DNA of 42,260 bases. Origin: Pseudomonadota bacterium. Its GTDB lineage: Bacteria > Pseudomonadota > Gammaproteobacteria > Pseudomonadales > Moraxellaceae. The number at the start of each line of letters is the position of its first letter. Position 1 is the first letter of the stretch. Positions 1 through 42,260 of the stretch are shown in pieces. A program made the position numbers and the translations under genes. Location of the stretch: NCBI GenBank assembly GCA_021833365.1, contig JAKBFV010000015.1, forward strand, positions 1 through 42,260, in the 5' to 3' direction. Under the pieces are notes generated by a model. It saw only the letters and a list, made by a program, of their open reading frames with translations. It searched no databases and was not told the DNA's origin.

Positions 1-6
1 CTTGAC

Positions 7-1002
7 TTACCACTTGACGTAGTGATCCTCCCACAGACCAGGACTGCCTTGCAGGTGCCAGGACTGGCCGGCGATCTCGATGTCACCGGCATACTCACCC
101 TGCCATTGCCGAAACCGGCTGTCGATCACGCCGGTATGCAGCAGCTCTTCATGCCGGGCATGCCCGCGAAAACTCAGATCGACGCCTTCGCCGCTGACCT
201 GGCAATGCTCGCCTTGTCCGGCGATCCACACCGTTGTCAGCTTATGCAGGCGGCCATCGATCCAGGCAGCATTCTCGTTCTGACCGCTTTCGTTGACGCC
301 GAGTGCGAGATTGAGTCCGATGCGGTGTTCGCCACTCCAGGTCGCCAGTGAGCACCACTGCCACTGCGTCTGCCGGCGCATGACGCCGAGACTGAGGTCA
401 TGGCTGGCGAGCAAGCGTTCATCGTCGAGACGGCGACCGCGCCAGCTCAGTTCGCCGCGCACCGGCAGTGCCGCGCGCTTGACCGTATACGTCCAGCCCG
501 TCGCTCCGGCCGGCAGACAGAGAACCAGGGGCTCCTCCACCGCCAGCTGCAACTGCGCCTGCAGGGCCAACTGCGGCCAGTCGAGATGCAGGCGCCAGGG
601 GGTCATCGTCGTATCGAGCTCGATGCATTCCGCTCGACCGCAGTACCGGCTAAGACCTTGCGCCTGCCGCGCCAAACGCAGATGCCGCGACCATGGCAAG
701 CTACGCTGCGTCGCCGCGTGCGTCTCACCGCGCTTTCGATCGTGCACATAGACGAAGACCTGATGCGCGTAACCGAGGTCGACCAGGGCCAGGGCGATGA
801 TCACCTCGCCATGCGTAAGGCTGAGGAAGTGCCAGTGCTTGCAGCGCAGCGGCCGCAAAAAATTCGGCCAGTGACCACCCATCGGCCGCAGCAGACGCAG
901 ATCCGGCAAGGCATAGTCGGCCGGTTCCTCCCGCCACCAACCATAGTGCGGTCGTCCTTCGGTGTCGATCAGCCGTGCTGGCGGCGGACGTCTCTGCCAC
1001 AT
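7..1002 (-). CDS. DUF2804 family protein
   Basis: Predicted 331-residue protein matching the DUF2804 pattern as I recall it. It has an N-terminal segment with GWWREEP, a KHWHFLSL block, a DLGYAHQVFVYV block, and the late WIDGRLHKLTTVWI block, and it ends in YVKW. The family has no established reaction, so none is assigned. I chose the ATG at 1002 because GAGGAGG lies about 8 bases upstream; a GTG at 1041 would add 13 residues but has no such ribosome site. The gene diverges from the histidine kinase across 235 bp. There is no signal peptide or membrane segment, so it is probably cytoplasmic. Confidence 0.8.
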   Translation of the reverse strand: MWQRRPPPARLIDTEGRPHYGWWREEPADYALPDLRLLRPMGGHWPNFLRPLRCKHWHFLSLTHGEVIIALALVDLGYAHQVFVYVHDRKRGETHAATQRSLPWSRHLRLARQAQGLSRYCGRAECIELDTTMTPWRLHLDWPQLALQAQLQLAVEEPLVLCLPAGATGWTYTVKRAALPVRGELSWRGRRLDDERLLASHDLSLGVMRRQTQWQWCSLATWSGEHRIGLNLALGVNESGQNENAAWIDGRLHKLTTVWIAGQGEHCQVSGEGVDLSFRGHARHEELLHTGVIDSRFRQWQGEYAGDIEIAGQSWHLQGSPGLWEDHYVKW

Positions 1003-1176
1003 CAGCGCGCCCTCCTCGCCATAAACATCCACCGCATCCACCGCGATGCACAGCGCATACTCCAGCCCTCCCGGCCTCGACCTGCCCTTCCCCGTCTCAG
1101 TCTAGTCACGGCAGCTGAACAGAACTTGACCTTGGCCTAGCTATTTTTGACTTTATACGCCAACTTCCCGGACGGT

Positions 1177-1199
1177 GATGGTGTGACGATGACACCATC
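1177..1199. repeat. 8-bp inverted repeat upstream of the kinase gene
   Basis: GATGGTGT and ACACCATC flank a 7-base spacer, 39 bp before the kinase ATG. The next bases are T-rich (TTCTTCTGCGTTTT). It could be an operator or a leader hairpin. Position and symmetry are seen; function is unknown. Confidence 0.4.
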
Positions 1200-1237
1200 C
1201 TTCTTCTGCGTTTTAATGGCGGCATCACGGAGGTCTC

Positions 1238-3997
1238 ATGCCCATACGATGCTTGTTCTTGTCCCTGTTCGCCTGCCTCCTGTTCAGCCATGGCATCCGC
1301 AGCCAGGCGCTCGACTTTCAGCCGGCGACGCTCTTCCACGCCACCGCCGAGGGCCGTCGTTTCATCGATGACAGCGGCCTGCTCAGTGCCGAGGAGATCG
1401 CCAGCCCGACCTATCAGCGCCAGTTCCAGCCTCTGCATCATGACACCCTGCACGTCGGCTATCCGCGCTATGGCGTCTGGTGGCGCCTGCCCCTGCGCAA
1501 CCCCGGCGCCAGCGACAGCGTCGCCGATCTCATCGTCGACAAGGCCAGCATCGCCAGCTTGCGCTGTTATGTAGCGGCGCCGCCACAGCCACCGCAGCTG
1601 CTCGCCAGCGCCGGTAGCGAGCATACGCCGGTGGCCGGCATGCTGCCTGGCCATGCCTACATCTTCCGCATTCCACTACCGGCACACGCCGAGCGTGTCG
1701 TCTATCTCTCTCTGCGCTCACAGCTCTCCCTCAATGCGCCCATCCTCGTCGCCGACGACTACACCGCCGGTCGCTGGCAGGCACAGCGCAGCCTCACCCT
1801 CGGACTCGCCTGGGGCGCCCTACTGACTCTGGTGCTGGTCAATCTCTTCGCCTACCTGCGCGCCCGCCAGGTCGCCAATCTCGACTACGCCGGCTTTCTC
1901 TGCTGCCTGCTGCTGTACTCTGCGAGCGCTGCCGGCTATCTCGGCCTCGAGGTGCTCGCCTATCCAGGCTGGCAGAATCATATCGAGCTCGCCAGCCTGC
2001 TCGTCCTGCTCATCCTCTCCCTGCGTTTTCTGCAGGACTATCTGCAGATCAAACGCTACCTGCCGATCGTGCACAACATCCTGACGCTCGAGCTCGGCAT
2101 GCTCCTGCTCCTCGTCCTGAGCATGCCCGTCCTACCCATGCGCGCCCTCGCCCGCATGAGCGCCGAGGCCGCCCTCTTCGTCGCTCTGTCGACGCTGTTA
2201 GTAGCCGTCTTCGCCCTCATCCGCCGCTTGCCACAGGCGCGCGTCTATTTGTCGGCGACCTTGCCGATCGCCGCCCTGACCCTGTTCAGCAGCCTGTTCG
2301 CTCTCGGCGGCGCCGGTTTCAGTCTGCCGCTACTGCCCCTGCTCCTCGCCGCCGTGATTTTGCAGGGACTCATCCTCATCCTGCACATGGCCATGCGCGC
2401 CGGCCAGCTGCGCCGGCAAGTCGCCGAGATGAGCCAGACCCTGCAGCGTAGCGAGACTTCCTTGAATATGCGTACCCGTTTCATCAAGCACATCAGCCAT
2501 GAAATGCGCACACCGATGAGCGGCATTCTCGGTATGACCGAACTCCTGCGCGATACGCCGCTGACGCCACGCCAACGTGAATACACCAACACCATCGACG
2601 ACTCGACGCAGTCGCTGCTGCGCATCCTCAATGATCTGCTCGATTTCGCGACACGCGACAGCGACAGCTTCAGTCTGGTCGAGGAGCCGATCGAACTGAG
2701 CAGTCTGCTCGACGACTGTCTGGCGATCTTCCGCAACCTCGCCGAGGACAAGCAACTCGAACTCATCGGTGGCGTCGATCCACGTCTGCCGGCGCACGTC
2801 ATCGGCGACCCGACGCGCCTGCGCCAGGTGATGACCAGCCTGTTGCGCAATGCCTTGCGCCACACCCAGCGTGGCGACATCGAGCTGCGCCTGCTGCCTG
2901 GGCAGGATCACTTCCTGCGCTGCGAAGTGCATGACACCGGCATCGGCATCCCGCAGGAACAGCTGCGCCAGATCTTCAGCGATCCGCTGTTCGAACTCGA
3001 CGACCAGATCCTCGACACCCACCTCGGCCTCACCGTCTGCCGACAGCTCATCCATCGCATGGGTGGCCACATGGGCGCCGAGAGCACCGAGCGCGAGGGC
3101 AGCTGCATCTGGTTCGAGCTGCCGCTCAAGGTCGCTGCCCATCCGAATGAACCCGTGGCGGAGAACGGGACCCAGCTCGAAGGCTTGCGCTTGCTGGTGG
3201 TCGATGACAATCCGACCATGCTGCGCGTCATCGAGCAGCAGGCGAGCAGCTGGGGCATGAAGGTACGCTGCTGCGATCATGGCCAGCAGGCTCTCGCCCT
3301 GGCGCGCAACGCCGCCACCCTGGGCGAGCCTTTCGCCGTCATCGTGCTCGACCAGAACATGCCGGGGATGAGCGGGCTGCAGTTGGCGGCGCATATCAAG
3401 GAAGACCCCCTGATCACCAGCGATGTCCTCATGCTCATGCTCACCGGCATGCGCACCGCTCCGACCTATACCATGGCCAGCAATGTCGGCATCCGTCGCG
3501 TGCTCACCAAACCGGTGACGGTGCGACAACTGAAGCGGGCGATCAGCGAGGAGCTCAATCACATCGAGCGCCCCACCCCCATCAGCCACCCGCAGCCGGT
3601 GGACGCTAATTCACAACTGAAACAGATGCGCATCCTCATCGCCGAGGACAATCCGCTCAGCCAGAAGGTGATCCGCGGCATGGTGCTCAAGCTCGGTGCT
3701 GAGTGCAGCGTCGTCGGCAATGGCAAGGAAGCGGTCGAGGAGATCAGTCGGCGCAGCTATGACGTCATCCTCATGGACTGCGATATGCCCTGCATGGACG
3801 GTTATATCGCCACCCAGTCGATCCGCGAGTGGGAACGTCTGACGCAGCGGCGACCGACACCGATCCTGGCGCTCACCGGCCATATCCTCGACGAGCACCA
3901 GGCTCGCTCACTCGAAGCCGGCATGAACGAGCATCTGAGCAAACCGGTCGAGCTGTCAGAGCTGCGCGCCGCCCTGCTGCGCTGGTCGACTTACTGA
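1238..3997 (+). CDS. Membrane hybrid histidine kinase, 7TMR-DISM sensor with two receiver domains
   Basis: A 919-residue sensor kinase. Residues 1-24 look like a signal peptide. About 25-170 fit a periplasmic 7TMR-DISMED2 sensor, and about 183-390 are a run of hydrophobic helices (7TMR-DISM_7TM). The HisKA domain carries SHEMRTPM with phosphorylatable H421. The ATPase has an N-box around N538 and a good DTGIGIP box, but the second glycine box reads THLGLTV instead of the usual GTGLGL. Two receivers follow, with acceptor aspartates D705 and D847 and lysines in the LTKPV and LSKPV motifs. No HPt domain is present, so phosphate probably passes to a separate HPt protein. GGAGG lies 4 bases before the ATG. 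Its 3' end overlaps the convergent gene by 7 bp. The ligand and output are not deducible; RetS/LadS-like regulators share the sensor type. Confidence 0.9.
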   Translation: MPIRCLFLSLFACLLFSHGIRSQALDFQPATLFHATAEGRRFIDDSGLLSAEEIASPTYQRQFQPLHHDTLHVGYPRYGVWWRLPLRNPGASDSVADLIVDKASIASLRCYVAAPPQPPQLLASAGSEHTPVAGMLPGHAYIFRIPLPAHAERVVYLSLRSQLSLNAPILVADDYTAGRWQAQRSLTLGLAWGALLTLVLVNLFAYLRARQVANLDYAGFLCCLLLYSASAAGYLGLEVLAYPGWQNHIELASLLVLLILSLRFLQDYLQIKRYLPIVHNILTLELGMLLLLVLSMPVLPMRALARMSAEAALFVALSTLLVAVFALIRRLPQARVYLSATLPIAALTLFSSLFALGGAGFSLPLLPLLLAAVILQGLILILHMAMRAGQLRRQVAEMSQTLQRSETSLNMRTRFIKHISHEMRTPMSGILGMTELLRDTPLTPRQREYTNTIDDSTQSLLRILNDLLDFATRDSDSFSLVEEPIELSSLLDDCLAIFRNLAEDKQLELIGGVDPRLPAHVIGDPTRLRQVMTSLLRNALRHTQRGDIELRLLPGQDHFLRCEVHDTGIGIPQEQLRQIFSDPLFELDDQILDTHLGLTVCRQLIHRMGGHMGAESTEREGSCIWFELPLKVAAHPNEPVAENGTQLEGLRLLVVDDNPTMLRVIEQQASSWGMKVRCCDHGQQALALARNAATLGEPFAVIVLDQNMPGMSGLQLAAHIKEDPLITSDVLMLMLTGMRTAPTYTMASNVGIRRVLTKPVTVRQLKRAISEELNHIERPTPISHPQPVDANSQLKQMRILIAEDNPLSQKVIRGMVLKLGAECSVVGNGKEAVEEISRRSYDVILMDCDMPCMDGYIATQSIREWERLTQRRPTPILALTGHILDEHQARSLEAGMNEHLSKPVELSELRAALLRWSTY

Positions 3998-5109
3998 CCG
4001 AAGAGCACCTCGAAGGCGACTTCCATGGACGCCGCCCAGCGCGGTGCGATGCGCGGCAGGAAGACCTGCGCCGGATCGAGATGCGTGCCGCTGGCGTCGG
4101 CGAGGACGTGCGTGGTGTTGATACCCATGATCCCCGCCGGCGCATAGCGCAGATGCGTATAAGCCGGCCGCAGGTCGAGATAGAGCCAGGGCCGCCAGAT
4201 GTTGCGGCGATAGCTCAGGCCTGGCCCCCAGTTGAGCAGCACCGGGCTGGGATGAGTGATCCCCGACACCGACAGACCACCGCTGATCGAGGCCCGGCTG
4301 CCGATCTCATGCTCGACGGTCAGCGCCTGCACCCACTGCTCGCCGAGCTCGCGTTGCTGCTGCTGCCAGTCCCAGTTGCTCGACAGGCGCAAGATGCTGT
4401 GCTCATCGAGGCGACGTTCGACGTCGAGCAGGGTCAGGGACTCCATCTCGGTCTTCGAGCTTTCGATGACGACCTGATGGAAACTGAAGACGTAGTTGCG
4501 CGACAGCGGTACGGTGCGGTGATAGCGCAGACGCAAGAAGGCATCGAAGCCGCCGCGCAGACCGAGGTCCATGGTGGCGCCGGTATAGCGCTCGAGTACG
4601 CCGCGCCAGCGCAGGGCGACCGCCCCCGCCGAGGTCGCCGGCGAACGCAGCTGCAAAGGGCTGGGGGCACCGATTTCGGAAGGATTGATGTCCTGCTGGT
4701 TGTTCTCGATGAGCACCGCAAACCGCTTCTCGGCGGCCGGCAGATCGAGGCGCGTGCTGACGCTGTGGGTGTTGTACATGCCCTGGATGGCGTCCCAGCC
4801 GACGCCCTCACGCAGGGTGACGAGAGAACTCGCCGAGCTGTCGAGGAGCAGGTCGGATCCGAGATCCGGGCCGGTGAACCAGCCATTGACCCAGCCCGCC
4901 AGGGAATTGGCGCGCCAGGAGAAGTAGCAGTGGGCGGCATCGCTCCAGCCGACGAGCATGCCCTCCGAGTCGCTCATGACGCAGCTGCTGGCATCCGGAT
5001 AGGCCAGTTTCGCATGCGCCGGAGCAGCGCTCGCGGGCGTCGCCGTATCAGCCCAACACCTGAGCGCGCAGAGCAGCAGCCATCCCTTCCAGCCCGGCGC
5101 CCGCGCCAT
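3991..5109 (-). CDS. Probable outer-membrane beta-barrel protein of unknown function
   Basis: A 372-residue protein with an N-terminal hydrophobic stretch (WLLLCALRCW) and alanine-rich residues compatible with a signal peptide. The rest is rich in alternating polar/hydrophobic strands with many W, Y and R residues, for example DLGLRGGFDAFLRLRY and ISGGLSVSG, typical of a barrel. No enzymatic motif is visible and I cannot name a family with certainty. The ATG at 5109 is preferred because GGAGGTGG lies just upstream; the open frame extends to 5166 without such a site. It is convergent with the kinase gene and overlaps its end by 7 bp. Confidence 0.6.
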   Translation of the reverse strand: MARAPGWKGWLLLCALRCWADTATPASAAPAHAKLAYPDASSCVMSDSEGMLVGWSDAAHCYFSWRANSLAGWVNGWFTGPDLGSDLLLDSSASSLVTLREGVGWDAIQGMYNTHSVSTRLDLPAAEKRFAVLIENNQQDINPSEIGAPSPLQLRSPATSAGAVALRWRGVLERYTGATMDLGLRGGFDAFLRLRYHRTVPLSRNYVFSFHQVVIESSKTEMESLTLLDVERRLDEHSILRLSSNWDWQQQQRELGEQWVQALTVEHEIGSRASISGGLSVSGITHPSPVLLNWGPGLSYRRNIWRPWLYLDLRPAYTHLRYAPAGIMGINTTHVLADASGTHLDPAQVFLPRIAPRWAASMEVAFEVLFGQ

Positions 5110-5166
5110 GCCACCTCCATCGCAGCGACCTCGCCCGATTGTCTCAGCCCCGATCAAGCGTGACAA

Positions 5167-5189
5167 GAGCCGGCGGTGACGACCGGCTC
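5167..5189 (-). terminator. Possible terminator after the acyl-CoA dehydrogenase gene
   Basis: GAGCCGG and CCGGCTC form a 7-bp GC-rich stem around a 9-base loop, 10 bases past the stop at 5199. On the minus strand the stem is followed by TTGTC, a poor T tract, so termination would be weak or partial. Confidence 0.35.
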
Positions 5190-5198
5190 ACGGTGCGA

Positions 5199-6980
5199 TC
5201 AGAAATAGGCGTCAGCGAAGCTCATCATGGTCGTCGCGCCTGCCTGCACGGCGGCGAGACGCTGATCCACCTCGGGCAACATGCGCTCCATGAAGTAGAC
5301 GCCGAGGCGCAACTTGTCGGCATAGAAAGCGTCCTCACCGCGATGCGGCTGTGCCGCCTTGGCCATCAGCGCCCACATATGAGCATAGATGGTCAGGCCG
5401 AAGAGGTGCAGATAATCGACCGCCGCCGCACCGCCGGCGTCAGCATCCTGTGCCGCCTGCTGCAACAGGGACTCGGTGGCCTCCTGCAGGCGTTCGAGGG
5501 CGCGCGCCAGTGGCCGCGTGAAGACATCGAGTTCGGGCTCATTTTTCATGCTGGCGAGCAGAGCGCGCACTTCCTCGACGTAGCGCTGCACAGAGACACC
5601 GCGGTTGCGCACGACCTTGCGGCCGGCGAGGTCCTGCGCTTGCACGCCATTGGTGCCTTCATAGATCTGCGCGATACGCACGTCGCGCACATACTGCTCC
5701 ATGCCCCATTCGCGAATATAGCCATGCCCACCAAAGACCTGCTGCGCATCGACGCAGGCGGCAAAACCGCGATCCGTGAGGAAGGCCTTGACCACCGGCG
5801 TGAGCAGAGCGACGCGATCGGCGGCGAGCTGGCGCTGTTCGGCATCCTCGGCATACTTGGCCTGATCGAGGGCCTGCGCCACATACATGGTGAAGCAGCG
5901 CGCCGCCTCGTTGTGGGCGCGCACGCTGAGCAGCATGCGGCGGATATCAGCGTGCACGAGCAGCGGATCGGCGACCTGATCCTTGGCCTTGGCGCCGTGC
6001 GCAGAGCGCCCCTGCAAACGGTCGCGGGCGTAGGCGGCGGCGTTCTGATAGGCCACTTCCGAAGCGCCGAGACCCTGGATACCCATGGACAGGCGCTCAT
6101 AGTTCATCATGACGAACATGGCGGCGAGGCCTTCATTGACCTCACCGACCAGCCAGCCACGCGCGCCGTCGAAGTTCATGACGCAGGTGGCCGAAGCCTT
6201 GATACCCATCTTGTGTTCGATCGAACCGACCTGCACGCCATTGCGCGCGCCCAGGCTGCCGTCTTCCTGGACCAGAAACTTGGGCACGAGAAACAGCGAG
6301 ATGCCCTTGGAACCGGCGGGGGCATCAGGCAGCTTGGCGAGCACCAGATGGATGATGTTCTCGGTCAGATCATGCTCACCGCCGGTGATGAAGATCTTGG
6401 TGCCGGTGATCTCGTAGCTGCCATCGTCCTGCGCCACGGCACGCGTCTTGATGATACCGAGGTCGGTGCCGGCGTGCGGCTCGGTCAGGCACATGGTGCC
6501 AGCCCAGGTGCCGGCGTAGATCTGCGGCAGATAACGCTGGCAGATCGCCGCCGAAGCGTGCTGCGAGATGGCCAGAGCTGCGCCGATACCGAGCAGGGGA
6601 TACAGGGCGAAAGACGGGTTGACGGCGAAGAGGATCTCGTCGCTGAGCACCGTCACCGTCTTCGGCATGCCCTGTCCGCCATAGGCGGGATCAGCACCGA
6701 GACCGATCCAACCGCCTTCGGCGTACTGCCGGAAAGCCTGGCGAAAACCCTGCGGCGTCTGCACAGCGGCGTTTTCCATGCGACAGCCTTCCTCATCACC
6801 GCTGCGATTGAGCGGAAAGAGCACCTGTTCGGCAAACTTGGCGCTCTCATCGAGGATGGCCTCGACCAGATCACGACTGACTTCCTGCAGCGCCGGCGTC
6901 GCCTGCCAGGAGGCCTCGACGTCGAAGACCTCGAAAGCGACGAACTTCATATCACGCAAAGGAGCTTTATAGACTGGCAT
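5199..6980 (-). CDS. FadE-like acyl-CoA dehydrogenase, long form
   Basis: A 593-residue flavoprotein oxidising acyl-CoA to enoyl-CoA. It has the acyl-CoA dehydrogenase fold plus an extra C-terminal helical domain, as in the ~600-residue DmdC/FadE-like group. Visible blocks are YKAPLRDMKF at the N-terminus, MCLTEPHAGTDLG at the FAD/substrate site, GTKIFITGGEHD, IKASATCVMNF, and GGHGYIREWGMEQ. The IYEGTNGVQ segment places the likely catalytic glutamate at the medium/short-chain position. The ATG at 6980 has GGAGG 7 bases upstream. The closest relative is the next gene (7093-8892). Chain-length preference cannot be read from sequence; medium- or long-chain substrates are likely. Confidence 0.9.
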   Translation of the reverse strand: MPVYKAPLRDMKFVAFEVFDVEASWQATPALQEVSRDLVEAILDESAKFAEQVLFPLNRSGDEEGCRMENAAVQTPQGFRQAFRQYAEGGWIGLGADPAYGGQGMPKTVTVLSDEILFAVNPSFALYPLLGIGAALAISQHASAAICQRYLPQIYAGTWAGTMCLTEPHAGTDLGIIKTRAVAQDDGSYEITGTKIFITGGEHDLTENIIHLVLAKLPDAPAGSKGISLFLVPKFLVQEDGSLGARNGVQVGSIEHKMGIKASATCVMNFDGARGWLVGEVNEGLAAMFVMMNYERLSMGIQGLGASEVAYQNAAAYARDRLQGRSAHGAKAKDQVADPLLVHADIRRMLLSVRAHNEAARCFTMYVAQALDQAKYAEDAEQRQLAADRVALLTPVVKAFLTDRGFAACVDAQQVFGGHGYIREWGMEQYVRDVRIAQIYEGTNGVQAQDLAGRKVVRNRGVSVQRYVEEVRALLASMKNEPELDVFTRPLARALERLQEATESLLQQAAQDADAGGAAAVDYLHLFGLTIYAHMWALMAKAAQPHRGEDAFYADKLRLGVYFMERMLPEVDQRLAAVQAGATTMMSFADAYF

Positions 6981-7020
6981 GAGGGCACCTCCCGAATGGG
7001 CCACAAAAGTTTGCTTGGCT

Positions 7021-7048
7021 TGTACAAAAGCCCGCACGCGGCGGGCTT
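7021..7048 (-). terminator. Rho-independent terminator after the 7093-8892 gene
   Basis: On the minus strand an 8-bp GC-rich stem (AAGCCCGC / GCGGGCTT, 5-base loop) runs directly into TTTTGTACA. It lies between the two dehydrogenase genes and should end the upstream transcript. Confidence 0.6.
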
Positions 7049-7054
7049 CGGTGA

Positions 7055-7077
7055 CACCACCGCCTTAAGCGGTGGTG
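7055..7077. repeat. Strong 9-bp hairpin between dehydrogenase genes
   Basis: CACCACCGC and GCGGTGGTG are perfect inverted arms around CTTAA. It sits 16 bases after the stop of the 7093-8892 gene and just before the terminator. It may protect the 3' end of the mRNA or act as a tandem terminator. Confidence 0.6.
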
Positions 7078-7092
7078 AACATCGCACTGGCC

Positions 7093-8892
7093 TCAGAAGG
7101 CCATATGATCCGCATCCATCTGCATCAGCACTTCCAGACCACCGCGCATGGCGGCGACGTGCGCCTGGGTGCGCGGCAGAATGCGCTTGAAGTAGAACTG
7201 CGCCGTCTGCACCTTGGCCTTGTAGAAGTCGGCTTCTTCGCTGCCGGCGGCTATTTTATCCTGTGCCACCTGCGCCATCCAGGCCCACAGGAAGCCCATG
7301 GTGACATAGCCGGCGTACATCAGATAGTCGACCGCGGCGGCGCCCACTTCGTCAGCGTTCTGCATCGCGCGCATGCCGATCTCGGTGGTCACTTCACCCC
7401 ATTCCTTGTTCAGGCGCGCCAGCTCCTTGACGAAGTCGGCCATGCCCGGCTTGGCTTCATTCGCCTGGCAGAACTTGTGCACGATCTTGGTAAACTGGCG
7501 CAGCATGGCACCTTGCGACTGCAGAACCTTGCGACCGAGCAGATCGAGGGCCTGAATCTGCGTGGTGCCTTCATAGAGGAGAGCGATGCGCGTATCGCGC
7601 ACGATCTGCTCCATGCCCCACTCGCGGATGAAGCCGTGGCCACCATAGACCTGCACACCATGGTTGGCGGCTTCATAGCCGACTTCGGTGAGGAAGGCCT
7701 TGGCGATGGGCGTCAGAAAGCTCATCAGGTCATCGGCGGCCTTGCGCTGATCGGCATCGGTGGTGCCGGTGATGATGTCGGTCTGCGTCGACAGCCAGTA
7801 GACCATGGCGCGACCGCCTTCGGCGAAGGCCTTCTGGGTCAGCAGCAGCTGACGCACGGCTGGATGCACGATGATCGGATCGGCTTCCTTCTCCGGTGCC
7901 TTCGGCCCCGACAGCGAACGCATGGCGAGACGCTCACGCGCGTAGCTGAGCGCGCCCTGGAACGAACCTTCAGCGGCGCAGACGCCCTGCAAGGCCGTGC
8001 CGATACGCGCCGTGTTCATGAAAGTGAACATGCAATTGAGGCCGCGGTTAGGCGGGCCGATGAGAAAGCCGGTGGCCTGGTCGAAGTTGATGACACAGGT
8101 GGCCGAAGCCTTGATGCCCATCTTGTGCTCGATCGAGCCACAGCTGACACCATTACGCGCACCGACGCCACCGTCGGCCGTCGGCAGGAACTTCGGCACA
8201 ATGAACAGCGAGATGCCCTTGGTGCCCTTGGGCGCATCGGGCAGGCGGGCGAGAACGATGTGGACGATGTTTTCCGCCATGTCGTGTTCACCGGCGGAGA
8301 TGAAGATCTTGGTGCCGCTGATCTTGAAGCTACCGTCGGCCTGCGGTTCGGCGCGCGAACGGATGATGCCGAGGTCGGAGCCGGCGTGCGACTCGGTCAG
8401 ACACATGGTACCGGTCCAGCGTCCGCTGATCAGCTGCGTCAGATAGGTCTTCTTCTGCTCTTCCGTACCGTGCTGTTCGATGGTATTGACGGCGCCGTGC
8501 GACAGGCCGGGATACATCGACCAGGACCAGTTGGCGGTGCCATTCATCTCGCTCATGGCGATGCCGACGGACGGTGGCAGACCCTGTCCACCATATTCCG
8601 GATCGGCGCTGAGCGCACCAAAGCCGAGTTCGACGAACTTGCTGTAGGCCTGCTTGAAGCCGGTGGGGGTGGTGACGACGCCCTGATCGAACTGACAACC
8701 TTCCTCGTCGCCGCTGCGATTGATCGGGGACAGTTCGTTCTCGGAGAACTGCGCGCCGGCCTCGATGATGCTGTCGACCAGCTCACGATTGGTCTCGGCG
8801 TAGGCAGGAATGGCAGCGTATTGCTTTTCGACGTCGAGCAGCTCATGCAAAACGAACTGCATGTCACGAAGAGGGGCTTTGTACTGAGTCAT
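7093..8892 (-). CDS. FadE-like acyl-CoA dehydrogenase, long form (paralogue)
   Basis: A 599-residue acyl-CoA dehydrogenase of the same type as its neighbour at 5199-6980. Shared blocks are YKAPLRDMQF, MCLTESHAGSDLG, GTKIFISAGEHD, IKASATCVINF, GGHGFIREWGMEQ and LLYEGTTQIQ, the last holding the likely catalytic glutamate. The ATG at 8892 has AGAGGA about 8 bases upstream; the frame is open to 8922 but without a better site. The hairpin and terminator between the two copies suggest separate transcription. Substrate preference is not deducible; a tandem pair implies different chain lengths or conditions. Confidence 0.9.
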   Translation of the reverse strand: MTQYKAPLRDMQFVLHELLDVEKQYAAIPAYAETNRELVDSIIEAGAQFSENELSPINRSGDEEGCQFDQGVVTTPTGFKQAYSKFVELGFGALSADPEYGGQGLPPSVGIAMSEMNGTANWSWSMYPGLSHGAVNTIEQHGTEEQKKTYLTQLISGRWTGTMCLTESHAGSDLGIIRSRAEPQADGSFKISGTKIFISAGEHDMAENIVHIVLARLPDAPKGTKGISLFIVPKFLPTADGGVGARNGVSCGSIEHKMGIKASATCVINFDQATGFLIGPPNRGLNCMFTFMNTARIGTALQGVCAAEGSFQGALSYARERLAMRSLSGPKAPEKEADPIIVHPAVRQLLLTQKAFAEGGRAMVYWLSTQTDIITGTTDADQRKAADDLMSFLTPIAKAFLTEVGYEAANHGVQVYGGHGFIREWGMEQIVRDTRIALLYEGTTQIQALDLLGRKVLQSQGAMLRQFTKIVHKFCQANEAKPGMADFVKELARLNKEWGEVTTEIGMRAMQNADEVGAAAVDYLMYAGYVTMGFLWAWMAQVAQDKIAAGSEEADFYKAKVQTAQFYFKRILPRTQAHVAAMRGGLEVLMQMDADHMAF

Positions 8893-9052
8893 GGACGAAT
8901 CCTCTGATAAGGGGCACCGCACAGGCGGGCAGATCGATCTTGGAGGCGAACAGCGCAGACCCCGATCCTGAGGGGGGAGCAGCCTCTGAGGGAGGATTGT
9001 AGAGCAGAAAACTGGACGGGTGTACCGCGATTCGTGACCGGTCGGTCTCGTT

Positions 9053-9295
9053 TCAGGCGTGCGTATTGATCAGCAGACCCAGGGTCTGATCAGCGGTGCG
9101 CACGACGGCGGCACTCGCCTGCACCTGCTGGCTGGCGGCCTGCATCTGCACGAGATTCTGGGTCAAGGTCTGCTGTGGCGACGTCGAAGTCGCCGCCTGA
9201 GCGATGGCCGAGGCGTTACGATCGACTTGCTTCAAACCGGAACGCAGACCGGTCAATCCGGTCGCCACCAGGGATGGCATATTTGAGGAGATCAC
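9053..9295 (-). CDS. Orphan small protein resembling flagellar rod/hook termini
   Basis: An 80-residue protein. The N-terminus (ATGLTGLRSGLKQVDRNASAIA) resembles the first helix of flagellar rod/hook proteins, and the C-terminus (VQASAAVVRTADQTLGLLI) resembles the flagellar basal-body rod C-terminal domain. The whole middle of such proteins is absent. The GTG at 9295 is chosen because GGAGG lies 6 bases upstream; an in-frame ATG at 9280 has no ribosome site. No other flagellar gene is in the window. Small proteins of this shape occur in some gammaproteobacteria without a known role. The assignment rests on recalled family patterns, so it is moderate. Confidence 0.55.
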   Translation of the reverse strand: MISSNMPSLVATGLTGLRSGLKQVDRNASAIAQAATSTSPQQTLTQNLVQMQAASQQVQASAAVVRTADQTLGLLINTHA

Positions 9296-9355
9296 CACGC
9301 ACCTCCACGCGGCCAAGCCGCCGGACAAGGATCACATATTCAGAATACGCCGACC

Positions 9356-10075
9356 TCACCCGCCTGTCATGCCTCCGCCTAGACCATTTTGCGCTAAAAC
9401 TGCGGCAAAACCATGCAAGGGCGTCAGATCCCAGGGCTGCAGCAGCTGCCCCTGCGGCCCGAGCAGAGCCAGACAAGGCGCCGCCAGCAAGGCTTGCAGC
9501 GTCGCCTGATTCTCTGCCCAGGCCGGCATGGCGAGATCGCGAACGTTGCCTATCCAGCCGAGCAGACGCACACCGTCATGGCGGATGGCCTCGGCGGTGA
9601 GCAGGGCGTGATTGAGACAGCCAAGACGCAAGGCGACGACCAGGATGACCGGCAAAGCCAGCTCCTGCGGCAGACGACTGAGCATCTCGCGCTCCGACAG
9701 AGGCGTGCGCCAACCGCCGGCGCCTTCGACCAGAGCGAGATCCGCCGGTGTCGCCAGAGCGCCGCGCACCCAGCCGATCAGCTGCCCGCAGTGCAGACGG
9801 CGTCCGGCCTGGCGCGCCGCGATGTGCGGAGCGAGCGCCGCCGGCAGGCAGACGGGATTGACCTGCTCATAGGGCAGAGCGACCGAACTCGCCGCCATCA
9901 GGCTGAGCGCATCCTCGTTGCGCCAGCCCTGCGCCGTCTGCTCGGCACCGGCAGCGACCGGCTTGAGGCCGAAGACGCGGGCGCCGCGCGCGCTCATCTC
10001 GCGCAGCAGGGCGACACTGGCGAAGGTCTTGCCGACGTCGGTATCGGTGCCGGTGACGAAAATCCCCTGCGTCAT
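9356..10075 (-). CDS. bioD: Dethiobiotin synthetase
   Basis: ATP-dependent carboxylation of 7,8-diaminopelargonate to dethiobiotin, the next-to-last step of biotin synthesis. The protein has 239 residues, near the usual length. The P-loop GTDTDVGKT is at residues 9-17 with K16, and VEGAGGW is the conserved second loop. It is last in the bioBFHCD operon, its ATG overlapping the bioC stop by 4 bases. bioA, needed to make its substrate, is not in this window. Confidence 0.93.
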   Translation of the reverse strand: MTQGIFVTGTDTDVGKTFASVALLREMSARGARVFGLKPVAAGAEQTAQGWRNEDALSLMAASSVALPYEQVNPVCLPAALAPHIAARQAGRRLHCGQLIGWVRGALATPADLALVEGAGGWRTPLSEREMLSRLPQELALPVILVVALRLGCLNHALLTAEAIRHDGVRLLGWIGNVRDLAMPAWAENQATLQALLAAPCLALLGPQGQLLQPWDLTPLHGFAAVLAQNGLGGGMTGG

Positions 10076-10842
10076 CTCTCCTCCTTGCGCGCCAGCAACC
10101 AGAGCACGCGATACGTCAACCGGCAGCGCCCGCTGGCATCAGCGAGCGCCTGCAGTATACGCTGATAAGCGGCGCGGCCGAGCAGACCGGGCTGCGCCGA
10201 ACGATCATAGACGCCGACACCGCTGGCCTTGAGCGCGTGCAGGGCGAGCGCAGCACTGGCGTGCTCACTGACCAGATCGGCGTCGGCGCGGATGATGAGG
10301 CGCAGCCCCGCCGCCTCGACCGCCTGCAGCCAGGCGGCGGCGCTCGGCAACGGCCGCAGCGGCGCCTGGCGACCAGCCGCCACCCAGGCGAGCGCCAGTT
10401 CCGGCAAGGAACCGGCCACCGGCAAAGCCAGCGCCAACATCCCTCCGGCCTGTAAGGCGCTAGCGAGGGCGGGCATGACGCGCGCCACCTCGGCCCATTG
10501 CAGGGCAAAATTACTGAACAGCGCCGCCACACCGGCCGTGCGCAAGGGCAAGGCATTGAAACTGGCTTGCACGAAGAGGTTGTCGCTGCCTTGCCGTGCC
10601 TGTGCCAGCATGGGTGCGGCGAGATCGAGGCCGAGGCCGCGACCGAAGCGTGCTGCCAGCAGCGCCGCCAGGGCGCCATCACCACAGCCGAGGTCGACCC
10701 AGGACGGGAGCATAGGCGGCAGATGCTCGACACTCATCTGCAGCAGCTGTGCCCGCGCCTGCGCCTGTACGCTGGCATGCACGGCGTAGACCGGTGCGGC
10801 AGTGCCGAAACTGTGCGCCAGACGCGCCTCAAGCGAGTCCAT
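10072..10842 (-). CDS. bioC: Malonyl-ACP O-methyltransferase
   Basis: SAM-dependent methylation of the free carboxyl of malonyl-ACP, which disguises it so fatty-acid synthesis can build the pimeloyl chain. The 256-residue product has the SAM-binding motif VDLGCGDGALAALLA and the ALQW segment typical of BioC, and begins MDSLEARLAHSFGTAAPVY. The frame is open much further upstream but the ATG at 10842, overlapping the end of bioH by 14 bases, matches the family N-terminus. It overlaps bioD by 4 bases. Confidence 0.88.
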   Translation of the reverse strand: MDSLEARLAHSFGTAAPVYAVHASVQAQARAQLLQMSVEHLPPMLPSWVDLGCGDGALAALLAARFGRGLGLDLAAPMLAQARQGSDNLFVQASFNALPLRTAGVAALFSNFALQWAEVARVMPALASALQAGGMLALALPVAGSLPELALAWVAAGRQAPLRPLPSAAAWLQAVEAAGLRLIIRADADLVSEHASAALALHALKASGVGVYDRSAQPGLLGRAAYQRILQALADASGRCRLTYRVLWLLARKEER

Positions 10843-11506
10843 GCCGCGCCTCCCACTCGGCCAGCGCCGGCGCCAGCTGTGGCGACCAAGGCAGGAGATG
10901 CGAGCCTGGCAGAACGATGACTTCGAGACCGAGGCGACGCAGAAAGGGCGCCTGCGCGACGGGCAGCAGGGCATCGGCAGCGGCGAGTACGACGAGAATG
11001 GGCAGGGACAGTTCGGCGAGGGCGGCGCGCCGGTCCCAGAGCAGGGCATCGAGCAGCTCCGGCGCCTGCTGCTGCGGCCACTGCAAGGGCTGCAAGCGCC
11101 GCCGCAAGCGCGCCGCCGCGACGTCACCATGCGCCTGCAGAGCGAGAAACTCGCGCGCCGCGCTCTGCGGCGCATGCACGAGCTGCGTCCGAAACGCCTG
11201 CCAACGCGCCGCCGCCATGCCCGGCCAGTCGGTCGTCGCAGACCAGCAGGGACTGCTCGCCAGCAGAACCAGGGCGCGTACCTGCGGGTGACGGGCGAGA
11301 TCGAGGGCGAGCACGCCGGACAAGGACCAGGCATAGAGCACGCCATCCGTCGCCGGCAGGCGCCCGGCCCAGTCCTCTATCTGCGCTTCAGGCTGTGTCT
11401 GCGACCACTCCCAGGCCTGCCAGCCGGCGTGCGGCAAGGCCTGCTGCAGGGGCTGGAAGATCTCGGCGCGCACGCCCCAGCCGGGCAGGGCGATGCGCCA
11501 GTTCAT
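10829..11506 (-). CDS. bioH: Pimeloyl-ACP methyl ester esterase, BioH-type
   Basis: Alpha/beta hydrolase removing the methyl group added by BioC, which ends chain extension and frees pimeloyl-ACP for BioF. The 225-residue protein keeps the BioH-like stretch VLLASSPCWSA..DWPGM. The likely triad is S61, D178 (AAADALLP) and H203 (PGSHLLPW), and LPGWG supplies the oxyanion region. The nucleophile elbow reads AWSLSG where BioH has GWSLGG, so both glycines of GxSxG are replaced. Position between bioF and bioC supports the name. It overlaps bioF by 4 bases and bioC by 14. Confidence 0.82.
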   Translation of the reverse strand: MNWRIALPGWGVRAEIFQPLQQALPHAGWQAWEWSQTQPEAQIEDWAGRLPATDGVLYAWSLSGVLALDLARHPQVRALVLLASSPCWSATTDWPGMAAARWQAFRTQLVHAPQSAAREFLALQAHGDVAAARLRRRLQPLQWPQQQAPELLDALLWDRRAALAELSLPILVVLAAADALLPVAQAPFLRRLGLEVIVLPGSHLLPWSPQLAPALAEWEARHGLA

Positions 11507-12663
11507 CGCATCACCTCATCCCAGCTGCGCGCAAGAGCGAGGAGGAGGCGATCGATCTGCTCGCGCTCATGCGCGGCGCTGAAGGTGATGCGCAGGCGCG
11601 CCTGGCCTTGCGCCACCGTCGGCGGTCTGATCGCCGTCACCCAGATGCCCTGCGCGCGCAGGCTGGCGGCGAGGCGCAAGGCGCGTTCAGCGTCCCCGAC
11701 CATGAGCGGCTGAATCGGCGAGTCGCTGGCGCGCAAAGGCCAGCCATGGCGCTGCGCCTGTTCCTTGAAATAGGCGATGTGCTCAGCCAGGCGCTGCCGC
11801 CGCCAATCCTCGCGCCGCACCAGGGCGATGGCGGTCAAGGTGGCATGCGCCAGCGCTGGTGAGGCCGCCGTCGAATAGATGTAGGGGCGCGCGAACTGCA
11901 GCAGGGCCTCGATCAGCGGCGCCTCGCCGAGCACGCAGGCGCCCTGTGTGCCGATGGCCTTGCCGAGGGTGACGCAGAGCACCGGCAGCTCCTGCACCGA
12001 CCAGCGTGCCGCCGCCCGCCCCTCCTCGCCGTCGACGCCGATGCCGTGCGCATCGTCGAGCATCAACCAGGCCTTGTGGCGCCGGCAGATCTGTACCAAA
12101 GTGGCGACATCGGCACGATCGCCATCCATGCTGAAAACGGCGTCACTGACCACCAGTGGCGAAGGCTCAGCGAGCAGTCGCCGCTGCAACGCCTCCAGAT
12201 CGGCGTGCGGATAACGCTGCAGGCGGGCGCCGGCGAGGCGGGCACCATCGAGCAGGGAGGCGTGATTGAGCTTGTCCTGAATGACCAGATCGTCGGCTTC
12301 GAGCAGGGCCGCCAGAGTCGCCGTATTGGCCTGCCAGCCGCTGGCGAAGAACAGGGCACGCGGCCGCCCCAGCCAGTCGGCGAGAGCCGCCTCGAGTTCC
12401 TGATGCGCGCGGCTGTGGCCGCAGACCAGATGCGCCGATCCGGCACCGCTGCCATAGCGACGCGCGCCGCTGGCCAAGGCGGCGGCGATACGGCGATCAG
12501 CGGCGAGACCTAGGTAGTCGTTGCTGCAGAAGTTGAGCAGCTCCTGTTCGCCGACGCGCAGGCACGGCCCCTGCGCCGCATCGTGCACCTGCAGCTGGCG
12601 ATAGAGGCCGCGCTCACGCTGCTGCTGCAGACGTTGCTCAAGACGCGCTGACAGGGATGGCAT
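11503..12663 (-). CDS. bioF: 8-amino-7-oxononanoate synthase
   Basis: PLP enzyme condensing pimeloyl-ACP with L-alanine to give 8-amino-7-oxononanoate. The 386-residue length is normal. Visible features are [11 protein letters not shown] near residue 45, the GSG..H substrate region, DDAHGIG at 203-209 and [11 protein letters not shown] with the PLP lysine at K235. The start overlaps the end of bioB by 26 bases and its end overlaps bioH by 4 bases. Confidence 0.95.
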
Positions 12664-13648
12664 GTGGGCGCGCCATGGCGTCGTGATAAAGGGGCGGATG
12701 CGCCTCCTCCAGGCGCAGACCGAGACGCGCGAGCAGCTGGCGATCGGCGTCCGGCTCCTGATTGCCGGTGGTCAGCAGCTTGCAGCCGAGAAAGATCGAG
12801 TTGGCGCCGGCCATATAGCACAGCGCCTGGGTACTGGCGCTCATGCTCTCGCGCCCGGCCGACAGGCGCACATAGGAAGCCGGCATGAGGATGCGGGCGA
12901 CGGCGATGCAACGCACGAACTCGAGCTCGTCGATGCTCTCGACGTCGCTGAGCGGGGTTCCCGGTATGGGCACGAGGCGATTGATCGGCACCGAAGCCGG
13001 ATGCTGCGGCAGATTGGCAAGCTGCAACAGCAGATCGACGCGATCCTGGCGCTCCTCGCCCATGCCGACGATGCCGCCGGCGCACACCTTGATGCCAGCG
13101 TCGCGCACATGCTCGAGAGTCTGCAGGCGATCCTCGTAGCGATGGCTGCTGATCACCTGCGTATAGTAAGTGGCGGAGGTATCGAGATTGTGGTTGTAGT
13201 AGTCGAGTCCAGCGGCGGCCAGGCGCGTCGCCTGCGAGGCATCGAGCATGCCCAGTGTCATGCAGGTCTCAAGACCGAGAGCCTTGACCTGCTGCACCAT
13301 CTCGAGCACGGCGGGCATGTCCCTTTCGCTCGGTGAGCGCCAGGCCGCGCCCATGCAAAAACGACTGGCGCCCTGCGCCCGCGCCGCTTTCGCCTGCTCC
13401 AGCACCTGTTCGACCGGCAGCAGCTTTTCCTTGTCGAGTCCGGTCTGGTAGCGCCCCGACTGCGCGCAATACTTGCAGTCCTCGGGGCAGGCGCCGGTCT
13501 TGATCGAGAGCAGGGTCGAAGCCTGGATGCGGGTCGGATCGAAATGCCGGCGATGCACCTGCTGCGCCTGCATCAGCAGTTCCAGCAGGGGTGAGGCAAA
13601 GAGATCGGCGACCTCGGCGCGCGTCCAGTCATGGCGGAGTTCGTTCAC
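12638..13648 (-). CDS. bioB: Biotin synthase
   Basis: Radical SAM enzyme inserting sulfur into dethiobiotin. The 336-residue protein has the cluster-binding motif CPEDCKYC (C54, C58, C61), followed by AQSGRYQTG and further family blocks such as YYNHNLDTS and [10 protein letters not shown]. It starts with GTG at 13648, giving MNELRHDW, with AGGTG 5 bases upstream. It is the first gene of the bio operon and diverges from the acyl-CoA dehydrogenase gene. A promoter and a candidate BirA operator lie just upstream. Confidence 0.95.
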
Positions 13649-13658
13649 GGAGCACCTA

Positions 13659-13690
13659 TCGTCAACTTGAATGAGTATCAGAGTTTACGT
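13659..13690 (-). promoter_or_regulatory. Candidate BirA operator of the bio operon
   Basis: On the minus strand GTAAAC (13683-13688) and GTTGAC (13661-13666) are imperfect inverted half-sites. Extended to the 9-mers of the known TTGTAAACC - 14 to 16 bases - GGTTTACAA site, each arm matches 6 of 9 and the spacing is 14. It covers the predicted -10 and start of bioB transcription, where a repressor would act. birA is not in the window, so this is inference. Confidence 0.5.
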
Positions 13691-13710
13691 AGCACCCTGA
13701 GTCTTGACAA
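13682..13710 (-). promoter_or_regulatory. Predicted sigma-70 promoter of bioB
   Basis: Minus-strand -35 TTGTCA (13705-13710), 17-base spacer, -10 TAAACT (13682-13687). It overlaps the divergent promoter and the candidate BirA operator. Confidence 0.5.
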
Positions 13711-13731
13711 GTCGGCGCTAATAAATAATAT
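13704..13731 (+). promoter_or_regulatory. Predicted sigma-70 promoter of the 13764 acyl-CoA dehydrogenase gene
   Basis: A perfect TTGACA (13704-13709), a 16-base spacer and TAATAT (13726-13731). Transcription would start near 13738, inside the small palindrome. Confidence 0.55.
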
Positions 13732-13734
13732 GCC

Positions 13735-13746
13735 TTACGTCCGTAA
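13735..13746. promoter_or_regulatory. TTACG-TC-CGTAA palindrome, candidate operator
   Basis: A 5+2+5 perfect inverted repeat directly over the predicted start of transcription of the dehydrogenase gene, 17 bases before its ATG. The TetR regulator encoded downstream is the obvious candidate binder; a MerR-type (LiuR-like) regulator elsewhere is an alternative. Confidence 0.4.
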
Positions 13747-13763
13747 TGTAAGTGGAGTGCTCC

Positions 13764-14933
13764 ATGGATACCGTCATCAACGACCTGCGCCCGATGTTGC
13801 CACGCACCTTGTTCCAGCCCGAACACGAAGCCTTTCGCGCCACCGTCCGGCGCTTCTTCGCTGAAGAAGTGCTGCCGCATCGCGAACGCTTCGAGGCACA
13901 GCAGCATGTCGATCGCGACCTGTGGAACAAGGCCGGCGCCCTCGGCCTGCTCTGCCCGACCATGCCGGAAGCCTATGGTGGCGCCGGCGTTGATCGCCTC
14001 TACAGCGTCATCCTGATGGAGGAGCAGGCGCGTGCCGGTGACTCCGGCTGCGGCTTCTCCCTGCACTCGGACATCGTCGCCAACTATCTGAACAACTTCG
14101 GCAGCGAAGCACAGAAGTCGACCTGGCTGCCACGCATGGCGAGCGGCGAAGTGGTCAGCGCCATCGCCATGACCGAACCTGGCACCGGCTCCGACCTGCA
14201 GAGCATCAAGACGCGCGCCGTGCGCCAGGGTGACCACTACCTGCTCAACGGCGCCAAGATCTTCATCACCAATGGCTACCTCAGCGACATGGTGGTGGTC
14301 GTGGCGCGCACCGGCGAAGGTGACAAGGGCGCTGAGAATATCTCCTTGTTCATCGTCGATGCGCACAGCCCCGGCTTCAGCAAGGGGAAACCGCTCAACA
14401 AGGTCGGCATGAAGGCGCAGGACACCTGCGAGCTCTTCTTCGATGATGTCGTGGTGCCGGCCGAGAACCTCCTCGGCGCCGAAGGCATGGGCTTCATCAT
14501 GCTGATGAAGGAACTGGCCTGGGAGCGTATGATGATCGCCATCATGTGCACCGCCGGCGCAGAAGTGGCCATCGCCCATACCCTCGACTATGTGCGCCAG
14601 CGCCAGGCCTTCGGCAAACCCGTCGCCGCCTATCAGAACACCCGCTTCAAGCTCGCCGAGCTCAAATCTGAAACCCAGATCGGCCGCGTCTACGTCGATC
14701 GCTGCATCGAGCTGGTGTTGCAGGAGCAACTGCCCATCGACGCCGCCGCCGCCGCCAAATACTGGTGCTCGGATCTGCTCTGCCGCGTCGTCGACGAGTG
14801 TGTGCAGCTGCACGGCGGCTACGGCTATATGCTCGAATATCCGATCGCCCGTGCTTATATCGACATGCGCGCCAACCGCATCTACGGCGGCACCAACGAG
14901 ATCATGAAGGAGCTGATCGCACGCATGCTCTAG
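13764..14933 (+). CDS. Acyl-CoA dehydrogenase, long-chain/isovaleryl type
   Basis: A 389-residue standard-length FAD enzyme. Blocks include AMTEPGTGSDLQ, GAKIFITNG and RQAFGKP. At the medium-chain catalytic position it has glycine (IYGGTNEIM), while AWERMMIA puts glutamate at residue 254 in the helix used as base by long-chain and isovaleryl dehydrogenases, so the alternative catalytic position is used. GGAG lies 6 bases before the ATG; an in-frame GTG at 13752 is less likely. The TetR gene follows 71 bases later on the same strand. Substrate is uncertain: long-chain or branched acyl-CoA. Confidence 0.9.
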   Translation: MDTVINDLRPMLPRTLFQPEHEAFRATVRRFFAEEVLPHRERFEAQQHVDRDLWNKAGALGLLCPTMPEAYGGAGVDRLYSVILMEEQARAGDSGCGFSLHSDIVANYLNNFGSEAQKSTWLPRMASGEVVSAIAMTEPGTGSDLQSIKTRAVRQGDHYLLNGAKIFITNGYLSDMVVVVARTGEGDKGAENISLFIVDAHSPGFSKGKPLNKVGMKAQDTCELFFDDVVVPAENLLGAEGMGFIMLMKELAWERMMIAIMCTAGAEVAIAHTLDYVRQRQAFGKPVAAYQNTRFKLAELKSETQIGRVYVDRCIELVLQEQLPIDAAAAAKYWCSDLLCRVVDECVQLHGGYGYMLEYPIARAYIDMRANRIYGGTNEIMKELIARML

Positions 14934-15004
14934 CAGCGCGCCCCACCCCTGCCGCTGGTACGAAAGGATGAGGCAAGGCTAGAATAAGCGTTTTGGGGGG
15001 AACC

Positions 15005-15688
15005 ATGAGCCAGCCGCGCCGCACTCAGGCAGAACGTTCAGCACAGATGCGCAGACGCCTGCTCGAAGCCACACTCAGCTGCCTGGCCAGTGAGGGCTAT
15101 GCTGGCAGCACGGTGAGTAAGATCGTCGAGCGCGCCCAGGTCTCACGCGGCGCTCCCGTACACCACTACCCGAGCAAGGCGGCGCTCATCGAGGCCGCCG
15201 CCGAGTTCATGATCCATCGCATCTACGCCGAACTCGGGCGTGTCGTCCTCTCCCTACCCGCCAGTCCGCAGCATCTCGAGGACATCATCCTCGGCTGCTG
15301 GCGCAGCGTCTTCGGCAAGCAGGAAAATGCCGCCATGCTCGAACTGATGCTGGCCAGCCGTCATGACGAGGAACTCGCCCTGATGATGCGTCGGCTCTGG
15401 ACGGTCGGCTATGACACCCTGAAGCTGGCCACCCACCACTACTTCGAGCCCTTGCAGGAAGAAGCGCAACCGCTGCAGCTGATGACCCTGACACAATGGC
15501 TGCTGCGCGGCATGTCCCTCGACCTGCACCTGGTGCACGACACCGCCATCTTCGAGCATTTCATCAAGCTCTGGGTGCGCCTGCTCGCCACCCAGATGCG
15601 CCCGCGTCAAGACATCCAGGGGCCGCCACCACGCCCGGCCTTCTGGGATACACCCCTGCGCGAGATCGACGTACAGCGGCGACGCTGA
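15005..15688 (+). CDS. TetR/AcrR family transcriptional regulator
   Basis: A 227-residue repressor-type protein. Residues about 10-60 hold the helix-turn-helix, with RRRLLEATLSCLASEGYAG, TVSKIVERAQVSRG and HHYPSKAALIEAA. The C-terminal ligand domain is not recognisable to a specific class. The ATG at 15005 is preceded by a run of six G, 4 bases away; a TTG at 14993 would add four residues. It probably regulates, or is cotranscribed with, the dehydrogenase gene just upstream. Confidence 0.88.
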   Translation: MSQPRRTQAERSAQMRRRLLEATLSCLASEGYAGSTVSKIVERAQVSRGAPVHHYPSKAALIEAAAEFMIHRIYAELGRVVLSLPASPQHLEDIILGCWRSVFGKQENAAMLELMLASRHDEELALMMRRLWTVGYDTLKLATHHYFEPLQEEAQPLQLMTLTQWLLRGMSLDLHLVHDTAIFEHFIKLWVRLLATQMRPRQDIQGPPPRPAFWDTPLREIDVQRRR

Positions 15689-15729
15689 TCACACTCGCAG
15701 CTCAGCCCATGACCTTCGAGGGCGGAGCA

Positions 15730-18700
15730 TCATGACAGCTGCCCGCCCACACCCTTGAATTTCTCGACAAAGGCAGCAATCTTCTCGAAGACACTGTGTT
15801 TTTTTGCCAGGTACTGCGGATTCAGCGGGCTCATCTTCGGCAAAACGGCATTCAGCTCAGTGCCGCTGTCACTGGCGTATTCCCGTTTCAATGAGGACGT
15901 GATATAGCGCTTGGCCGCCTCCGTGTTCAGGTTCTCAGAACTGATCAACTCTTGTGCCTCTCGCTGTTGTTCCGCCTGGGCAAAGGTGAAAAAGGCAGCA
16001 ATCACGCTGGTCTTGTCGCCCAACTGGTCGAGATCGGTTTGGTTGATGAAGTCGACCAAAAGACTTTCCTTGGCACGATTGCCCAGGCTGGCACGAATCA
16101 CCCGGCGCACCTCATCCACCAGATCCGACTTGCTCTTGGTCTTTTTGTTGTGCTCGAAGATCAGCTCCAGAATATAGTCTAGGTTGATTTCCTGAGACTT
16201 GAGCAGGTCCACTTCAAAGACGACATCATCCCAGTCAAGGGTTGACTTGTCCTTTTCAGCGGCAGATTTTTCCCGACGCAACCAATCGCGAACATCATTG
16301 TAGGTTGAGCGGTAGTCCTGAATTTTCCGCTCCGCTGGAAGTGTAATCGCTTGCAGTGCAGTCACATCGTCATCGCTCAGATAATGCTGCGCTTTGAACG
16401 CTTCAACGGCTGCCGGGTCGTTCATGTCCACACGTTGCAAGGCCTTCAGACTGGCAAACTCATCATAGTTCTGCAGCACATTCTCAACGCGCAAATACTC
16501 ACCAAACAGCTTGGCGAATGCCTTTTTGTCAGCTTCCTTCTCAATGGCTGAAGGATCAGGAAAGCGCTGCTCCAACTCCTTGACGACTTCTACAAAGCCA
16601 CGTCGGGCTTCACCGGTGATCACATCGGTAAAGCCTTCCATGTATTCCTGGTAGCTCTTCTCCAGCACCACGTTCTTGGTATTCTTGTCGCCGAACAATG
16701 TGATGGCGTCAATCGTCGCCTGCTCCAGATCGCGGAAGGTGACAATATTGCCGAAGGTTTTGGTGGTATCAAAAATACGGTTGGTACGCGAATAGGCCTG
16801 GATCAAGCCGTGGTAGCGCAGATTCTTATCCACGAACAAGGTATTGAGCATAGGCGCATCAAAACCGGTCAGGAACATGCCTACGATGATCAGCAGGTCA
16901 ATCTCCTTGGCCTTCACCTGCTTGGCCAGATCGCGGTAATAGTTCTGAAAGCCTTGACTGTCCACGCTGAAGTTGGTTTTGAACAACGCGTTATAGTCCG
17001 CGATCGCCGCGCTCAGAAATTCCTTGGCACTGCTGTTCATCGCCGATACTTCAAAGCCCTCATCCAGGATTTCCCCCACAGCCTCCTGTTCCTCGTTGGC
17101 GGCAAAGGAGAAAATGGTGGCAATCCTCAACGGCTTGTCGCTGCCCTGCTGCAGTTCCTTGAACGACTCGTAATACAGCTTGGCGGCATCCACGCTGCTC
17201 ACGGCCAACATGGCATTGAAGCTTTTGTTCTTAGGATCAGCACCCGCGTACAAACGATGAGTCTTCTGCCGAAAGTTGTTGAGAATGTACTGGGTAATCT
17301 CGTGGATACGGTCGGGATGCAGCAAGGCCTGCTTGTTTTCAGCAGCGCTGAGCTTTTTCTCATCCTGCTCGGATTCAATGGCTTTGAACTGAGGACGCAC
17401 ATCGTTGTAGTCCACCTTGAACTTCAACACCTTCTCATCACGAATCGCATCAGTGATGACATAGGAGTGCAGCTCACGGCCAAACACGCTGGCCGTGGTC
17501 TCTGCGCCCAGAGCGTTTTGCGGGAAGATCGGTGTCCCGGTAAAGCCAAACTGATAGAACTTCTTGAACTTCTTTTTCAGGTTCTTCTGGGCCTCACCAA
17601 ACTGGCTGCGATGGCACTCATCAAAGATAAACACCACCTGCTTGCCATAAATCGGCAAGTCACCTTCATTTTTCATCAGGTTATTGAGCTTCTGGATAGT
17701 GGTGACAACGATTTTGTTGTCATCTTTCTCCAGATTGCGTTTCAGGCCAGCGGTACTGTCCGAGCCATTGACACTGTCCGGAGAAAAACGTTGGTACTCC
17801 TTCATGGTCTGGTAGTCCAGATCCTTGCGATCCACCACGAAGAACACCTTGTCAATAAAGTCGAGTTCAGTGGCCAGGCGTGCCGCCTTGAAGCTGGTCA
17901 GGGTCTTGCCCGAGCCTGTGGTATGCCAGATGTAGCCGCCACCTTCCGCTTTGCTCCAGCTTTTGGCCAGATAGGCACTGTGGATCTTCCATAGAATGCG
18001 TTCGGTCGCCGCAATCTGGTAGGGGCGCATCACCAGCAGCGTGTTGCTGACATCAAACACCGAGTAGTGCAGTAGTACATTGAGCAAGGTGTGCTTCTGC
18101 AAGAAGGTGGCGGTAAAGTCCTTCAGGTCCTTGATCAGGCTGTTATCGGCCTTCGCCCAATTCATCGTGAAGTCAAAGCTGTTCTTGTTCCGCTCGGTGG
18201 TATTGGCAAAGTATCGACTATCCGTACCGTTGGAGATCACGAACAACTGCAGATATTTGAACAGGGAATGTTCGCTGTTGAAACTTTCTTTGCTGTAGCG
18301 GTGCACCTGGTTGAAGGCTTCACGAATTGCTACGCCGCGCTTTTTCAGCTCCACCTGCACCAGCGGCAAGCCATTGACCAGAATCGTCACATCATAGCGG
18401 TTGGCATGGGTACCTGCTTGCTCAAACTGCTTGATGACCTGCACTTTGTTACGGGCGATGTTTTTCTTATCCAGCAGGTAGATGTTCTGGATACGCCCGT
18501 CGTCAAAGACAAAATCGTGGATGTAGTCGTCGTGAACTTTGCGTGTTTTCTCAACGATGCCGTCGCTGGGCTTGTCCAGCCAGGTCTCGACAAAGCGCAG
18601 CCATTCGCCATCAGCAAACTGCACGTTATTGAGTGCTTGCAGCTGCACGCGCATATTGGCCAACAAGGCATCCGGGGTCGTCAGCGCAGGCAGGAACTCA

Positions 18701-18843
18701 TAACCCTGATGAACCAAATCCTGAACGAACTCACGCTCCAAGTCGCTTTCGCTCTGGTAGGTCTCAGCCACTTGCCAGGCTTGGGTGTACTTGTCGAGAA
18801 CGATAAAATTATTAGATTCAGCGATCGGTTTATAGTCCGTCAT
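15730..18843 (-). CDS. hsdR: Type I restriction enzyme R subunit, EcoR124I-like
   Basis: The motor and nuclease subunit: it pulls DNA past the bound complex and cuts at a distance. The 1037-residue protein matches the EcoR124I HsdR length. The PD-(D/E)XK nuclease residues fall at D151, E165 and K167 (VELKK), the same positions recalled for EcoR124I. The helicase has TTGSGKT (motif I), DECH (motif II) and GFTGTP (motif III). All key residues seem intact. The ATG at 18843 gives [10 protein letters not shown]; the open frame extends to 18975 inside the upstream gene. It overlaps the Bro-N gene by 14 bases, so its translation may depend on that frameshifted gene. Confidence 0.95.
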
Positions 18844-19682
18844 TTTGGTTTGCCTTCTGCTGCAATAATGGCTTGACCTTGTACGGGCAGACAACCGGCT
18901 TGCCCGTCTCTGCTTCCAGATTTCGCCAAGCCTCTTTCGCCACGCCGCCATGATAGGCGACATCTTCATGCTCATCCATCGACTGCGGATTGACAGCTTC
19001 CGAAATTTCTTTTGTTGAAAGCTCGGCCAACATGTTCAGCACCAACTCTTTGTTGGTCATATTGTCACGCAGGCTTTCCTTCTTCAGCCCTTTGTACTGT
19101 TTGTATTCCTGCGCTGATTTACCTGCCCATGTCTTATCAATCACATCGGTCAGAAAGGCGAATTCGGTCCCTTCGTGCAAACCGTGTTTCTTCCACTCAT
19201 CGGTGAGCTCCTTACGAATTTCAATGCTCTTGAGCCGCTGGTTGATCCAGTTATCAGAGTACCCCAGGTCCTTGTCATCGCGCATCGCTTGCTCAATCGA
19301 TCGCTCCGGGTCTGCCAGCTGATCCAGACGCTCGCTGCCGACGTGTGCCAACCACAGTTTGAACGGCTCGGCTTTTTTGGAAGGGACCGATTGGATCAGC
19401 CGCAAGATCTGTTCCGTATCAACAACATCCGTCTTGTAGTATTTACCATCAGCCGCCTTCATTTTCAGTTGGTGAGTGGCGCTAACCAACTGACTGCCCT
19501 CGGCAATGAGCTTGTTCTTCAGCCATTTCCAGTCATTACGAACCTTCTTGTCATCGGGGTTGTTCGGTCAGAACCGCAATCACATCAAGCACTGAAAACC
19601 ACCATTTTTCAGCATCGGCATCCCACTCCGTGCGGATCTGCTGTGATTCAAACATCTTGATTTTACTTTGCGCATCACTCAT
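18830..19682 (-). pseudogene. Bro-N domain (phage antirepressor-like) gene with a +1 frameshift
   Basis: Two reading frames together encode a ~283-residue Bro-N protein of the kind often found in type I restriction loci. The first frame starts with ATG at 19682 (MSDAQSKIKMFESQQ) and runs through WWFSVLDVIAVLTEQP to a TGA at 19551-19553, giving 43 residues. The rest continues in the +1 frame (DDKKVRNDWKWLKNKL, later AEPFKLWLA, YSDNWINQRL and ELTDEW). Removing one base from the C4 tract (GGGG at 19556-19559 on the plus strand) restores the whole frame. It could be a true mutation, phase variation, programmed +1 shifting at CCC-C, or a sequencing error. Its role in these loci is unproven. ATGA overlap with the 50-codon ORF before it. 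Confidence 0.8.
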
Positions 19683-19831
19683 ACCATGACCCCTTCCGGC
19701 TTGGTCATCTGCAGACACATGCGAAGTTCGCTGGCGATGATGAAACACACCCACTGACGATAGTCCCACAGGCTGTGGGACAATTTAAAAACATCAAACC
19801 CTATCACGACCTCATGATGATATGCGCTCAT
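19679..19831 (-). CDS. Hypothetical 50-residue protein between hsdS and the Bro-N gene
   Basis: An uninterrupted 50-codon ORF (MSAYHHEVVIGFDVF... to ...KPEGVMV). It starts in an ATGA that also ends hsdS and stops in an ATGA that starts the Bro-N gene, so translation is coupled on both sides. That arrangement, filling the gap exactly, argues for a real gene. It has a mixed hydrophobic/aromatic centre (SLWDYRQWVCFIIASELRMCL) that could form an amphipathic helix. I recognise no family. A 19-bp palindrome lies inside it. Confidence 0.6.
   Translation of the reverse strand: MSAYHHEVVIGFDVFKLSHSLWDYRQWVCFIIASELRMCLQMTKPEGVMV
19763..19781. repeat. 19-bp palindrome inside the 50-codon ORF
   Basis: GTCCCACAG and CTGTGGGAC are perfect 9-base arms with one central base. 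It lies 52 bases downstream of hsdS, next to an A/T-rich stretch (CAATTTAAAAACATC). The near-absent loop suits a dimeric DNA-binding protein better than a hairpin. Confidence 0.65.
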
Positions 19832-21033
19832 GACACCATCTCTTCTGGTCTTGGAAAGCTGAACAGTAGATCACGGTAATACTCGTATTGCTTCTGGCGC
19901 AGTGCAATTTCGCGCGGCAAGCCCTCGGTGATGGAGTGAGTCAGGGCATCAAACTTGTCAAGAATGGCAACAATCCGTTTCTGTTCTTCAGGCAGCGGAA
20001 CGGGTACTTCCAATTGAATAAGGTCAGACTTATTAACGGCAGGAACCCCACCTTCTTTTTTCAAACCCAACAGAAGTTCGCTTCGTGATTGAAGGAAGTA
20101 GAAAAGATACTTATTGATCAGAACAGCCTTATTTGTTGATTGTAGCTTATAGCACAAAGGCCCCAACCAAAATGGATCCCTTTGATACCCAACATAGCCA
20201 ATTCCCCCTTGGCCTCGAGAAGGGGTGGTAACGGTATCGCCGGCGCAATTGCTTGCAGCGCTGTATCCTGATCGGGATGTCCCAGCATTGATGTAATCAA
20301 ATATTGTCGCATTTTCAAGAATTTCAGGTGGCTTTGACCCAGTATTTATGTCAACCAGTGCTCCCAACGTCTTCCACTCCACCTCCCCTTCTTCAAAGCT
20401 CAACAACTTATCGCGATAGTAGTTGTATTGCTTTTTCCGGGCGGTCAGCTCGGCGGTCAGCTCGGCGGTCAGCTCGGCGGTCAGCTCGGTGAATGTGTCC
20501 AGTATGCGGACGATTTCGGACTGAATCTCAAGCGACTTTTTGGGGTTGGATGGACAGGGGATGGGGATTAGATAATTCAATATTTCCGATTTATCTCCTC
20601 GTGGCATCTTTGCGCCTTTTGCATGCAGCATGCTATACGAGAAAAACTTATTTGAGGACAAAACATAATAGAGAAATCTTGAATCAACGAATAGCTTGCT
20701 CTTATCCTGAATTCTCACAGCAAGAACATCGCCACTACAACCGCCTGAATTCGTCGCTCTCCATACCTTTTTGAGGTAAGGGCGAATATTACCAAGCAGG
20801 ATGTCTCCTGGCTCGTATGCCGTCAAACGCTCTGTGTTGGGCAAATAACTTGCGTCAACACGCCCACCCTTATCAGCAACGAGGTTATCAACTCCCACAA
20901 AAGAGGTCGCATCAAGTTCAGCAGCATCAACTCGCGTCTGCGAATACTCCGTCACATCCCCAAGTGCCTTCCACTCCACCTCAACCCCATCCAGCAGCTT
21001 GTCCAAGAAGTTTATGCTGCTCTTGCTGCTCAT
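19828..21033 (-). CDS. hsdS: Type I restriction enzyme specificity subunit, EcoR124I-like
   Basis: Chooses the DNA target for both methylation and cutting. The 401-residue protein has two variable target-recognition domains (about 25-170 and 225-355), each followed by a conserved helix: RILDTFTELTAE...KKQYNYYRDKLLSF in the centre and AILDKFDALTHSITEGLPREI...KQYEYYRDLLFSF at the end. The centre has four ELTA units (residues 183-198), equivalent to the TAEL repeats whose number sets the spacer length in EcoR124I versus EcoR124II. The conserved parts resemble type IC subunits. The target sequence cannot be read from the domains. It overlaps the DUF1016 gene by 4 bases and the 50-codon ORF by 4. 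Confidence 0.93.
   Translation of the reverse strand: MSSKSSINFLDKLLDGVEVEWKALGDVTEYSQTRVDAAELDATSFVGVDNLVADKGGRVDASYLPNTERLTAYEPGDILLGNIRPYLKKVWRATNSGGCSGDVLAVRIQDKSKLFVDSRFLYYVLSSNKFFSYSMLHAKGAKMPRGDKSEILNYLIPIPCPSNPKKSLEIQSEIVRILDTFTELTAELTAELTAELTARKKQYNYYRDKLLSFEEGEVEWKTLGALVDINTGSKPPEILENATIFDYINAGTSRSGYSAASNCAGDTVTTPSRGQGGIGYVGYQRDPFWLGPLCYKLQSTNKAVLINKYLFYFLQSRSELLLGLKKEGGVPAVNKSDLIQLEVPVPLPEEQKRIVAILDKFDALTHSITEGLPREIALRQKQYEYYRDLLFSFPRPEEMVS
20441..20488 (-). repeat. Four perfect 12-bp tandem repeats in hsdS
   Basis: The plus-strand unit GCGGTCAGCTCG is repeated four times with no mismatch, encoding (ELTA)4 in the central helix. In-frame gain or loss of a unit would change the distance between the two recognition domains. 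Confidence 0.95.
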
Positions 21034-22070
21034 ACTGCATCTCCCTGCAACTCGCGTTCTATCTGTTCGATGCTGGGCAGATTGATTTTGATGGCATCGG
21101 GGAGCGATTCGATCAACTTGTATTCAGCGATACCCATCGCTTGGTTTTTGTCACCCAGGGCGTATTCGGCCACCAACTTGTTTTTGCTCTTGCACAGCAG
21201 CAGACCGATGGTGGGGTTGTCGAGTTCGTGTTTCACCTGCTTGTCGATCGCCGTCATGTAAAACCCCAGCTGTCCCAAATGCTCGGGCTTGAACTTGCCC
21301 GCCTTGAGCTCAATCACCACATAGCAGCGCAATTTCAGGTGATAGAACAGCAGGTCGATGAAAAATTCATCGCCGCCGACATCCAGCAATACCTGCCGTC
21401 CAACAAACGCAAAACCCGCCCCCAGCTCCAGCAGAAATTCGGTGACGTGTTGGACAAGGGCATGCTCAACCTCGCGCTCTTGCGCCTCCTCGGTCAGGCC
21501 GAAAAAGTCAAAACGATAGGGATCTTTGATGGATTCGCGAGCAAGGTCGGAATCAGGCTTGGGCAAAGTCGCTTCGAAATTGGTGACGGCATTGCCTTGT
21601 CGCTCGTGTAAGCGCGCTTCGATGTGCAGCACCAGGATATTGCGTGACCAGTTGTGTGCGATGGCCTTGGCTGCATACCAACGACGTGTTTCTGTACTGG
21701 ATAATTTATCCAGCAGGGCCAATTGGTGATACCACGGCAATTGTGCAAGCACCGCTTGCACAAATTCGACATCGGGCCAGGCTTCGGCAAAAGCGCGCAT
21801 GTATTTGAGGTTGCGTGGCGAAAATCCCTTCATGGCGGGAAAAGCCGTGCGCAGATCGTGCGCCAGCCGCTCGATCACCTTGGCCCCCCAACCTTGCATG
21901 GCCTGACGCGCCAAGATATCGCTGCCGATCTGCCAGTAGAGCAACACCAGTTCGCGGTTGACCGCCAGCGTGGCACGCTGTTGAGCGCCGTGGATTCTGG
22001 CTTTCAGCTCACTGAGCCAGTCGGCATAGCCTGCCGGCGTGGGCGTCAGGGCGATAGGTGTGTCACTCAT
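21030..22070 (-). CDS. DUF1016 / YhcG-type PD-(D/E)XK nuclease
   Basis: A 346-residue protein with two parts. Residues about 15-150 form the DUF1016 N-terminal helical domain, with LLYWQIG, GFSPRNLKYMRAF and LPWYHQLALL. The C-terminal half holds a nuclease core with D239 (FFIDLLFYH), E254 and K256 (IELKAG), followed by LGQLGFYM. These residues suggest an active metal-dependent nuclease. The biological role of the family is not settled, although it is often near restriction systems. It sits between hsdM (2-base gap) and hsdS (4-base overlap), so it is made with the methylase and specificity subunits. Confidence 0.85.
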   Translation of the reverse strand: MSDTPIALTPTPAGYADWLSELKARIHGAQQRATLAVNRELVLLYWQIGSDILARQAMQGWGAKVIERLAHDLRTAFPAMKGFSPRNLKYMRAFAEAWPDVEFVQAVLAQLPWYHQLALLDKLSSTETRRWYAAKAIAHNWSRNILVLHIEARLHERQGNAVTNFEATLPKPDSDLARESIKDPYRFDFFGLTEEAQEREVEHALVQHVTEFLLELGAGFAFVGRQVLLDVGGDEFFIDLLFYHLKLRCYVVIELKAGKFKPEHLGQLGFYMTAIDKQVKHELDNPTIGLLLCKSKNKLVAEYALGDKNQAMGIAEYKLIESLPDAIKINLPSIEQIERELQGDAV

Positions 22071-22072
22071 GC

Positions 22073-23623
22073 CTATGGCTCCTCGCCTTCGATCTCGGCA
22101 ACGATGGCATCAATGTCTTTGCGTAGCTTGTCGATCTTGGCGACAGTAGTTTTTAGCTCCGCATTGAGCTGGGCAATGTCCACCACTTCGCGGTTGTCCT
22201 TGGCTTCAACGTAGCTGCTGACGGACAGGTTGTAGTCGTTGGCGGCCACTTTCTCAAAGGGAACGGATTGGGCGAAGTGATCGACGTTGGCCTTACTGTC
22301 GAACACCTGCATGATCTGCTCGATGTGTGCGTCGAGCAGCACGTTGTTGTTGGTCTCTTTCTTGAACAGGCCGCTGGCATCGATGAACTGGAGGGTGGTG
22401 TCGGTTTTGTGTTTGGACAGCACCAGAATGTTCACGGCGATGGTGGTGCCATAGAACAGGTTGGGCGCCAGCGAGATAACCGTCTCGACGTAGTTGTTGT
22501 CCACCAGATACTGACGGATTTTCTGCTCGGCTCCGCCACGATAGAAAATGCCAGGGAAACAGACGATGGCGGCACGGCCTTTGCTGGAAAGGTAGCTCAA
22601 GGCGTGCAATACAAAGGCAAAGTCGGCTTTGGATTTCGGTGCCAGCACGCCTGCTGGGGCGAACCGCTCATCGTTGATCAGGGTGGGGTCATCACTGCCG
22701 ATCCACTTCACCGAATACGGTGGATTGGAGACGATGGCATCAAAGGGTTTATCATCGCCAAAATGCGGGTCGATCAGGGTATTGCCGAGCTGAACATCGA
22801 ACTTGTCGTAGTTGATGTTGTGCAAGAACATGTTCATCCGCGCCAGGTTGTAGGTGGTGTGGTTGATCTCTTGCCCAAAGAACCCTTCCTCGATGATGTG
22901 GGCATCGAAGTGCTTTTTTGCTTGCAAAAGCAGTGACCCCGAGCCACAGGCGGGGTCATAGATCTTGTTGACACTGGTTTGCTGGTGCATGGCGATCTGA
23001 GCGATCAGCTTGGAGACATGCTGCGGGGTAAAGAACTCGCCACCGGATTTTCCGGCATTGGCCGCATAGTTCGAGATCAGAAACTCATAGGCATCACCGA
23101 ACAGGTCGATGTGGCTGGCATCGAAGTCGCCAAAGTCCAAGTCAGCCACGCCCTTGAGTACGGCAGCAAGACGGGCATTTTTGTCCCTGACGGTGTTGCC
23201 CAGGCGATTGCTGGTGGTATCGAAATCTGCAAACAACCCCTTGATAGCGTGCTCGGAGGGGTAGCCGTGGGCCGATGCTTCGATGGCGGCAAAAATAGCG
23301 GCCAGATCGGTGTTCAGGCTTTCGTTGGTGTTGGCACCCGCCGCCACCCTGGCGAACAACTGACTAGGGAAGATGAAGTAACCCTTGGTCTTGACGGCGT
23401 CATCTTTGACATCCGAGGTGATGACATAATCATGCAGCTCGGCATAGTCGACGCTGTCGTCACCACCTTCGATGTAGTTGGCGAAATTTTCGCTGATGAA
23501 GCGATAAAACAGGGTGCCGAGCACATATTGCTTGAAATCCCAGCCGTCGACGGCACCGCGCACATCGTTGGCGATTTGCCAGATACGGCGTTGCAGTTCG
23601 GCGCGTTGTTGCATGCTCGTCAT
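22073..23623 (-). CDS. hsdM: Type I restriction enzyme M subunit (N6-adenine methyltransferase)
   Basis: Methylates adenine at the target with HsdS, protecting host DNA; also part of the restriction complex. The 516-residue protein has [11 protein letters not shown] (SAM motif I, about 222-232) and NPPY at 300-303. The whole sequence closely follows my recollection of EcoR124I HsdM (520 residues), including the N-terminus [10 protein letters not shown], which fixes the start at 23623. No strong ribosome site is visible. It is first in the island, so the promoter should lie in 23624-24476. Confidence 0.95.
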
Positions 23624-24476
23624 CGTTATAATCCCGTGTCCATAGGCAAAATTGCGCGCCAGCAGGACGTGTCTCTGTCTTCCGATCCGCCGTGCTGGCG
23701 ATCGTCGTGCTTCTCTCGGCTATTCGTCACTGACCCGCGTGGCATACATGCCAGCCACCCGCTTGTTCATGTCCCCGGCACGATCAGCTCCCGGCAGGCT
23801 AGCGGCCCCCTTCCGGTCGATCCTGGCGCAAATCGAAGAAGGCCTGAGGCGCCGATGCTCGAGCATGGGATCCTCGCACACCGACAGCGGCGAACCTGAA
23901 GACTCCAGGGAACTGAACAGCACTGACAGCGAACTGCATCGCAGACAACGCAGTATATCAGTTCTGCTGCCATCGCCATGCGCGTGGTGTTGACAGTTGC
24001 AGCATGGCTGGATGGTACGTCTTGAACTCCTCGAACACAGGCTCGATCTCCCTGCGCTCGTGGTACAGCGCCGGCGTCTCAGCACGGGCAACGATGTCGG
24101 GTATCAGCCACTAGCCGCCTGTTGGATTGAACACATGCCCGCGCATTCCCCTTCCGGGTCCGGCCTGGTGCGCATAGCGAACCTTTCGCCGAAGGCGACA
24201 GGACAGGAGGGGGGCGGCGTTTTTCAAGGTGCTTGTCGCTTTTCCATGTTTCCTATGCCGCCACCGGCCCGTTGCGTGTCTCTTCTGAGCAAGCTTGCGG
24301 TCGTGCTACTTTGGCAGATCCATCGACCGTGTGAGGCCGCGCCAACATGCCCCGATCCTTGGCCCGGGTGCCAGCAGGCTGGGGCGTCCCTTCTGATAGG
24401 TGAATGGCGCAATCGGCAATGGGCTTGCAGCGCTACCGACAGGCACACTGCCGGTTTCCGATCAGAGTTCACGCCT
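23624..24476. other. Stretch of 853 bp with no convincing gene
   Basis: It lies between hsdM and the plus-strand hydrolase gene and should hold the hsdM promoter, but no good minus-strand -35/-10 pair is clear. A perfect 12-bp palindrome ATGCTCGAGCAT is at 23855-23866 and GGCAT-AC-ATGCC at 23741-23752. The open frames here (for example 23720-24091 minus) match nothing I know. No RNA gene signature was seen. It may be the degraded edge of the acquired island. Confidence 0.5.
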
Positions 24477-25385
24477 ATGTCTTCACAGAGCCGCTATGTT
24501 CGTAGCCGCGACGGCACCCGTCTGCACGCCAGCTGCCATGGCGACGCGCAGCTCCCCGCCCTCGTCCTCGTGCACGGCTACCCCGACAATGCCCAGGTCT
24601 GGACGCCGCTCATCGCCGAACTGCTGCCGTATTTTTATATCGTCACCTATGACGTGCGCGGCGCCGGTCAGTCCGACAGCCCACGCCGTCGCCGCGACTA
24701 TCGGCTGGCGCGTTTGGCCGAGGATCTGCAATGCGTCGTCGATGCCCTGCTGCCGGGGCGCGCCTTTCATCTCGCGGCGCACGACTGGGGTTCGATCCAG
24801 AGCTGGGAGTCGGTCACCGAAGCGTCGCTACGGCCGCGTCTGCTGTCGTTCACGTCGATCTCCGGGCCTTGTCTCGACCACGCTTCGTTCTGGCTGCGTC
24901 GTCAGCTGACCCGGCAACCGCGCCAGGTGGTCGATCAACTGCTGCACTCCTGGTATATCGGTCTTTTTCACGCGCCTTGGCTGGCGGAAGGCGTCTGGCA
25001 TCTGCTGCTGGCGCCTTTGTGGCCGCGCGTGCGGCAGATGAGTGACGGCATCGTCGACCTGCCTTCGCAGCAACAATTGCACGATGCCCTGCACGGCATC
25101 GCCCTCTATCGCGCCAACTTCATCACCCGCCTGCTGCGTCCACGCCGCCGCCACGCCATCTGTCCGGTGCAGGTCATCCTGCCGCGCCAGGATGCCTTCG
25201 TGCGTCCGCAGCTGGTCGAAGGCCTGCAGCAGTGGGTGAGCGAGCTTTATGTGCGCGAGATCGACGGCGGTCACTGGGTCATCCATGCGCAACCACGCCC
25301 GATCGCTGCCATGATCCGCGACTTCGCCCTCGGCCTCGAAGCCGGTCAGCTGGCCGCCAGTCTGATCGCGGCGCGCGTTCACTGA
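24477..25385 (+). CDS. Alpha/beta hydrolase, epoxide-hydrolase-like
   Basis: A 302-residue hydrolase. HGYPDN (33-38) forms the oxyanion loop, YDVRGAGQSD is the usual glycine-rich block, and AHDWGS puts aspartate D103 at the nucleophile position, as in epoxide hydrolases and haloalkane dehalogenases. H266 (GGHW) is the likely catalytic histidine. As I recall, the sequence resembles the N-terminal half of ~590-residue proteins that continue into a short-chain dehydrogenase; here it ends after the hydrolase, so it is a single-domain form. The start at 24477 fits the fold, but the frame is open upstream to 23997 and the ribosome site is weak. It overlaps the convergent Nudix gene by 7 bases. Substrate unknown. 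Confidence 0.8.
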   Translation: MSSQSRYVRSRDGTRLHASCHGDAQLPALVLVHGYPDNAQVWTPLIAELLPYFYIVTYDVRGAGQSDSPRRRRDYRLARLAEDLQCVVDALLPGRAFHLAAHDWGSIQSWESVTEASLRPRLLSFTSISGPCLDHASFWLRRQLTRQPRQVVDQLLHSWYIGLFHAPWLAEGVWHLLLAPLWPRVRQMSDGIVDLPSQQQLHDALHGIALYRANFITRLLRPRRRHAICPVQVILPRQDAFVRPQLVEGLQQWVSELYVREIDGGHWVIHAQPRPIAAMIRDFALGLEAGQLAASLIAARVH

Positions 25386-26296
25386 TAGGCGGAGATACCG
25401 GCCACACCCTGGCCGCCCTGTTGCCAGGCGCGCGCCAGGTCGGCCGGTCCGACGCCACCGAGAGCATAGACGCACAGCGTGGTACCCGAGCACAGCGCCG
25501 CGAAACGATCCCAGCCGAGCGCCGGCTGACCGATGTGACTGTTCGTCGGCTGCACCGGCGAGAGCGTCACATAGTCGAGCCCGAGGGCCTGCAAATGCTG
25601 CAGATCCTCGCCGTCATGGGCGGAAGCGCCACACCAGGCTGAAAGCCCTGGCCGCTCCTGCCAGTGTTGCCAGACACGCCGGCTGGCGTGGACACCGGCG
25701 AGCTGCAGGGGCTGCACGAGATCGACGCGATCATGCGCATACCAGAGGCGCTGCGGCCAGTCACGGCGCAGGCGCTGCAGACGCTCGGCATAGGCCGATG
25801 CACTCAGTTCAGGAGCGCGCAGGAGCAGAGCGACATTCGCCGGCAAGCCTTGCAGCTGTACCGGAGAAGGATCGGCGACGATGGCGATCTGCTCGGGCAG
25901 GCGCAGAGCCTGGCAGATGGGTCGATCCGCCGCCGGCATCGCCCGATCGGCGAGCTCAGCCAGGCTGACCCACTGGATGGCCTGGCCCTCGCGCCCGATC
26001 GCCTCACCCTCCCAGGCGTCGACCCGCCATACGGCGAGATGCACACGCCGATCGCCATAGTCGTGGGTGACCGCTTTCAGGGGGCGGGCGTGCACCGGTG
26101 TGACGCCGATCTCCTCCTGCAGCTCGCGGCGTAGGGCCGCCGTCGCCGACTCGGAAGCCTCGATCTTACCGCCGGGAAACTCCCACAAGCCGCCTTGATG
26201 CGCTCGCTGCGGCCGCTGCGCCAGCAGGACACGCCCGTGCGCATCGATGAGCGCCGCCGCCACCACCCTGATCGTCTCAGGAGCGGTAGTCGGCAT
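25379..26296 (-). CDS. Nudix hydrolase fused to a thiamine-phosphate-synthase/TenI-like domain
   Basis: A ~305-residue two-domain protein. Residues 8-130 are a MutT-type Nudix domain with the complete box G43-x5-E49-x7-R57-E58-L-x-E61-E62-x-G64. The second half, from about 150, looks like the ThiE/TenI barrel ([36 protein letters not shown]). The Nudix part probably cleans 8-oxo-dGTP; the role of the TenI part is unclear. The gene follows argJ as in Pseudomonas. The ATG at 26296 overlaps argJ by 20 bases; GTG codons just after the argJ stop would be alternatives. Confidence 0.85.
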
Positions 26297-27497
26297 TGAT
26301 CTTGACGTAGTCGTAGGAGAGGTCGCAGGTCCAGACCGTATCGCGGTGATCGCCGCGACCGAGATCGATGCGGATGGTGATTTCCGGGCGCTGCATGACG
26401 GCCGCGCCGAGACTCTCGCGATAATCGGGAGCGGCCCCACCGTCGCGGCAGATCTGCACTTCATCGAGCCAGACCTGGACGCCCTGCACCGCCAGATCGA
26501 CGACACCGGCGCGCCCGATGGCGGCGAGGATGCGCCCCCAGTTCGGATCGGAGGCAAAAAATGCCGTCTTTACCAGGGGCGAGTGCGCCACCGCATAAGC
26601 GACGTCGCAGCACTCCTCGGCGCTGCCGCCGCCTTCGACCTGAACGGTGATGAACTTGCTCGCCCCCTCACCATCGCGCACGATCATCTGCGCCAGTTCG
26701 CGCATCAAGTCGGCGAGCTCGCCTGCCAGGGCCTGCGCCGCAGCACTGTCAGCGCTGCGCACGAGCTCACCACCGGCGGCACCGCTGGCGACGAGGACGC
26801 AGGCGTCATTGGTCGAGGTATCGCCATCGATGGTGATGCGATTGAAGGCACCGGCATTGGCCTGCGCCAGCAAGGTCTGCAGCAAGCCGGCCTCGACCTT
26901 CATGTCGGTGGCGATGAAAGCGAGCATGGTCGCCATGTTCGGACGTATCATGCCGGCACCCTTGGTGATGCCGGTGAGCGTATATTCGCGGCCATCGACC
27001 TGGAAGCGCCGATGCGCGCCCTTGGGACGGGTATCGGTGGTCATGATGCCGACCGCCGCGTCGTTCCAGGCGTCGGCGCGCAGAGCGCCGGCGACCTTGG
27101 GCAGGGCGGCGGTGATCGGCGCCAGGGGCAGAAGCTCGCCGATGACGCCGGTGCTGAACGGCAGCACCTGCTCCGTCCGCACCCCCATCTGCGCGGCGAG
27201 AGCGGCGCAGGCGTCCTGGCAGGCCGCCATACCGGCGGCGCCGGTGCCGGCGTTGGCATTGCCGGTATTGATGAGCAGATAGCGTATCGCTGCGCTCTGC
27301 AGATGCGCGCGCGCCACCTGCACGGGAGCGGCACAAAAAGCATTGCGTGTGAACAGCGCCGCCACCGTTGCACCTTCACGCAAGGCGAAGACGACGAGGT
27401 CGCGACGGTTTTTGTAACGCACACCGGCCTCGAGCACGGCGACCTCCACACCCGCCACCGGATGCAGGCTCGGCAGCTCTTTCAATCCCACAGCCAT
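26277..27497 (-). CDS. argJ: Glutamate N-acetyltransferase / amino-acid acetyltransferase
   Basis: Transfers acetyl from N-acetylornithine to glutamate, closing the cyclic route of arginine synthesis, and may also use acetyl-CoA. The 406-residue precursor cleaves itself at A189/T190 in NMATMLAF, giving the two chains; T190 is the nucleophile. Other signs are [13 protein letters not shown] and IMTTDTRPK. The ATG at 27497 has GAGGAG 8 bases upstream. Four 16-bp repeats lie between this gene and secA. Confidence 0.95.
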
Positions 27498-27522
27498 CGC
27501 TCTCTCCTCTACTTCCTTTTCC

Positions 27523-27586
27523 GCCCCGCCACTTCTGCGTCCCGCCACTTCTGCGTCCCGCCACTTCTGCGCCCCGCCACTTCTGC
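27523..27586. repeat. Four 16-bp tandem repeats between argJ and secA
   Basis: GYCCCGCCACTTCTGC occurs four times head to tail, with the second base C in copies 1 and 4 and T in 2 and 3. The array lies in the 146 bp between the secA stop and the argJ start, so it would be in the argJ leader. No protein reading is expected. Confidence 0.9.
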
Positions 27587-27643
27587 GCTCCGCCGCACCG
27601 TTGCGCCGCTACGACGCCTCCGGCCGCGTCAGCGCGGCAGGGT

Positions 27644-30364
<2,721 letters not shown>

Positions 30365-30493
30365 GCTGGCACTCGATAGATGATCAGACTGTGGATGACA
30401 GCGGCAACCCAGGCCACGGGCTACACGCAGGCGCTGCATTCTAGCGCGAATGCCGGGTGCGGGGAAACCAGAACGCGGCGTCGTGCCGTCGCC

Positions 30494-31375
30494 TCAGCGC
30501 CGCACCAGGGCGCTGGCGATGAAGTTGGCCGGATCGACGGGCTCACCGTTGCGCACGACTTCATAGTGCAGATGCGGGCCGGTGGATCGTCCAGTGCTGC
30601 CGACATGGGCGATGAGCTGGCCACGGCTGACCACCTCGCCGAGATGGACGTTGATGTCGCGGCAATGACCGTAGTGGGTGAGGACACCGTCGCCATGGTT
30701 GATCTCGACGAGATTGCCATAGCCATTGCGCTCCCCGGCCCAGGTGACGACACCGCTGGCGGTGGCATAGACGCCGCTGCCTTCGGCGGTGGCGAAGTCG
30801 ATGCCGGGATGAAAACTCACCCGGCCATTGAAAGGATCGCTGCGATAGCCAAAAGGCGAGGTCTCGATACCATGGCGCACCGGCATGCTGGTGAGCAGCA
30901 GGGAAGGATCGTCCTGACGGCGCTGACGCAGGACGCTATCGAGGGCCTCGAGTTCGGCGTCACGATAGTCCATGGCCGCACTCAGCGCCTGCAGACGTGT
31001 CTGCAGCAGGGCCTCGCCGGACAGCGACAGGGATGGACTGGCCGGCCCACCCATGGGCGGTTTTTTGTGAAAATCGAATTCACGACTCTGGATGTTATTG
31101 CTCTCGACGAGATGCTGACCGAGGGCATCGAGCCTGGCCATATGCGCCTGCATCTCGGCGAGATGCTGCGACATCAGTTGCACCTGTGCCTGCAGCTCGC
31201 GCTGGTGACCACCATTGGCCGCCACCGGCGCCGGTCGCGCCGTCAGCCGGGAAACGCCGACGCCGACGAGCACCGGCAACAGGACGAGCGCCGCCAGCAC
31301 GCCCCAGACGCGGCGTCCGTGCAGATCGATGTGCAGGGGCTTGGCCCATTTCTTATGGATGAATATGATATTCAT
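30494..31375 (-). CDS. M23 (LytM-type) peptidase, membrane-anchored
   Basis: A 293-residue cell-wall protein. One membrane helix is at about 23-42, followed by a coiled-coil-like region (57-100) and a LytM domain from 165. The zinc ligands are intact: H189 and D193 (HPGID), H268 and H270 (HLHYE), with HYGH between. It should therefore be an active peptidoglycan endopeptidase, unlike degenerate EnvC/NlpD activators. It precedes secA, and diverges from the DciA gene. This is the usual gammaproteobacterial neighbourhood of lpxC-secA. Confidence 0.9.
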   Translation of the reverse strand: MNIIFIHKKWAKPLHIDLHGRRVWGVLAALVLLPVLVGVGVSRLTARPAPVAANGGHQRELQAQVQLMSQHLAEMQAHMARLDALGQHLVESNNIQSREFDFHKKPPMGGPASPSLSLSGEALLQTRLQALSAAMDYRDAELEALDSVLRQRRQDDPSLLLTSMPVRHGIETSPFGYRSDPFNGRVSFHPGIDFATAEGSGVYATASGVVTWAGERNGYGNLVEINHGDGVLTHYGHCRDINVHLGEVVSRGQLIAHVGSTGRSTGPHLHYEVVRNGEPVDPANFIASALVRR

Positions 31376-31429
31376 CGTTCTTCACCTATGCTGGACGGCT
31401 TTCCCCCGGCGATGTTGCGAGGTCCACCG

Positions 31430-31873
31430 GTGTCTTCCATACGTCACTTTCAGCAAGTGCTGCGTCATTCGCCGCTGCGCGCCGTACTGGCGCAGGCCGC
31501 TGACTATGCCGCCCTGACGGAACTCGTACAGGCGACCATCGACCCGCGCCTGAGCGCCGGCGTCAGCGTCGTTGGCTGGCAGGAAGGCCGCCTCAGCCTG
31601 CTCTGCCCGAACAGTACCCGCCTCAGCCAGTGGCGCTACGCGCGCCGCGCCTGCATGGCGCAACTGCGTCAGCAGGCCGGCCTGGCAACCCTGAACGAAT
31701 TGCACTTGGCGCTCGCCAGCGCGGCGGCGACACCGCCGACACCCCTGCCAGCAAAGCCACGCCACCTGTCACCGGCCACCCGGCGACTCCTGCTGATGGC
31801 CGCAAAAAGCCTCGAGGATCGCGAGCTTAGCCTAGCCCTGGGCGAGCTGGCAAGTCGCGACCCAGATCAATAA
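31430..31873 (+). CDS. dciA: DciA-like protein (DUF721)
   Basis: A 147-residue protein placed by the recalled DUF721 pattern (LTELVQATIDPRLSAGVSVVGWQEGRLSLLCPNS) and by position between secA and lpxC. DciA helps place the DnaB helicase on DNA. The GTG at 31430 is the best start, with GAGG 7 bases upstream; ATG codons at 31389 and 31412 are alternatives. It diverges from the M23 gene and faces lpxC. Confidence 0.7.
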   Translation: MSSIRHFQQVLRHSPLRAVLAQAADYAALTELVQATIDPRLSAGVSVVGWQEGRLSLLCPNSTRLSQWRYARRACMAQLRQQAGLATLNELHLALASAAATPPTPLPAKPRHLSPATRRLLLMAAKSLEDRELSLALGELASRDPDQ

Positions 31874-31895
31874 AAGCTTGGAAAAGCGTCTTTAC

Positions 31896-32816
31896 TCAGG
31901 CAGCGCGCTCGAAAGCGGCGACGTCGACGTAGGCGATGGGCGCCTCAGCAGCGTGTTCAAAACTCACCCGTTCATAGCTTTGCGGCTCACTGAGCAGGCG
32001 CCGCACCAGCTGGTTGTTGAGCGCATGCCCGGACTTGAAGGCTTCGTAATGACCGATGATGGCATGACCGGCGAGATAGAGATCGCCGATGGCGTCGAGC
32101 ATCTTGTGCTTGACGAATTCATCCTCGTAGCGCAGCCCCTCCTGATTGAGGATGCCGTGCTCATCGACGACGATGGCGTTATCGACACTGCCGCCGAGGG
32201 CGAGATTGCTGGCGCGCAGGGCATCGATGTCTTTCATGAAACCGAAGGTGCGCGCACGCGCGATCTCGCGCACATAGGCGGTGGTCGAGAACTCGAGCTC
32301 GGCGCTCTGCGGCCGGGCGACAAAAGCGGGATGATCGAAGTCGATGGTAAAAGCCAGGCGAAAACCCTCATAAGGCGTGAAGCGCGCCCACTTGTCGCCA
32401 TCCCTGACCTCGATGCTGCGCAGGATGCGCAAGAAACGCTTCGGTGCGTCCTGCTGGATCAAGCCCGCCGACTGGATGAGAAAGACGAAGGGCCCGGAGC
32501 TGCCGTCCATGATCGGGATCTCCTGGGCACTGACCTCGACGATGGCGTTGTCGACACCGAGGCCGGCCAGGGCCGAGAGTAGATGCTCGACGGTGGCGAC
32601 ACGCACGCCGCCACGCAGCAGATTGGTCGACATCATGGTCTCGCCGACGGCATCGGCGCGCGCCGGAATATCGACCATCGGACTGAGATCGGTGCGCCGA
32701 AAGACGATGCCGGTGTCGACCGCCGCCGGCCGCACCGTCAGGTAGATGCGCTCACCGGAATGGAGTCCGATGCCAGCGGCGCGGATCGACGACTTCAGGG
32801 TTCGCTGTCTGAGCAT
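31896..32816 (-). CDS. lpxC: UDP-3-O-acyl-N-acetylglucosamine deacetylase
   Basis: Zinc deacetylase making the committed step of lipid A synthesis. The 306-residue protein has [11 protein letters not shown] with H78 and [15 protein letters not shown] with the other zinc ligands, and HALNN at the end of the catalytic region. Starting at 32816 (MLRQRTLK) puts the first zinc histidine at 78, as in relatives; the frame is open to 32843 from a GTG. No Shine-Dalgarno is visible, so expression may depend on the ftsZ transcript. A stem-loop separates it from ftsZ. Confidence 0.97.
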
Positions 32817-32849
32817 AAAAATTGTTTCAAATTCTTTCAGCACATCTTA

Positions 32850-32871
32850 GCAGACCCCCGCCGGGGTCTGC
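32850..32871. repeat. Strong hairpin between ftsZ and lpxC
   Basis: GCAGACCCC and GGGGTCTGC are 9-bp arms with a 4-base loop, 13 bases past the ftsZ stop. The minus-strand sequence after it is TAAGATG, with no T tract, so it is not a classical terminator. Confidence 0.6.
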
Positions 32872-32883
32872 AAATACCTCGCC

Positions 32884-34146
32884 TCAGTCAGCCTGCTTGC
32901 GCAGAAAGGCCGGGATATTGAGATAGCTGATGTCGCGGCGCACCGCGGCGGGCGGCTCGCTCGGCTTGACCTCGCTGGTCACCGCTGCCTGACGCGCCAC
33001 CGAAGGCACGTCAAAAGCGCTGTAATCCTGCTGGGCCGGACGATGGCTCGCACGCAACTCGGCCGGAATATCCGGCGTCGTTGTAGCGACAGCAGCGGCA
33101 CTGGCGAGACCCGCCGAGCTCCAGCTGCGCGTGCGGCGCGCATCGATCTGCGCACTCTTGGCGACGGCCGCCTCGCGCTGGGTCAGGCCGGTGGCCACGA
33201 CGGTGACGAGAATCTCGTCGTCCATGCTCTCATCGAGGATGGTGCCGACCACGACATTGGCTGACTCATCCGCGAAACCATGCACGATCTCGCCGACGGT
33301 ATGGAACTCGTCGATACCGAGGCTGGAGTTGGCGGCGATCGACACCAGCACGCCGCGCGCACCCTGCAGCTTGATGTCCTCGAGCAGAGGGCTGTGGATG
33401 GCCAGCTCGGTCGCCTTGCGCGCACGGTCATCGCCACTGGCACGGCCGCTGCCCATCATCGCCATGCCCTGTTCCGACATGACGGTACGCACGTCGGCGA
33501 AGTCGACATTGATCAGACCCTGACGCAGGATCATGTCGGCGATGCCGCGCACGGCGCCGAGCAGGACGTTGTTGGCGGCGGAGAAAGCCTCCACCAGCGA
33601 CACCTTGCCGAGGACGGCGAGCAGACGATCATTGGGGATGGTGATCAGCGAATCGACATGCTGAGCGAGAGCAGCGATGCCTTGCGCAGCGGCGTCACCA
33701 CGGCGCTTGCCTTCAAAGGCGAAAGGCTTGGTGACGACGCCGACGGTGAGGATACCCATCTCGCGCGCCACTTCGGCGATGACCGGCGCCCCGCCGGTGC
33801 CGGTGCCGCCGCCCATGCCGGCGGTGATGAAGACCATGTCGGCGCCTTGCAGGGCTTCGCGCAGACGATCGCGATCCTCGACCGCCGCCTGCCGACCGAC
33901 TTCGGGATTGGCGCCGGCGCCGAGTCCGCGCGTGATCGCCGAACCGAGACGCATGCAGGTCGGCGCACTCATCTTCTGCAGGGCCTGGACATCGGTGTTG
34001 GCACAGATGAAGTCGACACCGTGCATCTTGCTCATCACCATGTGCTCGACGGCATTGCAGCCGCCGCCACCGACACCGAGCACCTTGATCACGGCGCCAC
34101 TGTGTTCGGGCAGGCTCATTTCCGCCAATTCAAATACATTGCTCAT
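32884..34146 (-). CDS. ftsZ: Cell division protein FtsZ
   Basis: The tubulin-like GTPase that forms the division ring. The 420-residue protein has the tubulin signature GGGTGTG at 112-118, the polymer domain to about 320, a variable linker and the conserved C-terminal peptide [16 protein letters not shown], which binds FtsA and ZipA. CAGGAGAG precedes the ATG. Last before lpxC, downstream of ftsA by 48 bases. Confidence 0.98.
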
Positions 34147-34194
34147 CTTGCTCTCCTGTCTTGACCCGACCGCTTCTGACCCGACGCCCGTGCG

Positions 34195-35490
34195 TCAGAA
34201 ATTATTCGCCAGCCAGCGGCGCGCCCGCGCCACCATGCCGTCTTCCTGTTCACCGCTGGCGCGACTGAAAGTCGTCACCTGCCCCTTGCCACGCGCCAGT
34301 TCCTGCTGCCCCCAGAGCAGCAGCCCCACCGCTGTGGCGTAGATGGGATTGCGCAAAATGTCCGCCATGCCGCTCAAGCGCCCCTGCGAGGGCAGACCTA
34401 AGCGCACCGGCATGTGGAACACCGACTCCGCCAGCTGCACCGCACCTTCGATGCGCGATGCACCACCGGTGAGAACGATACCCGCCGGCAGGCGATGCAG
34501 CATGTCGCTGCGCTCGAGCTCGGCCAGCACCATGTAGAAGAGCTCGTCGTAACGCGGCTCCACCACCTCGGCGAGGGTCTGGCGCGACATCTTGCGCACA
34601 CCGCGTTCACCCATACCCGGCACTTCGATCTCCTGCTCGGGATTGACCATCTGCGCCAGCGCCGACGCATAACGCATCTTCAGCTCATTGGCGTCCTGGG
34701 TCGGCGTACGCAGCGTCATGGCGATATCGTTGGTGACCTGGTCACCCGCGATCGGGATGGTGGCGGTATAGCGTATGGCGCCGCCATAGAATACCGCGAT
34801 ATCGGTGGTTCCTGCACCCATATCGACGACACAGACGCCGAGTTCGCGCTCATCTTCGGTGAGCACGGCATATCCCGAGGCGAGTTGCTCGAGCACCATG
34901 CCATCGACCGCCAGATCACTGTCGTGCACACACTTCTCGATGTTCTGCTGCGCGTTGTTGAGCGCCGAGATGACGTGGATATGCGCTTCCAGGCGCTTCG
35001 CCGACATGCCGACCGGAGAACGGATATCGTCCTGGTCATCGACGACGAAGTCCTGCGGCAGGATGTGCAGGATGCCATGATCGGCGGGCAGGGAACCGCT
35101 CTTGGCGGTATCGATGACGCGCGCCACGTCTTCTTCGCTGACCATGCCAGCGACGGCGACGACCGCCTGGGCGTTGCGTCCACCGATATGGCTGCCGGCG
35201 ATACCGACATAGACGGTGTGGATATTGCAGTTGGCCATGAGCGCCGCCTCACGCACGGCGCCATCGATGGCCTGACGCGTCAGCTCCATGTTGACGACGG
35301 CGCCGCGTTTGACGCCCAGTGAAGGACGTGTCCCGATGCCCATGACCTCGACGCTCTGGTCGGGGTGCAGACGCGCCACCACCGCTGCCACCTTGGAAGT
35401 GCCGATATCGAGCGCTGCGATCATCGGCGCCTCCGCCCCCAGTCGCCCCGCCCGCAAACCCGTGACGGAAAATCGGCTCGTCGTTGCCAT
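34195..35490 (-). CDS. ftsA: Cell division protein FtsA
   Basis: Actin-like protein tying FtsZ to the membrane. The 431-residue product has the actin-type ATPase signs ALDIGTSK and DMGAGTTD, and the final helix MVARARRWLANNF that binds the membrane. The ATG at 35490 has AAGGGAG about 9 bases upstream; upstream in-frame ATGs at 35499 and 35514 are less well placed. Confidence 0.96.
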   Translation of the reverse strand: MATTSRFSVTGLRAGRLGAEAPMIAALDIGTSKVAAVVARLHPDQSVEVMGIGTRPSLGVKRGAVVNMELTRQAIDGAVREAALMANCNIHTVYVGIAGSHIGGRNAQAVVAVAGMVSEEDVARVIDTAKSGSLPADHGILHILPQDFVVDDQDDIRSPVGMSAKRLEAHIHVISALNNAQQNIEKCVHDSDLAVDGMVLEQLASGYAVLTEDERELGVCVVDMGAGTTDIAVFYGGAIRYTATIPIAGDQVTNDIAMTLRTPTQDANELKMRYASALAQMVNPEQEIEVPGMGERGVRKMSRQTLAEVVEPRYDELFYMVLAELERSDMLHRLPAGIVLTGGASRIEGAVQLAESVFHMPVRLGLPSQGRLSGMADILRNPIYATAVGLLLWGQQELARGKGQVTTFSRASGEQEDGMVARARRWLANNF

Positions 35491-35515
35491 CGCATTCATC
35501 TCCCTTTTCATCATG

Positions 35516-38593
<3,078 letters not shown>

Positions 38594-38597
<4 letters not shown>

Positions 38598-39661
38598 CGC
38601 ATCACCTCATCACACTGTTCGATCACCGCCTGTGTCGCCTGCGGCCGCGCCAGCTGTCGTGCCTGCAGCGCCATCGCCGACAGACGTCCGGCGACGCACA
38701 GCGGGCGCAAAGCCGCCAGCAGACCGGCGACATCGAGGTCTTGCTGTGGGCAAAGCACGGCAGCCCCGTTCTGACTGAGAAACTCGGCGTTGCGGCGTTG
38801 ATGGTCATCGACCGCCTGCGGCAGGGGAATGAGCAGGCTGGCCACCCCCACCGCTGCCAGCTCGGCGATGGTCAGGGCGCCGGCACGGCAGATGACGAGA
38901 TCGGCGTCGGCGTAAGCGGCGGCCATATCGTCGATGAAGCCGCGCACGTCGACCGGCCCGGACAGAGCGGCATAGCGCTGTTCGGTCGCCGCCACATGGC
39001 GCTCACCACACTGATGCACAACCACCAGGGACTGCTCCTGCGCCAGCAGCGTCAGGGCCTGTGGCACGAGCACATTCAAGGCCTCGGCACCCTGACTGCC
39101 GCCGAGGACGAGCAGATGCAGTCCGGCGCGCACGCGCTGGCGCTGCTGGGGCGGCGCGACGGCGAGAATCTGCGCACGCACCGGATTGCCGACATAGACC
39201 GTATGCCGGCCTGGCAGTACCTGCGGAAACCCGGTGAGGACACGGCTGGCCAGATGCGCCAGCAGACGGTTGCTCAGGCCGGGAGCGGCGTTTTGCTCAT
39301 GGATGACGAGAGGCACACCGGCCAAGCGGGCGGCGAGGCCGGCGGGGCCACTGGCATACCCGCCCATGCCGAGGGCCAGACACACCGCGTCGCGACGCAT
39401 CAGACGCCAGGCGCGATAGGTGGCGCCGAGCAGAAGGCTGAGGGCGCGCAGGCGTTCACGCCAGCCCTTGCCACGCAGACCGCGCACCGGCAAGGTGTGC
39501 AGGGTGATGCCGGCCGCCGGTACCAGGCGCGCCTCGATACCGGCAGCGCTGCCTATCCACTCGACGACGAGGCCACGCGCACGCCACTGCTCGGCGACGG
39601 CAAGAGCTGGAAAGACATGTCCGCCGGTACCGCCAGCGAGAATCATGACCACCGGCTTCAT
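38594..39661 (-). CDS. murG: Lipid II synthase (UDP-GlcNAc transferase)
   Basis: Glycosyltransferase adding GlcNAc to lipid I on the inner face of the membrane. The 355-residue protein has [47 protein letters not shown] and the C-terminal [15 protein letters not shown]. It overlaps ftsW by 4 bases. Confidence 0.96.
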
Positions 39662-40794
39662 GACAGCACCTCCGCCGGCGCGACGTTCTCGCGATCGATA
39701 CGTAGAAGCAAAGCGACCATGACCAGCTCGACGACCAGGCTGCTGCCACCATAGCTCACCAGCGGCAGGGTCAGACCCTTGGTCGGCAGGGCACCGGCGG
39801 TCACCGCCATATTGATCAGCGCCTGCACGGCGATGAGCACGGACAGGCCGTAAGCAAGATAAGCGGCAAAAAGTCGCCCCTGCAGCTCTGCCTGACGACC
39901 GATGCGCAGACCTTGCAGGACAAGGATGACGAACAGGGCGAGGATGACCGTGAGGCCGAGCAGACCGAACTCTTCGGCGAGCACCGCGAGCACGAAGTCA
40001 GTATGCGCCTCCGGCAGATAGAACAGCTTCTGCACGCTGTTGCCGAGACCGACGCCGAAAAGACCGCCGCGCCCATAAGCGATCTCCGACTGGATCAACT
40101 GGTAACCGCTGCCCAGAGGATGAGCCCAGGGGTCGGCATAAGCGATCAGTCGCTGCAGGCGATAACTGGCGCGCACGGCGAGGACGGCGGCTCCGGCCAG
40201 ACCCAGGAGGAGCAGGGAGAGATAGACCAGCAGCTGGCTACCGGCCAGCCAGAGCATGGCGGCGACGCTGATGCAGAGAACGACGGCAGCGCCGAAATCC
40301 GGCTCCAGCATGAGCAGCAGAATATAGAGAGCGCAAGGCAGGATGATCCTGAAAACAGGCCGCCACTGATGCCGTACCTGCGACTCGAAGCGATCGAGAA
40401 AACCAGCCATGTACAGGACCAGGGTGAGCTTGGCGATCTCGGAAGGCTGCAGGGTCAAGGCGCCGACGCCGATCCAGCGTGAACTGCCATTGACGTGGCG
40501 ACTGATGCCCGGCACCAGGACGGCGACGAGCAAGAGGCTACCGAACCCGAGCACCACTCGCCCCCGCATCTGCCACCAGGCCAGCGGCAGTTGATAGACC
40601 AGAAAGCCGAGTGTCAGCCCGACCGCGACATAGATGAGGTGGCGCAGCAGAAAATAGAAAGGATGCCCCCACTGTGCCGCGGTCACGTCCATCGACGCCG
40701 AGGCGACCATGATCAGACCGGTGCACAGCAGCAGGGCGACGACCAGCTGCAAGATCCAGCCCTGGCTTTGTGTCGTCATGCTCACGGCCTTCAT
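39658..40794 (-). CDS. ftsW: Septal peptidoglycan glycosyltransferase FtsW
   Basis: SEDS-family membrane polymerase working with FtsI. The 378-residue protein has about ten membrane segments, the SRWIG and QPSEIAKL motifs and EAHTDFVLAVLAEEFG before GLTLPLVSYGGSS. The ATG at 40794 overlaps the murD stop by 4 bases; an internal ATG at 40779 is another possibility. Confidence 0.96.
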   Translation of the reverse strand: MKAVSMTTQSQGWILQLVVALLLCTGLIMVASASMDVTAAQWGHPFYFLLRHLIYVAVGLTLGFLVYQLPLAWWQMRGRVVLGFGSLLLVAVLVPGISRHVNGSSRWIGVGALTLQPSEIAKLTLVLYMAGFLDRFESQVRHQWRPVFRIILPCALYILLLMLEPDFGAAVVLCISVAAMLWLAGSQLLVYLSLLLLGLAGAAVLAVRASYRLQRLIAYADPWAHPLGSGYQLIQSEIAYGRGGLFGVGLGNSVQKLFYLPEAHTDFVLAVLAEEFGLLGLTVILALFVILVLQGLRIGRQAELQGRLFAAYLAYGLSVLIAVQALINMAVTAGALPTKGLTLPLVSYGGSSLVVELVMVALLLRIDRENVAPAEVLS

Positions 40795-42134
40795 AGGGCG
40801 GCCACCGCAGCGCTGAATTGGCGGCCACGATCGTGGTAATCCTTGAACATGTCCATCGATGCGCACGCCGGTGACAATAGAACCGCATCGCCGGCCACGG
40901 CCAGAGCGCGTGCCTGCGCCACCGCCTCGCTCATGCTGCTGGCGTGCTGACGCGGTAAATCCGTCGGTAGAATCGCCGCGATCGCTGGCGCGTCCTGGCC
41001 GATGAGGACGACGGCGCGGGCGTATTTCTGCAGGGGCGCGCGCAGGGGGCTAAAATCCTGCCCTTTGCCGAGGCCACCGAGAATGACGACCAGACGCGCA
41101 CGCTGCCCGAGTCCCTCGATGGCGGCGACGGTGGCGCCGACATTGGTGCCTTTGGAGTCGTCATACCAGCGCAGCTGCGCCTTCTCAGCGATACATTGGC
41201 AGCGATGCTCGAGACCGCGAAAGGCGCGCAGGGTCGTCAACATGCTCGCCATGGGCAGGCCAGCGCGTTCACCGAGCGCGAGGGCGGCGAGGGCATTCAA
41301 GACATTGTGCTCGCCGGGAATGAGCAGTTCCCGCACCGCCAGCAACGCCTCATGGCCGCGACAGAGCTGGCGCTCACCGGCCACTTCGCACACCCCATAC
41401 TGACCGAGATCGGGGCGGCCGCCACCAAAGGAGGTCACCGGCACGGAAGCGGCGACGAGCGGATAGGTGAGCGCGTCATCACGGTTGACGACACAGCTCT
41501 GTGTATGGCGGAAGATGCGCTGCTTGGCCTGATGGTAAGCCTGCATCGAACCGTGACGATCGAGGTGATCCTCGCTCATATTGAGGATGCAGGCAGCCAC
41601 CGGTGCCAGGCTCTCTGTCGTCTCCAGCTGAAAACTCGACAACTCGAGGACATAGAGATCGGCCTTGTCGAGCGCCAACAGATCGAGGGCTGGCGTGCCG
41701 AGGTTACCGCCCACCGCCACACGCAGACCGGCGGCCTGCGCCATCTCGGCGACCAAGGTGGTGACTGTGCTCTTGGCGTTGGAGCCGGTGATGGCGACCA
41801 CCGGCGCCTGCACGGCGCGCGCGAACAGCTCGATGTCGCCGATGATCGGGATGCCTGCCTGCCGCACCGCGTTCAGCAGCGCATCCTGCGGCGACAGACC
41901 GGGACTGAGGATGATCTCATCGGCGCTCAGCAGCAGCTCCTGCAGATCGCCGCCGCACTGCCGTGGCAGCTGCGGATACTGCTGGACGAACTCGTCGAGT
42001 CCGGGAGGATGGGCACGGGTGTCGGCGACGCTGACGCGATAACCGCGCGCACACAGATACCGGACGCAGGACAGACCACTCTTGCCCATGCCCAGCACCA
42101 GCTTGTGACCCGATCGTGTCATGATATTCGCCAT
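40791..42134 (-). CDS. murD: UDP-MurNAc-L-alanyl-D-glutamate ligase
   Basis: Adds D-glutamate to UDP-MurNAc-L-Ala. The 447-residue protein has LGMGKSGLS, the P-loop GSNAKST at 117-123 (a common gammaproteobacterial form of GTNGKST), NMSEDHLDRHGSM and YDDSKGTNVGATVAA. It starts at 42134, 6 bases after the mraY stop; a second in-frame ATG is at 42122. Confidence 0.96.
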   Translation of the reverse strand: MANIMTRSGHKLVLGMGKSGLSCVRYLCARGYRVSVADTRAHPPGLDEFVQQYPQLPRQCGGDLQELLLSADEIILSPGLSPQDALLNAVRQAGIPIIGDIELFARAVQAPVVAITGSNAKSTVTTLVAEMAQAAGLRVAVGGNLGTPALDLLALDKADLYVLELSSFQLETTESLAPVAACILNMSEDHLDRHGSMQAYHQAKQRIFRHTQSCVVNRDDALTYPLVAASVPVTSFGGGRPDLGQYGVCEVAGERQLCRGHEALLAVRELLIPGEHNVLNALAALALGERAGLPMASMLTTLRAFRGLEHRCQCIAEKAQLRWYDDSKGTNVGATVAAIEGLGQRARLVVILGGLGKGQDFSPLRAPLQKYARAVVLIGQDAPAIAAILPTDLPRQHASSMSEAVAQARALAVAGDAVLLSPACASMDMFKDYHDRGRQFSAAVAAL

Positions 42135-42140
42135 ACCCGC

Positions 42141-42260
42141 CTACCTGATCTTCAACGTCGACAGCCCGAGCAGCACCAGCACCAGACTGATGATCCAGAA
42201 GCGCACCACGACCTTGGTCTCCGGCCAGCCCTTGAGCTCAAAGTGATGATGGATGGGCGC
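42141..42260 (-). CDS. mraY: Phospho-MurNAc-pentapeptide translocase, C-terminal 39 residues
   Basis: Cut by the window end. The minus-strand frame entering at 42260 encodes [20 protein letters not shown] and then [17 protein letters not shown] before the stop. The HHH motif and the last membrane helix are typical of MraY, which makes lipid I. Confidence 0.93.

Follow-up and report, generated by a model that had tools for sequence, protein, structure and literature searches.

What are genes of other kinds doing between the subunit genes of a type I restriction enzyme? In the window (the whole stretch of 42,260 nucleotides that was analysed), the minus strand carries a densely packed series consisting of hsdM, a DUF1016 nuclease gene, hsdS, a 50-codon ORF, a Bro-N gene and hsdR (Table 1). 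An earlier note had described this as a restriction operon with three accessory genes, and the gene order and junction sizes that it gave are borne out by the coordinates: there is a 2-nt gap between hsdM and the DUF1016 gene, a 4-nt ATGA overlap at each of the DUF1016/hsdS, hsdS/ORF50 and ORF50/Bro junctions, and a 14-nt overlap between the end of Bro (18830) and the hsdR ATG (18843). From this packing, the accessory genes are predicted to be made together with the core enzyme. Scans for promoters and terminators from 15400 to 24600 yielded 4 and 9 sites as compared to 6.0 and 9.8 in shuffled sequence, and hence no signal.

Table 1. Features of the restriction operon in the window, with the evidence for each.
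Feature	Position	Strand	Evidence
hsdM, type I DNA adenine methyltransferase subunit, 516 aa	22073..23623	-	TIGR00497 653 bits (cut-off 242.75); N6_Mtase and HsdM_N (Pfam)
DUF1016/YhcG PD-(D/E)XK nuclease gene (predicted), 346 aa, M-S slot	21030..22070	-	PF17761, PF06250; PADLOC candidate PDC-S02, E 7e-165
hsdS, specificity subunit, two recognition domains, 401 aa	19828..21033	-	PF01420 in two stretches
12-bp tandem repeat within hsdS, three TAEL units, type IC spacer repeat	20440..20489	-	4.2 copies, 100% matches
50-codon ORF, S-R spacer, probable scar of former cargo	19679..19831	-	No family hits; dN/dS ~0.72; gene debris by nhmmer
36-nt piece resembling nt 289-324 of S-R-type DUF1016 genes	19755..19790	-	nhmmer 11.8 bits; best of 300 dinucleotide shuffles 0.4
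54-nt piece resembling nt 464-517 of S-R-type RhuM genes, weaker	19702..19755	-	nhmmer 8.7 bits; best of 300 shuffles 0.4
Perfect 9+1+9 inverted repeat GTCCCACAGCCTGTGGGAC inside scar	19763..19781	-	One place in genome
Bro-N gene, 5' part, 43 codons then stop	19551..19682	-	PDC-S13 E 6.7e-14 on 72-codon ORF containing this part
Bro-N remainder, other frame; C-terminal part distantly DdrC-like	18830..19555	-	PDC-S13 E 8.5e-99; Bro-N (Pfam) 24.4 bits, slightly below cut-off 25.6
hsdR, restriction/translocation subunit, 1037 aa, ATG at 18843	15730..18843	-	TIGR00348 683 bits (cut-off 284.55); EcoR124_C 240.7 bits

Families were assigned with the Pfam, PADLOC and NCBIfam profile libraries, and by sequence the core belongs to the type IC (EcoR124/EcoprrI) restriction-modification systems. 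EcoR124-type HsdM, HsdS and HsdR occur together in one operon, and HsdS contains TAEL repeats (protein sequence TELTAELTAELTAELTA), which are described as a type IC feature of the central conserved region of HsdS (PMC3874165). The window shares with EcoR124I/II the HsdM and HsdR families, the EcoR124_C domain and the TAEL repeats, of which it has three, the number described for EcoR124II. Relatives of its HsdM and HsdR include E. coli type I loci, and DNA similar to its hsdM was present in 1625 of 5426 complete E. coli genomes, covering at least 80% of the gene in 1332; type I operons of this EcoR124-like family are thus widespread. Between the window and its nearest relative, locus L137, the dN/dS of hsdM is 0.045.

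The first accessory gene is well preserved. Its DUF1016_N and YhcG_C domains scored 146.9 and 208.5 bits, above both Pfam cut-offs, and a dN/dS of 0.085-0.105 indicates purifying selection. Across eight aligned DUF1016 proteins D239 and E254-L-K256 are invariant, leaving the D...ExK motif intact; from knowledge of the fold, we take D239, E254 and K256 to be the catalytic residues. A sequence search found no solved structural relative, and the structure model was poor (pLDDT 55). The idea that a nuclease has been added to a restriction core therefore holds up, as a predicted nuclease, on a conserved PD-(D/E)XK gene and a type IC core in one packed operon.

To see how the window compares with its relatives, we examined the two slots of the operon, M-S (between hsdM and hsdS) and S-R (between hsdS and hsdR), in 62 complete relatives with HsdM 82-92% identical, counting as cargo any stop-free PrrC, Fic, RhuM, KilA-N, DUF1016, Bro-N, RelA-like or AlbA_2 gene. 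Sixteen of 80 loci were dropped because the contig or operon ended before a long hsdR match; also dropped were two rows without hsdS (L052, L057), three duplicates (L139, L163, L164) and three loci with HsdM below 70% (L171, L172, L181). At least one cargo gene lay inside the operon in 52 of the 62 relatives. The outcome that was to count against the earlier note, accessory genes missing at all similar loci, is therefore not what gene order in other genomes reveals. The exact gene order of the window was found in none of the 62, and stop-free cargo of the counted families was not detected in 10, so the core can do without it. Because the same families recur at the same places in the relatives, the arrangement is more than a chance one. 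PrrC is the commonest S-R cargo (26/62 relatives) and occurs exclusively there (26/26); it is also the only cargo with a tested mechanism. The DUF1016 and Bro-N families, for their part, are both PADLOC defence candidates.

For Fic, RhuM and DUF1016 the lineages of the M-S and S-R slots are largely distinct; ten M-S DUF1016 rows, including that of the window, form one clade (96/97), and four S-R rows form another (100/100). L137, the nearest relative, shares hsdM (94%) and the M-S DUF1016 gene (92%) with the window but has PrrC and another DUF1016 gene in its S-R slot. What a slot holds shows little or no agreement with the core-gene trees: the presence of PrrC in S-R required 28 changes (shuffled mean 27.0), and S-R content required 48 changes on the hsdM tree (49.9 shuffled, 86 rows; 44 versus 48.0 with 83 rows) and 43 on the hsdR tree (47.7 shuffled, 83 rows). 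With these 83-86 rows there was no reliable difference between hsdM and hsdR trees in tracking S-R content. A test for dependence between a filled M-S slot and a filled S-R slot gave p 0.82.

We favour, with a probability of roughly 0.55, the reading that the type IC operon is a horizontally acquired carrier of exchangeable anti-phage genes, in which DUF1016 most likely serves as a second-line nuclease. What is observed is the order and packing of the genes, the conservation of the nuclease residues, purifying selection, slot recurrence and content exchange. The two slots would seat the exchangeable genes; in the window, M-S holds an intact DUF1016 PD-(D/E)XK nuclease gene and S-R a frameshifted Bro-N gene after a probable 150-nt scar of former occupants. 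While the core enzyme modified host DNA and cut unmodified DNA, DUF1016 would be made together with the methyltransferase and silenced by, or alongside, the modification complex. A phage that blocked or escaped restriction would then release DUF1016 onto nucleic acid, as with PrrC in EcoprrI. We infer the nuclease activity, target, silencing and trigger of DUF1016, and its proposed guard role is carried over by analogy from PrrC, to which it is unrelated in sequence. For PrrC itself, silencing and a trigger, Stp, have been published (PMC2610378, PMC3874165). EcoprrI (hsdM-hsdS-prrC-hsdR) resembles the window in combining a type IC core with an in-operon accessory gene. However, PrrC sits there between hsdS and hsdR, whereas the window has DUF1016 in M-S and a broken Bro-N in S-R, a stretch in which no piece of PrrC was found.

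A possible, less probable account is that the cargo genes are stand-alone anti-phage genes that share transfer and expression with the operon and have no physical or regulatory tie to the Hsd proteins. In two other genomes the same DUF1016 lineage (82-84% identity, tblastn) is flanked by an MmeI-like type IIG enzyme on one side and a helicase gene on the other; its presence in two such unrelated operons shows that it does not require HsdM, HsdS or HsdR. The weak or absent tracking of core trees by slot content agrees with this account, as does the frequency of broken and eroded cargo copies among the relatives. Slot-specific lineages and the confinement of PrrC to S-R, on the other hand, suggest more than random hitch-hiking, and PrrC is reported to be under the control of the type IC enzyme with which it is paired (PMC2610378).

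More tentatively, the operon could be an ordered docking platform, with long-lived cargo lineages of each slot's own seated by few-base junctions, and with M-S as a functional address from which a nuclease would watch the modification enzyme. Docking would follow an order, in M-S of RhuM, then Fic, then KilA-N or DUF1016, and in S-R of PrrC or RelA-like, then RhuM, DUF1016b or Bro. Cargo would be exchanged faster than core genes diverge, and the M-S DUF1016 lineage could also take up a place behind the methyltransferase in unrelated systems such as the MmeI-like type IIG enzymes. If such slot rules are fixed, the position of an uncharacterized gene would predict its class, and single-cargo swaps on a constant core would provide a clean test of restriction backup.

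Neither of the other two accessory reading frames holds up as an intact gene. The 50-codon ORF has no match in the three profile libraries, and when it is aligned with the starts of two related spacers its substitution pattern is relaxed, with a dN/dS of ~0.72 over just 23-25 codons as compared to 0.09-0.11 for the DUF1016 gene; on these two grounds we reject it as a gene. It is probably debris of earlier occupants, to judge by the DUF1016-like and RhuM-like pieces of DNA in it (Table 1; scores from an unfiltered nhmmer run). The same DUF1016-like 36 nt recur in the S-R spacers of two other loci, L190 with 16.8 bits and L166 with 22.7 bits. For RhuM a protein-level test was not significant (-1.6 bits versus up to 5.0 in shuffles), so this assignment comes from the DNA match alone. 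Five of 1000 operon-external chunks also reached 8.7 bits, all against RhuMsr2 and perhaps true RhuM genes; the best score for other families was 8.4. A debris survey of the loci with default filters and a threshold of at least 10 bits returned, from the window spacer, its Bro gene only. We rejected the idea that the palindrome inside the scar is repeated across the genome or is a mobile element, as a search of all 2.57 Mb allowing up to 3 mismatches found it at a single place; in DUF1016b genes this stretch is normal coding sequence, read as PQPVGQ. As a caution, small ORFs in such slots may be gene debris.

The Bro-N gene is frameshifted. Its ATG frame, starting at 19682, ends at a stop (19551-19553), and the conserved rest runs in a different frame to 18830, such that the window lacks a full-length PDC-S13 protein in a single reading frame. 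The frame changes at a short C run (four), shortly upstream of the stop. An error of assembly or sequencing, with the gene whole in the cell, is possible, though less probable than a true frameshift: the genome is a draft in 114 contigs, and the remainder is still codon-conserved (pN/pS 0.17 versus L074), yet broken cargo is frequent in the S-R slot and a C run of four is not a typical error site. The distant likeness to DdrC, a DNA damage response protein, stays well below the family threshold: 19-24 bits (E 2.3e-5 to 6.4e-4), where the cut-off is 150, and E 0.012 with PDB DdrC.

With Bro-N frameshifted and the 50-codon ORF scar-like, neither the count of three accessory genes nor the proposed control module is supported. 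The broader proposal, that DUF1016 adds to restriction while the small ORF and Bro-N regulate the Hsd enzyme, is improbable. It draws on the single packed operon and on the recurrence of Bro-N, KilA-N and RhuM in these slots; however, the small ORF shows no conservation at the protein level, intact Bro is missing from 57 of 62 relatives (5 intact copies counted), and because of the frameshift we reject Bro-N as a working control gene in the window. Programmed frameshifting to full-length Bro-N, although a C run with a stop soon after might hint at it, is very improbable given that 7 of 7 Bro copies in six other hsd loci are stop-free over 258-315 codons and many homologues outside hsd loci are single open frames.

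Type I operons with accessory genes inside them are already known (EcoprrI-PrrC; Campylobacter mlo/rlo; PDC-S02, PDC-S13), and the interest here lies in the slot rules, in the scars and in the DUF1016 lineage shared with MmeI-like type IIG operons. In Campylobacter jejuni, extra ORFs termed mlo (hsdM-hsdS) and rlo (hsdS-hsdR) are attributed to Miller et al. 2005 (via PMC5183652, PMC2610378); as cited there, the likeness to the window is one of position, in another host. The PADLOC models PDC-S02 and PDC-S13, matched by the window DUF1016 and Bro-N proteins, are cited as guilt-by-embedding candidates of the Payne et al. 2024 preprint (via PMC12988326, PMC12255303); PADLOC catalogues single genes, whereas slot lineages, order and scars come from the present analysis. 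The hsd loci described in PMC3710099, in which PrrC is joined by RhuM or Fic/Doc genes, show the same combination of cargo families around restriction genes, with no mention of DUF1016 or separate slot lineages in the relevant part of that paper. Similarly, the RptR island of EPEC, described as having anti-phage activity tested for the whole island (PMC12255303), has DarTG2, a defence module in its own right, in the S-R position of a type I operon; by that description, the cargo differs from that of the window and has a dedicated repressor. EcoR124I, finally, was said to have only hsdM-hsdS-hsdR, in line with six hand-picked E. coli regions in which neither slot holds annotated genes. One of these regions carries an IS element within hsdS.

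All six genes listed in the earlier note are present in the proposed order, hsdM to hsdR (see table). The core enzyme is of type IC: HsdM scores 653 bits against TIGR00497, HsdR scores 683 bits against TIGR00348 and also matches the EcoR124 C-terminal domain, and a 12-bp repeat in hsdS encodes three TAEL units, the type IC spacer repeat according to PMC3874165. The repeats are perfect at 20440-20489, and a change in copy number may lengthen or shorten the recognition-site spacer. Because G+C is ~49-56% across the operon as compared to 62-70% on both flanks, the block is probably foreign DNA. Its genome is a 2.57-Mb draft of 114 contigs. In another genome of the genus (G007, locus L136), hsdM residues 1-96 (99% identity) adjoin the same alpha/beta-hydrolase gene, and the contig ends there. 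Next to that hydrolase gene, L136 4900-11967 encodes a response regulator and a large sensor protein of PAS-domain-like type (both named by eye from sequence), together with a second hydrolase fragment, which carries a fused TetR tail; the hsdM start lies at the contig end.

Genes of the hsd operon in the window
Feature	Position	Strand	Family assignment
hsdM	22073-23623	minus	Pfam, PADLOC, NCBIfam concordant
DUF1016/YhcG gene	21030-22070	minus	Pfam, PADLOC, NCBIfam concordant
hsdS	19828-21033	minus	Pfam, PADLOC, NCBIfam concordant
50-codon ORF	19679-19831	minus	
Bro-N gene	start 19682	minus	Pfam, PADLOC, NCBIfam concordant
hsdR	15730-18843	minus	Pfam, PADLOC, NCBIfam concordant

An HsdM scan of genome contigs returned at least 584 stretches, at least 576 of them confirmed. 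Among the best 80 (82-92% identity), 64 extended from hsdM through hsdR, 62 of these with a recognisable hsdS. The exact order M-DUF1016-S-Bro-R recurred in none of these 62 relatives; 52 carried at least one stop-free accessory ("cargo") gene inside the operon: 7 only between hsdM and hsdS (the M-S slot), 26 only between hsdS and hsdR (the S-R slot) and 19 in both. Three of the 10 relatives with no stop-free cargo hold shorter pieces. With clusters named from Pfam/PADLOC matches of one representative each (for PrrC, E 1.4e-130 against the PADLOC PrrC model), M-S:S-R copies in the 62 were 0:26 for PrrC, 6:12 for RhuM, 15:1 for Fic of ~201 aa, 1:5 for longer Fic, 5:4 for DUF1016, 5:0 for KilA-N, 1:4 for Bro, 1:4 for RelA-like and 0:2 for AlbA_2. 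In six E. coli regions chosen by hand the slots contain no annotated gene (one has an IS element within hsdS), and the S-R spacer is short, 118-124 nt in the five regions measured. The 124-nt E. coli spacers of L184, L185, L186 and L188, which lack annotated genes, carry inverted repeats of the form GACCGG...CCGGTC and CCGGAAG...CTTCCGG, before hsdR, a possible control of hsdR expression.

Slot occupancy appears to follow rules. In 93 loci that were complete or almost so, PrrC came first in 13 of 13 cases where it shared the S-R slot with other stop-free cargo, and the order RhuM, Fic, then KilA-N/DUF1016/Bro fits all five loci with a multi-gene M-S slot. When slot was used as a label on cargo trees and changes were counted against 500 shuffles, the DUF1016 tree (18 rows) required 3 changes (shuffled mean 5.2; 14-16 shuffles as low), the RhuM tree (28 rows) 3 (mean 6.4; 0-1 as low) and the Fic tree (25 rows) 2 (mean 5.5; 0-1 as low), the placement of some rows being unsure because several branches are long. 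The window DUF1016 lies within a ten-row clade found only in M-S slots (96/97), and four S-R DUF1016 rows form a separate clade (100/100). Exceptions are four divergent DUF1016 rows, the S-R RhuM of L083 among M-S rows, and the S-R Fic of the scrambled L034. Of 218 cargo junctions, 150 overlapped by no more than 30 nt or were separated by no more than 15 nt, values biased tight because start codons were picked nearest the upstream gene. We recognised no report of slot-specific cargo lineages or slot scars in searches of open-licence PubMed Central.

Turnover of slot contents was gauged on trees of the core genes. A quickly built hsdM tree of 86 loci, compared with 200 shuffles, required 26 changes of M-S content (shuffled mean 30.8; 0 as low), 48 of S-R content (49.9; 56 as low) and 28 of PrrC presence (27.0; 145 as low), with 33 different M-S/S-R combinations. 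For 83 loci, S-R content changed 43 times on the hsdR tree (47.7 shuffled; 6/300 as low) and 44 on the hsdM tree (48.0; 15/300), and is therefore weakly linked to the core genes; on neither tree did PrrC depart far from random (140 and 61 of 300 as low, respectively). L137, the nearest relative, resembles the window in hsdM (94%) and in the M-S DUF1016 (92%), but its S-R slot holds PrrC and a second DUF1016.

The 50-codon ORF, proposed earlier as a gene, does not behave as a conserved protein: it had no match in Pfam, PADLOC or NCBIfam, and alignment with the first part of the spacers in L138 and L190 gave a dN/dS of ~0.72 over only 23-25 codons (DUF1016: 0.105 and 0.085). We read it as a probable scar of earlier cargo. 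In the 153-nt spacer, cargo-gene DNA profiles picked out 36 nt resembling the interior of S-R-type DUF1016 genes (11.8 bits, a match that a palindrome makes less informative), followed immediately by 54 nt resembling the interior of S-R-type RhuM genes (8.7 bits, a weak part that was not significant in a protein-level test); the top score in 300 dinucleotide shuffles was 0.4. The DUF1016 piece also occurs in the S-R spacers of L190, an Aeromonas media plasmid (16.8 bits), and L166 (45.1 and 22.7 bits), in both just ahead of an intact RhuM gene. The palindrome (19763-19781), from S-R-type DUF1016 coding DNA, is what survives of the scar in the L190 spacer and, imperfectly, in that of L138, by chance, hairpin-linked deletion or retained function.

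Among 71 spacers of at least 60 nt (49 of 92 complete loci surveyed), 29 contained a cargo or core gene piece of at least 10 bits, and reversed spacers gave no match. Twenty had cargo pieces outside the window, although some may be neighbour-gene ends (e.g. L044, L053), eight had hsdR or hsdM ends, and one was the window's own Bro. Remnants of replaced genes are thus a regular feature of the slots. The S-R slots of L034, L044, L049, L068 and L074 contain hsdR 5′ fragments that precede a later start of hsdR and in some cases have a cargo gene on either side, as if cargo-plus-hsdR-start pieces had been inserted whole ahead of hsdR.

Bro-N, taken earlier as one open gene, is broken: the frame opened by its ATG runs for 43 codons to a stop at 19551-19553, and the rest of the conserved sequence lies in another frame, whereas all seven Bro copies in six other hsd loci are stop-free. 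It is probably without function here, although the break may be a sequencing error. The C-terminal part of this cargo (18830-19546 in the window, and in the intact Bro proteins of L042, L067 and L074) weakly resembles the DNA-binding damage protein DdrC, a hint of a DNA-damage link. PADLOC model PDLC04841 (292 positions) matches the L074 Bro with model positions 5-113 and the L068 Fic with model positions 120-289, so fused Bro-N-Fic proteins probably exist.

The DUF1016 gene retains its D...ExK residues, which we take to be catalytic, and is under strong purifying selection; on both grounds it is probably active in life. With restriction performed by the core enzyme, its most likely role would be that of a second-line nuclease, by analogy with PrrC, which its type IC partner keeps silent and phage Stp releases (PMC2610378, PMC3506569, PMC3874165). 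Extra genes inside type I operons are already known: the mlo and rlo genes of C. jejuni (Miller 2005, via PMC5183652, PMC2610378), PrrC accompanied by RhuM or Doc genes (PMC3710099), immunity-suicide coupling (PMC3506569), guilt-by-embedding candidates (Payne 2024 preprint, via PMC12988326, PMC12255303) and DarTG2 between hsdS and hsdR (PMC12255303). The main rival is that DUF1016 is an independent module. DUF1016 matches at E 1e-40 or better occur in 54 of 369 genomes of the class, and of five genes with at least 75% identity, three (window included) lie between hsdM and hsdS; the other two follow an MmeI-like type IIG restriction-methylation gene and precede a helicase-like-domain gene, with ATGA overlaps. 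This lineage therefore occupies two unrelated carriers, always immediately after a methyltransferase gene, and the type IIG carriers speak somewhat for the independent module. Tight operons of MmeI-like type IIG, DUF1016 and a 705-706-aa helicase-like gene, the last without a PADLOC match at E 1e-10, occur in two genomes (L223:5731-11851 and L224:5452-10549) and could constitute a separate defence system.
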